64,000 nt of DNA from Oceanibacterium hippocampi. GTDB taxonomy: Bacteria; Pseudomonadota; Alphaproteobacteria; Sneathiellales; Sneathiellaceae. The translations under genes and the position numbers were made by a program. Below the pieces are notes generated by a model. It had not been told where the DNA came from. It ran no database searches and was given only the letters and a program-made list of their open reading frames with translations. The stretch spans positions 372,001 through 436,000 of the forward strand of contig NZ_FWFR01000003.1 of the NCBI RefSeq assembly GCF_900172325.1, written 5' to 3'. Below, in pieces: positions 1 to 64,000 of this stretch. Every line of letters begins with the position of its first letter. Position 1 is the stretch's first letter.

Positions 1-8
1 GAAACGAA

Positions 9-1283
9 ATGCCAGAAATCGTTGAGGAAGGCGCAGCGAAGCGCACTTTTAGTTTCTTTCGTGGCGCCGAGATAGGCGTAGAAAATTACAAATGGCCGGA
101 CGGCGCCGACAAGGCGAGACAAGCGATTGGCGAATCGCTGAATGCGCGGAATGTAGCCTTCCTCTTAGGCGCTGGCTGTTCTTCATCATGGCAAAACGGC
201 CAGGAAGTCGGCGTCCCGACCATGGCACCACTTGCAGAGGAATTCACGAGGAAGCGGAAGGACGAAGATCAGTCCTTTCCAACAGCGATAGAGCGCAGCT
301 TGCTCTTGCAGAAATTTGGGATCGACATCAGCGCCAAGGACTATTCGCGCAATCTCGAACGGCTTATGGAACTCCTGTTCAGTTTTCGCTTCAGCCTTGC
401 TCGAAGTTCCTTAAAGGAGGCCAAAGCCGAACTCTCGACCATCAACTCGGTGATCAACAAGGTCAAACACTTCCTATGGAACAAGTGTACAGGCGGTGCA
501 TTCGCCAAAGGCGACAACACCGTTATGGCACTTTACGAGTCATTTTACCGCAAGCTGGTGCTCCGCGATCGGTCATTGCCGAGGCCCTGGGTCTTCACGA
601 CGAATTACGACCTGTTCAACGAGACGGCCATGGACCGGCTCGGCCTGCCGTATGCGAACGGTTTTTCCGGCGTCGTTGAGCGCCGTTTCAATCCGGCAAC
701 GTTCCGGTACGCACTGGCCGAGCAGCTCGACGTGGCGAGCCGCAAATGGTCCGCGGTCGATGGGTTCGTATATCTCGGCAAGCTTCACGGATCGATCAGT
801 TGGACTGAAGACGATCACGGGCTGTTTCCGATCCGGGAGATAGCGATTTCTCAGCCCCCCGGTAAGGTGATGATCTTTCCGACGCCCGCGAAGCAGAACT
901 CCGCTCTGGGATCGCCTTATGCTGATCTATTCCGCGAGTTTCAGTCGCGCGTCGTGCGCGAGCAGAGCGTGCTATTTACGATAGGCTACGCCTTCGGCGA
1001 CGAGCATATCAACAACATCATCTATCAGGCACTGACTATCCCGACGTTCAGGCTCGTCATCTTCGCCGACCCGACGTTGCCGGGTGAAATCGCAAAACTT
1101 CGCGAGCTCAACGATCCACGGATATGGATTATTGGAGGGGACGGTCCGGATGTGGGCCGCAAAGCACATTATTTCGATACGGTCATCGAAGAGTTCATGC
1201 CGCAGCGCCCAAGCGAGCGAATCGACGACGCAGTGAAGAAGGTGCTGGATGCGATATCTTCAAAGAAGGCGGGAGAAGAATGA
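9..1283 (+). CDS. SIR2-domain protein, probable NADase effector of a SIR2-HerA type defence system
   Basis: The 424-residue protein has the SIR2_2-type layout. A nucleotide-binding GAG motif lies in FLLGAGCSSS (residues 51-60). An Asn is found in FTTNYD (N199), and the expected catalytic His in KLHGS (H260). A late IGYAFGD segment is typical of bacterial SIR2 effectors. Members of this family in phage-defence operons cleave NAD+ on infection; activity here is inferred from the retained Asn and His. The stop codon overlaps the start of the HerA gene as ATGA, so the two are translationally coupled. The ATG at 9 is close to the window edge and the promoter lies outside, so a further upstream start cannot be excluded. 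Confidence 0.85.
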   Translation: MPEIVEEGAAKRTFSFFRGAEIGVENYKWPDGADKARQAIGESLNARNVAFLLGAGCSSSWQNGQEVGVPTMAPLAEEFTRKRKDEDQSFPTAIERSLLLQKFGIDISAKDYSRNLERLMELLFSFRFSLARSSLKEAKAELSTINSVINKVKHFLWNKCTGGAFAKGDNTVMALYESFYRKLVLRDRSLPRPWVFTTNYDLFNETAMDRLGLPYANGFSGVVERRFNPATFRYALAEQLDVASRKWSAVDGFVYLGKLHGSISWTEDDHGLFPIREIAISQPPGKVMIFPTPAKQNSALGSPYADLFREFQSRVVREQSVLFTIGYAFGDEHINNIIYQALTIPTFRLVIFADPTLPGEIAKLRELNDPRIWIIGGDGPDVGRKAHYFDTVIEEFMPQRPSERIDDAVKKVLDAISSKKAGEE

Positions 1284-3298
1284 GCCGTGATGATCGAATG
1301 CGCGCTATCGGCAAGGTCGTATCTGTTGCGGCCGACAGGTTCGTCGTGGAAATGCACGCAGGCACCGACAACTTCACGGTCGTCGGGTTCGACGATGTGC
1401 ATTATGTGGCCCGGCTCGGATCCTTTCTCATGGTACCCATCCAAGCCGAGTATGTCGTGGTGGAAGTCGTCGGCTTGCACGAACGCGACATCGCCGGCCC
1501 TAGTCACGGTGATGGCGCGCTAGACAAGGCAGCGTCTGCGAAATATCTCGACGTCGTGCCTATCGGGATGCTGCCGCAGGATCGGAGCGAGAAGTTTCGA
1601 TTCGGCGTCTCCGTCTTCCCGTCACTCTACGCGGATGCCCTCTTCGCGCTTGATGCCGAACTCGATCGGGTATTCGAGACGGATGTTCCCGTCGAACCGG
1701 CGCCTGCGATGAACGATGTACTGCCGATACCGGCGGACGCGACGCGCTTCCGTGCCTTGACAATCGGCAAATCGGTTGTTTTCGAAGGCTATGACGTCAA
1801 GGTCCGGATAGATGATTTCTTCGGTGGCCACACGGCGGTCCTGGGCAACACCGGTAGCGGGAAGTCCTGCACCGTCGCCTCCGTGCTTCAGTCGTTGTTC
1901 GAGAAGGCGGATGAACACCATGCGCGCGGCGCTACGTTCGTCGTGTTCGACGTCAACGGCGAGTATGAGCAGGCCCTTTCGCGCCTGGCTAATGGCAACG
2001 GGATCGGGGTGGACCGCGTCGTGCTCGACGGGACGACCGCTGAAGGACGGTTCCGGCTGCCTCATTGGTTTCTGGAGCAATCCGAATGGGAGCTGCTGCT
2101 TCAGGCGAGCGAGCGAACACAGATCCCGGTGCTGCGAACGGCATTGGGACTCACAGATCTGTTTCGTCGGAATTCACCCGAAGCACTGGAGATCAAGGAG
2201 CACTTCATCGCGACATGCATCATCGAGTGCTTTCGCGGCGCTGACGGGGATTCTCCTGTCGCCAAGTTCCAACGCGTCGTGTCGCTGTTGCAGAAATACC
2301 CGACGGACGACCTGAACATGGGGCTGCTCCAGAAGTATGGCGCCAACTACCAGTACGGCAATTTCGATGGCGATAACCTTCGCCCGTTTCTGGATGAGGT
2401 TCGTGGTAAGCTTTGCGAGGATGTCGAGCTTCCTTCGTATAATCGCACGCCGTTCACATTCGACGATCTTGATGAATGTCTCGATTTCGCGATCCTCTAT
2501 GAGGAGGCACACGGTAATCGGCAGATTCGCGACTACAGTTCGCAGATGATGACGCGATTCAAGTCGCTGAAGGAACGGGCGGAATACGCGTTCCTGCGGT
2601 ATGATCTGCAGCCAGGCGATGAAGGGCCATCATTGAAAGACTTTCTGGAAGGACTTCTTGGCCTGACATCAGGCGACGGCCATCCGATCAAACGCCACCA
2701 AATCATTATCGTCGACATGAACGCTGTCGAAGACGAAGTGGTCGAGTTGGTAGCCTCTGTGCTCGCGCGGATGACATTCCGGCTGCTTCGACAGGCCGAA
2801 CCGAGAAACCGCTTTCCTGTACACCTGCTCCTGGAGGAAGCGCACCGGTATATTGCCGCGACTCCGTCTCGCCATGCCATCGACGCCAGTCGCATCTACG
2901 AACGAATTGCGAAGGAGGGCCGCAAGTATGGGCTCTTCTTGCTCGTCGCGTCCCAACGACCGAGCGAGCTTTCGAAAACGGTGCTGTCGCAGTGTTCAAA
3001 CTTTGTCATTCATCGGATCCAGAATCCGGACGATCTTTCGCAGATCCGCCAGATGACGCCTTTCATTTCTGAGGCGGTGTTGAAGCGGTTGCCGTCTCTG
3101 CCGAAGCAGCATGCGCTCGTGTTCGGAACTTCGGTTAACTTACCCACAACGTTCTGTGTGCGCGAGGCACGCCCTCTACCGAAGAGCGATGACGCAAAGA
3201 TCCGCGATCTCTGGTTTCACGAGGAGGGACGGGTCGCGCAGGTGAAAATTGGGGCGGGTGTCGGTGACGACGGGGGCGGCAATGGCCAGCGGCAATGA
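1280..3298 (+). CDS. HerA-like hexameric ATPase/translocase
   Basis: This 672-residue protein has an N-terminal HAS-barrel-like region and a HerA/FtsK-type ATPase core. Walker A is GNTGSGKS (about residues 189-196) and Walker B is HLLLEEAHR (about 514-522). A downstream SQRPSEL segment (about 557-563) and an NPDDLSQIRQ region are typical of HerA. The ATG at 1280 overlaps the SIR2 stop as ATGA and is preferred over a possible upstream start at 1124, which would run 160 bases into the SIR2 gene. HerA partners of SIR2 effectors form hexamers that assemble with and activate them, and that is the probable role here. The gene is coupled to the next one through another ATGA overlap. Confidence 0.88.
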   Translation: MSRDDRMRAIGKVVSVAADRFVVEMHAGTDNFTVVGFDDVHYVARLGSFLMVPIQAEYVVVEVVGLHERDIAGPSHGDGALDKAASAKYLDVVPIGMLPQDRSEKFRFGVSVFPSLYADALFALDAELDRVFETDVPVEPAPAMNDVLPIPADATRFRALTIGKSVVFEGYDVKVRIDDFFGGHTAVLGNTGSGKSCTVASVLQSLFEKADEHHARGATFVVFDVNGEYEQALSRLANGNGIGVDRVVLDGTTAEGRFRLPHWFLEQSEWELLLQASERTQIPVLRTALGLTDLFRRNSPEALEIKEHFIATCIIECFRGADGDSPVAKFQRVVSLLQKYPTDDLNMGLLQKYGANYQYGNFDGDNLRPFLDEVRGKLCEDVELPSYNRTPFTFDDLDECLDFAILYEEAHGNRQIRDYSSQMMTRFKSLKERAEYAFLRYDLQPGDEGPSLKDFLEGLLGLTSGDGHPIKRHQIIIVDMNAVEDEVVELVASVLARMTFRLLRQAEPRNRFPVHLLLEEAHRYIAATPSRHAIDASRIYERIAKEGRKYGLFLLVASQRPSELSKTVLSQCSNFVIHRIQNPDDLSQIRQMTPFISEAVLKRLPSLPKQHALVFGTSVNLPTTFCVREARPLPKSDDAKIRDLWFHEEGRVAQVKIGAGVGDDGGGNGQRQ

Positions 3299-4188
3299 CC
3301 GACCAAGTTGAGCTCGAGAAGCTGGCGGCGATCCTCGAAGACAGCGGGGATTACAGAATTCTCCGCCGGCTCAAGCCGCGGACCGCGGCTGGTGCTCTGG
3401 CTGACGGCGAGAGTCGGATCGGGCTTTTCGTGGATGTCGAAACGACGGGTCTCGATCCGGAAAGGGACGAAATCATCGAAATTGCAATGCTTCCCTTCCG
3501 CTACTCGCTCGACGGAGTAGTGATCGAGATCTTGGAGCCGTTCGATCGCCTGAGGGAGCCCTCGACGCCAATTCCGCAGGCTGTGACGGCACTAACTGGG
3601 ATCACGGATGACATGGTGGCCGGCCAAAAGATCGAACTCAGCGAGATATCGGAGTTCGCGGGGCCAGCGGACTTGGTGGTCGCGCACAACGCGGCGTTCG
3701 ATCGTCGCTTTCTGGAGCGGTTTTCCCAAACCTTCAGTACGAAGCCATGGGCCTGTTCCATGGCGGAGATCGATTGGGCCGCCGAAGGCTTCGAGGGCAC
3801 GAAGCTCGCGTACCTGGCGGCAGATCATGGGTTCTTCTATGAGCGTCACCGTGCGGCAAATGACTGTCTGGCGGCTGTTGAACTCTTGTCACGGACAATG
3901 CCGCGATCCGGCGTTAGCGGACTTGCCCGCTTGCTGGCGCAGGCACGACAAACAACCTGGCGCATTTGGGCGGAAAACTCTCCGTTTGAGCTCAAGGATA
4001 CATTGAAGGCTCGTGGATATCGTTGGAGCGGCGGCGACGCGAGACACCCCAAGGCTTGGCACATCGACGTCTTGGACGCACAGAAGGAAGCGGAGATCGA
4101 ATACCTTTGTCGCGAAATATATAAGAGACCGACCAAATTCCGCGCCACCAAAATCACCGCATATGATCGCTACTCCTCACGAATTTAG
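3295..4188 (+). CDS. DnaQ-like DEDDh 3'-5' exonuclease with an extra C-terminal module
   Basis: All four DEDDh acidic residues and the His are present. D47 and E49 lie in FVDVETTG, D136 in AHNAAFDRRF, and H185 and D190 in ERHRAAND. This is the fold of DNA polymerase III epsilon and related single-strand exonucleases. After residue 205 there is a roughly 90-residue tail containing LKARGYRWSGG and a following W, which is not part of the exonuclease core and may bind nucleic acid (inference). The ATG overlaps the HerA stop (ATGA), making it the third gene of one coupled operon with SIR2 and HerA. Most described SIR2-HerA systems have two genes, so the exonuclease is the unusual part. Confidence 0.85.
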   Translation: MTDQVELEKLAAILEDSGDYRILRRLKPRTAAGALADGESRIGLFVDVETTGLDPERDEIIEIAMLPFRYSLDGVVIEILEPFDRLREPSTPIPQAVTALTGITDDMVAGQKIELSEISEFAGPADLVVAHNAAFDRRFLERFSQTFSTKPWACSMAEIDWAAEGFEGTKLAYLAADHGFFYERHRAANDCLAAVELLSRTMPRSGVSGLARLLAQARQTTWRIWAENSPFELKDTLKARGYRWSGGDARHPKAWHIDVLDAQKEAEIEYLCREIYKRPTKFRATKITAYDRYSSRI

Positions 4189-4251
4189 GCGCCCTAGTAA
4201 TATTATTTTTTCCGATACACCGTAGGGTCTTCTTGCGATATTTTTGGCGTT

Positions 4252-4265
4252 CAGAGGTGGACCCG
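4252..4265 (+). repeat. Left terminal inverted repeat of the IS3 element
   Basis: The sequence cagaggtggacccg is matched perfectly by the reverse complement of 5503-5516. It lies 54 bases before the orfA start. Confidence 0.8.
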
Positions 4266-4318
4266 GTTTCTGAGGCGGGGGCATAAGGTGGATCGCCCGA
4301 TGGAAAGGACGATCCTCA

Positions 4319-4600
4319 ATGAAGACACGCAGACGGTTCACGGCCGAGTTCAAGGCCAAGGTTGCGCTTGAAGGGATCCGTGGCGAGCGGACGATTTCGG
4401 AACTGGCGACGAAGCACCAGCTTCACCCGAACCAGATCACGCAATGGAAGCGGCAGGCCATTGAGAACCTGGCCAAGGCATTCGACGACAAAGCCGCGGC
4501 TGCGCAGGTTGGCCGGGAAGCCGAGGTGACGAAGCTGCACGCCAAGATCGGCCAGCTCGTCGTCGAGCGGGATTTTTTGGCCAAAGCCTTCGATCGCTGA
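4319..4600 (+). CDS. IS3-family transposase OrfA (helix-turn-helix subunit)
   Basis: The 93-residue protein begins MKTRRRFTAEFKAKVALEG and has the helix-turn-helix pattern of IS3 OrfA proteins (TISELATKHQLHPNQITQWK). It ends with a leucine-zipper-like helix and the hallmark VVERDFLAKA. It binds the element ends and is fused to OrfB by -1 frameshifting. A slippery heptamer lies within the last codons. The reading frame is intact. Confidence 0.9.
   Translation: MKTRRRFTAEFKAKVALEGIRGERTISELATKHQLHPNQITQWKRQAIENLAKAFDDKAAAAQVGREAEVTKLHAKIGQLVVERDFLAKAFDR
4573..4579 (+). promoter_or_regulatory. Programmed -1 ribosomal frameshift site (T TTT TTG)
   Basis: In the orfA frame the codons read GAT TTT TTG, which gives the classic X XXY YYZ heptamer T TTT TTG. 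A -1 slip enters the orfB frame, which is open from here through the orfB ATG at 4618, so an OrfAB fusion can be made. The same heptamer is kept in the decayed element at 5950-5956. Confidence 0.7.
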
Positions 4601-4617
4601 GCCTGGACCGGAGGAGA

Positions 4618-5454
4618 ATGATGATCGACCCCGATCACAAGTGGCACTCGATCCACCGCCAATGCGAACTGGTCTGGATCTCGCGGACCTCGTTCTACCG
4701 ACAGCCCGCCGGCGAGAGCCCTGAGAACCTCGAACTGATGCGCCTCATCGACGAGGCGTTCATGGAGACGCCCTGGTATGGCTCGCGGCAGATGGCGCGG
4801 CCCCTGCGCCGCCAGGGCTGGTGCGTCGGCCGCAAGCGGGTCCGACGGCTTATGCGCAAGATCGGGCTGTCGCCGATCTATCAGGCTCCGAAGACCAGCG
4901 AGCCGCATCCCCAGCACCGCATCTATCCCCACCTGCTGCAACATCTGGCTATCGAGCGGCCCGATCAGGTCTGGTGTGCGGACGTGACCTACATCCCGAT
5001 GCGGCGCGGCTTCCTCTATCTTGTCGCGATCATGGACTGGTTCAGCCGCAAGGTGCTGGCCTGGCGGCTGTCGAACACGATGGAAGCCGACTTCTGCGTC
5101 GCCGCTCTTGGAGAGGCGATCGCCCGGCACGGCAAGCCCGACATCTTCAATACGGATCAGGGAAGCCAGTTCACCAGCTCCGCCTTCACGGCGACGCTGA
5201 AGGACGCCGGCATCCGCATCTCCATGGACGGGCGCGGCCGATGGATCGACAACGTCTTCATCAAGCGGCTGTGGCGCAGCCTCAAATACGAATGCGTCTT
5301 CCTCAGCGCTTTCGAGACGGGAAGCGAGGCCCGCAACGGCATCGGTTCCTGGATCGACTATTACAATCGGCGACGGCCACACTCGACCTTCGACGGCAGG
5401 ACGCCCGACGAGGTCTATGCTACTGGGGAAATGACGGAGCAATTGGCGGCGTAG
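4618..5454 (+). CDS. IS3-family transposase OrfB (DDE integrase) with the catalytic Glu replaced by Lys
   Basis: This is a 278-residue rve-type integrase subunit. The first Asp is in CADVTYIP and the second in NTDQGSQF. The family then needs a Glu exactly 35 residues after the second Asp, in the context NVFxERLWRSLKYE. Here the motif reads NVFIKRLWRSLKYE, with an AAG codon at 5263-5265 where GAG or GAA is expected. The rest of the protein, including the C-terminal YNRRRPHS motif, is intact. Loss of the catalytic Glu should abolish strand transfer, so the protein is probably inactive despite its open frame. Confidence 0.9.
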   Translation: MMIDPDHKWHSIHRQCELVWISRTSFYRQPAGESPENLELMRLIDEAFMETPWYGSRQMARPLRRQGWCVGRKRVRRLMRKIGLSPIYQAPKTSEPHPQHRIYPHLLQHLAIERPDQVWCADVTYIPMRRGFLYLVAIMDWFSRKVLAWRLSNTMEADFCVAALGEAIARHGKPDIFNTDQGSQFTSSAFTATLKDAGIRISMDGRGRWIDNVFIKRLWRSLKYECVFLSAFETGSEARNGIGSWIDYYNRRRPHSTFDGRTPDEVYATGEMTEQLAA

Positions 5455-5502
5455 AAACCAACCCGATCCACCTTAGCCAAGCCGCCAAACGGTCTCACCA
5501 GG

Positions 5503-5516
5503 CGGGTCCACCTCTG
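5503..5516 (-). repeat. Right terminal inverted repeat of the IS3 element
   Basis: The sequence cgggtccacctctg is the exact reverse complement of 4252-4265. It marks the junction with the truncated second IS3 element. Confidence 0.8.
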
Positions 5517-5529
5517 GAAGCCCTAGGCC

Positions 5530-5908
5530 AGCGAGACATAGACGATAGTCGCGCACAACAACTGGTAGGGCCGATCGACCCTAAGTCCGCGCAGCAGATA
5601 CGGGTAGTGCCGGTACCCCGGGCCGGAACGCTGATCCGCCGCTTGCTGTAGATCGACATCAGGCGCATGAGCCGCATCAGGCGACGCACCCGCTCGACGC
5701 TCACCCGCCGACCAGCCGCGCGCAGGCGCCTCGTCATCTGCCGGGCGCCGTAGAAAGGCGCGTCCAGGAACTGCCGGTCGATCTCCGCCATCAGTGCCAG
5801 GTTCTCCGGGTTCTCGCCGCTCGCCGCGTTATAGAAGCTCGACCGGCTGATCGGTACAAGGCGGCATTGCCGGACGATCGACATTGAGGGATGGTTGGGC
5901 CGGATCAT
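5530..5908 (-). pseudogene. Truncated IS3-family OrfB remnant
   Basis: The N-terminal part of an IS3 OrfB is readable on the minus strand: SRSSFYNAASGENPENLALM, FYGARQMTRRLRAAG and VERVRRLMRLM. Homology passes into another frame at about 5600, where a YPYLLRGLRVDRPYQLLCA-like stretch matches the expected OrfB sequence, and then stops at the border of the intact IS. The catalytic Asp, Asp and Glu are all missing. The missing C-terminal part is not found on the far side of the intact IS (4189-4251), so the break involved a deletion, not a simple insertion. Confidence 0.8.
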
Positions 5909-5958
5909 CGCCTTGCGCTCCTGTCGGGGAGCCTACGCAGCCTGTGTTCCAAAAAATC

Positions 5959-6219
5959 TTATTCCACCGTCAGCTCACCGATCTTCACGTACGATTCCTT
6001 GACCTCCGCGGCGTCAACTTCCGCCACGACGCGAACACGCTTGAAACTATCCGAGGCGCCGTCTAGCAGCGCCTTATTCCATTGGTGGATCATTGTCGGA
6101 TACAAGTCGAACCGGCTCACCAGCTCGGCGACCGTTTTCTGGCTATTCACCGCCTCAAGCGCCACACGTTCCCAGAATTCGGACTTGTACTGCCTGCGCT
6201 TCGTCATTGCTGATTTCAT
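5959..6219 (-). pseudogene. IS3-family OrfA of the decayed element, with a stop before the frameshift site
   Basis: The 86-residue frame begins MKSAMTKRRQYKSEFWERV and has the OrfA helix-turn-helix pattern (KTVAELVSRFDLYPTMIHQW). It ends at a TAA (complement of 5959-5961) directly before the GAT TTT TTG slippery codons. The intact neighbour has an Arg codon there. Ribosomes would therefore end before slipping, and no OrfAB could be made. The 286 bases beyond it, up to 6505, hold no gene that I can see. Confidence 0.75.
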
Positions 6220-6505
6220 TTCTTCGAAAACCAGCAGACACCCATCCCGTACCTTGCGTCACTGCCCGATTGCCGGGGAGCAGCTCAGTCTAGGCCGCCA
6301 CCATGCGCTAGCACGTTCGATGGCATGCCCCCCCCCGCAACTACGAAGGAGACGAGTAGAACCGGGAGCGGGCGAATAGTCATGGTCACAGTCTAGAACG
6401 TCTACAGGTCGTTTTGGCACGACTTGCAGGCCCTCAACTGATAGAATTGTGGGCCGTTTCGGCTGGGGCAGCAACCGGGACCCGAGGTTCAGAGAGGAGG
6501 GCTGT

Positions 6506-6955
6506 ATGCCGGAAGACCAAAAACCGAGAAGCGCAGTCCCCGCGCCAAAGGCTCAGGTTCCTACCTCGATACCTTTGAGCCCGAGTACGACGATGGACCT
6601 TTCGTGGTTACCGGATGACAAACGAGAGGCGCTGTTGGTCGAGTACACCAAAGGCATGTTGGACATCAGCAAGAAGTCTCAAGAGCTTCACGTTGACGTG
6701 GGAACGCTCAAGACCACCCTGGATCAATTGGCCTCGACCACGAAAGAGGTATCGGAAGGCGGAAACTCCGTCACTGTTACGCATACTCAAACAACTTCGA
6801 TAGGGCGAACCGAAGTCATCATGGGCAACACGTCGGAGGCGCAGGGCGGCAAGCTCACTAGCAGTCAAACGGGCCGCCGCGACATGACGCCGATTTACAT
6901 TATTTGCGGTATGATTGCCGCGGTAATTATAGCGGCAATCATTTTCAGCAAGTAA
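6506..6955 (+). CDS. Unknown small protein with a C-terminal membrane anchor
   Basis: I do not recognise the family. The 149-residue protein starts at an ATG preceded by a strong gaggagg ribosome site at 6494-6500. An in-frame start at 6449 has no such site and gives a poor leader. A Pro-rich N-terminus is followed by a helical region with heptad-like Leu spacing (about residues 45-80) and a Thr/Ser-rich stretch. The C-terminus is a single hydrophobic helix (IYIICGMIAAVIIAAIIF) ending in SK, which is the layout of a tail-anchored protein. It is the first of three tightly packed genes, the next starting 4 bases downstream. The cassette lies among defence genes. Confidence 0.7.
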   Translation: MPEDQKPRSAVPAPKAQVPTSIPLSPSTTMDLSWLPDDKREALLVEYTKGMLDISKKSQELHVDVGTLKTTLDQLASTTKEVSEGGNSVTVTHTQTTSIGRTEVIMGNTSEAQGGKLTSSQTGRRDMTPIYIICGMIAAVIIAAIIFSK

Positions 6956-6959
6956 TGCC

Positions 6960-7256
6960 GTGTTCCGCACAACCGTACGCGCTGATGAAACCACCAATGT
7001 CGAGGCAGTAGTTTCCGATCTCCGTAATCAATGTTCGCGAGCCAGCGTCTCTCCGATAGCGTCCGACCTGATCGTCACACAGGCGCGGAACGTGCTCGTG
7101 GAGTTGGTTGAGCACGGGCGCCAGTTGGCCGCCCAAGGTAGCCAATTGGCAGTCACGAGAAAGGTTGAAGCGGATGGCGTAGCCGTGACGCTCGTCTTTC
7201 GAGCGAACATCCGTCGTTCCTTCTTTGAGCGGCTAGTCAATGCATTCCGGGGGTGA
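6960..7256 (+). CDS. Unknown 98-residue protein in a three-gene cassette
   Basis: No family is recognised. The frame starts at GTG 6960, four bases after the stop of the preceding gene, and ends three bases before the next ATG. The close packing argues for a real gene although it has no obvious ribosome site of its own. The protein is soluble in character, with a predicted helix around ARNVLVELVEHGRQLAAQGS and a basic C-terminal segment (RRSFFERLVNAFRG). It may be an adaptor between the two membrane-anchored neighbours, which is inference from gene order only. Confidence 0.6.
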   Translation: MFRTTVRADETTNVEAVVSDLRNQCSRASVSPIASDLIVTQARNVLVELVEHGRQLAAQGSQLAVTRKVEADGVAVTLVFRANIRRSFFERLVNAFRG

Positions 7257-7259
7257 TAG

Positions 7260-8108
7260 ATGGCTCGCTATCGCCGCAAGTCTCGCGGCTCATACCAATC
7301 CAATTACGGATATCGCTCTCACGATATCGGATGGGAGCGCGCCCTTCAGCATATTGAGGAGGCGAAAGAGCTTTCTCGCGAGTTGGGCGGAACAGATAAG
7401 GATGTAAAGGCGTATTTCTTTTCGATCCCGCTCCATCAGCTAAAAACCATCCTGGACGAATACGAGGCGAAGTACGGCCGCAAGGCACGTGAGTATGCGG
7501 AGCGCACCTTGCCGAAGTGGCGTTCCGGGCAAGTGACTATGAGCGGCCAGAATGCGAGCCGTCTTTTCGAGCTAATCCCACCGAGAATGCCGTTGGAAGA
7601 AAAATACAAGCTGACAGAGAATCTGTGGCGTCACGTTGGCCCGAATTCGCGAAAGACGCTCCGTATTGGTCTGGACGCTAACATTGAAGATGCAATTGAG
7701 GCCGTTCGCGATCACATAGAAAAAGTCGTAATCCACTACAAGATTCCGGCAGACCTAGAACGGCGGTTTAACTGGTTGTCGGCTGGCGACGTAGACGTGA
7801 AGCAAGAACTATTGAACCACCTCCGGCAGATGGAAAGAACGTTTGTTGTCGACGGGGCGAAAACTCAGTTGCCGGTGATGTTGGAGCACCTAATTAGCGT
7901 TGATGGCCGGAATACCCACAGACTGGCCCAAATTCTCAAGGTCGGCAACCACGAATTGGAAATATTGATAGACAAAAATATCTCTGGTGTGAAGTTGGAG
8001 GATCCGTTGGGAGATGCTGGCTCCATAACTGCTTCGTCAAATTTTGGCTATATTTGGCTATTGTGGTTAATCGGGATCGCAATCGTGATTATTCTATTAG
8101 CGCAGTAG
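7260..8108 (+). CDS. Unknown 282-residue protein with a C-terminal transmembrane helix
   Basis: The N-terminus is rich in Arg, Tyr and Ser (MARYRRKSRGSYQSNYGYRS). A helical segment with the motif ELSRELGGTDKDVKAYFFS follows, then a long mostly helical region that includes ERTLPKWRSGQVTMSG and LWRHVGPNSRK. The last 25 residues form one hydrophobic helix (FGYIWLLWLIGIAIVIILLA), so the bulk should face the cytoplasm from a membrane anchor. I believe similar uncharacterised proteins exist in other bacteria, but no function can be assigned. It is the last and largest gene of the 6506-8108 cassette, and base composition is more AT-rich than in the core genes. Confidence 0.75.
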   Translation: MARYRRKSRGSYQSNYGYRSHDIGWERALQHIEEAKELSRELGGTDKDVKAYFFSIPLHQLKTILDEYEAKYGRKAREYAERTLPKWRSGQVTMSGQNASRLFELIPPRMPLEEKYKLTENLWRHVGPNSRKTLRIGLDANIEDAIEAVRDHIEKVVIHYKIPADLERRFNWLSAGDVDVKQELLNHLRQMERTFVVDGAKTQLPVMLEHLISVDGRNTHRLAQILKVGNHELEILIDKNISGVKLEDPLGDAGSITASSNFGYIWLLWLIGIAIVIILLAQ

Positions 8109-8276
8109 CAAGCGCACTAACTTAATCAGTGTATGACATCAAATGTCAACTAAACAGGAACGAGGAAAACACATCGACTGGGAAGACTGACACGGTCAAA
8201 GGGCACCCCACCATCTGCGCCTGTTCCCCCATTGAGAGTCCCCCCGATCGAAGACGATGGGCGCCCGAAGCAGAGC

Positions 8277-8996
8277 TTAATTCTTCAATTTCTCGAGAAA
8301 GCCCAGCGACAATGTTTCCATCGCTCCCATAAAGTCCTCTGGATTCTGTTCCCGGAGCTTTTCTGCCTGTTCGACGAATTCCGAAAGTAGGCCCTTCATT
8401 TCATCGGGAGCCTTTTCCAGTCGTTTAAGCATCTTCAGCGCGTTGTGGGCATAACCGAGAAACTCGGCGTTTCGCTCCGTGATCTCAACCAGCATTTCGT
8501 TGGTGATGCGCTCGCTCGGCGCGGCGAATTCGCCGTCGACCCAGTCCACGTAAAGCGCGGCGTTCTTGGCGCGATTCGACGTCTCGTGAAATTCGTCCTG
8601 AGTCTGCCTGAACGCCGCCATGGCAGCCTCCCAGTCGCCACGAGCCTTCGCATCGGTTTCGGCTTCAGAACCCTTCAGCATGTATGCATTGGATCTGTTC
8701 TTGGCCGCGTGACGCCCGAAGGCGGCGAGCACCTTCTTCTGATCGACTTCGAGCCCAAGAACCAGGCTGACCGCCCAAGCGCCGAAGTTGTTGACCTTCG
8801 AGCATTCCTCAAGCGAGATCTGGTGGAGGCAAAGGGCACGCGCCACCGCGCCAGCTTTCGCCAGAAGCTCGGCCTCGAGAAAGAGGCGCTCGGCATTATC
8901 AAATGTCTTCTCGGCGCCGCGGACGAGGACGTCCAAAGTCGCCTGGTCGCGCTTTGCGGCCTCCTCTCCTCCGTCTTCTCGCTTAGTATCGTTCAT
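8277..8996 (-). CDS. abiV: AbiV family abortive infection protein (HEPN fold)
   Basis: The 239-residue protein has the features of AbiV-type HEPN proteins. A helix runs through AERLFLEAELLAKAGAVARA, followed by LHQISLEECSKVNNFG and then FGRHAAKNRSNAYML with the His/Arg/Lys cluster of the family. AbiV blocks phage development by interfering with translation in lactococci. An equivalent role here is inference. The ATG at 8996 is chosen because upstream in-frame sequence to 9353 overlaps the divergent gene. The C-terminal 60 residues are a long charged helix. It is transcribed away from a second HEPN gene, with 73 bases between the two starts. Confidence 0.75.
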   Translation of the reverse strand: MNDTKREDGGEEAAKRDQATLDVLVRGAEKTFDNAERLFLEAELLAKAGAVARALCLHQISLEECSKVNNFGAWAVSLVLGLEVDQKKVLAAFGRHAAKNRSNAYMLKGSEAETDAKARGDWEAAMAAFRQTQDEFHETSNRAKNAALYVDWVDGEFAAPSERITNEMLVEITERNAEFLGYAHNALKMLKRLEKAPDEMKGLLSEFVEQAEKLREQNPEDFMGAMETLSLGFLEKLKN

Positions 8997-9069
8997 TGTT
9001 GTTCCGGCGTGTTGTAAGCAGGAATACATCAGCGACCGCAGACAATCGTCGTCGAAACAGGAATAGCAC

Positions 9070-10230
9070 ATGACTGCTACAGATTGGACGCCGGTCTTCG
9101 TCCTGCCGAATATTCCACTGGAAGCTGCCATCGGCTGTGAGATCGCAGCGCTCGCGCCCGCGCATGACCCCCGCGTTAGGACCCTCAAGCGGGCGCATCC
9201 CTCGTTCAGACGCTTCCTCAGCCGCTTCGCGGATAATTTCGGAGAGAAGTTCGAGCCCTCGGTCTTGCTCCTGAACACGGTCGCGCCGCCGACCTTTTGC
9301 GACGTCGCGGCGCTCGCGAGCTTCCGTGATCTCATCGCGCTCTCCGCGATCACCCGTGGCCGGGCGTTGGAACTCCAACATCCGCGCGGGCATCGCGTAC
9401 TCTTCGGCGAGGCCTTCGCGATTTATCCCTGGATGCTCGACCGGCACTATGAGGATGTGATCGGCAGCACGCCGGCCATCCTCGGCACGCATGAGCTCTC
9501 CCGCTTCAAAGGCCAATCGTCACCAGCACTGTTCCGCACGTCGCTCGGCGAGAACGACATTGACCAGCCGCTCCTTGCCTCGCTCATGGCGCGCTGGCGT
9601 CGGCGCTACGAAGTGGGTGAGCCCGCCCGGGAGAACGTCGCGCTGATGCGCTCGCTCAACATGGCGTATCACGCCTCGCTTCTGCCGGCCGGGACGGAGA
9701 CGACCTTCTACGACGTCGGGCGGGTCGTTTCCCTCTGGGTCAGTGCTTTCGAGATTCTCGTACATCCAGGCGGAAACGGCCAGGCCAACCGCGACAAGGT
9801 GTTCGAGATGATTGAGCGGACATGCTGGGCAAAGGCGGGGAGCGGCCAGCTCGCGCATGACACGGGCGGCAAAACCAAGGTGAAGCGCACGCTGGCGTCC
9901 TGGCTCTACCAGATGCTCTACGAATGCCGGAACGACTTCCTTCACGGCAATCCCGTTGAGCGCGGCAATCTCGTTCTTCCCACGCCGCAGCGGACGATTT
10001 TCGAATATGCCGCACCGCTCTACCGCATCGCACTGACTGCGTTTCTTCCACTCACATACAACGTTCCGAGGCCATCGGCCGAAGATGCACGCGCACTCGG
10101 TGCCGATATCATTGATCACATGGACTTCATGAGACCACAGAAATCTGCCGAAGCGGCACTGCTGACCGCGACGCGTCCACCCACAGGCCGCGCCGCACGC
10201 CGCGCCCGCATCACCCGCCCCGCTCCCTAG
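9070..10230 (+). CDS. HEPN-domain protein, ApeA-like, probable RNase
   Basis: The protein has 386 residues. The C-terminal third contains a HEPN signature, ECRNDFLHGN, with R287-N288 and H292 giving the R-N-x3-H arrangement of HEPN ribonucleases and of ApeA-type anti-phage proteins. The N-terminal region has no family that I recognise. The last 30 residues are basic and Pro-rich. The gene is divergent from the AbiV-type gene, and its stop codon overlaps that of the convergent gene downstream (shared CTAG). A defence role is inferred from the motif and from the surrounding genes. Confidence 0.65.
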   Translation: MTATDWTPVFVLPNIPLEAAIGCEIAALAPAHDPRVRTLKRAHPSFRRFLSRFADNFGEKFEPSVLLLNTVAPPTFCDVAALASFRDLIALSAITRGRALELQHPRGHRVLFGEAFAIYPWMLDRHYEDVIGSTPAILGTHELSRFKGQSSPALFRTSLGENDIDQPLLASLMARWRRRYEVGEPARENVALMRSLNMAYHASLLPAGTETTFYDVGRVVSLWVSAFEILVHPGGNGQANRDKVFEMIERTCWAKAGSGQLAHDTGGKTKVKRTLASWLYQMLYECRNDFLHGNPVERGNLVLPTPQRTIFEYAAPLYRIALTAFLPLTYNVPRPSAEDARALGADIIDHMDFMRPQKSAEAALLTATRPPTGRAARRARITRPAP

Positions 10231-10913
10231 CCGTCGGCGCCAGCATCCGGCTCCTCGATCAATTCTTCCGCCAGTTCCGAAAGCCACGGAGAGACATCAA
10301 CGATCTCCACCGCGCCGGCGTGGACCGCGTAATAGTCCCCGACCGTCCGGAATGCCTCGCCAAAGCGCTCCACGAACATCTTTTGTAGCTTGTCGTTCCG
10401 GCTCAGCACGCTCGACAGGGCGCGGCCGCCCCGCAGGAACTTGAACGCATGCTCAGTACCGAGCAGATAGAGATATTTTCGCTTCACCGTCGGATGCTCG
10501 GCGAGCAACAGATAATCCTTGAACACCGAATTTTGGCGGATCGATTCCGCGCCGCCCCGCCATCGTATGAATTTGAACTCGGCGACCCGCAAGTTGGTCT
10601 CCAGATCAAACTCGCGTCCGGTGTTTCCAGCACCTAGGGAAACATATTCGACCCGCTCATCGGGTTCGAGGATGTGCGGAAGGCAGAGCAAGATGCCGAG
10701 CGCATGGATGGTCACATTGATCTGCCCGGCCAGGCGCTTCATTTCGGCGGCCGCGGCCAACGCCTCCCGACCTACGCCAGCGCCCTCGAGAAAGCTTGCG
10801 CAATCGTTCGCCGCCACGCCGCGCACCGCCCTCTCGATCCGTGCAAGGGTCTGCGTCAGATCGGGACCTGTGAACTGCACGAGCAAGTCGCGAATATCCA
10901 CTGGATTCGTCAT
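10227..10913 (-). CDS. Unknown protein with a possible PD-(D/E)XK nuclease core
   Basis: The family is not recognised. In the 228-residue protein, residues 101-119 read REFDLETNLRVAEFKFIRW, placing D103, E112 and K114 in the spacing of a PD-(D/E)XK nuclease on two beta strands. It is followed by an alpha helix and a strand (KRKYLYLLGT), as expected for that fold. This is a pattern match by eye and needs a profile search. The start ATG overlaps the stop of the upstream truncated gene (ATGA), so the two once formed a coupled pair. Its stop overlaps that of the convergent HEPN gene. Confidence 0.55.
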   Translation of the reverse strand: MTNPVDIRDLLVQFTGPDLTQTLARIERAVRGVAANDCASFLEGAGVGREALAAAAEMKRLAGQINVTIHALGILLCLPHILEPDERVEYVSLGAGNTGREFDLETNLRVAEFKFIRWRGGAESIRQNSVFKDYLLLAEHPTVKRKYLYLLGTEHAFKFLRGGRALSSVLSRNDKLQKMFVERFGEAFRTVGDYYAVHAGAVEIVDVSPWLSELAEELIEEPDAGADG

Positions 10914-11275
10914 GCGCCCGCCTGATCAGCGAAACGAAGCCGATCGATCTGATTGTAGTTGATCACCGCGGGGTCGGCGCCGATCACCGGAAAGCGGCTG
11001 ACCACATAATGCACCACCTCATCCATACCCAGTTCCTGCTTCAGCCAATGTTCGTGATTACGTTCTTTCTTTAGTGCGCGCGCATAGTAGTTCGTCAGGG
11101 ACCGGTTATATCGAACATACAGCGTGCGATCAGCCTCGATCCTCGAGAGATCGATCCAGTTGTTTTTGCACTGGATGTTGAAGATGACGCCGCTGCGTGT
11201 CGCGACGACACGCCGGTCAGGGTATATCGGGACGAGCTCTCGGCTTCCGGGGCGGTCTCCCGTCCGGCCCCCCAA
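10910..11275 (-). pseudogene. C-terminal remnant of an unknown gene coupled to the preceding one
   Basis: The frame carries plausible protein sequence (GVIFNIQCKNNWIDLS, LYVRYNRSLTNYYARAL, EHWLKQELGMDEVVHYV), but it has no proper start. The only possible initiator is TTG at 11275, with no ribosome site and a low-complexity Gly/Arg/Pro leader. Its stop is coupled to the downstream gene by ATGA, as in an operon. I read it as the tail of a longer protein whose front was removed when the sequence to its right was inserted or deleted. The Q-x-K pair in FNIQCKN could be part of a nuclease site, but this is uncertain. Confidence 0.5.
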
Positions 11276-11778
11276 TAGACAGCCAGGGTGGCGTGATGCA
11301 CGTAATGGAAAAACCGGTCAGCAGGCACCGGTGTCGCTTAAATCGCCATCAAGCCTGTCCAACGGATGGGGAGCAGCTCAGGTGCCGATACGATTCCGGA
11401 AGGAATTTCACGCTCTTGAGCCCAAGTATCGAAAGGCTACCAAGTCATTGAGTTGGCGGTGTTTTTTGTATGGAAAGGGCAGGATATGAACCTGCGACCT
11501 TCTGATTATGTGTGTGGCACGTACAATGCAATTTGGCTACCGGGGCGCTCCTGTACGCTGGCCTCGTTGCCCTAACGCGAATGTTAGGCCTGCAGCAATT
11601 CCGCTCCTAGACCAGCGCCGCGGAATTGCACTGGACTTCAGCGGCAGCGTAAGCATGCATGGTGGTTGAGAGCTTCCCAGGCCCGGAGACCAGGAAGCCG
11701 CCCCGACCGGCTTGCCGGCGGGGCTCAGGCTGGTGAAAGCGCCGCGATTGCCGGGGCGCCTGAAAAAGGACCTCCAAT
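11276..11778. other. Non-coding junction between the nuclease-like pair and the recombinase cassette
   Basis: I find no convincing gene here. It holds a tRNA 3'-half remnant (11472-11510) and a small perfect hairpin, CCTAAC/GTTAGG, at 11571-11588. Just before 11779 is the promoter-proximal region of the DUF3489 gene, with an aaggac ribosome-site-like run. The break in the gene to the left and the tRNA piece mark it as a recombination junction. Confidence 0.5.
11472..11510 (-). pseudogene. tRNA 3'-half remnant, possible attachment site
   Basis: On the minus strand the sequence reads like the 3' half of a tRNA. An ATAA loop end and TCAGA stem strand are followed by variable loop AGGTC, a perfect T-stem GCAGG/CCTGC around a TTCATAT loop, and the start of an acceptor strand. 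The 5' half (D-arm, 5' anticodon stem) is absent. Integrases often use tRNA 3' ends, so this may be a leftover att site. It does not match the tRNA-Lys at 14635. The identification is by eye. Confidence 0.4.
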
Positions 11779-12303
11779 ATGGCCAGGCTCACCGATACCC
11801 AACTCGTCATGCTCTCGACCGCCGGCGCAAGGGACGACCGCGCCGTCCATCCGCTGGCTGACACGCTGACTGCCGGCAAGGGCACGCTCGCCCCGGCGCT
11901 CCGCGGCCTCCTGAAGCGGGGACTGATCGCGGAGGCGCCGGCTCCGGCCGGGTCGCAGCCCTGGCGTGAGGGCGAGACCGGCGAGCGCCTGACGCTCGTC
12001 ATCACCGACGCCGGCCTCGACGCGATCGGGCTTGGCGCAGAGGGCGCCGGCGAGACCAGCGTCCCGACGACGACGCCTCAGGCCGGTTCGGCGACAGTTT
12101 CGCCAAAGTCGTCCAAGTCGGAATCCGTGCTCAAACTCCTGCGCCGCAAGCGGGGTGCGACGGTCTGCGCGCTGCAGGAGGTAACGGGTTGGCAGCCCCA
12201 TACGGTCCGCGCCGCCCTCTCCGGCTTCCGCAAGAAGGGTGTCACCATCGAGCGGGAGAAGAACGGCCGGGGCGAGACCGTTTACCGCTCCCGGGGTGCC
12301 TGA
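11779..12303 (+). CDS. DUF3489 domain protein
   Basis: The 174-residue protein has a Ser/Thr/Pro-rich middle. Its C-terminal 60 residues (SKSESVLKLLRRKRGATVCA, TGWQPHTVRAALSGFRKKG) match DUF3489, which has the look of a winged-helix DNA-binding domain. The N-terminal part (TDTQLVMLSTAGARDDRAV) also resembles a small winged helix. Genes of this type commonly precede a DUF2924 gene and a large serine recombinase in alphaproteobacterial islands, as here. A role in controlling or directing the recombinase is plausible but unproven. Confidence 0.8.
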   Translation: MARLTDTQLVMLSTAGARDDRAVHPLADTLTAGKGTLAPALRGLLKRGLIAEAPAPAGSQPWREGETGERLTLVITDAGLDAIGLGAEGAGETSVPTTTPQAGSATVSPKSSKSESVLKLLRRKRGATVCALQEVTGWQPHTVRAALSGFRKKGVTIEREKNGRGETVYRSRGA

Positions 12304-12306
12304 ACG

Positions 12307-12759
12307 ATGGCCTCATTAAGGCCGGCAGCGGTGCCACGGAAAGCCAGTGATCCATGCGCAACGATAGACTCGCCTGTCTCTCGGGCCGACCTCGTCGCTG
12401 CGTGGGAGCAGGCCTACGGCACCCCGCCACCGAAGCGGACCAGCGAACGCCTGCTGGCACTCTCGGCAGCGTATCATCGACAGGTCGGGGAAACCGGCGG
12501 GCTCAGCCGAAAGACCCGGCGCCAACTGACCGCCTGGGCTGATGGCGCCGACAAGGAGACCGATGCGGGCAAGGCTTCCCGGGACACCGGGGCACGGCCG
12601 GGAACGCGCCTGGTCCGTGAATGGCGGGGTGAGAGCCATGTCGTCGATATCCTGGAGAACGGCGTTCTCTACAAGGGCCGGACCTTTCCCTCGCTCTCCG
12701 CGGTTGCCCGCGCCATCACCGGCGCCCGCTGGTCGGGTCCACGCTTCTTCGGCCTCTGA
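12307..12759 (+). CDS. DUF2924 domain protein
   Basis: The 150-residue protein matches DUF2924: an N-terminal helical part (LVAAWEQAYGTPPPKRTSER) and a C-terminal GTRLVREWRGESHVV and SLSAVARAITGARWSGPRFF segment. The latter resembles the small beta-rich DNA-binding domains found in recombinase partners. Its ATG follows the DUF3489 stop by three bases and its stop precedes the recombinase ATG by six, so the three genes are one operon. Confidence 0.85.
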   Translation: MASLRPAAVPRKASDPCATIDSPVSRADLVAAWEQAYGTPPPKRTSERLLALSAAYHRQVGETGGLSRKTRRQLTAWADGADKETDAGKASRDTGARPGTRLVREWRGESHVVDILENGVLYKGRTFPSLSAVARAITGARWSGPRFFGL

Positions 12760-12765
12760 CCGGCA

Positions 12766-14439
12766 ATGCCGCGCTGCGCGATCTATACCCGCAAATCCTC
12801 GGAGGAGGGCCTGGAGCAGGACTTCAACTCGCTCCAGGCCCAGCGCGAGGCCTGCGAGGCCTATGTCAGGAGCCAGCGCCAGGAGGGCTGGCGGCTCGTC
12901 AGGACGCGCTTCGATGACGGCGGCTATTCCGGCGGCAGCATCGCGCGTCCGGCGCTCCAGCACCTGCTGGAGGCGGTCTCACGGCGCGAGATCGATATCG
13001 TCGTGGTCTACAAGGTCGACCGGCTGACCCGGTCGCTCGCCGACTTCGCCAAGATCGTCGAGCACTTCGATGCCAGCGGCGTGTCCTTCGTCTCTGTCAC
13101 CCAGCAGTTCAACACCACCACCTCGATGGGGCGACTGACCCTGAACGTCCTGCTCTCCTTCGCCCAGTTCGAGCGCGAGGTCACCGCGGAGCGGATCCGC
13201 GACAAGATCGCCGCCTCCAAGCAGAAAGGCATGTGGATGGGCGGGCCAGTCCCGCTCGGCTACGACGTCCGCGATCGCAAGCTCCAGGTGAACGAGGACG
13301 AGGCCGGGATCGTCCGCTGTCTCTACGCGCTCTATCTCGAGCTTGGCAGTGTCCGGCTACTCAAGATGGAGGCAGACCGCCGCGGCATCCGGACGAAGCG
13401 GCGGACAAGGCGGTCAGGACAGCAGGTCGGGGGTCTCCCCTTCACCCGTGGCGGGCTCTACCAGTTGCTCGCCAACCCGATCCATGCCGGACGGGTCTCC
13501 CATCGGGGCAAGACCTACCCGGGCCAGCACCAGGGCATCGTCGACGTGGGTCTCTGGAACGCCGTCCAGGAGCGCCTCAAGGCCAACAGCGCGCCCCGCC
13601 ATTCCGGCACCAACGTCGCATCCCCTGCCCTGCTCGCCGGGCTCCTCCACGACGAGACCGGCGCGCGGCTCTCGCCAACCCACGCGGTCAGGAACGGGAA
13701 GCGCTATCGCTACTATGTTTCCAGGCCGCTCACGGGAGACATGACCAGGAGCGGCAGCGGCTGGCGTGTCCCGGCACCCGGGATCGAGGCCACCATCGTG
13801 ACCTTGCTCACCGACTTCCTCGGCAACCCTCGTGCACTTTGGGACGCCGTTGGTGCAGCACCGAACCGGGACCATTCGGAATCAGGCGCCGTCGCCGGCT
13901 TGATCGCGAAGCTGACCCAGGGCGAATTCGCCGTCCGGCGCACGACGTTCGAGCGCATCGTCCGGCGCATCGACCTGTCCGAGACAGAGATCTCGGTCTC
14001 GATCGACCGCGGGCAGCTGGCAGCGTTGATCGGTGCGCCTGGCCCCACCAGCGGCGAGGACGCCAGCTACCGGATGATCCGGCCGATGGAGAAGCGGCGC
14101 CGAGGCGTCGAGCGCAAGATCGTCCTGACCGGTCCGACGGCAGGTGCGCATCCCGATCCCGTTCTCTGCCGGACCATCGCCCGCGCCCATCGCTGGATGG
14201 CGGAACTCGCGAGCGGAGTCGTTTCGTCGGTCGACGCAATTGCCGAGCGGGAGCAGCAGGACGGGTCCGACGTCAGCCGGCTATTGCCGCTCGCCTTCCT
14301 CGCCCCGGACATCGTCGAGGCGATCCTCGACGGGCGCCAGCCGCCGGAGCTCACCGCCCGATCGCTCCGCGCGCTCAAGCCGATACCGGCAGACTGGGCG
14401 AAGCAGCGCGACCTGCTGGGCTTCCCGCTCCCCGCCTGA
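12766..14439 (+). CDS. Large serine recombinase (site-specific integrase)
   Basis: The 557-residue protein begins with a resolvase domain. The catalytic Ser is in IYTRKSSEEG (S11), and the expected Arg and Asp residues lie in VYKVDRLTRSLADF. A long helix follows (FAQFEREVTAERIRDKIA). A Recombinase domain (residues about 160-270) and a zinc-ribbon-like region come next, but the usual four Cys are not clear, so that region may be degenerate. It is probably the enzyme that inserted this island. The gene ends 195 bases before tRNA-Lys, with no gene between them. Confidence 0.88.
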   Translation: MPRCAIYTRKSSEEGLEQDFNSLQAQREACEAYVRSQRQEGWRLVRTRFDDGGYSGGSIARPALQHLLEAVSRREIDIVVVYKVDRLTRSLADFAKIVEHFDASGVSFVSVTQQFNTTTSMGRLTLNVLLSFAQFEREVTAERIRDKIAASKQKGMWMGGPVPLGYDVRDRKLQVNEDEAGIVRCLYALYLELGSVRLLKMEADRRGIRTKRRTRRSGQQVGGLPFTRGGLYQLLANPIHAGRVSHRGKTYPGQHQGIVDVGLWNAVQERLKANSAPRHSGTNVASPALLAGLLHDETGARLSPTHAVRNGKRYRYYVSRPLTGDMTRSGSGWRVPAPGIEATIVTLLTDFLGNPRALWDAVGAAPNRDHSESGAVAGLIAKLTQGEFAVRRTTFERIVRRIDLSETEISVSIDRGQLAALIGAPGPTSGEDASYRMIRPMEKRRRGVERKIVLTGPTAGAHPDPVLCRTIARAHRWMAELASGVVSSVDAIAEREQQDGSDVSRLLPLAFLAPDIVEAILDGRQPPELTARSLRALKPIPADWAKQRDLLGFPLPA

Positions 14440-14634
14440 GCATCAACCGACCATCGGGAATTGCCGTTATCGGGGCCACGCGAGGGCCCGCCAGAGACTA
14501 TTGCCGTTCTTGCCCCGAGACCCAGGGGAAATCACTGTCTCTGTCCCGGCAACGGGAAACTCCGCGCCGAAATCCCGCGGACTTCTGCGGGTTCCCGGCT
14601 TGTGGTCAGAGGACTGACACTTCTGGGAAATTAG

Positions 14635-14710
<76 letters not shown>

Positions 14711-14743
14711 ACCGGGTCGGCCGGGGTGTCAAACCCCGACGGA

Positions 14744-14763
14744 GAGCCGGTTTATACCGGCTC
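14744..14763 (-). terminator. Perfect hairpin between rodA and tRNA-Lys
   Basis: GAGCCGGT and ACCGGCTC form an 8-base stem around a four-base loop. It is followed on the minus strand by a second hairpin (GGGGT/ACCCC, 14723-14737) but no T run. It may be a weak terminator or an RNA processing site between rodA and the tRNA. Confidence 0.35.
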
Positions 14764-14845
14764 ATCCGGCGCTTGTCGAGGGCGTTTTCGGGCAAATTTT
14801 CACCCCCGCCGACATGCTCGCCGACGTCGCCCCGGCACAGGGGCG

Positions 14846-16003
14846 TCAGAGATCGTCCTGCGATTTCCGGGGGATCTCCACGTCGCGGTGGATCCACACG
14901 CTCATCAGCAGGCCGAAGCCGACCAGCAGGGTCATCATCGAGGTCCCGCCATAAGAAATCAGCGGCAACGGCACGCCGACGACCGGTACCAGCCCCATCA
15001 CCATGGCCGCGTTGATGAACACGTAGAGAAAGAAGATGCCGGTGATGCCCATGCCGAGGAGCCGCCCGAAGTGATTGCGCGAGCGCAGCGAGATCGCGTA
15101 GCCATAGGCGAAGATCAGGAAATAGAGCGCGAAGAGCGCGAGCCCGCCGACCATGCCGAATTCCTCGGCCAGCATCGTGAAGATGAAGTCGGTGTTCATT
15201 TCCGGCAGGAAGTTCAGATGACTCTGGGTGCCCTGGATGAAGCCCTTGCCGAAGATCCCGCCGGAACCGAGCGCGATCTTCGATTGCATGATGTGGTAGC
15301 CGGCGCCGAGCGGATCGCTTTCCGGATTCAGGAAAGTCAGGATCCGGTCGCGCTGGTAATCGTGCAGGAACTGGTAGCCGATCGGGATCACCGCGGCCGC
15401 GAGCCCGCCGGCAATCGCGAACATCCACCAGCGCACCCCGGCAACGAACAGGATGATGACGCCGGAGGCAATCAGCATGAGCGCCGTCCCGAGATCGGGC
15501 TGGCGGAGCACGAGGACCGCCGGCGCGAACATCAGCGCCGCCGGCACCGCGAGCCAGCGGATCCGCCCGATATCCTCCATCGACAGGCCGTGGAAGTAGC
15601 GCGCGAGCGCCAGCATCAGCGCGATCTTCATGACCTCCGACGGCTGCAGCTGGAAAAGCCCGAGATCGACCCAGCGCCTGGCGCCCATGCCGACCACGCC
15701 CATCACCTCGACCGCGATCAGCAGGACGAGCGCGACCGCATAGGCCAGATAGGCGTAGCGCCGCCAGAAGCGGATATCGACCATGGCGATCGCGAAGGTC
15801 ACGCATAGGCCGATCGCGAAGCGCATCATCTGCCGCGAGGCCCAGGGTTCCAGCGAGCCGCCTGCCGCGGAATAGAGCATCGCGAAGCCGACCGAGGCGG
15901 TACAGACCAGCAGCAGCACAAGGCCCCAGTTCAGATCCAACATCTTCTGCGGCAGCGTCGGTGCCGGCTCCCGTTCGCCGAGGGTCCTAGCCACCGCTGC
16001 CAC
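14846..16003 (-). CDS. rodA: Rod shape-determining protein RodA (SEDS glycosyltransferase)
   Basis: The 385-residue SEDS-family polytopic membrane protein has about ten hydrophobic helices. Family landmarks are GMGARRWVDLG, QPSEVMKIALML, RQPDLGTAL and the C-terminal LPLISYGGTSM. RodA polymerises glycan strands during cell elongation and works with the class B PBP encoded immediately upstream. The start overlaps the mrdA stop by 17 bases. A later in-frame Met exists, but the overlapping start gives a normal cytoplasmic tail. Confidence 0.96.
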   Translation of the reverse strand: MAAVARTLGEREPAPTLPQKMLDLNWGLVLLLVCTASVGFAMLYSAAGGSLEPWASRQMMRFAIGLCVTFAIAMVDIRFWRRYAYLAYAVALVLLIAVEVMGVVGMGARRWVDLGLFQLQPSEVMKIALMLALARYFHGLSMEDIGRIRWLAVPAALMFAPAVLVLRQPDLGTALMLIASGVIILFVAGVRWWMFAIAGGLAAAVIPIGYQFLHDYQRDRILTFLNPESDPLGAGYHIMQSKIALGSGGIFGKGFIQGTQSHLNFLPEMNTDFIFTMLAEEFGMVGGLALFALYFLIFAYGYAISLRSRNHFGRLLGMGITGIFFLYVFINAAMVMGLVPVVGVPLPLISYGGTSMMTLLVGFGLLMSVWIHRDVEIPRKSQDDL

Positions 16004-17858
16004 CCCCGTCCGCCGCGAGGTCGGCGAAGCGCTCGCGGCCGGGCCGCCCGAGCGGGTCGAGACGTTGCGCCTCGATCAGGATGTCGCGGGCGATCGGCGC
16101 CGCCACCGCGGAACCACCGCCGCCATGCTCGACGATCACCGAGATCGCATAGCGCGGCTCGTTGACCGGGGCGAAGGCCACGAACAGGGCGTGGTCCCGT
16201 TCCTCCCACGGCTTGTCCTCGTTCTTGCGCACGCCGCGCGCGCGTTCCGCCTTGGAAATCCGCCGCACCTGGGCGGTGCCGGTCTTGCCGGCCATTTCCC
16301 AGCCCTCTTCCTTGATCCGCGCCCCGCGGGCGGTGCCGCGCTTGCCGTTGATCACCCGGTTCATGCCTTCGCGGACGACGCTCAGCGAGGCATGACTGAT
16401 GCCGAGGGAGGGCGCGACCGGGGCGTCATGGCGGCGTGCCAGGGTCGGCGTCACCGCGAGACCGCTGGCGATGCGCGCGGTCATGATGGCAAGCTGCAGC
16501 GGGGTCGCGAGCATGAAGCCCTGGCCGATGCCGGCAATCAGCGTTTCGCCCTTCTGCCAGGCGACGCCCTGCACTGCCTGCTTCCACTCCTTGGTCGGGA
16601 CCAGCCCGCTCCGTTCACCGGCGAGGTCGATCCCGAGCTCATGGCCCATGCCGAAACGCGACGCCATCTCGGCAATCCGCTCGATCCCGATTCGCTTGGC
16701 GATGTCGTAGAAATAGACGTCGCAGGACTGTTCGAGGGACGACGCCATGTCGAGCGTGCCGTGGCCGCCCCGCTTCCAGCAATGGAAGCGATGGTTTCCA
16801 AGCTGCATGTGGCCCGGGCAATAGACCGTGTGACCGGGACCGACCGCGCCGGATTCGAGCGCGGCCAGCGCCACCACCATCTTGAAGGTCGAACCCGGCG
16901 GATAGACGCCGGCGACCGCCTTGTTGGTCAGCGGCTTCAGCTTGTTGCCGATCAGGCTCTGCCAGTACTTGTTGCTGAGCCCGATGTTGAAGGCACTCGG
17001 GTCGAAGCCCGGATTGGAGGCCAGCGACAGCACTTCGCCCGTATGCACGTCGACGACGACGACCGCGGCGCTCTCGCCGTCCAGCCGGTGCATGGCGTAT
17101 TCCTGCAGCGCGACGTCGAGCGACAGCACGACATCGCGGCCCGGCTGGCCGTCGACGCGGCTGATTTCCCGGATCACCCGGCCGAAGGCGTTGACCTCGA
17201 CCCGGCTGTTGCCGGCCTTGCCCCGCAGCAGCTTGTCGTAGGTCTTCTCGATCCCGCTCTTGCCGATCCGGTAGCCAGGCAGTTCGAGCAGGGAATCGTT
17301 GTCTTCCTGGAGATCCCGCTCCGACACCGAGGCGACATAGCCGACCGTATGCGCGAGCATCTCGCCAAAGGGATAGTCACGCGTCCAGCCGACCTCGAGC
17401 TGGATCCCCGGCAGATCCGGGCTCCTGACATTGACGCTGGCGAATTCCTCCCAGCTCAGGTTCTCGACCACCGGAATCGGCACGAAACCGCGCTTGCGCT
17501 TGACCTCCCGGAGCACGCGTTCGACATCGTGCTCGTCGATCCGGACGAATTGCCCGAGCCGCTGCAGGGTATCGCCGACATCGCGGGTCTGTTCGGGGAT
17601 CAGAACGACACGGAAATTCTGCCGGTTGGTCGCGAGCTCGGCGCCGAAGCGATCGAGGATGCGGCCCCGGGGCGGCGCCAGCAGGCGCAGAGAGATCCGG
17701 TTCTCCTCCGCCATCATCGTGAATTCGTTGGACTGCAGGACCTGCAGGTAATAGAGCCGCCCGACCAGCGCCGACATCAGCGCGACCTTGCCGCCGGCGA
17801 GCATCAGCGAGCGCCGGGTAAAGGTCTTCATGCGGCTGTTGTCCTGGCGTTCGATCAT
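15987..17858 (-). CDS. mrdA: Penicillin-binding protein 2 (peptidoglycan transpeptidase)
   Basis: The 623-residue protein has an N-terminal membrane anchor, a PBP dimerisation domain (PPRGRILDRFG) and a transpeptidase domain. The active-site tetrad is YPPGSTFK (S323, K326). A SCD motif follows in EQSCDVYFYD, and GKTGTAQ holds K525. It crosslinks new wall during elongation with RodA and MreBCD. The start ATG follows the mreD stop by one base. An ATG nine codons further in is a possible alternative start. Confidence 0.96.
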   Translation of the reverse strand: MIERQDNSRMKTFTRRSLMLAGGKVALMSALVGRLYYLQVLQSNEFTMMAEENRISLRLLAPPRGRILDRFGAELATNRQNFRVVLIPEQTRDVGDTLQRLGQFVRIDEHDVERVLREVKRKRGFVPIPVVENLSWEEFASVNVRSPDLPGIQLEVGWTRDYPFGEMLAHTVGYVASVSERDLQEDNDSLLELPGYRIGKSGIEKTYDKLLRGKAGNSRVEVNAFGRVIREISRVDGQPGRDVVLSLDVALQEYAMHRLDGESAAVVVVDVHTGEVLSLASNPGFDPSAFNIGLSNKYWQSLIGNKLKPLTNKAVAGVYPPGSTFKMVVALAALESGAVGPGHTVYCPGHMQLGNHRFHCWKRGGHGTLDMASSLEQSCDVYFYDIAKRIGIERIAEMASRFGMGHELGIDLAGERSGLVPTKEWKQAVQGVAWQKGETLIAGIGQGFMLATPLQLAIMTARIASGLAVTPTLARRHDAPVAPSLGISHASLSVVREGMNRVINGKRGTARGARIKEEGWEMAGKTGTAQVRRISKAERARGVRKNEDKPWEERDHALFVAFAPVNEPRYAISVIVEHGGGGSAVAAPIARDILIEAQRLDPLGRPGRERFADLAADGGGSGG

Positions 17859-17859
17859 C

Positions 17860-18375
17860 TCAGATCAGCCGGAGCACGGCTTGCCGGACCTGCGTGAAGA
17901 AGGCGGCAAAGAGCGGGAAAAGCAGGATCGTGATCGCCAGTTGAATGAGCGACACGGTCGGGTCGATCAGCGTTAGGTAGTAGAGGCAGACCATGAGCCA
18001 GGTGAGCAGGACGGCGAAGCCGCAGATGATCGTGAAGCCGACCCAGTTGACGATGAACGCCTGACCGACGAAGACCGCGCGCTGGCTTTCCGCGATCCCG
18101 CTGATGACCAGCAGGGCGAGCGCGTTGAGCCCGAGCGGCGTGCCGAGCAGGATATCCTCGACAAGGCCGAGCACGAAGACGACCGGCGCCGCCATCAGGT
18201 AGGGCCGGTGCACGGTCCAGTAGAAGACCGACATCATGGCGACCTGCGGCGCCACTTCGGCAAGCCCGGCGAGCCCGATGCGAAGATTGACGAGCAGGAT
18301 CAGCAGCAGCGTGAGAAGCGCCGGCACGGTACCGCGCAGCATCAGGTTCAGGCGGTAGGCAAGGCCCGGATTCAT
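17860..18375 (-). CDS. mreD: Rod shape-determining protein MreD
   Basis: The 171-residue integral membrane protein has five or six hydrophobic helices. It also has the FVLGLVEDILLGTPLGLNAL segment typical of MreD. It scaffolds the elongasome with MreC and RodA. Its start overlaps the mreC stop (ATGA), and its stop is one base from the mrdA start. Confidence 0.92.
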   Translation of the reverse strand: MNPGLAYRLNLMLRGTVPALLTLLLILLVNLRIGLAGLAEVAPQVAMMSVFYWTVHRPYLMAAPVVFVLGLVEDILLGTPLGLNALALLVISGIAESQRAVFVGQAFIVNWVGFTIICGFAVLLTWLMVCLYYLTLIDPTVSLIQLAITILLFPLFAAFFTQVRQAVLRLI

Positions 18376-19274
18376 TGCTGTCCGAGCCCGCTCTCGCCGA
18401 TGTCGCCCGGGTTCTGGTCGGGCCGGGTCAACCGCGGGAGGTCATAGCGCAGCACACTCACGAACTCGATCCGGTCCCAGTCGGCGTAGGTCTGCAGCCG
18501 CACGCCCCCCTCGGTGACCGAGGAGACGACACCGATCGGCCGGCCCGGCGGCAGCAGCCCGCCATCGCCGGAGGTGACGACCCGGTCGCCGGGCGAGACC
18601 TGGGCATTGGCCGGCAGGAACTCGATCTTCGGCCGGTCCGTATTGTCGCCGGTCAGGATCGCACGCTGCCGCGAATTCTCGAGCAGGACCGGGACGCGGG
18701 AGTTCAGGTCGGTCAGCAGCAGGATCCTGGCGGCCCGCTCGCCGACCTGGGCGACGCGACCGATCAGCCCGTCCTCGCCAAGTACCGCCTGGCCCTTCCG
18801 GACGCCGTCGCGGCGACCGGCGTTGATGATGAGGGTCTTCACGAACGGTCCACCGCTGTCGCTGATCACCCGCGCGGTGATCGGCAGGACGAGCGGGTCG
18901 CGCTTCGCGTTCATCAGGTTGCGGAGCCGGGTGTTCTCCTGGTCGAGCCGGCGGGAGACGGCCTGCCACTGCTTGAGGCGGGCATTCTCGGCGCGGAGCA
19001 ATTCGTTCTCGGCCGCGAGATCGCCGAGTGCGCGCAGCCGGTCGATGCCGCGGTTGATGGAGGCGATCGGCTGGGAGAAATAGCTGAGAAAGGGTGCTGC
19101 CTGGTCGACGCCGATGGTACGAACCCGCTCCATCAGCACCAGATCCGCCTTGCCCAGCACGAGGAGCGAAACGGCGGTGATCATCAGCAGAATATAGGTC
19201 AGGCGCTGCGCGAAGACCCGGATCGGCCCCGCGACGGTGGCGGCTTTCCCTGTATTCGCCGTTGGCCGCATCAT
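18372..19274 (-). CDS. mreC: Cell shape-determining protein MreC
   Basis: The 300-residue protein has one N-terminal membrane helix (YILLMITAVSLLVLG), a coiled coil (LAAENELLRAENARLKQW) and a periplasmic beta domain with GLIGRVAQVG and VVTSGDGGLLPPG. This is the standard MreC layout. It lies 28 bases downstream of mreB in the same operon. Confidence 0.95.
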   Translation of the reverse strand: MMRPTANTGKAATVAGPIRVFAQRLTYILLMITAVSLLVLGKADLVLMERVRTIGVDQAAPFLSYFSQPIASINRGIDRLRALGDLAAENELLRAENARLKQWQAVSRRLDQENTRLRNLMNAKRDPLVLPITARVISDSGGPFVKTLIINAGRRDGVRKGQAVLGEDGLIGRVAQVGERAARILLLTDLNSRVPVLLENSRQRAILTGDNTDRPKIEFLPANAQVSPGDRVVTSGDGGLLPPGRPIGVVSSVTEGGVRLQTYADWDRIEFVSVLRYDLPRLTRPDQNPGDIGESGLGQQ

Positions 19275-19302
19275 GGCGGGCCCTCTTTGCCTCTGTACCT
19301 CT

Positions 19303-20833
<1,531 letters not shown>

Positions 20834-20875
20834 GAAAAAGGCCCGCGACCGCGCCTCGGCGCCGCCACGGGCCCT
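20834..20875 (-). terminator. Rho-independent-type terminator of ilvC
   Basis: On the minus strand GGGCCCG and CGGGCC pair across a GC-rich loop and are followed by TTTTTC. It lies 30 bases beyond the ilvC stop. Confidence 0.7.
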
Positions 20876-20904
20876 TGTTCATCCGGCGCTCGATGCCGGC
20901 CGGA

Positions 20905-22495
<1,591 letters not shown>

Positions 22496-22580
22496 GATCT
22501 CGACTTGTCTCTGGACGGTCCGGCCGGGCCGGACCCGGGGTCAATCAGGGCGGGTCGTCATATGACGCGGCGAAGCCGGG

Positions 22581-24347
22581 TCATACAAGGGCGAAGCCCT
22601 GGTCGCTTACCCGCGGCTTGTCGGCCTCCTTGTCGTCGCCGAGAATCATCTCGTTATGCGCGGCCCCGCTCGGCACCATCGGGAAGCAGTTCTCCGTCTG
22701 GTCGACCACCATGTCGACGATCACCGCCTTGTCGATCGCGATCATCTCCTTGATGCAGTCGTCGACGTCGCCGGGGTTGGTGCAACGGAGACCCGCGGCA
22801 CCGAAGGATTCCGCGAGCTTCACGAAGTCCGGCAGGCTCTCGCTGTAACTTTCCGAATAGCGCCCGCCATGCAGCAGTTCCTGCCACTGCCGCACCATCC
22901 CCATATACTGGTTGTTGAGGATGAAGATCTTCACCGGCAGCCGGTACTGGGCGAGCGTCGCCATCTCCTGGATATTCATCAGGATCGAGGCTTCGCCCGC
23001 GACATCGATCACCAGCGCGTCGGGGTGCGCGATCTGCACGCCGAGCGCCGCCGGCAGGCCATAACCCATGGTGCCGAGGCCGCCCGACGTCATCCAGTGC
23101 TTCGGGTCGTTGAACTTGAAGAACTGGGCCGCCCACATCTGGTGCTGGCCGACCTCGGTGGTGATATAGGGATTGCGCGACTTGGTGAGTTCGTAGAGCC
23201 GCTCAAGCGCGTATTGCGGCTTGATCACCTTGTCGTCCTGGCGATAGGCGAGACAATTGCGGTCCCGCCATTTCCCGATCCTGGTCCACCACTTGGCGAG
23301 CGCCTCCTTGTTCGGCTGGCGCGCGCTGGTCCGCCAGATCTTCATCATGTCCTCCATGATGTGCCCGACGTCGCCGATGATCGGCAGGTCGACGGCCACA
23401 TTCTTGTTTATGGAAGACGGATCGATATCGATCTGGATCTTCTTCGACTTGGGCGAAAAGGCGTCGAGGCGCCCCGTCACCCGGTCATCGAAGCGGGCGC
23501 CGATCGCGATCATGACATCGCAATCGTGCATCGCATTGTTGGCTTCGAAGGTACCGTGCATGCCGAGCATGCCGAGGCATTGCGGGTCGGTCCCCGGAAA
23601 GCCGCCGAGACCCATCAGCGTATTGGTGATCGGGAAGCCGGTCATGCGGACGAACTCGGTCACCAGCTTGACCGCGTTCTCGCCCGAGTTGATGACGCCG
23701 CCGCCGCAATAGAAGATCGGCCGCTCCGCCTTGGCGATCATCTCGACCGCCTTGCGGATCGCCTGCTGGTCGCCCTTCACCTGCGGCTTGTAGGACGGAT
23801 GGGCGAACTTGACCGGCGATTTGTAAGGCGCCGAGGCGAGCTGGATGTCCTTCGGCAGGTCGACGACGACCGGGCCGGGACGGCCGTGTGTCGCGACATA
23901 GAAGGCCTCGTGCATGACGCGCCCGAGATCGTTGATGTCCTTCACCAGGTAATTGTGCTTGGTGCAGGGGCGCGTGATGCCGACTGTGTCCGCCTCCTGG
24001 AAGGCATCGTTGCCGATCATGTGGGTCGCGACCTGTCCGGTCAGGCAGACCAGCGGCACGGAATCCATCAGGGCATCGGTGAGGCCGGTAACGGCGTTCG
24101 TCGCGCCGGGACCCGAGGTCACCAGAACGACGCCCGGCTTGCCGGTCGAGCGCGCATAGCCTTCGGCCGCATGCACCGAACCGCCTTCCTGGCGCGACAG
24201 CACATGGCGAATCCGGTTGCTCTGCCGGAACAGCTCGTCATAGATCGGGAGTACGGCGCCGCCCGGATAGCCGAATACCACCTCGACCCCCTGATCAGCC
24301 AGGGCCTGCAGGATAATCTCCGCTCCGGTCATCATCTTCGACGACAT
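22581..24347 (-). CDS. ilvB: Acetolactate synthase large (catalytic) subunit
   Basis: The 588-residue ThDP-dependent enzyme has the ThDP-activating Glu in FGYPGGAVLPIYDE with downstream SRQEGGSVHAAEGYARS. The FAD/middle domain and the ThDP/Mg motif GEASILMN through NNQYMGMVRQW are also present. It condenses pyruvate to acetolactate. The ATG at 24347 has a gagagga ribosome site. An in-frame start at 24443 would add a poor 32-residue leader. Confidence 0.95.
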   Translation of the reverse strand: MSSKMMTGAEIILQALADQGVEVVFGYPGGAVLPIYDELFRQSNRIRHVLSRQEGGSVHAAEGYARSTGKPGVVLVTSGPGATNAVTGLTDALMDSVPLVCLTGQVATHMIGNDAFQEADTVGITRPCTKHNYLVKDINDLGRVMHEAFYVATHGRPGPVVVDLPKDIQLASAPYKSPVKFAHPSYKPQVKGDQQAIRKAVEMIAKAERPIFYCGGGVINSGENAVKLVTEFVRMTGFPITNTLMGLGGFPGTDPQCLGMLGMHGTFEANNAMHDCDVMIAIGARFDDRVTGRLDAFSPKSKKIQIDIDPSSINKNVAVDLPIIGDVGHIMEDMMKIWRTSARQPNKEALAKWWTRIGKWRDRNCLAYRQDDKVIKPQYALERLYELTKSRNPYITTEVGQHQMWAAQFFKFNDPKHWMTSGGLGTMGYGLPAALGVQIAHPDALVIDVAGEASILMNIQEMATLAQYRLPVKIFILNNQYMGMVRQWQELLHGGRYSESYSESLPDFVKLAESFGAAGLRCTNPGDVDDCIKEMIAIDKAVIVDMVVDQTENCFPMVPSGAAHNEMILGDDKEADKPRVSDQGFALV

Positions 24348-24468
24348 CGTTCCTCTCCGACACAAAACCTCCGCATCGGTCCGGTTGGATCCTCGGTGGA
24401 AACCGAGGGGCGCCGTACCGCCAGAGATCGATTGACAACTCAATTTTCGGAGCGCGCACGGTAGACCG

Positions 24469-25452
24469 TCAAGTGGGCACGGTCAACAAGATCCGACGAA
24501 TAAATGAAAAGATTTCGCCACTCAAGCTTTCCGAATATTGCGCATCGAGCCGATGCGCGCCGGCCATCTGGTTTCTGAACCAGGTCGACTGGCGCTTGGC
24601 ATAGCGCCGGCTCGCCTGCTGTGCCGCCCCGACCGCGGTCTCGAGATCCCATTCGCCGCGCAGATACCGGGTCAGTTCGGGGACCCCGAGCGCCTTGCAT
24701 GCCGGCAGGGCCGGATCGAGATCCAGGGCCATCAGGGCCTCGACCTCGGCCAGGGCGCCCCTGTCCAGCATCGTCTCGAAACGCCTGTCGATCCGCGCAT
24801 AGAGTGCGTCCCGGGGTGGCGCGAGGACCAGCTTGGCCTCGACGTCCCGCAGGATCGGCCCGGTTGCCGGCAGGCGATGCCATTCGCTGAGCGGCGTCCC
24901 GGTGGCGGCATGGACCGCCATGGCGCGGATCGCGCGCTGGCTGTCGCCGGGCTCGACGCGGCCGGCCACGGCCGGATCGATCCGCGCCAGTTCGGCATGA
25001 AAGGCGGCCGCGCCGATCGCCTCCCGACGCGCCGCGATCCGGTCGCGCAACGCCAACGGTACATCGGGAATCGGTGCGATCCCCTCGGTCAGGGTGCGGA
25101 GATAGAGCCCGGTACCGCCGACCACGACCGGCAACCGGCCGGCCGCCCAGGCGGCGGCAATTTCCGCCGCGGCCATGTCCCGCCAGCGCGGAGCAGAAAG
25201 CGCCTCGGCGGCGGCGGCGACGCCGTAGAGGCGGTGCGGGGCCGCCGCCTCCTCCGCCGCGCTTGGCCGCGCCGTCACGACGCGAAGCTCGCGATAGACC
25301 TGCATGGAATCGGCGTTGATCACCACACCGTCGAATTCGCGGGCAATGTCGAGTGCCAGCGCGGACTTCCCGCTGGCGGTCGGACCGGCAATGAGAACGG
25401 CATGCCCGACGCACTTGCCGTGCGCCTCGTCTGCTCCTAAAAGTCGCGCCAT
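24469..25452 (-). CDS. miaA: tRNA dimethylallyltransferase MiaA
   Basis: The 327-residue enzyme has the P-loop GPTASGKSALA and the substrate Asp in NADSMQVYREL. VVGGTGLYLRTL and the C-terminal YAKRQSTWFRNQ are both MiaA hallmarks. It prenylates A37 of tRNAs reading U-starting codons. Its ATG (25452-25450) overlaps by two bases the ATG of the divergent serB in a single CATG. No other in-frame start fits before the P-loop. Confidence 0.95.
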   Translation of the reverse strand: MARLLGADEAHGKCVGHAVLIAGPTASGKSALALDIAREFDGVVINADSMQVYRELRVVTARPSAAEEAAAPHRLYGVAAAAEALSAPRWRDMAAAEIAAAWAAGRLPVVVGGTGLYLRTLTEGIAPIPDVPLALRDRIAARREAIGAAAFHAELARIDPAVAGRVEPGDSQRAIRAMAVHAATGTPLSEWHRLPATGPILRDVEAKLVLAPPRDALYARIDRRFETMLDRGALAEVEALMALDLDPALPACKALGVPELTRYLRGEWDLETAVGAAQQASRRYAKRQSTWFRNQMAGAHRLDAQYSESLSGEIFSFIRRILLTVPT

Positions 25453-26356
25453 GCGTTACGTCCTGACCCTCGTCGCCGGCACCGGCGAAACCCTGTCCGA
25501 GACCGATATCGAGCACGCTGGCGAAACCCTTCGCGGGGCCGGTGGCGATACCGGACCGGCGATCGTGCTCGCCCCGCGAAAGGCCGTGGACATTCCGCTG
25601 GAACTCGAACCAGAGAATACCGCCGCGGCCCGGAACGCGTTGGCGCAGGCGCTTGCCGCGCGGCCGATCGACTGGCTTCTCCAGGCAGCCGCCGGGCGCC
25701 GCAAACGGCTACTCGTGGCCGACATGGATTCCACCATCATTACCGTCGAATGCATCGACGAACTGGCCGACTTCGCCGGCCGGAAGGCCGAGGTGGCGGA
25801 AATCACCGAACGCGCGATGCGGGGCGAGCTGGATTTCGCCGGCGCGCTTCGTGCGCGGGTCGCCATGCTCGGCGGGCTGACGACCGACGTCCTCCTGAAA
25901 TGCTTCGAGGATCGGATCAGGCTGACGCCGGGCGCCCGATCGCTGGTGGCGACGATGCGCGCGAACGGCGCCTACACGGCGCTGGTTTCCGGCGGCTTCA
26001 CCTTCTTCACCAGCCGGGTGCGCGAAATGGTCGGTTTCGACTGGGACCAGGCAAACCGGCTCGGCATCACCGACGGGCGGCTGAGCGGCGAGGTCGAGGA
26101 GCCCATTCTGGGTGCCGACGGCAAGCTCGTGGCGCTCCGTCGCATCGAGGCGACCCGCGGGATTGCCGCGACCGAGAGCCTCGCGATCGGCGATGGCGCG
26201 AACGATATCCCGATGCTGCAGGCCGCCGGCCTCGGCATCGCCTTCCACGCCAAGCCGAAAACGGCCGCGGCGGCGGAGGCACGCGTCGACCATGGCGATC
26301 TTGCGACCCCGCTTTTCTTCCAGGGCTATCGTCACACCGAGATCGTCAACGGATAG
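25451..26356 (+). CDS. serB: Phosphoserine phosphatase SerB
   Basis: The 301-residue HAD phosphatase has the catalytic motif DMDSTIITVECIDELAD and motif II in VSGGFTFF. Motif III/IV is in AIGDGANDIPML. The final step of serine synthesis is its role. A short N-terminal ACT-like region precedes the HAD domain. The ATG overlaps the miaA start on the other strand, so its promoter must lie inside miaA. Confidence 0.95.
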   Translation: MRYVLTLVAGTGETLSETDIEHAGETLRGAGGDTGPAIVLAPRKAVDIPLELEPENTAAARNALAQALAARPIDWLLQAAAGRRKRLLVADMDSTIITVECIDELADFAGRKAEVAEITERAMRGELDFAGALRARVAMLGGLTTDVLLKCFEDRIRLTPGARSLVATMRANGAYTALVSGGFTFFTSRVREMVGFDWDQANRLGITDGRLSGEVEEPILGADGKLVALRRIEATRGIAATESLAIGDGANDIPMLQAAGLGIAFHAKPKTAAAAEARVDHGDLATPLFFQGYRHTEIVNG

Positions 26357-26360
26357 GAAC

Positions 26361-26390
26361 GGCGCGCCGGCACCGGATGCCGGTCGCGCC
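26361..26390. terminator. Bidirectional hairpin between serB and the DegP-like gene
   Basis: GGCGCGCCGGCA pairs with TGCCGG-t-CGCGCC around a five-base loop, between two converging genes. There is no T run, so activity as a terminator is uncertain. Confidence 0.4.
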
Positions 26391-26396
26391 GCCGCA

Positions 26397-27902
26397 TCAC
26401 CCCTCGCCGATGCCGATCGCAATGAAGCGAAGCTCGCCGCCATTCTGCAGGAGCAGCAGGACGTTCTTCCGCTTCTCCTTCTCGATCTCGCTCAGCCGGT
26501 CGGTCACGCCCTTGGTCGTCGAGACGGGTTCCTGCTGCACCTCGACGATGATGTCGCCGGGACGCACGCCCTTCTCGGCCGCTTCCGAATTCGGATCGAC
26601 ATCGACGATGACAACGCCGTTCGCGTCTTCCGCCACGTTGAAGCGCTGCCGCATCTCGTCGTCGAGCGGCGCGATCCTGAAGCCGAGCTTGTCGATCTTC
26701 CGCTCGCCGTTATCGGCGGCCGGGCCACCCGGACTGAGTGCCGCCGATTGCTCGGCCTCTTCCAGTTCACCGAGCTTGACCCCGACGGTCAGCTTCTTGC
26801 CCTGGCGCCAGATCTCGACATCGACGACCTTGCCGACCGGGGTTTCGGCGACGAGCAACGGAAGCTCCCGCATCTCGCGCACCGGCTTGCCGTCAAACGA
26901 GAGAATGACGTCGCCGGCCCGGATATCGGCGTCGGCCGCCGGGCCGCCGTCGGTGACGCCGGAGACCAGCGCACCCTCGGCATGACCGAGGCCGAACCCG
27001 TCGGCGAGCTCCTCGGTCATGCGCTGGATGCGTACGCCGAGCCAACCGCGCTTGGTGCGGCCGAAAGTCAGGATCTGGTCGATGACCGTCCGCGCGATGC
27101 TGGAGGGTACGGCGAAGCCGATGCCCACGCTGCCGCCGGTCTGCGAAAAGATCGCCGTGTTGATGCCGATGACCTCGCCGTCCATGTTGAACAGCGGACC
27201 GCCCGAGTTGCCACGGTTGATCGAGGCATCGGTCTGGATGAAATTGTCGTAGGGGCCCTGGCGGATATCGCGGCCCTGCGCGGATATGATGCCGGCCGTC
27301 ACGGTCCCGCCGAGACCGAAGGGATTGCCGATCGCCATCACCCAGTCGCCGACGCGGGAGGCATCGGAATCGCCGAAGCTGACGGTCGGCAGGTCGGTGC
27401 CCGGTTCGATCCGCAGCACCGCGATGTCGGTCTTCGGGTCGCGGCCGACGAGGACGGCCGGATACTTGTCACCATTCCCCATGAAGACGGTGATCTCGTC
27501 CGCCTCCTCGATGACATGGTTGTTGGTAATGACCACGCCGCTCTTGTCGATGATGAAGCCGGAGCCGAGCGAAGTGACCTTGTGCGGACGATTGCCGTTG
27601 CGTTGCTGGCGATCGAAGAAATCCCGGAACAGGTCCTCGAACGGCGTGCCGGGCGGCAGCCGGGGCGCTTCCCCCTGGGTCTGACCGGCGATCTGCTGGG
27701 TGGTCGAGATGTTGACCACCGCCGGCAACAGTTTTTCCGCCAGATCGGCGAAGCTGTCCGGCGCCGACCGGGCCTGCGCCCCCATCGAGAACAACAGGGC
27801 GGCGACGAGGGCCACGGCGCCGAGAAGATGGATGACGCCATCGCGACCTATGTGCCTTGCCCGGGTCTGGGTGGATGCCGGCTTCAATAGGGTTTGTCGC
27901 AC
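26397..27902 (-). CDS. degP: DegP/HtrA-type periplasmic serine protease (Do family)
   Basis: The 501-residue protein has an N-terminal signal/anchor helix (HLLGAVALVAALLFSMGA), a trypsin-like domain with triad H129 (TNNHV), D159 (KTDIA) and S233 (GNSGGP), and two PDZ domains. This is the DegP/DegQ layout for periplasmic quality control. The start is GTG at 27902 with a gggag site upstream. It closes an hflK-hflC-DUF2065-protease run on one strand, matching a common alphaproteobacterial order. Confidence 0.92.
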   Translation of the reverse strand: MRQTLLKPASTQTRARHIGRDGVIHLLGAVALVAALLFSMGAQARSAPDSFADLAEKLLPAVVNISTTQQIAGQTQGEAPRLPPGTPFEDLFRDFFDRQQRNGNRPHKVTSLGSGFIIDKSGVVITNNHVIEEADEITVFMGNGDKYPAVLVGRDPKTDIAVLRIEPGTDLPTVSFGDSDASRVGDWVMAIGNPFGLGGTVTAGIISAQGRDIRQGPYDNFIQTDASINRGNSGGPLFNMDGEVIGINTAIFSQTGGSVGIGFAVPSSIARTVIDQILTFGRTKRGWLGVRIQRMTEELADGFGLGHAEGALVSGVTDGGPAADADIRAGDVILSFDGKPVREMRELPLLVAETPVGKVVDVEIWRQGKKLTVGVKLGELEEAEQSAALSPGGPAADNGERKIDKLGFRIAPLDDEMRQRFNVAEDANGVVIVDVDPNSEAAEKGVRPGDIIVEVQQEPVSTTKGVTDRLSEIEKEKRKNVLLLLQNGGELRFIAIGIGEG

Positions 27903-28067
27903 CTCAAGTCTCCCGTTGCTTCTCGTCGTCGAGACGATGAATTCACTGCGGACGACACTGCCTGTTCGGCAACGACGTCAATACTGACCCCGGTAATTAC
28001 TCCCAAATATGGCACAAATGTGCCACCCGCACTTTCTGCCGCGTAGCCGGCCGGCGGCCGACCCGTC

Positions 28068-28253
28068 TCAGCGGCGCAACAACCAGACAACGGCCACGCC
28101 GACCACGGCGGAAACGAGGCCGGCCCGCCTCAGCGTCTGTTCCGACAAGGCGAGCACGGTCTGCATCATCCGCTTCATCTGCACCGGGAACAATGCGTAA
28201 AGCGCGCCTTCGATCACCAGCACCAGGGCCAGGGCAACCGCAAAATCAGTCAT
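28068..28253 (-). CDS. DUF2065 small membrane protein
   Basis: The 61-residue protein has two hydrophobic helices (FAVALALVLVIEGALYALFP and GLVSAVVGVAVVWLL) with a basic link. This matches DUF2065, found next to hflC in proteobacteria. Function is unknown, and its place between hflC and a DegP-like gene suggests membrane proteolysis. It lies 31 bases after hflC. Confidence 0.85.
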   Translation of the reverse strand: MTDFAVALALVLVIEGALYALFPVQMKRMMQTVLALSEQTLRRAGLVSAVVGVAVVWLLRR

Positions 28254-28284
28254 GCCGGAGTTTCCCCCGGCATGACCATCGTCC

Positions 28285-29202
28285 TCATTCCGCCGGCTTC
28301 ACGGTGTCGGTGAGCCGCGCCGGGTTGCCGATGTCGCGGACCCCGATGCTTTCGAAATAGCGGAAGAACTCCGAATCCGGCGACATCACCAGCGTGGTGT
28401 CGTCGTTGTTGATCGCCTTCCGGTAGGCCAGCATGGCGCGATAGAAGGCGAAGAAGTCCGGATCGGCGCCGAAAGCCTCGGCGAAGATGCGGTTCTTCTC
28501 GGCGTCGCCCTCACCACGCAGGATTTCCGACTTCCGGTTGGCCTCGGCAAGCAGCACCGTGACCTGGCGGTCGGCGTCGGCGCGGATGCGCTGGGCCAGC
28601 TCGTCACCGCGGGCCCGGATTTCCTTCGCTTCCCTATCACGCTCGGTCTGCATGCGACGGAAGATCGCCTCGCTGTTGGCCTGCGGCAGATCGGCGTGCT
28701 TGATCCGCACGTCGACGATATCGAGACCAAGCGACTTCGCGGAATCGTTCACGCGGGTCTGGATTTCCTTCATCAGCTCGGCGCGGTGGCCGGACACGAT
28801 GGTCTGGAGATCCTGCCGACCGAGCACTTCCCGAACACTCGAGTCCATGAAGTTGTCGAGCCGCTGGACCGCGACCGAGAGATTGCCGACGCTCTTGTAG
28901 AATTCCAGCGGGTCGACGATGCGGTATCGTGCGAAGGCATCGACGACGAGCCGTTTCTGGTCGGAGGCGATGATCTCCTGCTGCGGCGCATCATAGGCGA
29001 GGATGCGCTTCTCCATCCTCTGGATGTCCTGGATCAGCGGGATCTTTAGCTGGATACCCGGTTCCTTGATCACGCGGATCGGTTCGCCGAATTGCAGGAC
29101 GAGTGCCTGCTCCGCCTGATGCACCGTGAACACGGTGCTGGACAGGATGACGCCGAAGAGTACGACGAGACCGGCAACAATGACCAACAGGGTGCGTTGC
29201 AT
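28285..29202 (-). CDS. hflC: HflC, subunit of the FtsH-regulating HflKC complex
   Basis: The 305-residue protein has one N-terminal membrane helix (TLLVIVAGLVVLFGVILSS), a band-7/SPFH domain (VVDAFARYRIVDP) and a long charged helix (RDREAKEIRARGDELAQR). HflC and HflK form a cage around the FtsH protease. Its start codon directly abuts the hflK stop at 29202. Confidence 0.95.
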   Translation of the reverse strand: MQRTLLVIVAGLVVLFGVILSSTVFTVHQAEQALVLQFGEPIRVIKEPGIQLKIPLIQDIQRMEKRILAYDAPQQEIIASDQKRLVVDAFARYRIVDPLEFYKSVGNLSVAVQRLDNFMDSSVREVLGRQDLQTIVSGHRAELMKEIQTRVNDSAKSLGLDIVDVRIKHADLPQANSEAIFRRMQTERDREAKEIRARGDELAQRIRADADRQVTVLLAEANRKSEILRGEGDAEKNRIFAEAFGADPDFFAFYRAMLAYRKAINNDDTTLVMSPDSEFFRYFESIGVRDIGNPARLTDTVKPAE

Positions 29203-30302
29203 CAGTTGGATCCTCCCTTGCTCTTCAATTCAGGCAGGGGGAGATAGGGCAGAACACCCTGGCCGCCGCTCTTGCTGTCGATGATGATCTTGTTGGTGCC
29301 AGCCAGCACTTCTTCCATGGTCTCCAGGTAGATGCGCCGCGCGGTGACACCCGGCGCCTTCTTGTACTCGTTGTAGATCGAGGTGAAGCGCGCCGCCTCA
29401 CCCGTGGCCAGCGAAACCACTTGCTGGCGATAGGCCTCGGCGCCCTGCTCGATCTTTTCCGCCTCGCCTCGGGCGCGCGGGATCTGGTCGTTGCGATAGG
29501 CCTCGGCCTCGTTCTGCATGCGCTCGCGGTCGGCGCGGGCACGCTGGACGTCACGGAACGATTCGATGACTGCACCCGGCGGATCGACCTTCTGCAACTT
29601 CACCTGGGTGATCAGGACACCGGACTTGTACTCGTCTAGAGCCTGCTGCATCAGCGTCTGGACTTCCGCCTCGATCGAGGCGCGGCCTTCGGTCAGCGCG
29701 GCCTGGATCGGCGTACGCCCGATCACTTCGCGCATCACGCTCTCGGCGACCGCCTTCACGGTATGCTCGGGACGATCGATGTTGAACAGGAACTCGCCCG
29801 CGTCCTTGATGACCCAGAGAACGTTGAAATCGATGTCGACGATATTCTCGTCGCCGGTGATCATCAGGCTCTCGGCGGGCACATCGCGGACATTCTGACC
29901 GCGGTCGAAATCGCTGCCGGTGAAGCCGATGGCGATCCGGTTCAGCCGGGTAACCTTCGGGGTCTCGACCGATTCAACCGGATAGGGCAAATGATAATTC
30001 AGGCCCGGCTGGGTGGTGTTGGTCCATTTCCCGAAGCGAAGAACGACCCCCTGCTCGTCCGGCTGCACGCGGTAGAAACCGCTACCGAGCCAGACCAGGA
30101 CAACGACGAGAATCAGCAGGAATATACCTCGGCCGCCCCAGGCACCGCCTGGCAACATGCCCTTGAAGCGGTCCTGGCTGCGTCGCAGGAGTTCCTCCAG
30201 GTCAGGCGGCTGCTGTCCGCCACCCGATGAACCCTGCCCCCAAGGGGAGCGTCCACCGCCACCGCCTTGCCAGCCACCGCCGTTGTTATTACTCCACGGC
30301 AT
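29202..30302 (-). CDS. hflK: HflK, subunit of the FtsH-regulating HflKC complex
   Basis: The 366-residue protein starts with a Gly/Asn-rich tail (MPWSNNNGGGWQGGGGG), then a membrane helix (GIFLLILVVVLVWLGSGFY), a band-7 domain and a long helix with RGEAEKIEQGAEAYRQQVV. This is the expected HflK plan. It is divergent from mrp, with a 134-base gap that must hold both promoters. Confidence 0.95.
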   Translation of the reverse strand: MPWSNNNGGGWQGGGGGRSPWGQGSSGGGQQPPDLEELLRRSQDRFKGMLPGGAWGGRGIFLLILVVVLVWLGSGFYRVQPDEQGVVLRFGKWTNTTQPGLNYHLPYPVESVETPKVTRLNRIAIGFTGSDFDRGQNVRDVPAESLMITGDENIVDIDFNVLWVIKDAGEFLFNIDRPEHTVKAVAESVMREVIGRTPIQAALTEGRASIEAEVQTLMQQALDEYKSGVLITQVKLQKVDPPGAVIESFRDVQRARADRERMQNEAEAYRNDQIPRARGEAEKIEQGAEAYRQQVVSLATGEAARFTSIYNEYKKAPGVTARRIYLETMEEVLAGTNKIIIDSKSGGQGVLPYLPLPELKSKGGSN

Positions 30303-30436
30303 GTCTTACCCCGTCACGTTTATGCGGCACGGTTTGCCCTTCCAATTGTGGCGCGTTATATGACAAGCCACGCCGACGCGCAACGCGGGCGGCCCGGCGC
30401 CCTTCTGAAATTGGGTATTAGACGGAGTTTTCAAGC

Positions 30437-31597
30437 ATGACGGCTTTAAGTCAGGCTGACGTCCTCGGAGCGCTCAAGACCATCACCGACCCCGACAAGG
30501 GTACCGACGTCGTCAGCGCCGGGATGATTTCCGGGCTCGTCATCAAGGATGGCAACGTCGGTTTCGCGGTCGAGATCGATCCGGCGGACGGCGAACGCAA
30601 GGAAAGCCTGCGCAAGGCCTGCGCCGATATCGTCTACAAGCTGCCGGGCGTCACCTCGGTGACGGCAGTGCTGACGGCGGAGCGCGCCGGCGCCGCCGCC
30701 GCGCATGATCACAATCACGACAACGGGCATCGCCACGGTCACGATCACGGCCACGCCCCGGCCGGGCAGCAGCGCCAGCAGGCCAAGGCCGGCATTCCAG
30801 GCATCACCTCGATCATCGCCGTCGCCTCCGGCAAGGGTGGCGTCGGCAAGTCCACGACGGCGGTCAACCTGGCGATGGCCCTGAAGGCGCAGGGCCGCCG
30901 TGTCGGCCTGCTCGACGCCGATATCTACGGTCCGTCCGTGCCACGCATGCTGGGGATCACCGGGCGGCCGAGCACCGACGACGGCAAGACGCTGGAACCG
31001 ATGCGGAACTGGGGCATCGTCTGCATGTCGATGGGTTTCCTGGTCGCCGAGGACACGCCGATGATCTGGCGCGGACCGATGGTGATGAGCGCCATCCAGC
31101 AGATGCTCAACGACGTCAACTGGGGCACCCTCGACGTCCTCGTCATCGATCTGCCGCCGGGCACCGGGGACGCTCAGCTCACGCTCGCCCAGCGGGTTCC
31201 GCTGACCGGCGCGGTGATCGTCTCGACGCCGCAGGACATTGCCCTCCTCGACGCCCGCAAGGGCCTCAACATGTTCCGCAAGGTCGACGTGCCGGTCTTC
31301 GGCATCATCGAGAACATGAGTTATTTCCTCTGCCCCAGTTGCGGCGAGCGGTCCGACATCTTCGGCCATGGCGGCGCCCGGCAGACGGCGGCCCAACTCG
31401 GCACCGACTTTCTCGGCGAGGTGCCGCTGCACATGGCGATCCGCGAGACCTCCGACGACGGCACACCGATTGTCGCCAGCCAGCCGGACAGCGCGCACGC
31501 GCAATGCTACCTGGCAATCGCGGCGAAGGTCGCGACCAAGATCGACGAGCGGCTCGGCAGCGCAGAAGCGGCCGGACCGCGCATCGTCATCCAGTAG
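30437..31597 (+). CDS. mrp: Mrp/ApbC-type Fe-S cluster carrier ATPase with a His-rich linker
   Basis: The 386-residue protein has an N-terminal DUF59/MIP18 domain (residues 1-80) and a deviant P-loop ATPase domain (SGKGGVGKST, 131-140). The metal-binding pair C299-PS-C302 sits in YFLCPSCGER. It carries Fe-S clusters to target proteins. Between the domains lies an unusual stretch with eight His at alternating positions (H90 to H106), which should bind metal and is not needed in most Mrp proteins. Confidence 0.93.
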   Translation: MTALSQADVLGALKTITDPDKGTDVVSAGMISGLVIKDGNVGFAVEIDPADGERKESLRKACADIVYKLPGVTSVTAVLTAERAGAAAAHDHNHDNGHRHGHDHGHAPAGQQRQQAKAGIPGITSIIAVASGKGGVGKSTTAVNLAMALKAQGRRVGLLDADIYGPSVPRMLGITGRPSTDDGKTLEPMRNWGIVCMSMGFLVAEDTPMIWRGPMVMSAIQQMLNDVNWGTLDVLVIDLPPGTGDAQLTLAQRVPLTGAVIVSTPQDIALLDARKGLNMFRKVDVPVFGIIENMSYFLCPSCGERSDIFGHGGARQTAAQLGTDFLGEVPLHMAIRETSDDGTPIVASQPDSAHAQCYLAIAAKVATKIDERLGSAEAAGPRIVIQ

Positions 31598-31652
31598 GGT
31601 CCAGGAGCGTCGATGGTCAGGCGCGGTCCCGGTAAGGACCGCGCCGGCCCGA

Positions 31653-34331
<2,679 letters not shown>

Positions 34332-34361
34332 CGTCTTCCTGTCTCCGCGTAGAGAATCGGG

Positions 34362-36416
34362 CTATCCCTCGATCATCGAGAAATCACCGAACTGGGCAAA
34401 ACTGTCGACAATCCGCGCCAGGAGCCGGAGGCGGTTGGCCCGGATCGACGCATCTTCAGCATTGACCGTTACCTTTTCGAAAAAGGCATCGACCGGAATG
34501 CGCAATTCCGAGAAGGCGGCAAAGGCCGTCTCGAAGTCCTCCGCCCGCATCGCCGCCTCTGTCGCCTCGCGAACGGTCCCGATCCGGGCCAGCAGTTCGC
34601 GTTCCTGGTCGAGCGCGAACAGCGATTCGTCAAGCGCTTCGGCCGAGTAGACGAGACCGTCCTTCTTCGTCTCGATCTCGACGATGCGCGCGGCGCGCCG
34701 GAAGGCGATCAACAGGTTGGCGCCGCTGTCGCTGTCGAGAAAACCCTGCAATGCCCGGACACGGCGCAGGAACCGCGTCAGGTCGTCGTCGGCGAGCGCG
34801 AAGGCGGCAGCGATCACGTCGTGGCGAATGCCCTCGTCGCGCAGATGCACCTTCAGGCGGTCGGCGAAGAAATCCAGCAGCGTCCCGGCCGAGAACGCGT
34901 CGGCCTTGCCGTGCAGTTGCGCCGCCGAATCGAACAGCCGGCCGAGCGGCAGGCGCACGTCGTTCTCGATGATCAGGCGGATCACGCCGAGTGCCGCGCG
35001 GCGCAGGGCGAAAGGATCCTTGGAACCGGTCGGCGTCTCGCCGATCGCGTAGAACCCGACCAGCGTGTCGATCTTGTCGGCCAGGGCGACGGCGACGGAG
35101 ACCGGCGCGGACGGGCAGCGATCGGACGGCCCCTGCGGCGCGTAATGTTCCGCGATCGCCTCGGCGACCGCATCGTCCTCGCCATCGTGACGGGCGTAAT
35201 AACGGCCCATGACACCCTGCAGTTCGGGGAACTCGCCGACCATGCCGGTCACGAGATCCGCCTTGGCCAGGTAGGCAGCCCGGGCCGCGAGGTCGGCATC
35301 GGCGCCGATCGCGGGCGCGATCTCGCCGGCCAGCGCCTGCAGGCGGGTGATCTTGTCCTCGACCGTGCCGAGGCGGGCATGGAAGACGACCTGTGCCAGC
35401 TGCGGCACGCGGTGGACGAGCGGCTGGCGGCGATCCTTCTGCCAGAAGAAATCCGCATCCGATAGCCGCGCCCGGAGCACCCTCTCGTTCCCGCCGGTGA
35501 TCGCCTTGCCGCCGTCGTCGGCGACCAGGTTCGCGATCACCGCGAAGCGCGGCGCCAGCGTGCCGTCGGCGCTTTCGAGCGCGAAATATTTCTGATGGCT
35601 CCGCATCGAAGTGGTCAGCACCTCGGGCGGCAGCTCCAGGAAGGCCCCGTCGATCCGGCCGAGCAGCGGCACCGGCCATTCGGCAAGCCCGACAACCTCA
35701 TCCAGCAACCCGTCGTCGACGATCGGCTTCAGGCCTTCGGCGGCGGCCAGTGCGGCGACGCCGGTGGCGATTCGCCGCCGACGTTCGGCCGGGTCGAGGA
35801 CCACATGGCCGGCTTCGAGCTTCGCCCGATAGTCATCGAAGTCGCGGACGGCAAACGGTTCGGGCGCCATGAAACGATGCCCGCGGGTCTCCGCGCCACT
35901 TGCCAGATGACCGAACGAGAACGGCACGACGGCGCCGTCGAAGAGGCAGAGGATCGAATGCAGCGGTCGCACCCAGCGGATCTCGCCGGCGCCCCAGCGC
36001 ATCGATTTCGGCCATGGCAGGGCGGCGATCGCCTCGGGCAGCAGGTCCGCAAGCACCTCGCGCGTCGGCCGCCCCTTGCTTTCGATGATCGCCACATGGA
36101 AGGCGCCCTTTGGCGTCTCCACCTGGGTCAGCTGGTCACGGGAGAGCCCTGCCCCGCGCAGAAAGCCGTCGATGGCCTTGTCCGGCGCACCGACACGCGG
36201 CCCCCGGCGCTCTTCCCGGAGGTCGGGCTGGGCCGCCGGTATACCATCGGCGACGATGGTCAGCCGGCGCGGCGTCGCGAAGGCGCGGATATCAGCACAG
36301 TCGAGCGAGGCGCGGGTCAGCCGCTCGCGGACCAGGCGCGCCAGATCGTCGGCAGCGCGCGCCTGCATGCGCGCGGGAATTTCCTCGGAGAACAGCTCCA
36401 GCAGCAGTTCGGCCAT
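34362..36416 (-). CDS. glyS: Glycyl-tRNA synthetase beta subunit
   Basis: The 684-residue protein begins [18 protein letters not shown], the family signature. It ends with the DALR-like anticodon-binding region. The ATG at 36416 follows the glyQ stop by one base, so the two subunits are translationally coupled. Longer in-frame starts would overlap glyQ. Confidence 0.96.
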
Positions 36417-36417
36417 C

Positions 36418-37302
36418 TCAGGACTCCGCCGGCAGGTGGCCGCGGCCGCGAAGCCAGGCCTCGCAGCAACCCTTGGCGAGCGCCCGGACCCGGCCGATAT
36501 AGGCGGCCCGTTCGGTGACGCTGATGACGCCGCGCGCATCGAGCAGATTGAAGGTATGGCTGGCCTTCAGGCACTGGTCATAGGCCGGCAGGGCCAGTCC
36601 CTTCTCCAGCAGAAGCGCGCACTGGCTTTCCGCGTCCTCGAAGTGGCGAAACAGGATCGCCGGGTCCGAATGCTCGAAATTGAAGGCCGAGAATTCCTGC
36701 TCGGATTGCAGGTAGACATCGCCGTAGCGAGCCCCCGCGCCGTTCCAGTCCAGATCGAAGATGCTGTCGACACCCTGGATATACATCGCCAGGCGCTCGA
36801 GCCCGTAGGTCAGTTCGCCGGATACCGGGTGGCAATCGAAGCCGCCGACCTGCTGGAAATAGGTGAACTGGCTGACTTCCATGCCGTCACACCAGACTTC
36901 CCAGCCAAGCCCCCAAGCGCCGAGCGTCGGGCTTTCCCAGTCGTCCTCGACGAAACGGATGTCATGACGCTTCGGGTCGATCCCGAGGGCGTCGAGGCTT
37001 TGCAGGTATAGCGCCTGAATATTGTCTGGCGACGGCTTCAGGATGACCTGGAACTGGTAATAGCGTTGAAGCCGGTTCGGATTCTCGCCGTAGCGGCCGT
37101 CCGTCGGCCGCCGGGAAGGCTGCGCGTAGGCTGCGTTCCAGGGTTCGGGGCCGAGCGCCCGGAGCGTCGTCGCAGGGTGAAAGGTCCCGGCGCCCACTTC
37201 CATGTCGTAGGGCTGCAGGATCACGCAGCCCTGGTCGGCCCAGAAATGCTGAAGCGTCAGGATAAGATCCTGAAAGGACGACCCTCTTGGCCGTGACGAC
37301 AT
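36418..37302 (-). CDS. glyQ: Glycyl-tRNA synthetase alpha subunit
   Basis: The 294-residue class II catalytic subunit has [19 protein letters not shown] near its N-terminus. Its body carries [20 protein letters not shown] and [20 protein letters not shown], all alpha-subunit signatures. It charges tRNA-Gly with GlyS. The ATG at 37302 gives the normal N-terminus. Confidence 0.97.
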
Positions 37303-37426
37303 GTGCCGGAATCCGAAAAGGAACTGAATTTTGTGTGCGGCGCAACTTAGCCACAGCATCTGGCCCGGTCAAGCAAGCCGGCGGTACCGACTTTCGCCGC
37401 CCCGCAATAGGCCCGGACCGTTGCGT

Positions 37427-37687
37427 TCAGGCCGGTGGATACGGGCAGCCGGCTCGCCCGCAATCGCGCGCGTCGCCGGTCACGTAAGTACCGCAGCGCG
37501 CGCATTTCTGCATTTCCTCGACCGACGGGTCGGCCGGCGCGCGGCGTCCCTTGGGCGCCTTGGCGGGCGCTTCCTCGGCCTTGCGGCCGACCTTGGCGGT
37601 ATCGCGCGAGAGATATTTGAAGCCGTACCAGACGCCCGCGACGACGGCGGCGAGGACCAGCAGCTTCAGGAAGGAAAAGCCGAACAT
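37427..37687 (-). CDS. Small membrane-anchored zinc-ribbon protein
   Basis: The 86-residue protein has an N-terminal hydrophobic helix (FLKLLVLAAVVAGVWYGFKY), a Lys/Ala/Pro-rich linker, and a C-terminal Cys pattern CARCGTYV then CGRAGCPY, which should bind one zinc. Such proteins are common and uncharacterised in alphaproteobacteria. It may form a unit with the S49 peptidase encoded 46 bases upstream. Confidence 0.75.
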   Translation of the reverse strand: MFGFSFLKLLVLAAVVAGVWYGFKYLSRDTAKVGRKAEEAPAKAPKGRRAPADPSVEEMQKCARCGTYVTGDARDCGRAGCPYPPA

Positions 37688-37733
37688 GGCTTTCTTCTAG
37701 GTGGCGTTTGCCGCGAAGGTCAAGCGGCGTCCT

Positions 37734-38597
37734 TCAGAGCCCGAAGCGCGCCCAGTGCAATCGGGCCTCGAGGCGCGCCATGACGGCGTCGACAAGGGCC
37801 TCGGCGCCGCCGCTTCCGGCCAGCCCCATGCGACGGCGGAGCCACGATTTCTCGCCGCCGATCAAGCGCAGCTTCACCTTCTCCCCATAGCGCCGGCGCA
37901 TCTCGCCCCGCAACTCGCCGATCCCGTCGATCAGGCCGAGCGCGAGGGCCTTGCGGCCGGTCCAGACACGGCCGGAAAAAATCTCCTTGCCCCGGCGCGT
38001 CTTCAGCCGGTCGCCGCGGCGGTCCTGCACATGCGCCTTGAAGCTGTCATAGATGTCGCCCTGCAGTTCCTTGAGGCGCGCGATGTCTTCCTCGCGCTCC
38101 GGGCGGAACGGGTCGAGCAGCGCCTTCTCCTCGCCGGCGGTATGGACCCGGCGCTCGATCCCGAGCTTGTCGAGCAGGCCGGGAAACCCGAAGCCGGCCG
38201 AGACGACGCCGATCGAGCCAACGATCGAATTCTCGTCGGCATAGATCTCGTCGGCGGCAAGCGCCAGCCAGTAGCCGCCGGACGCCGCGACATCCTCGGT
38301 GAAGGCGATGACCGGCACCTTCTTCTCCGCCGCGAACTGGCGAATCCGGGCGGAGATCAGGGCCGACTGGACGGGCGATCCGCCGGGCGAATTGATGACC
38401 AGCGCGACCGCCTTGACGCCCTTGATCGAGAAGGCCCGCTCGATCGGGCCGGCCAGTCCGGCGAGATTGAGATTGGGGCCGCGCAGCGGGCTGCCGCCGG
38501 GCGCGATCACGCCGGCCAGGCGGATGACGGCGACAACGGGCGGGCGCTCGCGGAAGCGCGCCGGCAGCAGGGATCTCAGGCGATCGGTCATGGACAT
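37734..38597 (-). CDS. S49 family serine peptidase (SppA/SohB-like)
   Basis: The 287-residue single-domain peptidase has the NSPGGSPVQS strand, the catalytic Ser in VAASGGYWLALAADEIYA and the SIVGSIGVV segment. An S49 Lys lies further on. No signal peptide is seen, so the enzyme probably faces the cytoplasm or has a short anchor. It may digest signal peptides or membrane fragments. Met 1 or Met 3 could be the start. Confidence 0.88.
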   Translation of the reverse strand: MSMTDRLRSLLPARFRERPPVVAVIRLAGVIAPGGSPLRGPNLNLAGLAGPIERAFSIKGVKAVALVINSPGGSPVQSALISARIRQFAAEKKVPVIAFTEDVAASGGYWLALAADEIYADENSIVGSIGVVSAGFGFPGLLDKLGIERRVHTAGEEKALLDPFRPEREEDIARLKELQGDIYDSFKAHVQDRRGDRLKTRRGKEIFSGRVWTGRKALALGLIDGIGELRGEMRRRYGEKVKLRLIGGEKSWLRRRMGLAGSGGAEALVDAVMARLEARLHWARFGL

Positions 38598-38640
38598 GGC
38601 CGGTTAGATAAGACGTCGCGCATGCGGGTACAAGCGCCGC

Positions 38641-39435
38641 TCAGCGCGGCAGGTCGAGCCCTGCCCCGCCGCGCAGCACCGCATCGGCCTCGACCGAGTA
38701 ATGTTCTTCACCGGCCGTATGCAGGATAAGGCCCGGCAGCAGCACCGGCGCGGCCCGCGCCCCCTTCACCGCCTGCACGATCAGCCGTTTCGCCGGACGG
38801 TCGCGGCTGGGCCAGAGTGGCAGGATGCGGATCGCCCCGGTCCCCGCGCCGAGCGCGGCGAGCAGTTCCGCCAGCCGCTCCGTCCGGTGGATCACGGTGA
38901 TCGTTCCGCCCGGACGAAGCCGGCGCAGGCCGAAACCGATCCAGCGGCCGAGATCGACCTCGCCCTCATGGCGGGCAAGGCGGCGGCCGGCCAGTTGCGA
39001 GGCGCGGCCCCGACCCGCGGCGAAGAACGGCGGGTTGGTGAAGACATGGTCGAAGCCCCGCGCGTCGCCCGCCATTGCCGTCGACCCGACGATGTCGCCG
39101 GCGACGATCGCGGCGTTCCCGTCCAGGCCGTTGTCGGCCAGGTTGCGGCGGGCCGCCTCGACCAGGACGTCCTGGATCTCGATGCCGACGAGAGTGAGAC
39201 CGGAGATCCGGGAGGCGAGACAAAGCAGGGCGGCGCCGGTGCCGCAGCCGATATCGAGCACCCGCTCGCCGGCCGCGGCCGGGACAGAGGCCGCCAGCAG
39301 CACCGCATCCGAACCGGACCGGAAGCCGCGCCGCGGCTGCCAGAGCCAGAGCCGTCCGCCGAGGAAGGCATCCCGGCTCCAGTCATCGCCATCGAAGGCG
39401 GGAGGTATCGCGTCAGCTTCGGATGCGACGGTCAT
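38641..39435 (-). CDS. trmN6: tRNA1(Val) (adenine-N6)-methyltransferase-like protein
   Basis: The 264-residue class I SAM methyltransferase has the SAM motif LDIGCGTGAALL and the N6-adenine-type catalytic motif TNPPFF. An N-terminal GFRSGSDAVLLAA segment is typical of TrmN6. It overlaps the upstream DUF2007 gene by 23 bases. Confidence 0.88.
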   Translation of the reverse strand: MTVASEADAIPPAFDGDDWSRDAFLGGRLWLWQPRRGFRSGSDAVLLAASVPAAAGERVLDIGCGTGAALLCLASRISGLTLVGIEIQDVLVEAARRNLADNGLDGNAAIVAGDIVGSTAMAGDARGFDHVFTNPPFFAAGRGRASQLAGRRLARHEGEVDLGRWIGFGLRRLRPGGTITVIHRTERLAELLAALGAGTGAIRILPLWPSRDRPAKRLIVQAVKGARAAPVLLPGLILHTAGEEHYSVEADAVLRGGAGLDLPR

Positions 39436-39640
39436 AGTCTATCCCGGCATCGTCAAGGAGGATGCGCGCATCGGCCAGTTCGTCGTCGGCCACCATCAGG
39501 CGACGGGGGATCGCGCCGATGCTGCCCTCGAGAATCGAGGTGTGCGTATCGAACACCAGGACACCCAGGCCGGCACCCCGCAGCAGGCTCTCCACGAAGG
39601 ACAAAAGTACCGGGTCCGTGGTGCGAAGGAGTTCAACCAT
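39413..39640 (-). CDS. DUF2007 domain protein (putative signal-transducing protein)
   Basis: The 75-residue protein matches the DUF2007 pattern: an N-terminal VELLRTTDPVLLSFVESLLR helix, a FDTHTS strand and a C-terminal RLMVADDELADARILL segment. Function is unknown. It is coupled by overlap to the methyltransferase gene and divergent from ispB. Confidence 0.85.
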   Translation of the reverse strand: MVELLRTTDPVLLSFVESLLRGAGLGVLVFDTHTSILEGSIGAIPRRLMVADDELADARILLDDAGIDYDRRIRS

Positions 39641-39754
39641 ACCCTATCCCGTGTTTGCCGCCGCAGTCCGCCGCGCGGGCTTGACCGCACAATGCGGCGA
39701 TCTATGCTCAGTGCCAAGAATTCCGCCGTCAAGTTAAAGGGTGTGAGGAATAGA

Positions 39755-40777
39755 GTGGCCATAGTTGTTCCCTTGAGCGGTGACAAGAACGCCGCGGGGC
39801 CGGTATCGCTTGACCGCCTGATGGGTCTCGTCAAGGACGACCTGAAAGCGGTCAACGAACTGATCGTCAAGCGCATGGACAGCCGGGTGGCTCTGATCCC
39901 GACGCTGGCCAGCCATCTTGTCGCCGCGGGCGGCAAGCGGCTCCGCCCGATCCTGACCCTGGCCTCCGCCCGGCTCTGCAATTACCGGGGCGACCGCCAT
40001 ATCAGTCTCGCGGCCTGCGTCGAGTTCATCCATACCGCGACGCTCCTGCATGACGACGTGGTCGACGAGAGCAACCTGCGGCGCGGCAACGCGACCGCGA
40101 ACGCGGTATGGGGCAACCAGGCGAGCGTCCTCGTCGGCGACTTCCTGTTTGCCCGGGCCTTCCAGCTGATGACCGCCGACGGCTCGCTCGAGGTGCTTCG
40201 CATTCTCTCGAATGCCTCGGCCGTGATCGCAGAGGGCGAGGTCATGCAGCTTGTCACGACCGGCGACACCGAAACGACCGAGGACGCCTATCTCGAGGTG
40301 ATCGCGGCGAAGACCGCGGCGCTCTTCTCGGCCGCCTGCCGCGTCGGCGCCGCCGTCGCCGAACGCCCCCGGGTCGAGGCGGACGCGCTGGAAAGCTATG
40401 GTCGCAATCTCGGCATCGCCTTCCAGCTGGTCGACGATGCGCTCGACTACTCCGCCCGCCAGGCAACGCTCGGCAAGACCGTCGGCGACGACTTCCGGGA
40501 AGGCAAGATCACCCTGCCGGTGCTGCTGTCGTTCCGCCGGGGCGACGAGGAGGAACGCCGGTTCTGGCGTCGGGTGATGGAGGACGGCGAACAGGACGAG
40601 AAGGACCTGGCCACGGCGCAGCAGCTGATGCGCAAGCACGGCGCGCTCGACGGGACGATCGAACGGGCCCGCCATTACGGCGCCATGGCTCGGGACGCGC
40701 TCGGCATTTTCCCGGATTCGGAGGTCAAGCAGGCGCTGATCGAGGCGATCGATTTCTCCATCGGCCGGGCGCACTGA
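39755..40777 (+). CDS. ispB: Octaprenyl/polyprenyl diphosphate synthase
   Basis: The trans-prenyltransferase has the first Asp-rich motif LLHDDVVDESNLRRG and the second in LVDDALDY, both complete. GGKRLRPILTL is also present. It makes the side chain of ubiquinone. GTG at 39755 is chosen because a gtgagga site lies 8 bases upstream and the protein then begins near the usual family start. An ATG at 39704 would add 17 residues. Confidence 0.92.
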   Translation: MAIVVPLSGDKNAAGPVSLDRLMGLVKDDLKAVNELIVKRMDSRVALIPTLASHLVAAGGKRLRPILTLASARLCNYRGDRHISLAACVEFIHTATLLHDDVVDESNLRRGNATANAVWGNQASVLVGDFLFARAFQLMTADGSLEVLRILSNASAVIAEGEVMQLVTTGDTETTEDAYLEVIAAKTAALFSAACRVGAAVAERPRVEADALESYGRNLGIAFQLVDDALDYSARQATLGKTVGDDFREGKITLPVLLSFRRGDEEERRFWRRVMEDGEQDEKDLATAQQLMRKHGALDGTIERARHYGAMARDALGIFPDSEVKQALIEAIDFSIGRAH

Positions 40778-40863
40778 CGGCCCGCGACAAGCGTCGATTT
40801 TTTGTCGTCAGGTCATCTTGCGATAGCCCGCCGATCCGGCTATAAGCCCGTCACAGTCCGCAT

Positions 40864-40940
40864 CGGGGAGTAGCTCAGCCTGGTAGAGCACTACGTTCGG
40901 GACGTAGGGGCCGGAGGTTCGAATCCTCTCTCCCCGACCA
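40864..40940 (+). tRNA. tRNA-Pro (anticodon CGG)
   Basis: The 77-base gene folds as a standard tRNA, with anticodon stem CTACG/CGTAG around TTCGGGA and T-stem CGGAGG-type pairing around TTCGAAT. The CCA end is encoded. A strong terminator follows. Confidence 0.97.
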
Positions 40941-40951
40941 GCTGACAAGCG

Positions 40952-40987
40952 AAAGGCCCCGCCGGTCATCCGGCGGGGCCTTTTCGT
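40952..40987 (+). terminator. Terminator after tRNA-Pro
   Basis: GGCCCCGCCGG and CCGGCGGGGCC form an 11-base perfect stem around TCAT, followed by TTTTCGTTT. Confidence 0.9.
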
Positions 40988-41125
40988 TTCCAGGACGGCC
41001 AGCCGGCTATCCTGCCGATCGGCGCATGGAACAATCCAACCCGATCCCGCCATCATACCGGTCGCACGACCTTCCGATCGGCGATTGCCCGCACATTGTC
41101 GGCGATATTGTGCTACATTATGCCG

Positions 41126-41157
41126 TTGACAATGGTACAATTCTTGTAACAATTCGA
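41126..41157 (+). promoter_or_regulatory. AT-rich regulatory region before the monooxygenase gene
   Basis: TTGACA at 41126-41131 is a good -35 hexamer. ATGGTACAATT follows at 41132-41142, the word shared with other promoters of this cluster, and then TTGTAACAA, itself an inverted repeat. It lies about 80 bases upstream of the TTG start at 41235. A clear -10 box is not seen. Confidence 0.45.
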
Positions 41158-41234
41158 TTATCGGCCGTCTAAATCGTGCGTTCGCAACAGGGCAGCAGTC
41201 CCTGGCCGGGATCCGTGCGGCAGGAGGGAGCGCC

Positions 41235-42374
41235 TTGAGCATTCGAATCGGACTTTTCTACCCGAATTTCTATGCCGACCACGCGTTGTCGGGAACCGTC
41301 GCCGACGCCAACATGCCGCTCGAGAGTTTCGAGACGCACCGGGCCGTGGCCCGGGCCTGCGAAGACGCCCAGTTCGATTATGTCTTCATGGCCGATGGCA
41401 TGGCGCCCTACGGCCCGAAGACCCACGAGGCGCGGATCCGGGATCCGCTGCTGATGGCGCCGCTGCTCGCCATGACGGTGCTCGGCGAGACGACCCATCT
41501 GCGCTGCATCACGACCCTGCACACCTCCTGGCATCACCCGCTGACCATCGCGCGCATGGGCGCGACGCTGGATTCCATGAGCAACGGGCGCTGGGGCATC
41601 AACGTGGTAACCGGGGCCGGATCGTTCGGCCCGCCGCTCGACCCGGAGGCCGTCGGCCAGTTCGATCACGACCAGCGCTACCAGAGGGCCGCCGAGGCGA
41701 TGGAGGTCATGATGCAGGCCTGGTCCGGCGAGCCGCTCGACTTCGCCGGCGACTATTTCACGGTCAAGGGGCAGATCGTCGCCCCGGTACCGGTCCAGAA
41801 GCCCCGCCCGCTGGTCGTCAGTGCCGGCGCCTCGGACGCGGGCCGCGCCTTTGCCGGCCGCTATGCCGACTACACCTTTCTTCCCGGCCGAATGGCAAAG
41901 GACGAACTGCTCCGCCGTATCGGGGACATGCGCAATATCGCCGTCGAAAGCGGGCGCCAGGCGAGTGACATCAGGGTCCAGATGCATGCCAGCATCTGCG
42001 TCCGCGAAACCGCCGAAGAGGCGCAGAAATACTCCGACTGGGTCGCCGAGAATGTCGATCTCGATCTGGTCGTCGAGTATCTCAACGCGGTGCGTGCCCA
42101 GATCAGCACCTACGACGACATCTATACCCAGATGGGCGAACTGCAGATGCGCGAGATCGGCTCGGTCAGCGGCGCACGCAAGATGCACGGTTCGGCCGAT
42201 GCGGTCGCCGATGAGATCGAGATGCTGCATCGCGAGTTCAACGCCGATGGCATCGTCATCACCCTGCCGATCTGGTCACCCGACGAGATCCGCCAGTTGG
42301 GCGCGCTGCTGATGCCCCGGCTTGCTGCGCGCGGCATCTGGGAGCCGCCGGCAGAGCGCAATCACGGCTGGTAG
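41235..42374 (+). CDS. Luciferase-like (LLM class) flavin-dependent monooxygenase
   Basis: The protein has 379 residues. The N-terminal barrel with FYPNFYAD and VFMADGMAPYG, then TTLHTSWHHPLTIARMGATL and NGRWGINVVTGAG, matches the LLM group near NtaA, DszA and SsuD. Such enzymes oxidise organic substrates with FMNH2 supplied by a separate reductase, which is not in this window. The start is TTG at 41235, preceded by a good aggaggg site. It heads the catabolic cluster with TauD, and the substrate is unknown. Confidence 0.85.
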   Translation: MSIRIGLFYPNFYADHALSGTVADANMPLESFETHRAVARACEDAQFDYVFMADGMAPYGPKTHEARIRDPLLMAPLLAMTVLGETTHLRCITTLHTSWHHPLTIARMGATLDSMSNGRWGINVVTGAGSFGPPLDPEAVGQFDHDQRYQRAAEAMEVMMQAWSGEPLDFAGDYFTVKGQIVAPVPVQKPRPLVVSAGASDAGRAFAGRYADYTFLPGRMAKDELLRRIGDMRNIAVESGRQASDIRVQMHASICVRETAEEAQKYSDWVAENVDLDLVVEYLNAVRAQISTYDDIYTQMGELQMREIGSVSGARKMHGSADAVADEIEMLHREFNADGIVITLPIWSPDEIRQLGALLMPRLAARGIWEPPAERNHGW

Positions 42375-42468
42375 GCAACCTGTCGAACCATGCCCAGTCA
42401 AATCGAATGAAGGCCCTGACAATCAATCCAGATGCAAGAAAACTTGCCGGAAGCGGAAGGAGCGACCG

Positions 42469-43341
42469 ATGACCCTGCACGCGATCAATACCGCCGTGAA
42501 TCGTGACACGACGACCGGAATCGAGATACGCCGGCTGGCGCCCGCACTGGGCGCCGAACTCAGCGGCATCGACCTGGGGGCCGGCGTCGACGACGCCACC
42601 TTCGCGGTCATTCATGCCGCGCTTATGGAACACCAGGTGATCTTCTTCCGCGACCAGGACCTGCCGGTCGAGCGTCAGCTGGAACTGGCCAGGCGGTTCG
42701 GCAATCCGACCTACTCGAAGAAGCTCCCCAAATACGAAGGCCACGACTATGTCTCGCTGATCGAGAGCGACGGCACCCAGGCCAATGTCGGCGGCCGCTG
42801 GCACACCGACAACACCGACTTTGTCGCCCCGCCCATGGGATCCGTGCTCTATGCGGAAGAGACACCGAGCGTCGGCGGCGATACCTTGTTCAGCAGCATG
42901 TACGCGGCCTACGAGGCGCTCTCCCCGGGCCTGCGGGCGCATATCGACGGGCTGGTCGCCCAGCACGACAACAACCTCATCAGGCTGCGCTTCATCGACC
43001 GGGCCGATCTCCCGGCAACCGGGCTTGATGTGCCCCCGCCGGTCCTGCATCCGGTGGTCCGCGTCCACCCGGTCACCGGCCGCCGCGCGCTGTTCGTCAA
43101 TTCGAGCTACACGCGACGGATCCCGTCGGTCTCCGACGTCGAGAGCCGCCATCTGCTGGCCCTGCTGATGGAACAGGTGATGATGCCGGAGTTCCAGGTC
43201 CGCTTCCAGTGGCGGCCCGGCAGCGTCGCCATCTGGGACAATCGCTGCACGCAGCATTTCGCGTCGAACGATTACCGAGAGAAGCGGCGGATGCGCCGGG
43301 TGCAGATTGACGGCGACGAGCCGCGCGGCATCTCGGGCTAG
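42469..43341 (+). CDS. TauD/TfdA-family 2-oxoglutarate and iron-dependent dioxygenase
   Basis: The 290-residue enzyme has the iron-binding HxD in RWHTDNTDF, the distal His in CTQHFA, and a C-terminal Arg-rich RRMRRVQI that would bind 2-oxoglutarate. The family hydroxylates taurine, alkyl sulfates, 2,4-D and others. It follows the LLM gene by 94 bases on the same strand, probably as one unit. A ggaagga site precedes the ATG. The substrate cannot be read from the sequence. Confidence 0.9.
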   Translation: MTLHAINTAVNRDTTTGIEIRRLAPALGAELSGIDLGAGVDDATFAVIHAALMEHQVIFFRDQDLPVERQLELARRFGNPTYSKKLPKYEGHDYVSLIESDGTQANVGGRWHTDNTDFVAPPMGSVLYAEETPSVGGDTLFSSMYAAYEALSPGLRAHIDGLVAQHDNNLIRLRFIDRADLPATGLDVPPPVLHPVVRVHPVTGRRALFVNSSYTRRIPSVSDVESRHLLALLMEQVMMPEFQVRFQWRPGSVAIWDNRCTQHFASNDYREKRRMRRVQIDGDEPRGISG

Positions 43342-43426
43342 CGCCACGCCCGGCACAGCCGCCGCCGGCCGGATCGGACCGCGAACAACCCGCGAGCGTC
43401 CGGTCCGGCCGATCCGGCGACGGGTG

Positions 43427-45055
43427 TCACTGCCGGCTGTCTGCCTTGGCTTTCAGGGAGGCGATCGCCATGTCCCGAAGCTGGAACTTGCGGATCTTTC
43501 CCGTGCCCGCGGTCAGCGGGAATTCGTCCACCTGGAAGACATGGGCCGGAAGCTTGTAGGTCGCCAGCCGGCTCTTCAGAAAGCTCCGGATGTCGGTCGG
43601 GTCGATCGTCCGTCCCGGCTCCGCGATGACGAACGCTGCGCCGACTTCGCCGGCCAGCCGGTTCGGCAGCCCGACGACTGCCGCCTCACTGACATCCGGA
43701 TGCTCGGCGAGCGCCTTCTCGACCTCGGACGTCGAGACGTTGAAGCCCTTGTGCTTGTAGCCATCCTTGATTCGCCGGAGGAAGACCATGCGGCCTTCCG
43801 GCGTCATGTACCCGAGATCGCCGGTCCGGAAGAATCCGTCGTCGGAGAACGCCGCAGCGTTCGCCTCCGGATTGTTGTAGTAGCCGATCATGATGTTGTA
43901 GCCACGGATGCAGATCTGGCCTTCCTGGCCGGCCGGCAACGGCGCATCGTTCGCGATATCCCGGATCTCCACCTCGATGTCCGGCAGCGGCGTGCCGTGC
44001 GTCGTCCGACGAATATCGTCCGGATCGGTCCAGTAGGTGCGGGTAACGGCCGAGGACGTCTCCGTCATGCCGTAACTGGTCAGGTAGCCCGGCATCCTGA
44101 GATCCTCGGCGACCCGCCGCATCACCTCGCCATCGGTACCGGAGATGATGCCGGTACGCAGCGACCGGGTGCGCTCCGGCCGGTAATCCGGATGATTGAG
44201 AATTTGCTCGATCATGATCGGGAACAGGTAGGTGAACGTGCAGCGCTCGCGCTCGATGACCTCGATCGCCCGTCGCGGATCGAAGCGACGTTCCAGTACC
44301 ACGCACGAGCCGCGACTCCAGCAGGTGAGCACGCCGTTCACATTCGCCAGGATGCCGAACAGCGGCACCGCGAGGAACAGCCTGTCGTCGGCCTGCTGAT
44401 CGAACCGTTCGCCGTGATCCCAGGCCTTGCGGAAGCCGGTGTGGTTCAGCATCGCGCCTTTCGGAAGCGCCGTGGTTCCCGAACTATAGGCGATCATGCC
44501 CGGCGCATCCGGATTGGTCTCGAGCGGCGGAACCGGCAAGGCGGAATCGTTCGGGCCGGGCCAGTGCGTCACGCCGGAAGCGCCTTTCTCGCTCGGATCG
44601 ATCGCGATGACGTGGCGGAGCTTGGGCAGGCGGGACGCGCCGTCGCTGCCGAGCGGCCCGTCCTGGAGTTCGGGACAGAGCGTCAGCACGTCGCCGAGGA
44701 AATCGTGGAACGCCCCGTCGCCCGGGACAATGATGGCCCGGCTGTCCGATTGCTCGAACTGGTAAGCAGCCTCCTCGAGCTTCAGACGGGTATTCAGCAC
44801 GACCGGCACCAGGCCGATCTGCGCGGCACCCAGCCAGTACCAGATGAATTCCGGGCGATTCGGCATCCAGATCGACACCTTGTCGCCGCGCGCGAGGCCG
44901 AGCGAGCCGAGGCGCGCCGAGGCCCGGTCGATTTCCTCGCGGGCCTCGGTGAAGCTCAGTCGCCGGTCCTCGAAGACCAGGGCTTCGCGGTCGCCGAAGG
45001 TCGCCACGACCCTGTCGAGGGCAAGGCCGTAGCTCAAACCGATATAGGGGTTCAT
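43427..45055 (-). CDS. AMP-dependent acyl-CoA synthetase/ligase
   Basis: The 542-residue adenylate-forming enzyme has the P-loop-like YSSGTTALPKGA, the GMTETS motif, the GDLGYMTPEG hinge and the C-terminal catalytic Lys in GTGKIRKFQL. It activates a carboxylic acid as an acyl-CoA. It is divergent from the MocR-type regulator and convergent with the TauD gene. The acid is unknown. Confidence 0.92.
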   Translation of the reverse strand: MNPYIGLSYGLALDRVVATFGDREALVFEDRRLSFTEAREEIDRASARLGSLGLARGDKVSIWMPNRPEFIWYWLGAAQIGLVPVVLNTRLKLEEAAYQFEQSDSRAIIVPGDGAFHDFLGDVLTLCPELQDGPLGSDGASRLPKLRHVIAIDPSEKGASGVTHWPGPNDSALPVPPLETNPDAPGMIAYSSGTTALPKGAMLNHTGFRKAWDHGERFDQQADDRLFLAVPLFGILANVNGVLTCWSRGSCVVLERRFDPRRAIEVIERERCTFTYLFPIMIEQILNHPDYRPERTRSLRTGIISGTDGEVMRRVAEDLRMPGYLTSYGMTETSSAVTRTYWTDPDDIRRTTHGTPLPDIEVEIRDIANDAPLPAGQEGQICIRGYNIMIGYYNNPEANAAAFSDDGFFRTGDLGYMTPEGRMVFLRRIKDGYKHKGFNVSTSEVEKALAEHPDVSEAAVVGLPNRLAGEVGAAFVIAEPGRTIDPTDIRSFLKSRLATYKLPAHVFQVDEFPLTAGTGKIRKFQLRDMAIASLKAKADSRQ

Positions 45056-45390
45056 TTGCGCCCCCTTTCCGGGATTGATTTCACTTCAATGCACGGCAAC
45101 AATCGCTCTGTCAGGAACGTCATTATGGACAACCTCAACCGAAAGATGATTAGATGGGCAGGTCTATTTGATTTTCGCGCAGCGCGACAGCCGCGGCCGA
45201 ACCATCGAATTGATTGAATCTCCCGTGTTTCAGGGCCGTGACGCCCCAATCCCGCGAAAACGCCGACAGGTGATATCGAATTCGATTGCCGGATTCACTC
45301 GAACAATATGTCCGAATGGTGTTAGGATAATTTGGGACACTAATAGAGTCAATTTACAGGCGTCAATAGATACAATAGCCAGGGTAAATC
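45056..45390. promoter_or_regulatory. Divergent promoter region between the acyl-CoA ligase and the MocR-type gene
   Basis: This 335-base region has no gene. It is AT-rich from about 45300. It holds a direct repeat GTCAAT at 45348-45353 and 45362-45367, 14 bases apart, just before the regulator start, and the word ATTTGGGACACTAAT near 45330, similar to the GGTACAAT word of other promoters here. MocR regulators often bind direct repeats and control their own divergent gene. Confidence 0.5.
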
Positions 45391-46773
45391 ATGTGGACGC
45401 TTGACATATCCGATCGAGAAGGCCCGACCTATCTGGCTGTGGCCGACGCATATGCCGACGCGATCGAACGCGGCGACCTGCCCGCCGGCACGCGGCTCCC
45501 GCCGCAGCGCGACCTGGCACGTCAGCTGGGCGTGACCGTCGGCACGATCAGCCGCGCCTACGCGCTGATGAACAAGCGCGAACTGGTCAGCGGCGAGGTC
45601 GGCCGCGGAACCTTCGTGCGTGGCACGTGGCAGAATGCGCCGAAGGTCGACTTCACGAGCGACGGCTCGCCGACCCGTGCCCTCGATCTCGCCTGCTTCA
45701 GGGCTCCGGTCAGCAGCGCGAACGCCATCATCTCCGACGCCGCGATCCAGGCGATCGGGCAGACCGGGCTGCACCCGCTGCACAAATACCCGCCGGCCGT
45801 CGGGTTCCCGTCGCATCGCAGCGACGGCGCCCAGTGGCTGACCCGTTACGGTCTCGAGGTGACCGGCGACCGGGTGCTGATCTGCGCCGGCGCACAGATC
45901 GCCCTGAATGTCGCGCTGAATGCCTTCCTTCGGCGCAAGCGGGTGCTCGGCGAAAGCATCACCTATGCCGGCCTGCGCGCGATGTGCGCCATTCACGAGA
46001 TCGAGCTGCACGGTTTGCAGATCGACGAATACGGCCTGGTGCCGGAGGCGCTCGACCGCGCCTGCGCCGCCGGGATAAGCGGCACCCTGGTCGTACAGCC
46101 GACGCTTCACAACCCGACGACCGCCTCGATGCCGCTGGAACGACGGCAGGAAATCGCGCGCCTGGCGATCAAGCATGATCTGCTGGTGATCGAGGATGAC
46201 ACGGCGGGCGGCATGCTGACCGACCGGCCACCGCCAATCGCCAGCATGGCGCCGGACCACACGATTTACATCACGAGCCTGTCGAAATGCCTGAGCCCGG
46301 CGCTGCGGCTTGGCTACATGGTCGCGCCGAAGCGGCATATCGACCGGCTGGAACGCATTCTCCACACGCTTTCGCTGGGCGCATCGCCGCTGGTCTCCGA
46401 CATCATGTCGGTGCTGCTTGCAACCGGTGCGGCCGAGAAGATCGTCGCGATGAACCTGAAGGAGACTATGCAGCGCCAGGCCATTCTCACGGAAACGCTG
46501 AAATCGAACCGGCTGCACAGTCATCCCGGCGCATTCTTCTCCTGGCTGCCACTGCCCTCGCCCTGGCGGGCGCATGAATTCGTTGCCGCGGCGCTCCGCG
46601 AAGGCGTCAACGTCACCGACGGAGACAACTTCCTGGCCGATCGTCGCCAGCATCTCAGCGCAGTGCGCATTTCCGTCGAGGGCGCTCCCACTCACGAGAC
46701 ACTGCGTCGCGGTGTTTCGGTGCTGGCTCGCCTGATGGAGGACGAGCCGGAGGCCTGGGTGGCCGTCGTCTGA
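45391..46773 (+). CDS. MocR-family transcription regulator (GntR HTH plus aminotransferase-like domain)
   Basis: The 460-residue protein starts with a GntR winged helix (LPPQRDLARQLGVTVGTISRAY, residues about 31-52). An aminotransferase-fold domain follows, with the PLP-binding Lys in SLSKCLSPALRLGYM (K299). Such proteins sense an amino or carboxyl compound through PLP and act as transcription factors. It is the only dedicated regulator in the 41-63 kb cluster and is divergent from the ligase gene. Confidence 0.92.
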   Translation: MWTLDISDREGPTYLAVADAYADAIERGDLPAGTRLPPQRDLARQLGVTVGTISRAYALMNKRELVSGEVGRGTFVRGTWQNAPKVDFTSDGSPTRALDLACFRAPVSSANAIISDAAIQAIGQTGLHPLHKYPPAVGFPSHRSDGAQWLTRYGLEVTGDRVLICAGAQIALNVALNAFLRRKRVLGESITYAGLRAMCAIHEIELHGLQIDEYGLVPEALDRACAAGISGTLVVQPTLHNPTTASMPLERRQEIARLAIKHDLLVIEDDTAGGMLTDRPPPIASMAPDHTIYITSLSKCLSPALRLGYMVAPKRHIDRLERILHTLSLGASPLVSDIMSVLLATGAAEKIVAMNLKETMQRQAILTETLKSNRLHSHPGAFFSWLPLPSPWRAHEFVAAALREGVNVTDGDNFLADRRQHLSAVRISVEGAPTHETLRRGVSVLARLMEDEPEAWVAVV

Positions 46774-46785
46774 GCCGCCGCCGGT

Positions 46786-47634
46786 TCAGCTGTCGGTCGC
46801 CCGACCGTCCAGCAATTCGTTGACGGTATCTGCCGCGTCATAGGCAACCCAGTGGCCGGCGCCCGGCACCAGTGTTGTCCTGAGCGCCGGGTACCTGCCA
46901 CGTAGATTGTCGAGGCAGGTTGCGACATCCGGCATCAGGTAGCGGTCATGTTCCCCGGCAATCACGTGCGAGCGCGATGCCATGCTTTCCAGTGCGTCCA
47001 GCAGCGCCGTCGAAGACGAGATCGGCATCCCGATCAGCCGGCGCCGACGCGATGTCACCCGGTAATGAACGTCGATCGCGAGATCGTCGACCCGGGCGGG
47101 ATCGCCGATCATGCTGACTTCGAGATTGTGGCGAACAACGGCCCGCTGGGCCTCTTCCGATTCCTTGTAGGGGCGGCGCAGCATACCTTCGCCATTGTCC
47201 CGCCAGCCCTCGCCCAGACCGGCCGGACCAAGCACGAAGAGTTCCCGGACCCGGTCGCCCAGCTGGACGGCGGCGGTCGCGGCAATCACCGATCCGAGGG
47301 AGAAACCGGCCATCCGCAGCGCCCCTTCCGGCACCAGCCGCCGGATGCCTGCGACGACGACCTCCGCCAGCCGGCCCGCATCGACCGGCGGCGGCAACGG
47401 GTCGGAATCCGAGAGCCCGGGCAGATCGCAGGCGATGACCCGGGCGTGTCGGGCGAGCGGCTCGATATTGCGGATCCAGTGTTCCCAGGAGCCGTGACCG
47501 CCGTGGAGCAGCACGATCGGCGGCCCCTCGCCCCAGACCCGCCAGGCCATCTCGCCATCGCCGCATGGCGTCGCGACCCGCTGCGACGACCGGGCCAGGC
47601 GCTCCGGAAGATCGAGATCCAGGGCTCCGGACAT
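46786..47634 (-). CDS. Alpha/beta hydrolase
   Basis: The 282-residue enzyme has the oxyanion region LLHGGHGSWEHW, the nucleophile elbow GFSLGS and the late His in GAGHWVA. A carboxylic or thio-ester hydrolase is likely, and the substrate is unknown. Its start follows the rhodanese stop by one base, so the two are coupled. It converges with the MocR gene. Confidence 0.88.
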   Translation of the reverse strand: MSGALDLDLPERLARSSQRVATPCGDGEMAWRVWGEGPPIVLLHGGHGSWEHWIRNIEPLARHARVIACDLPGLSDSDPLPPPVDAGRLAEVVVAGIRRLVPEGALRMAGFSLGSVIAATAAVQLGDRVRELFVLGPAGLGEGWRDNGEGMLRRPYKESEEAQRAVVRHNLEVSMIGDPARVDDLAIDVHYRVTSRRRRLIGMPISSSTALLDALESMASRSHVIAGEHDRYLMPDVATCLDNLRGRYPALRTTLVPGAGHWVAYDAADTVNELLDGRATDS

Positions 47635-47635
47635 C

Positions 47636-49231
47636 TCAGAGGCGGCCTTCGACGGCCGGCCCGGACCCTTCCACGAGTTCGATCTCCCATTTCAGGTAGC
47701 GAAGCATGCCTTCCTTCCCCTGCTGGTAAGGCGGCAGGACATAGTCGGCACCGCCATATTCTTCGGCGGGTTCGCCCTTGCCGAGCGTTTCCCCCGCCGC
47801 CCGCCAGGCGGGCGTGCCGCCACGAAGCACGGTGACGTTCCGGTAGCCCAGTTCGGCCAGCGTTGCCGCGGCGAAGACCGCCTGGCTTTCTTCCCGGGCG
47901 GTCACGAGCAGCGCCGTGCCCTTGTCGGCGATGTCGCCGATGCGCAGTTCCAGCCAGCCGCGCGGCAGCCAGCGCGCGCCGGGCAGATGACCCTGGGCGA
48001 ACTGACGGCTCGGCCCGACATCGATCACCGTCGCCGCCGTCGGCCCGCCGATCATCTCGCGCGCGGATGCTGCATCGACGAAACTCGTCGACTTAGCGGC
48101 CGCCGCAAGGCCGCGCGGTTCGGACCGAGGCCGGCCCGTTTCCACCGGCCGCCCCTCCTTTCGCCACCCCGGCAAGCCACCCGCCAGCCGGGACACATGC
48201 GGGTAGCCGATCCGGCGCAGCCAGTAGCCGGTAAGCGCCGCCCGGGCGTCGTCGTCATCGACCAGCAGGATCTCGCCATCCGGCACGGCGAAGAAGTCGT
48301 CGGCGCGCTGGATCGCCTGCCCGCCGGGCAACGCCGCCGTCCCCGGGATGTGACCGTCGCGATAGGTATCGAGGCTGCGTACGTCGTAGGCATAGACGTT
48401 TCGCGCGCCCCGTTCGGCGATCCGCGTTGCCAGTTCGTCATTCGACACGATCCCGACACCGACCTGGTCGGCGAGCCGGGCCGCCGTCACCTTCGCCTGT
48501 TCGGCAGAAGCGGCGCTCGGCGCATCGAGCTGTCGCATGACGTCGCGCTCGAGCGCGAGATCTTCCAGCAGCCACCCGGAAGTGCCGTTCTCCATCGCAT
48601 AGGCATTCTCGATACCGAGAAGATGCAGCGTGCGGGCGGCGATGATACTGCGCGTCCTGCCGGCGCAATTGACGATCACCGTGTCGTGCTTCCGGGCGAG
48701 GTCGTAGGCGTTCAGGACCAGGTCGAAAGACGGCGCCTCGTAACCGCCAGGGATATGCCCCTCCTGGTATTCGCCGGGCGTGCGCACATCGCAGATGACC
48801 ATGTTCTCGCCGGCATCCATCCGCTGCTTCACCTCGAGCGCGGTCAGTGCCTGTGGATGCTCCTCCGTATGAACCCGTTCGCCGAAGGCCTTTGACGGAA
48901 CGTTCGAGCCGGAGATGACCGGATGCCCGGCAGCACGCCAGGCCGGCAGGCCGCCGTCCAGGTGCCCCGCCTCGGCATAGCCGATCTGCCGAAGCGTCGC
49001 CGCCGCGAGTTCCGCGCGGCCGTCCCCGTCATCATAGACGACGATCCGTGTCGACTGGGCGGGGACGAGATCGGCGATCCGGTATTCGAGTTGCCGCCGC
49101 GGCACCGAGCTTGCGCCGAAGATATGGCACGCATCGGCCTCGCCGCGCTCGCGCACGTCGAGAAGCGCCCAGTCGCGCGTTTCGCTGGCCGATCGCATTT
49201 TGTGCAGTTGCGCGACGGAATAGGCATTCAT
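47636..49231 (-). CDS. Four-domain rhodanese-like sulfurtransferase
   Basis: The 531-residue protein has four rhodanese domains in a row, with the repeated LDVRERGEAD, CDVRTPGEYQEGHI, YDVRSLDTYRDGHI and IDVGPSRQFAQGHL starts. Only the second keeps the catalytic Cys (C189 in VNCAGRTRS). The active-site loops of the others have Asp or Thr instead (YDDGDGRA, VDDDDARA, VTAREESQ), so they are probably structural. It may move sulfur from a thiosulfate- or persulfide-like donor. The ATG at 49231 is preferred over an upstream start at 49333. Confidence 0.88.
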   Translation of the reverse strand: MNAYSVAQLHKMRSASETRDWALLDVRERGEADACHIFGASSVPRRQLEYRIADLVPAQSTRIVVYDDGDGRAELAAATLRQIGYAEAGHLDGGLPAWRAAGHPVISGSNVPSKAFGERVHTEEHPQALTALEVKQRMDAGENMVICDVRTPGEYQEGHIPGGYEAPSFDLVLNAYDLARKHDTVIVNCAGRTRSIIAARTLHLLGIENAYAMENGTSGWLLEDLALERDVMRQLDAPSAASAEQAKVTAARLADQVGVGIVSNDELATRIAERGARNVYAYDVRSLDTYRDGHIPGTAALPGGQAIQRADDFFAVPDGEILLVDDDDARAALTGYWLRRIGYPHVSRLAGGLPGWRKEGRPVETGRPRSEPRGLAAAAKSTSFVDAASAREMIGGPTAATVIDVGPSRQFAQGHLPGARWLPRGWLELRIGDIADKGTALLVTAREESQAVFAAATLAELGYRNVTVLRGGTPAWRAAGETLGKGEPAEEYGGADYVLPPYQQGKEGMLRYLKWEIELVEGSGPAVEGRL

Positions 49232-49321
49232 CGACGTGGCCTCCTCGGGCTTCTCCTGGTCGGCCCCGTCACTCCGGTGACGGCGAATCCGGGTTGCCGG
49301 ATACGCTAATTTGAACCGATC

Positions 49322-49338
49322 ATTGGGGTACAATTTGT
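49322..49338. promoter_or_regulatory. Shared promoter word between divergent rhodanese and carboxylase genes
   Basis: ATTGGGGTACAATTTGT lies about 90 bases from the rhodanese start and 150 from the carboxylase start, inside an AT-rich stretch of a 259-base gap. The core GGTACAA is the same as at 41134 and 60823. Confidence 0.4.
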
Positions 49339-49490
49339 CTCATTATTGCTTGCATTGTCAGCCTCAATCAAGCCAAACTTGCCACGACGCGCAATCGAAT
49401 TGACCGACGATGCCGGCTTGCCGGATCGGCGTCAGGTCCTTCACGGGCTTTCGGGCAGCGAGATAAAAATGATGGAAGCGGCAAAGCGCG

Positions 49491-51029
49491 ATGGATAAAT
49501 CGTTACTGGACGATCTCGAAGAAAAACGACGCCTGGGCAAGGCGATGGGCGGTCCGGAGAAGCTTCAGGCACACGCCGCCGCCGGCAGGCTGAACGCCAG
49601 GGAGCGCCTCGACGTGCTGCTGGATCCGGGTTCGTTTGTCGAGATCAGTGTTCTCGCGCGCAGCCAATTGCCCGAATTGCATGCCCGAACGCCGGCTGAC
49701 GGGCTGGTCTGCGGCTATGGCACAATCAACGGGCGAATCGTCTATGTCACGTCCGAGGACCGGACGGTACAGGCCGGCACCCGCGGCCGGGTCGCCGAGA
49801 AGAAAACCAACCGCATCCGCACCCTGGCACTGAAACACGGCGCCCCGTACATCACGCTCATGGAGGCCGGCGCCGGTCGCTTCCAGGAAATCAGCGGCGC
49901 GATTGCCGCCGACGTCGGATATCGCTTCCTCGAGCATTTCCAGATGTCCGGCAAGGTCCCGCAATGCGCCGTTTTCCTTGGCGCATGTTTCGGCGGTCCG
50001 TCCTTCACGGCGATGCAGTCGGATTTCGTCAGCATCGTCCGGGACAACGGCTATATCGGCATGTCCGGACCGCCGCTCGTACGCGTCGGGCTCGGCCGCG
50101 AGGTCACGATGGAGGAGATCGGCGGCGCCGTGAAGAGCGCCAGGGAAACCGGCCAGGCCGACTATCTGGCGGATGACGAGCGGAGCGCGCTGCAGTCGGT
50201 TCGCGATTTCCTCTCCTATTTTCCGTCCAACGCGGACGAAGCGCCGCCCTCGGCCGCGCCGGAGCCGGCACCCGTGGATTCGGAGGAGGGCCGCGAACGC
50301 ATCGCCGCGCTGGTCAGCGAGAACGGCCGGAAGCCCTACAAGGGCGATGAACTGGTCAGCCTCCTGGTCGACGGCGGCAAGCTGTTCCCCTACCGGGCGA
50401 GCTACGGGCGCAGCCTCTTCACCGGCTGGGGCCGGATCAACGGCGAGGTGGTCGGCTTCGTTGCCAGCAACCCGATGGTCCTCGGTGGCGCCCTGGACGA
50501 CAAGGCGGCGATCAAGGCCCGGAAATTCGTCGATATCTGCGACGCCTTCCACATCCCGCTGGCCTTCTTCATCGATTGCCCCGGCTTCATGGTCGGTCCG
50601 GAGATCGAGAACAAGCGCATGGTCAGCCTGGCCGCGCGCCTGCTGAACACCATGGCGGGCTGCACGGTCCCGAAGGCGACCATCGTGATCCGCAAGGCAA
50701 TCGGCCTCGCCTACCTGGCGCTCGGCGGCAGACCGATGGATCCGGACGTCATCGTCGGCTGGCCAACGTCGCACTTCGACCCGATGGGCCCGCTGGCCGG
50801 GGTCGAACTCGTGCATGCCCGGGCGATCGCCAATTCAGACGACCCCGACGCGCTCCGGGCCGAGCTGATCGAGAAGGCGAAGAAGGATGCGGATTGTTAT
50901 CGTGCGGCCGAACTGGCGCTGATCGACGACATCATTCATCCCGCCGAGACCCGCACGGTGATCGCCGACATGATCACGCGTACCGCGGCAACCCGCAAAA
51001 CCGGGTTCAAGCACCGCATCGACCCCTGA
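49491..51029 (+). CDS. Acyl-CoA carboxylase beta subunit (carboxyltransferase)
   Basis: The 512-residue protein has the two crotonase-fold halves of PccB/AccD-like carboxyltransferases, with an N-terminal GRLNARERLDVLLDPGSF and AGAGRFQEISG and a second half including CPGFMVGPEIENK. It moves carboxyl groups from biotin to an acyl-CoA. No biotin carboxylase or biotin carrier gene is near it, so its alpha subunit is encoded elsewhere. The acyl group is unknown. Confidence 0.9.
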   Translation: MDKSLLDDLEEKRRLGKAMGGPEKLQAHAAAGRLNARERLDVLLDPGSFVEISVLARSQLPELHARTPADGLVCGYGTINGRIVYVTSEDRTVQAGTRGRVAEKKTNRIRTLALKHGAPYITLMEAGAGRFQEISGAIAADVGYRFLEHFQMSGKVPQCAVFLGACFGGPSFTAMQSDFVSIVRDNGYIGMSGPPLVRVGLGREVTMEEIGGAVKSARETGQADYLADDERSALQSVRDFLSYFPSNADEAPPSAAPEPAPVDSEEGRERIAALVSENGRKPYKGDELVSLLVDGGKLFPYRASYGRSLFTGWGRINGEVVGFVASNPMVLGGALDDKAAIKARKFVDICDAFHIPLAFFIDCPGFMVGPEIENKRMVSLAARLLNTMAGCTVPKATIVIRKAIGLAYLALGGRPMDPDVIVGWPTSHFDPMGPLAGVELVHARAIANSDDPDALRAELIEKAKKDADCYRAAELALIDDIIHPAETRTVIADMITRTAATRKTGFKHRIDP

Positions 51030-51063
51030 GGCCCCGAGGGGCTCCGAGGGGCTCCGACAGTCC

Positions 51064-51096
51064 GGGCCGGCCGATCCTATCGGCCGGCCCGTTTTC
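51064..51096. terminator. Strong terminator between converging genes
   Basis: GGGCCGGCCGA and TCGGCCGGCCC form an 11-base perfect stem around TCCTA, followed by GTTTTCG on the plus strand. Confidence 0.8.
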
Positions 51097-51116
51097 GTCG
51101 TGGCGTGACTGCCGCC

Positions 51117-52322
51117 TCAGCGCTGCATCGTGGAATCGAACTCCTCGCCCAGTTCCGACTGCCCGATGATCTGGGCCGTGCGGTCATGGCCGGCATGCTG
51201 GATATGGGTCTGCACGTTGGCGATGGCGCGGCCGAGCGGGAATTCGTCGAACAGGGCCGTCGAACCGGACGCCATGGTCACCTTCTCGCAGACGTCGAGC
51301 GCTGCTCGTGCGGTGGTGAATTTCGCGGCCATCGAAAGCAGTTCGGACTCGACGACGGACTTCGTCTTCCAGGACCGGATTGCGTCATGGAATGTCGATT
51401 CCGCGTTCTGAAGCTGGATCTTCATTTCGCCGGCGCGCAGCAGGACGATCGGGTCCTTCGCCTTGCCCTTCTTGACGATATAGTCGCGGAACCACTGGTA
51501 GACACCTTCGGCGACGCCGAGATAGTTGGCCGCGAAACCGAGGTGATACTTGCCCTGCCAGCGCTGGCGGGGATAGATGCCGGGGACGCCCAGGATGTTT
51601 TCCTTCGGCACATGCGCATTGGTCAGCGTGACCAGCGAGCTCACGGCGGAGCGCATGCCCATCGGCCGGTACCAGTCATGGTCGATCTCGACGCCTTCCT
51701 GCCCCGGCTCGATAAGGGTCATCAGGTGGTTGTCCGCCCAGTGCTCGATCCCCTCGACCGAGGCAAAGGCGATCGCCACGATGATCATCGGCGCGTTGGT
51801 CGCGTAGTTCTTCACGCCATTGACGATATAGCCGCCGTCGTCGAGCGGCTTCGCCTTGGTCGTCATGATGTACATGTGACGACGGTTGGGCTCGCTGCCG
51901 ATCCCGGTGACCATCACCGGTTTCTCCATCTGCGGCTTGATGTAGCGCTCGTGCTGGTCGTCGGTCCCGAGGACGTCGAGTATCCAGTTGTTGTGAATGT
52001 TGGCCTGCAGGCAATGCGCCGTCGATCCGCAACCGCGCGCGGTCATGCGAATGGCCTGGAGATAGCTTGCCGGATCGTCGGTATCGAGATTGCTCCCCTT
52101 GCCGCCCCACTTCTTCGAGATCGTCGCGGTGAGCCAGCCGCGCTCGAAGAGATCCTGGATATTGGCCTCCGGCATCTTGCATTCCGGATCGTAGAGGATG
52201 CTGCGTTCGCGGAACTTGGTCACCGCCAGTTCGCCCAGTTCCTGGATCTCCGGAGCATTAAGCGCATCGACCGGGTCGATGAAGCTTCCCCCGCGGTTTT
52301 CCGCGGTCATCGAGTAATTCAT
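51117..52322 (-). CDS. Acyl-CoA-dehydrogenase-fold flavoprotein
   Basis: The 401-residue protein has the N-terminal helical domain, a middle beta domain (VMVTGIGSEPNRRHMYIMTT, LTNAHVPKENILG) and a C-terminal helical domain. Some members of this fold are oxygen-dependent monooxygenases (DszC type), not dehydrogenases. I cannot tell which. The ATG at 52322 has a strong ggagga site. It is the third gene of an MmgE-ligase-flavoprotein operon. Confidence 0.82.
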   Translation of the reverse strand: MNYSMTAENRGGSFIDPVDALNAPEIQELGELAVTKFRERSILYDPECKMPEANIQDLFERGWLTATISKKWGGKGSNLDTDDPASYLQAIRMTARGCGSTAHCLQANIHNNWILDVLGTDDQHERYIKPQMEKPVMVTGIGSEPNRRHMYIMTTKAKPLDDGGYIVNGVKNYATNAPMIIVAIAFASVEGIEHWADNHLMTLIEPGQEGVEIDHDWYRPMGMRSAVSSLVTLTNAHVPKENILGVPGIYPRQRWQGKYHLGFAANYLGVAEGVYQWFRDYIVKKGKAKDPIVLLRAGEMKIQLQNAESTFHDAIRSWKTKSVVESELLSMAAKFTTARAALDVCEKVTMASGSTALFDEFPLGRAIANVQTHIQHAGHDRTAQIIGQSELGEEFDSTMQR

Positions 52323-52367
52323 GTCAGTTCCTCCCATGGGATTGTCCGCCGGCACGACGAACGACAT

Positions 52368-54104
52368 TCACGTTTCGGCTATTTCGCCTTCCACGAGGCG
52401 ACGGGCCAGTTCCTTGAGTTCGAGGCGGCGAACCTTGCCGCTGCTCGTCATGGGAAACGCCTCGACGAGGCGAACATGACGCGGCACCTTGAAGCTGGCG
52501 GTGTGCTTGCGGCAGTACTCGATCAGCGCGGCAGGCTCGACGGTCTGGCCGGGTCGCGCCTTGACGAACACGAACGCGGCTTCGCCGAGACGGCGGTCGG
52601 GAACGCCCACGACAACCGCCTCGCCGACACCCGGGAACCGGTTGACGAAGTCCTCGATCTCGGAAGTCGCGACGTTGAAGCCGGACGGCTTGATCATTTC
52701 CTTCAACCGTCCGCGATAGACCAGGTGGCCACTCGGGGTCAGTTCGCCGAGATCCCCGGTGCGCAGCCAGCCCTTGTCGTCGAAGGTCTCGGCGGTGTCC
52801 TCAGGCCGGTTGTAGTAGCCGGCCATCAGCGTGTAGCCGGAAACCCGGATTTCGCCGATCTTGCCGGGCGGCAGGTCAGCGCCGGTATCGTTGTCGACGA
52901 TACGGACGGTGACGCCGTCCACCGGCAGACCGTTGGTCTCCGCCCGAAGCGCCAGCGGCTCGTGCCACCAGGACCGCGCGATCGCGTTCGACGTCTCCGA
53001 CATACCGTAGACGTTGCACATCTCGGTCGCGCCGAAGGCCTCGACCACCCAGCACAGACCGGCCGGCGACAAGGGCCCGCCCGCACCGGTCCTGAGATGG
53101 CTGTAGTCGAAGTCCCGGAGGCCCTCGAAGTCCTCCAGATCGCGCACCATGGTGTCGACGAAAAATGTGAAGGTGATCCGCTCGTCCTGCAGCAGGCGGC
53201 AGAAACTTGCCGGTGAGAAGCGTCTGCCGATGACGAAGGCGCCGCCGGCGAACAGGGTCGACAGCGTGTAACCGGTGCCGGTCGCGGTAAACAGCGGCAC
53301 GGGCGCCAGAAAGCGGTCGTCGGGTCCAAGCCGAAGCCGGGCGACGGTGCCGAAATTGCTCTGCAAAAGCGCGCCATGGCGGACCATCGCGCCCTTGGGC
53401 AGCGACGTCGTGCCGGAGGTGTAAAGCAGTTGGGCGATATCGGACGGCCGCACGGCGGCGCGGCGGCGATCCAGTTCATCGTCCTGACCGGCGAGGGCGC
53501 GGCCGCTCGCTTCGATATCGGCAAAGCGCAACATGCTTCCGGGCAATTCCGCACCCAGCCCGATGACCCGGCGCAGCCGCGGCAACGACCCGACCTGCCA
53601 GCCGGCGGGATCCTGCTCCTGCCAGTCGGCGACCAGGCGCGCGAGGATGTCGAAGTAACTGATATTCTCGAAGCCGTCCTCGACGATCAGCATCACGCTG
53701 TCGGACTGTTTCAGAATGTAGCCGGTGTCGGCGTCGCGGAAGCGCGTATTGAGTGGCACCAGGACAGCGCCCGCGTAGGGTACCGCCCAGCGCGCCACCA
53801 TCCACTCGATGCGATCGGACATCCACAGGCAGACATGCTCGCCCGGCTCGATACCGAATTCGATCAGTCCGCGCGCAAAGGCCCGCACCCGTTCGGCAAG
53901 TTCGCGATAAGTGATCCGTTCGCCGTCGCAAACGACCGCCTCGCGATCGCCATGCACCGTTGCGGCCCAGTCGATCGCGTCCGCGAAGACCGAATTCCTC
54001 CAATCGACGGAGTCGCCGGGGGTCGGGGGCATCGCGGTGCCCGCCTCCATGTCAGGATGATCGATGGTGCGGTCGGATGTCATGCTGGCAGGCTTGTCGA
54101 TCAT
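52368..54104 (-). CDS. AMP-dependent acyl-CoA synthetase/ligase, second copy
   Basis: The 578-residue enzyme has YTSGTTSLPKGA, GMSETS, GDLGELTPSG and a catalytic Lys in SSGKVRRLEL. It is related to the ligase at 43427 but diverged, so probably with another acid substrate. It overlaps the MmgE/PrpD stop by four bases (ATGA) and precedes the flavoprotein gene by 45 bases. Confidence 0.92.
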   Translation of the reverse strand: MIDKPASMTSDRTIDHPDMEAGTAMPPTPGDSVDWRNSVFADAIDWAATVHGDREAVVCDGERITYRELAERVRAFARGLIEFGIEPGEHVCLWMSDRIEWMVARWAVPYAGAVLVPLNTRFRDADTGYILKQSDSVMLIVEDGFENISYFDILARLVADWQEQDPAGWQVGSLPRLRRVIGLGAELPGSMLRFADIEASGRALAGQDDELDRRRAAVRPSDIAQLLYTSGTTSLPKGAMVRHGALLQSNFGTVARLRLGPDDRFLAPVPLFTATGTGYTLSTLFAGGAFVIGRRFSPASFCRLLQDERITFTFFVDTMVRDLEDFEGLRDFDYSHLRTGAGGPLSPAGLCWVVEAFGATEMCNVYGMSETSNAIARSWWHEPLALRAETNGLPVDGVTVRIVDNDTGADLPPGKIGEIRVSGYTLMAGYYNRPEDTAETFDDKGWLRTGDLGELTPSGHLVYRGRLKEMIKPSGFNVATSEIEDFVNRFPGVGEAVVVGVPDRRLGEAAFVFVKARPGQTVEPAALIEYCRKHTASFKVPRHVRLVEAFPMTSSGKVRRLELKELARRLVEGEIAET

Positions 54105-55504
54105 GCGGCCTGCCGGGCGGCGTCGTCGCGCGCGATGTCTTCAAAGAAATGCGCCATGTCGGCGACCTCCTCGACCGCGAGCATCCGCGCGGCAAGCACC
54201 CCTGCCCGTGCCGGTTCAAGCGGGTCGACGCCACGACCGGTGCAGGAACGGAACTTTGCATCGATCTCGCTGTCGGAAAGCGGCGCCTCCGGCGTCCCCG
54301 GCATGCCGGTGACCTGTTCGCTGAAATGGCGTCCATCGACCGTTTCGATCTCCACCGTCGCCGGGGCCAGCAATGTCGAGAGACGCTCGTCGACGACGAC
54401 CTCGATGCGCTCGATCATCGGACCGATGGCCGGGTCGAACATGGCCGGCGGCATGATGTCCTCGACCCCCAGATGGCCGCGCAGAAGCACAGAGGCGACC
54501 GAGTAGAAGATATTGAACTGCGCGTTCACCTGCGGCGTGTCGCCGGGCCGGAACGGGCCGCCGGTGATCTGCTGCATGTACGGCGTGATCGTCACCCTGG
54601 CCCGCGCGATGTCGCCGGCGCCCAGGCCCTCCCCATGGACAATGCGGAGCGCCGCCTCCGCCGCCGCATGATTGCAGGCGCAGCTCGGGAACTTCTTCAG
54701 GCTGATCTCCGGGTTCAGGTAGCGACTGCCGAGTCCGTCCAGCATCGGCGTCGGATCACCCGCCTCGTAGAGCTCCCAGATACCGGCATTGCCCTCGAGG
54801 ATCGCGGCCGGGCCAATGATGCCGGTCGCGGCCAGCAAGGCCGCCTGTACGCCGGTCTGCGCCGCGAACGCGGTCTGCATGCGCTTGGTGTAACTACGCT
54901 CGATGTTGGACTGGCGACTGCCGCCGGCGCTGCCCAGCGCGATTCCCATCGCATTCCGGATGCCCGGCGCGTCGAGGCCGAGAAGTTTGGCCGACGCCGC
55001 CGCCGCGGCGAGGCATCCGTAGAGTGAGGAATAGAACCAGCCGCCGTTCTCGGAGGTTGTAAGGCCCATTCGGCAGGCGAGATCGTTTCCGAGGACAAGG
55101 GCCTCGAGAAACGCCTTGCCGCTGGATTTCTGGCGTTCCGCCACCGCCAGCACCGCGGGCAGGATGGCAATGTCGCAATGCATGACGGACGGCTCGTGCA
55201 GGCAATCGTAATCGAGCGCGCCGGCGAGCGTGCCGTTCACCAGCGCGGCCATCGCCGCCGGTACGCGGTCGCCGAAGGCGAACAGCGTCGCATCGGCCGC
55301 GCCGCCTTCGCGAACCGCGAAATCGCGGAGCTCTGCCGAACCGGGGGAATCCGTGGCCGCCCAGGCAACGCCTATGCTGTCGAGGGCGATCCGCTTCGCC
55401 GCCGCCACCGCATTCGGCGGGATATCCGAAAGCGTGGTGGACGCCATATGCTCCGCCAGCAGGTGGGCATATGTCTCGGTGGGCTCCAGCCGTCTGCGCG
55501 TCAT
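54101..55504 (-). CDS. MmgE/PrpD-family protein (2-methylcitrate dehydratase-like)
   Basis: The 467-residue protein has ALDSIGVAWAA, GALDYDCLHEPSVMHC and the MmgE/PrpD-like LKKFPSCACNHAA. The family contains methylcitrate dehydratases and cis-aconitate decarboxylases. Many members act on unrelated acids. It is first of the operon with a ligase and flavoprotein. A palindrome and a shared promoter word lie just upstream of its ATG. Confidence 0.88.
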   Translation of the reverse strand: MTRRRLEPTETYAHLLAEHMASTTLSDIPPNAVAAAKRIALDSIGVAWAATDSPGSAELRDFAVREGGAADATLFAFGDRVPAAMAALVNGTLAGALDYDCLHEPSVMHCDIAILPAVLAVAERQKSSGKAFLEALVLGNDLACRMGLTTSENGGWFYSSLYGCLAAAAASAKLLGLDAPGIRNAMGIALGSAGGSRQSNIERSYTKRMQTAFAAQTGVQAALLAATGIIGPAAILEGNAGIWELYEAGDPTPMLDGLGSRYLNPEISLKKFPSCACNHAAAEAALRIVHGEGLGAGDIARARVTITPYMQQITGGPFRPGDTPQVNAQFNIFYSVASVLLRGHLGVEDIMPPAMFDPAIGPMIERIEVVVDERLSTLLAPATVEIETVDGRHFSEQVTGMPGTPEAPLSDSEIDAKFRSCTGRGVDPLEPARAGVLAARMLAVEEVADMAHFFEDIARDDAARQAA

Positions 55505-55532
55505 GGCACGTCCTCCCCATCACAAGAGGCAA

Positions 55533-55550
55533 TGTATCAATATTGATGCA
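55533..55550. promoter_or_regulatory. Near-perfect palindrome upstream of the MmgE/PrpD gene
   Basis: TGTATCAATATTGATGCA is an 18-base palindrome with one mismatched pair, 29 bases before the ATG. It overlaps a stretch (GATGCA then a T run then TGC and CCTA) that resembles 60842 onward before the binding-protein gene. It is probably an operator. Confidence 0.5.
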
Positions 55551-55564
55551 ATTTTTTGCCCCTA

Positions 55565-55580
55565 ATATGGGTACATTAAG
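55565..55580. promoter_or_regulatory. Shared promoter word before the MmgE/PrpD gene
   Basis: ATATGGGTACATTAAG contains GGGTACA, close to the words before other units of the cluster. Confidence 0.35.
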
Positions 55581-55804
55581 CTCTATTTGCCTGACATTGC
55601 AAACCTGAATCCGCGCGACACGCCCGCATTGTTACCAATTTCCGGTGCCTCGCCCGGCTCCGGCCGCATTCACCGGAACCGCAATGGCTCGACGGGAAGT
55701 CCGGGGGAAAACGGAAACAGGCGGAAGCGCCTGCGCGCTCCCGCCTGATTCCGTCCGGCGAAGGTCCCGGACAAGGCTGTGTTGGTATGGCGGCAACCGG
55801 GAAA

Positions 55805-55829
55805 GCCCTGCCGCACGAAGCGGCAGGGC
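55805..55829 (-). terminator. Terminator of the importer operon
   Basis: GCCCTGCCGC and GCGGCAGGGC form a perfect 10-base stem around ACGAA, followed by TTTCCC on the minus strand. It begins 8 bases past the last permease stop. Confidence 0.75.
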
Positions 55830-55836
55830 ATCCGGA

Positions 55837-56709
55837 TCAACGCGCGCGGTTGAATTTCGGATCGAGCCGATCGCGCAGGACGTCGCCGAGCAGGTTGGTC
55901 GAAAGCACGGTGATCATGATCGCCAGGCCCGGGAACAACACGGTCCACCAGCCGAGTTCGACGTAAGGCCGGCCCTCGGCAACCATCATGCCCCAGGTCG
56001 GCATTGGCGGCGGCACGCCGACGCCGAGGAACGACAGGGTCGATTCCAGCAGGATTGCCGCTGCGATCTGCAACGTCGCCATGACGATGATCGTATTGAC
56101 CAGATTCGGCAGGATATGCAGCCAGAGCAGTCTGAGCGGGCCGCAGCCGACCGCGTAGGCCGCCTGCACATAATCCAGTTCACGGATCGACAGGGCCTCA
56201 CCGCGAACCATTCGGGCGAAAGGTGCCCAGTAGATGAAGCCGATGATCAGGATCACGTTGAGCAGACTGGGCCCGAGCGTTGCCGCAACGGCCAGTGCGA
56301 TCAGCACCGACGGAAGCGAGAGAAAGAGGTCGGTCAGGCGCATGATTGCCTCGCCGATCCATCCCCCGATCATCGCCGACATGATCCCCATCAGGACACC
56401 GATGATGATGGCGACGCCGACAGAACTGACGCCGACCAGCAGGGAGACCCGGCCGCCGTGCATCAGTCGGCTGAAGATATCGCGACCGAGCGCGTCGGAT
56501 CCCATGACAAACTCTGACCCCGGTTCGGTCAGGAACGCCTTGAGATTCTGCGTATTCGCATCGTAAGGCGCAAGAACGTCGGCGAATACAGAGGTAAACA
56601 CGACGATCAACAGGAACGTCGCCGGAATGATCGTGCGCCAGGAAATACGGTTTCGCGGCTGCTTCACCACCGTTGCCCCCGGTTCAATGACATTTGTTTT
56701 CATGGTCAT
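55837..56709 (-). CDS. dppC: Peptide/nickel-type ABC transporter permease, DppC-like
   Basis: The 290-residue membrane protein has about six helices and the BPD_transp_1 EAA-type loop near GPLRLLWLHILPNL. An N-terminal extension is typical of DppC. Its ATG at 56709 overlaps the stop of the DppB-like gene (ATGA). An ATG two codons later is a possible start. Partners are DppB, two binding proteins and the divergent ATPases. Confidence 0.88.
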   Translation of the reverse strand: MTMKTNVIEPGATVVKQPRNRISWRTIIPATFLLIVVFTSVFADVLAPYDANTQNLKAFLTEPGSEFVMGSDALGRDIFSRLMHGGRVSLLVGVSSVGVAIIIGVLMGIMSAMIGGWIGEAIMRLTDLFLSLPSVLIALAVAATLGPSLLNVILIIGFIYWAPFARMVRGEALSIRELDYVQAAYAVGCGPLRLLWLHILPNLVNTIIVMATLQIAAAILLESTLSFLGVGVPPPMPTWGMMVAEGRPYVELGWWTVLFPGLAIMITVLSTNLLGDVLRDRLDPKFNRAR

Positions 56710-57632
56710 TTCTTCAGGTAACTGATGCGCGGGTCGAGCAGCACATACATGAAGTCGACGAGCAGGTTGATGAACAGGAACACGACGCCCATGAACAGGA
56801 CGGCCGCCTGCACCAGCGGGAAATCGCGGGAATAGACGGCATCGACGGCGATCTTTCCCACCCCGGGCCAGGCGAAAACCGATTCGGTGACCACCGCGCC
56901 ACGGAGGATTGTCGCGGCCTGCAAGGCGATGATCGTCAGGATCGGGATGGCCCCGTTCCTCAGTGCATGGACCAGAATCACGCGCCACTCGGACAGCCCC
57001 TTGCTTCGGGCGGTCCGGACATAGTCGGCCTCGAGCGCATCCAGCATGGCCGATCGGGTGACACGCATGATGGACGCGGCCACGAAGCCGCCGAGCGTGA
57101 TGCTTGGCAATATCAAATGCCAGATCGTGCCGTAGCCCGACGTCGGGAAAATCGGAATGTACAGCGAGAAGAACAGGATCAGCAGGATGCCGAACCAGAA
57201 GGTCGGCATACTCTGGCCGGTCAGTGCGACGACCTTGCCGACATTGTCGAACCAGGTGTCGCGCTTGACCGCCGACAGGATGCCGACCGGCAGTGCGAGC
57301 AGCAAACCGAAGATCATGGATGTCGTTGCCAGCAGGATGGTCGCCGGGAACCGGTCAATCATGATGTCGACGGCCGGGGTGTTCCACTTGATCGACATCC
57401 CGAAGTCGCCCTGAACCGCATCACTGATGAAGCGCCAGTACTGCACCGGGAGTGGCTGGTCGAGGCCGAGCTTGGCGCGAAGTTGCTCAAGATCGGCCTC
57501 GGAGGCCTCCGGTGGCGCCATGATCGCCACCGGATCCCCGGAAAGCCGCGCCAACGCAAACACGATGACACTGAGTAACAGGATGGTAAGCAGCGTCTGA
57601 ACCAGCCGCTGGATAACGAAACGGCTGGACAT
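56706..57632 (-). CDS. dppB: Peptide/nickel-type ABC transporter permease, DppB-like
   Basis: The 308-residue protein begins RFVIQRLVQTLLTILLLSVI, the DppB signature. It has an EAA loop near SEWRVILVHALRNGAIP. It forms the channel with the DppC-like subunit. It follows the binding-protein gene by 36 bases. Confidence 0.9.
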   Translation of the reverse strand: MSSRFVIQRLVQTLLTILLLSVIVFALARLSGDPVAIMAPPEASEADLEQLRAKLGLDQPLPVQYWRFISDAVQGDFGMSIKWNTPAVDIMIDRFPATILLATTSMIFGLLLALPVGILSAVKRDTWFDNVGKVVALTGQSMPTFWFGILLILFFSLYIPIFPTSGYGTIWHLILPSITLGGFVAASIMRVTRSAMLDALEADYVRTARSKGLSEWRVILVHALRNGAIPILTIIALQAATILRGAVVTESVFAWPGVGKIAVDAVYSRDFPLVQAAVLFMGVVFLFINLLVDFMYVLLDPRISYLKK

Positions 57633-57668
57633 GCCCCCGCTTCCTCCCGGTTATTCGCCCAAGGGCTA

Positions 57669-59216
57669 TTAGTTAGCGAGCTTCAGTGTATCCAGGTTCA
57701 TGTGGTAGCCGCTGCCGAGGCCCAGCTCCCACCCCTTGACCCGCGGGCCGACCGCGAAAGGCGTGTTGCACCAGAATAGCGGAACCGCGGTACGCTTCTC
57801 GTCCTCCAGCTTCAGGAACTCCTGAATGATGGCGACGCGCTTCTCGACATTGGTCTCGACGAGTTGGCGACTGAAGATATCGACATAGGCCTTTTCGTCG
57901 ATGTTGCCCGATGACCAGACCGACGTCGGCAGGTACCAGCCGTCCATGGTCAGCGAGGCGTCGTCGGGAATGGACGACGGTCCGTAAAAGACGTCCGACT
58001 GCTTGCCGCCGCGCAATGCCTGCAGCCAGGCGCCGGTGTCGACGGGCACGCGGGTGACCTTGAAACCAACGGCCTCAAGATAACCGGCGATCGATTCCAG
58101 TGTCTGCGGGGCGTTCGGCAGGGACCCGAACGATTCCGTGTGCAGCAGGAAGGTGATCTCCTTGCCCGGTTCGATACCGGCTTCCTTCAGAAGCTGCTTC
58201 GCCTTCGCCGGATCGTACTCGTTCCGTTTCAGGCCCGGCAGGAAGCCGAACGTCGCCGGGGTTGCGATGCTCGTCGCCGGCTCGCAAACGCCGCCGAGGA
58301 TGTTGTCGGCGATATCCTTCAGGTTCATCGCGTGCGCGACCGCCAACCGAACCCTCTTGTCTTGGGACTCGGGGAAGGAGGTCTTGTTGAAGTAAATGGC
58401 GCTCGTGCCGCTGTATTTCGCGGAAACGATGCGGATGTCCTTGTTCTCGCGGATCTTCTCGAGCAGCGGCCCGGTAAGGTCCATCAGGACGTCTGCCTCG
58501 CCCTTCGCGAGCATGGCATACCGCGTAAAAGCCTCCTTCACGAGGACTTTCCGGACAACCTTAATTTCCGGCGCGCCATTCCAGTAGTCTTCGTTCGCGG
58601 TGAATTCCGTCCACTCGCCCGGCTTCAGGCCGGAAAGCTTGAACGGACCGGTACCGACGGGCGCCTTCTGGAACCCCTCGGTGCCGACCTTCTGGTAATA
58701 GGCTGCCGGAACGATGCCGACGAGCGCATTGCGCGCGCCGGTGAAGAAGCCCGGCCACGGTGCCTTCAGATTGAACCGGACGTCGTACGTGCCCAGCACC
58801 TCGACGCTCTCCATCGCCTTCTGGAAGGGCGTGCGATAGGCGTGAACGCTGTCCGGCGCCATGACCCTGTCGAAGGAGAACTTGACGTCCTCGGCCGTGA
58901 ACGGATCACCGTTGTGGAACTTGACGCCCTCGCGGAGTTTGAAGTCGATCTGCTTGCCGTCGGCGGAGACCGTCCAGCTCACCGCGAGCGCCGGCCTGAG
59001 CCCCTCCTCCGTCAGGTTGATCAGGCCGTCGAAAAGATTGTCATGCACCAGGAAATCGGTGGTCGCGACAACCCCGGTCGGATCGAACTGCTGCCTCAGG
59101 AGCGGTTGCGCGATGACAACCTTTCCATCCTCCGCGGCGAATACCGGCGCCGCGGCGCCGGTCAGGAGCACGCTCCCGACCAGTGCCGCACCCATCAATG
59201 TCTTCAGTCGACGCAT
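57669..59216 (-). CDS. ABC transporter substrate-binding protein (family 5), copy 1
   Basis: The 515-residue protein has a signal peptide (MRRLKTLMGAALVGSVLLTG, cleavage near AAA-AED). It has SBP_bac_5 features such as YDVRFNLKAPWPGF and GTGPFKLS. It captures the substrate (peptide, nickel or an opine-like compound) in the periplasm. It is the same length as the upstream gene and nearly identical to it. Differences cluster at scattered sites. Confidence 0.92.
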   Translation of the reverse strand: MRRLKTLMGAALVGSVLLTGAAAPVFAAEDGKVVIAQPLLRQQFDPTGVVATTDFLVHDNLFDGLINLTEEGLRPALAVSWTVSADGKQIDFKLREGVKFHNGDPFTAEDVKFSFDRVMAPDSVHAYRTPFQKAMESVEVLGTYDVRFNLKAPWPGFFTGARNALVGIVPAAYYQKVGTEGFQKAPVGTGPFKLSGLKPGEWTEFTANEDYWNGAPEIKVVRKVLVKEAFTRYAMLAKGEADVLMDLTGPLLEKIRENKDIRIVSAKYSGTSAIYFNKTSFPESQDKRVRLAVAHAMNLKDIADNILGGVCEPATSIATPATFGFLPGLKRNEYDPAKAKQLLKEAGIEPGKEITFLLHTESFGSLPNAPQTLESIAGYLEAVGFKVTRVPVDTGAWLQALRGGKQSDVFYGPSSIPDDASLTMDGWYLPTSVWSSGNIDEKAYVDIFSRQLVETNVEKRVAIIQEFLKLEDEKRTAVPLFWCNTPFAVGPRVKGWELGLGSGYHMNLDTLKLAN

Positions 59217-59248
59217 CTTTGTACTTTCTGTTTGACGCTAACGAACGT

Positions 59249-60796
59249 TCAGTTGGTGAGTTTCACGGTGTCGAGGTTCATGTGGTAACCACTGCCGAGA
59301 CCCAGCGTCCAATCCTTGACCCGCGGACCGATCGCGAAGGGCGTGCTGCACCAGAACAGCGGCAACCCGGTACGCTTCTCGTCCTCGAGCTTCAGGAACT
59401 CCTGGATGATGGCAATCCGCTTGTCGAGATCGGTCTCGACCAACTGACGATTGTAGATATCGACATAGGCCGGCTCGTTGATATTGCCCGATGACCAGAC
59501 CGAACCCGGCAGGAACCACCCATCCATCGTCAGCGAGGCGTCGTCGGGGATGGACGACGGACCGTAGAAGACGTCCGGCTGCTTGCCGCCACGGTACATC
59601 TGGAGATACGCACCGCTGTCGACCGGCACCCGGGTGACCTTGAAGCCAACGGCTTCCAGGTAACCGGCAATCGATTCCAGGGTCTGCGGCGCGTTCGGCA
59701 GGGAACCGAACGATTCCGTGTGCAGCAGGAAGGTGATTTCCTTGCCCGGTTCGATACCGGCTTCCTTCAGAAGCTGCTTCGCCTTCGCCGGATCGTATTC
59801 GATCGGCTTCAGGCCCGGCAGGAAGCCGAACGTCGCCGGTGTTGCAATGCTCGCCGCCGGCTCGCAGACGCCACCGAGGACATTGTCAGCAATGTCCTTG
59901 AGATTGATCGCATGGGCAAACGCCATGCGGACATTCTTGTCCTGCGATTCGGGGAATGAGGTCTTGTTGAAGTAGAACCCGGACGTGCCGCTGTATTTCG
60001 CGGACACCATGCGGATTTCCTTGTTTTCCCGGATCTTTTCGAGCAGTGGCCCGGTGATGTCCATCAGGATATCGGCCTCGCCCTTCGTCAGCATCGCGTA
60101 GCGGGTGAAGGGCTCTTTCACGAGGATCTTGCGGACGGCCTTAATCTCGGGCGCGCCGTTCCAGTAATCTTCGTTCGCGGTGAATTCCGTCCACTCGCCC
60201 GCTTTGATTTCGGAGAGCTTGAACGGACCGGTGCCGATCGGCGCTTTCTGGAAGCCTTCGGTGCCGACCTTCTGGTAGTAGGCCGCCGGGACAATGCCGA
60301 CGAGCGCGTTACGGGCGCCGGTGAAGAAGCCCGGCCAGGGTGCTTTCAGGTGGAACCGGACGTCGTGCGACCCCAGCACCTCGACACTCTCCATCGCCTT
60401 CTGGAACGGCTTGCGGTAGGCGTGGATGCTGTCCGGCGAGATAACCCGCTCGAAGGAGAACTTGACGTCCTCGGCGGTGAACGGATCACCGTTGTGGAAC
60501 TTCACGCCCTCGCGAAGCTTGAAGTCGATCTGCAGGCCGTCGGCGGATACCTTCCAGCTCAGGGCGAGCGCCGGCTTGAGGCCCTCTTCCGTCAGATTGA
60601 TCAGGCCGTCGAACAGATTGTCATGGACCAGGAAATCGGTCGTCGCGATAACCCCGGTCGGATCGAATTGCTGGCGCAGAACCGGCTGAACGATGACAAT
60701 CTTGCCATCTTCGGCCGAAAATGTCGGCGCCGCGGCGCCGGTCAGGAGCGCGCTCCCGATCAGGGCGCCTCCCACTATCGTTTTGAGTTTCCGCAT
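59249..60796 (-). CDS. ABC transporter substrate-binding protein (family 5), copy 2
   Basis: The 515-residue protein starts at ATG 60796 with a ggggagga site. It has a signal peptide (MRKLKTIVGGALIGSALLTG) and the same domain plan as copy 1, of which it is a tandem paralogue. It is first in the minus-strand operon. The 32 bases between the copies hold no terminator. An in-frame extension to 60856 is rejected. Confidence 0.92.
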   Translation of the reverse strand: MRKLKTIVGGALIGSALLTGAAAPTFSAEDGKIVIVQPVLRQQFDPTGVIATTDFLVHDNLFDGLINLTEEGLKPALALSWKVSADGLQIDFKLREGVKFHNGDPFTAEDVKFSFERVISPDSIHAYRKPFQKAMESVEVLGSHDVRFHLKAPWPGFFTGARNALVGIVPAAYYQKVGTEGFQKAPIGTGPFKLSEIKAGEWTEFTANEDYWNGAPEIKAVRKILVKEPFTRYAMLTKGEADILMDITGPLLEKIRENKEIRMVSAKYSGTSGFYFNKTSFPESQDKNVRMAFAHAINLKDIADNVLGGVCEPAASIATPATFGFLPGLKPIEYDPAKAKQLLKEAGIEPGKEITFLLHTESFGSLPNAPQTLESIAGYLEAVGFKVTRVPVDSGAYLQMYRGGKQPDVFYGPSSIPDDASLTMDGWFLPGSVWSSGNINEPAYVDIYNRQLVETDLDKRIAIIQEFLKLEDEKRTGLPLFWCSTPFAIGPRVKDWTLGLGSGYHMNLDTVKLTN

Positions 60797-60820
60797 GCTC
60801 GTCCTCCCCTTTGCCCAGAT

Positions 60821-60835
60821 TTGGTACAATACCAA
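60821..60835. promoter_or_regulatory. Perfect palindrome in the importer promoter region
   Basis: TTGGTA-CAA-TACCAA is a perfect 6-3-6 inverted repeat, 25 bases before the copy-2 ATG, containing the shared GGTACAAT word. The 204-base gap to the divergent ATPase gene also holds AT-rich sequence at 60840-60920, probably the promoters. Confidence 0.55.
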
Positions 60836-61000
60836 TCTCATGATGCATTTTTGCACCTATTGTGTAGCTCAGAATGCGGCAAAATGTTTTAATATGTCAA
60901 CGATTGTATTCATTGTTTTTCCGGAATAGGCTGCCACTGCCAGAGTTGGAGCGCACCATATAACAACGCAGCTCCGGAACGGTTGGGAGGAATTTGACTC

Positions 61001-62044
61001 GTGGAAACCGAGACAATCGAGCGGCATGACACCGAACCTGTGGCGGGTCCGGAGGTCGTGCTCGAGGTCAAGGACCTCAAGACGCAATTTTTCACGCGCC
61101 AGGGAATTGTCCCCGCAGTCGACGGAGTGTCCTTCAAACTGCATCGCGGCGAGGTTCTCGGCATCGTCGGCGAATCCGGATGCGGGAAAAGCGTCACGTC
61201 GCTATCGATCCTGCGCCTGATCCCGCCGCGATCGGGCAGCGTCGTCGGCGGCACGGTGCATTACGGCGGCCGGGATCTGCTGAAGATCAGCGATGCCGAG
61301 ATGCGTCACATTCGTGGCAACGACATTTCGATGATCTTCCAGGAGCCGATGACGGCCCTCAACCCGGTGATGACCGTGGGTGAGCAGATCATCGAACCGC
61401 TGATGCTGCACCAGGACATGTCCCGGCAAGAGGCGCGCAATCGCGCGATCGAGATGCTGAAGCTGGTGCATATCCCGGTGCCCGAGAAGCGGGTCGATTC
61501 CTATCCGCATGAACTTTCCGGCGGCATGCGTCAGCGCGCGATGATCGCGATGGCGGTTTCGTGCAATCCCAAGGTGCTGATCGCCGACGAGCCGACCACC
61601 GCGCTCGATGTCACGATCCAGGCACAGATCCTGGAACTGATGCAGGAACTGCGCGAGGTGCTGGGCACCGCGGTGATCATGATCACCCACGATCTCGGCG
61701 TCATCGCCGAGATGGCCCAGCGGGTCGTCGTCATGTATGCCGGCCGCAAGGTCGAGGAAGCGAGCGTCGAGGAACTCTTCGAAACGCCGCGTCATCCCTA
61801 TACGCGCGGCCTGCTGCGGGCGATCCCGAAGCTCGACCTCGATGCCCCGGACGATCACCGGGCGCGGCTGGAAACGATTCCCGGGACCGTCCCGGCGCTC
61901 TATGACCTGCCGCCCGGATGCGCCTTCGCGCCGCGCTGCCAGGAAGCGACCGAGATCTGCCACGGACGGCAGCCGGAACTCGAGACCAAGCACAATCATC
62001 ACATCGCGGCGTGCTGGAACGCACCGCCCGTCGACGTCGCCTGA
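61001..62044 (+). CDS. dppD: Peptide/nickel-type ABC transporter ATPase, DppD-like
   Basis: The 347-residue ATPase has Walker [11 protein letters not shown], signature [12 protein letters not shown], Walker [13 protein letters not shown] and the oligopeptide C-terminal extension with CAFAPRC. The start is GTG at 61001 after a gggagg site. It lies 17 bases before the partner ATPase gene and is divergent from the binding proteins and permeases. Confidence 0.93.
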
Positions 62045-62061
62045 AGATCCGGGAGAACAAC

Positions 62062-63072
62062 ATGAACAAGGTCGACGCAAGCGTCCCGGCCGGCCAGACG
62101 GACAAGGCCACGCCGGTTCTCGCCGTGAAGGCACTTCGAAAGCATTTCCCGCTGCAAAGCGGTCTGCTGTCCCGCTCGCAACAGGTCGTTCACGCCGTCA
62201 ACGATGTCTCATTCCATGTCGATCATGGCGAGACACTCGGCCTGGTCGGGGAATCCGGCTGCGGCAAGTCGACAGTCGGCCGGACGATCCTGAAACTGAT
62301 CAATCCGACGGCCGGTTCCATCCAGATCGACGGGACCGAGATCGCCGACCTGTCGCGGCGCGAGATGCGCCCTTACCGCCGCCGCATGCAGATCATCTTC
62401 CAGGACCCGTATTCCTCGCTGAACCCGCGCATGACGGCCGGTGACATGGTCGGCGAACCGCTGACCGTTCACGGCATCGCGTCCGGACAGGAGAAGGAAG
62501 ATCGTATCGCGGCCCTGTTCCAGAAAGTCGGCCTGCGCAGCGACCAGATACGCCGCTTTCCGCACGAGTTCTCAGGCGGCCAGCGGCAGCGCATCGGCAT
62601 CGCGCGGGCGCTTGCGCTCGACCCCAAGCTGATCATCGCCGACGAACCGGTCTCCGCTCTCGACGTCTCCATTCAGGCCCAGGTCATCAACCTGCTGATG
62701 GATCTGCAGGAGGAGTTCGGCCTCTCCTACCTGTTCATCGCGCACGACCTCTCGGTGGTCGAGCATATCAGCCATCGGGTCGCGGTGATGTATCTCGGCC
62801 ATATCGTAGAGCTTGCCGAGCGCCGCGCGCTGTTCCGGACACCGCAACATCCCTATACCGAGGCCCTGCTCTCGGCGGTCCCGGTCGCGGATCCGAAACG
62901 CAAGCGCGCCGACCGCATCATCCTGAAAGGCGACGTGCCAAGTCCCGTGTCGCTGCCGAGCGGATGCCCGTTTCATACCCGCTGTCCGGTCGCCGTCGCC
63001 GCCTGCAAGAGCGAGGTGCCGGCACTGCGCGAGGTTCGGCCGAATCACTGGGCCGCCTGCCACCTGCGCTGA
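62062..63072 (+). CDS. dppF: Peptide/nickel-type ABC transporter ATPase, DppF-like
   Basis: The 336-residue ATPase has Walker [11 protein letters not shown], signature [12 protein letters not shown], Walker [12 protein letters not shown] and the C-terminal CPFHTRCP motif. ATG at 62062 follows a gggaga site. It completes the importer together with the DppD-like subunit. Confidence 0.93.
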
Positions 63073-63110
63073 CGGCTCCCTTCCCAAAGGGCCGGGGATA
63101 CCAAGCAAGA

Positions 63111-63141
63111 AAAAGCCCGGCGGTGGATCCGCCGGGCTTTT
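63111..63141. terminator. Bidirectional terminator after the DppF-like gene
   Basis: GCCCGGCGG and CCGCCGGGC form a perfect 9-base stem around TGGAT, with A before and T after, so it serves both converging genes. Confidence 0.88.
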
Positions 63142-63162
63142 GTCGTCAGGCCAAGTCCCGGA

Positions 63163-64000
63163 TCAGTAAGCGACCGGTCCCACCGCAACCCAGCGGCTGT
63201 CCTTGATCTGGTACATCGTCGCCGATGACCGCGCCTCCGGGCCGAGATGGTCGTCGGCGCCGAACTTGATCGGCGAGCTGCCGAACATGTCGACCCCGCG
63301 CTCGATCTTCTCGATCTCCTTGGCAAGCTTCTCCGCCGTCAGGTCACGGCCGGCCTTGGTCGCCGCCTCGACGAAGACATCCATGCCGGAATAGCCGGCG
63401 ATGGCCTGGAGGTCGGCATCCTTGCCGAACCGCGCCTTGTAGGAATCCATCCACGCCTTGGTTTCCGGCGACGCCGTATCGTAATAGGGGATCGGCGTCT
63501 GACTGGTGCCGTAGAGGCCGTCGGTCGCGCCCTTGGCGAGTTCCGCGGTTTGCGGCGTGAAGCCGGCCGAGGAAACCAGCATGTCGACGTTCCAGCCGCT
63601 CTTGAGCGCCGCGACCTTGGCGCCGATGGTCTCGGAAATGATCGTGCCGAGGCAGACGAGATCGGCATCAGCCTCCTTGAGCAGCGCGATCTGCGAGGAG
63701 AAGTCCTTCGCGCCCCGCTTGAAAGTGGTCTCGGCGACAAGTTTCAGGCCCATCTCCTCGGCCTGGTCCTTGCAGCCGTCGAGCACGTTCTTGCCGAAAT
63801 CGTCGTCCTGCGACAGCACGCCGATGCGTTTCTTGCCCTTGTCCTCGACGAACCATTTCACCGCCGCCCGCATCTGGTCGTAATAGGGCGTGAACAGCGA
63901 GAACTTGAGCGGGTGGAACGGCTCGTACATCTCCTTCGCCGCGGTCAGCGGGAAGAGGTTCGGCACGCCCCGGTCGAGGGCCTGCGGCATCGAGACCATG
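63163..64000 (-). CDS. Branched-chain amino-acid-type ABC substrate-binding protein, partial
   Basis: The visible C-terminal 278 residues match Peripla_BP_6 (LivJ-like) proteins: KRIGVLSQDDDFGKNVLDG, FKRGAKDFSSQIALLKEADADLVCLG and a C-terminal GPEARSSATMYQIKD. The reading frame runs off the window at 64000, so the N-terminus and signal peptide are missing. It binds an amino acid or similar compound. It may belong to a different transport unit than the importer to its left. Confidence 0.88.
   Translation of the reverse strand, partial: MVSMPQALDRGVPNLFPLTAAKEMYEPFHPLKFSLFTPYYDQMRAAVKWFVEDKGKKRIGVLSQDDDFGKNVLDGCKDQAEEMGLKLVAETTFKRGAKDFSSQIALLKEADADLVCLGTIISETIGAKVAALKSGWNVDMLVSSAGFTPQTAELAKGATDGLYGTSQTPIPYYDTASPETKAWMDSYKARFGKDADLQAIAGYSGMDVFVEAATKAGRDLTAEKLAKEIEKIERGVDMFGSSPIKFGADDHLGPEARSSATMYQIKDSRWVAVGPVAY

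Follow-up and report, generated by a model that had tools for sequence, protein, structure and literature searches.

What do three tightly packed genes encoded between defence genes do at the bacterial membrane? We analyzed a 64,000-nucleotide stretch of Oceanibacterium hippocampi DNA (the window), focusing on genes A, B and C at positions 6506-8108, all on the + strand, for which the initial annotation had raised the prospect of a new defence or membrane-sensing system. We consider a possible new membrane-associated defence module plausible but unproven. Our preferred reading, a membrane-tethered complex of A, B and C that acts against phages or mobile elements, has in our estimate a probability of roughly 0.45.

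Gene layout and protein anatomy

The three open reading frames and their close packing were confirmed, with the GTG start of gene B lying 4 nt past the stop of gene A and gene C starting 3 nt after B (Table 1). The ribosome site of gene A is strong. Gene B has no clear ribosome site, which together with the position of its start fits coupled translation. Compared with a copy from Bryobacterales, differences at codon positions 1/2/3 were 0.33/0.17/0.74 for A, 0.51/0.37/0.72 for B and 0.37/0.26/0.67 for C, and as they are highest at position 3 in every gene we conclude that A, B and C are selected as proteins. The trio has a GC content of 0.528 versus 0.652 for window positions 20001-60000, as the initial annotation had implied in calling its GC lower. 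Neither an RNA element (Rfam search near the trio) nor a consensus promoter was found.

Table 1. Position and basis of the features of the trio and its surroundings (window coordinates).
Feature	Position	Strand	Basis
SIR2, HerA and DEDDh exonuclease genes	9..4188	+	
Two IS3-type elements	4319..6219		
Shine-Dalgarno-like AGGAGGG of gene A	6495..6501	+	sequence
Gene A, 149 aa, ATG start, tail-anchored (predicted)	6506..6955	+	ORF; homologues in L002, L005 and L006, 31-61% identity
A residues 92-109, THTQTTSIGRTEVIMGNT	6779..6832	+	alignment; best-conserved part of A across A-B-C loci
A C-terminal membrane helix (predicted), residues 130-148 of 149	6893..6949	+	Kyte-Doolittle 2.74; found at this position in every A homologue
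Gene B, 98 aa, small protein, GTG start	6960..7256	+	ORF; homologues in L005 (38%), L006 (36%) and, weakly, L002 (19%)
B residues 3-30, strand-helix resembling C residues 131-158	6966..7049	+	hhalign 19.4
B residues 41-67, helix and hairpin start resembling A residues 67-93	7080..7160	+	hhalign 22.3
B C-terminal amphipathic helix RSFFERLVNAFRG, residues 85-97	7212..7250	+	read from sequence; L005 and L006 B end similarly
Gene C, 282 aa, ATG start, tail-anchored (predicted)	7260..8108	+	ORF; homologues at 57, 55, 33, 32 and 33%
C residues 1-22, Arg/Tyr-rich N-terminal tail	7260..7325	+	residue composition
C helical domain 1, residues 45-126, hallmark WRSGxxxMSGxxAxR	7392..7637	+	alignment and model
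C domain 2, residues 130-247 (strand, three helices, hairpin; predicted)	7647..8000	+	AlphaFold2 model, pLDDT about 80 here, shallow alignment
C C-terminal membrane helix (predicted), residues 261-281 of 282	8040..8102	+	hydropathy (residues 262-280) and model
AbiV	8277..about 8970	-	
386-aa ORF	9070..10230	+	
228-aa ORF	10227..10913	-	
ORF upstream of the 228-aa ORF	10910..11275		
Serine recombinase	12766..14439		
tRNA-Lys	14635..14710		

All three protein families were absent from the libraries searched. Neither Pfam, NCBIfam, PADLOC nor PHROGs gave a convincing match to A, B or C, housekeeping families included, and no curated cut-off was reached where one exists, bearing out the claim that the proteins match no known family. 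The best E-values were 0.062 for A with Pfam FCH, 0.016 for A with a PHROG of unknown function and 0.0038 for C with PADLOC RT, over 55 aa. No known catalytic motif was found in any of the three proteins.

Protein A consists of a Pro/Thr-rich N-terminus, a helix at about residues 37-83, a hairpin motif and a C-terminal transmembrane segment, and its conserved stretch precedes the membrane helix. A predicted model of A reached a pLDDT of 58. Within A, HTQTTSIGRTEVIMGNT offers a hallmark usable for finding further copies, as does WRSGxxxMSG in C, which reads WKNGxxxLSG in the C-like protein (C') of genome G960. Hydropathy upheld the claim that two of the proteins, A and C, carry a single C-terminal membrane helix. 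In the window proteins one or two residues follow this helix. At loci with the A-B-C order, such anchors are predicted for each A and for the four C proteins alike, and no clear anchor is present in C' from a Baikal alphaproteobacterium or in a C-like protein from a Thioalkalivibrio plasmid. The arrangement suggests tail-anchored proteins with a cytoplasmic body, an orientation that we infer.

This architecture bears on one alternative, an abortive system in which A and C would cluster upon infection, their single helices would permeabilise the inner membrane, and B would bridge them or keep them inactive. Two tail anchors with almost nothing past the helix, a small partner encoded between them and defence genes as neighbours would all suit such a scheme. 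However, the Baikal and Thioalkalivibrio C relatives without a clear anchor, and the lack of a match between A, B or C and a known holin or pore family in the libraries searched, argue against it, and we regard it as unlikely.

Read by eye, protein B comprises a strand, helices, a hairpin and an amphipathic end. The description of B as a small soluble protein holds in that hydropathy detects no strong membrane helix, but B is not plainly soluble because the window, L005 and L006 copies all end in a short amphipathic helix. Profile comparison revealed stretches of B that resemble parts of A and C (Table 1), with scores reached by 0 of 100 column shuffles (maxima 14.3 for B-C and 17.5 for A-B) and by 0 of 49 reversed or rotated profiles; hhalign of A against C returned nothing. 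We read these likenesses as short shared modules suited to complex assembly, and not as proven whole-protein homology.

The N-terminal tail of C is distinguished by its composition. In six of seven homologues the combined fraction of arginine, lysine and tyrosine is 0.41-0.50 over the first 22 residues versus 0.13-0.22 in the remainder of the protein, the exception being the Thioalkalivibrio tail at 0.23. We built an AlphaFold2 model of C on four sequences; as the best model has a pLDDT of 70.3 and the other four 55 or less, the fold serves as a guide only. Searches with this model gave no E-value below 0.2 in Foldseek and a Z of at most 4.5 in VIA, under the meaningful level for helical models. 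Neither annexin nor known defence folds were among the listed Foldseek and VIA matches, which says little; the first helix of the annexin-like region has a pLDDT below 50.

We also considered annexin homology of C and set it aside. With a six-sequence profile, residues 25-69 align weakly (E 0.013) with several annexin repeats, all at one position, but the likeness is confined to one short stretch, the E-value rose to 0.1 with another alignment, and Pfam Annexin reached only 0.16 in one of six members, below its gathering score. Moreover, the conserved WRSGxxxMSG falls outside the aligned stretch.

Recurrence and spread of the trio

The initial annotation would have been undermined had the three genes not been conserved together. 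We found A, B and C in the same order at four unrelated places, with gaps of -8 to +19 nt: the window, a Vibrio harveyi conjugative plasmid (L002), and metagenome-assembled genomes (MAGs) of Bryobacterales (Acidobacteriota; L005) and Xanthobacteraceae (L006). The plasmid copy emerged from a tblastn search of plasmids with C, the two genes upstream being A and B, and scans of genome contigs yielded the MAG copies, in which C is 57% (L005) and 55% (L006) identical to that of the window and A and B are again present in order. Across the other A-B-C loci, A and C are 31-61% identical to the window copies, while B is barely recognizable in Vibrio at 19%. The two MAG contigs could be mis-binned, and that of L005, only 3.4 kb long, starts inside A.

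Conserved order and close spacing leave us in little doubt that the genes are a real, co-functioning trio. A and C of the window and the Acidobacteriota copy are about 60% identical across phyla, which points to horizontal transfer, and one horizontally mobile module is the best explanation for A, B and C. The unit has passed whole between Proteobacteria and, judging by a single MAG contig, Acidobacteriota.

Relatives with other gene contents occur as well. In the Baikal alphaproteobacterium (L007), C' is followed by a 98-aa A-like protein with a terminal helix and then by a gene we call D, and B is absent. In G960 a contig end holds the start of C', and neither A nor B precedes it, which matches the Baikal layout; the C-like gene of the Thioalkalivibrio plasmid has no A or B neighbours. 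Genome sampling recovered C in 2 of 385 members of the class, in 1 of 398 members of the phylum (the genome of the window itself) and in 1 of 340 belonging to a different class of that phylum; C is therefore rare. Weak A-profile matches in four genomes (G202, G246, G223 and G005) were not accepted, and L014 and L015 had no matching neighbours.

This distribution raises the question of whether the trio serves its carrier element, through entry or superinfection exclusion or through maintenance (conjugation, partition or stability), and not host defence. The conjugative plasmid copy, the C-like gene on another plasmid, the rare and patchy occurrence, and the island setting of the window copy with a serine recombinase at tRNA-Lys would all be expected of such a function. 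Against this, the chromosomal copies lack visible transfer genes in the stretches read, and we found no relative of C or A in 50,697 phage records or in IMG/VR. We consider this explanation possible, though on balance improbable.

Three small genes that overlap or nearly touch on mobile DNA could also represent a toxin-antitoxin-like system, in which one tail-anchored protein would be the toxin and B or the other anchored protein the antidote, and toxin-antitoxin genes do lie near the Vibrio plasmid trio. However, toxin-antitoxin pairs do not typically comprise three cistrons or two anchored proteins that are both conserved, and the Baikal module dispenses with B. We judge this account quite improbable.

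Genomic neighbourhoods

In the window, the trio lies between defence genes as initially described, with SIR2-HerA to the left and AbiV to the right. The SIR2 and HerA genes match their PADLOC models with E-values below 1e-200 and are followed by a DEDDh 3'-5' exonuclease gene that overlaps HerA by 4 nt, possibly making up a three-gene form of the system. Between these genes and the trio lie two oppositely oriented IS3-type elements, of which the second is truncated. We rejected the trio as part of a SIR2-HerA operon based on these intervening elements and on the stretches read at L002 and L006, which contain no SIR2-HerA. The low-GC region ends at a serine recombinase adjoining tRNA-Lys. Together with the conjugative plasmid copy, this recombinase substantiates the suggestion that the trio looks mobile; no second att copy of the tRNA-Lys end was found in the 32 kb left of the window or in window positions 1-14400.

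Several other genes in the region attracted our attention. Beyond AbiV, the 386-aa ORF contains YECRNDFLHGNPV, an R-x4-H motif as in HEPN ribonucleases, and has no family match; it may be another defence gene. The 228-aa ORF, with an ORF directly upstream of it, contains FDLETNLRVAEFKF, which resembles a PD-(D/E)XK core, and has no Pfam or NCBIfam match. About 0.9 kb upstream of SIR2 there is an SNase with a C-terminal sunset domain (L009 14229-15062; contig C7 370229-371062). It is 46% identical over 141 aa to an SNase encoded beside the Xanthobacteraceae trio and lies outside the window trio's operon; such genes may be widespread among these bacteria.

Two of the four intact trios have known defence genes nearby, a raw count over too few loci to establish a recurrent neighbourhood. 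The check proposed in the initial annotation, whether the trio lies near defence genes in other genomes, gave support at one further locus, the Vibrio plasmid, where a PD-T4-5 gene lies about 2 kb upstream and a resolvase followed by an MqsA-family antitoxin gene lies downstream. The Xanthobacteraceae trio has a resolvase nearby and an SNase gene, encoding a membrane or signal helix, that overlaps the start of A by 14 nt. Directly after C at this locus (L006 8812-10572) is a 586-aa protein that has no family match above threshold; reading by eye shows repeats within it, a hydrophobic segment and an end resembling SH3.

A nuclease or nuclease-like neighbour is thus present at one locus each, the SNase at L006 and D at L007. 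D (L007 9052-9582), which follows C' and A', has an N-terminal membrane helix and a nuclease-like core, GGxTE...GRxDxLT...IEV, with a match in an HTH protein encoded by an Anabaena plasmid (L029 1258-1833). After IEV the Anabaena protein reads KR and Baikal D reads ER, so D resembles nucleases in motif alone and may be inactive. Pfam, NCBIfam and PDB sequence searches gave no support for a PD-(D/E)XK nature of D.

Elsewhere, in genome G269, a truncated 109-aa A-like ORF (L012 1417-1746) overlaps the start of a YegL-like vWA gene, which is followed by a PP2C gene. This placement directly upstream suggests another role for the trio, as an accessory partner of vWA-PP2C-kinase (YegL/TerY-like) signalling triads. 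However, the ORF has neither the membrane helix nor the hairpin, and its match scores only 22 bits. Upstream of five other YegL-type triads no A-like gene is annotated, and no triad lies beside the four intact trios in the stretches read, making such a partnership highly improbable. Because those five triads lack one, we read the G269 ORF, with low confidence, as a remnant beside another module.

Proposed function and relation to known systems

We lean slightly towards a role of the trio against phages or mobile elements, whatever its mechanism. In our preferred reading, A, B and C would assemble into a heteromer at the inner membrane, on its cytoplasmic side, and be joined by their helix-hairpin modules. 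When a phage or plasmid enters, the N-terminal tail of C would retain its nucleic acid or nucleoprotein at the membrane, a contact suggested by tail composition, and the outcome would be a block at entry or early replication. This mechanism as a whole, from the complex under the membrane through the tail to the block, we hold as doubtful.

At related loci, the adjoining membrane-anchored nuclease or nuclease-like gene may be the cutter. The window operon contains no nuclease gene, so the effector there would be the membrane helices or an unlinked enzyme. A broader proposal is that the trio exemplifies a new defence system in which three proteins with shared helix-hairpin modules would capture foreign nucleic acid under the inner membrane, exchangeable membrane-anchored nucleases (SNase or PD-(D/E)XK-like) serving as effectors in some lineages; in this full form we think it rather unlikely. 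If the trio does defend cells, it would be a system outside PADLOC coverage that acts at the inner membrane. Its conservation across phyla, combined with its absence from family libraries, makes the trio worth a direct test.

As it has none of the domains or families of the three systems it most invites comparison with, TerY-P, EACC1 and SNIPE, we file the trio under no known family. The TerY-P triad is a signalling module of vWA, PP2C and kinase (PMC11090510). Like the trio it is mobile, and it occurs beside the truncated A-like gene in G269, but A, B and C are not vWA, phosphatase or kinase proteins. EACC1 systems consist of two genes, one for a small membrane protein and one of caspase type (PMC7159879); both arrangements hold a small membrane protein constant beside variable partners, whereas the trio has no peptidase and no Pfam match of any kind. 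SNIPE is a single protein composed of an N-terminal membrane region, DUF4041 and a GIY-YIG nuclease, and its example shows that a nuclease bound to the membrane can cleave the DNA of a phage as it is injected (PMC13190303). DUF4041 and GIY-YIG are unmatched in A, B and C, but the trio shares with SNIPE the membrane tethering predicted here, a proposed encounter with nucleic acid at the inner membrane and, at related loci, membrane-anchored nuclease or nuclease-like neighbours.
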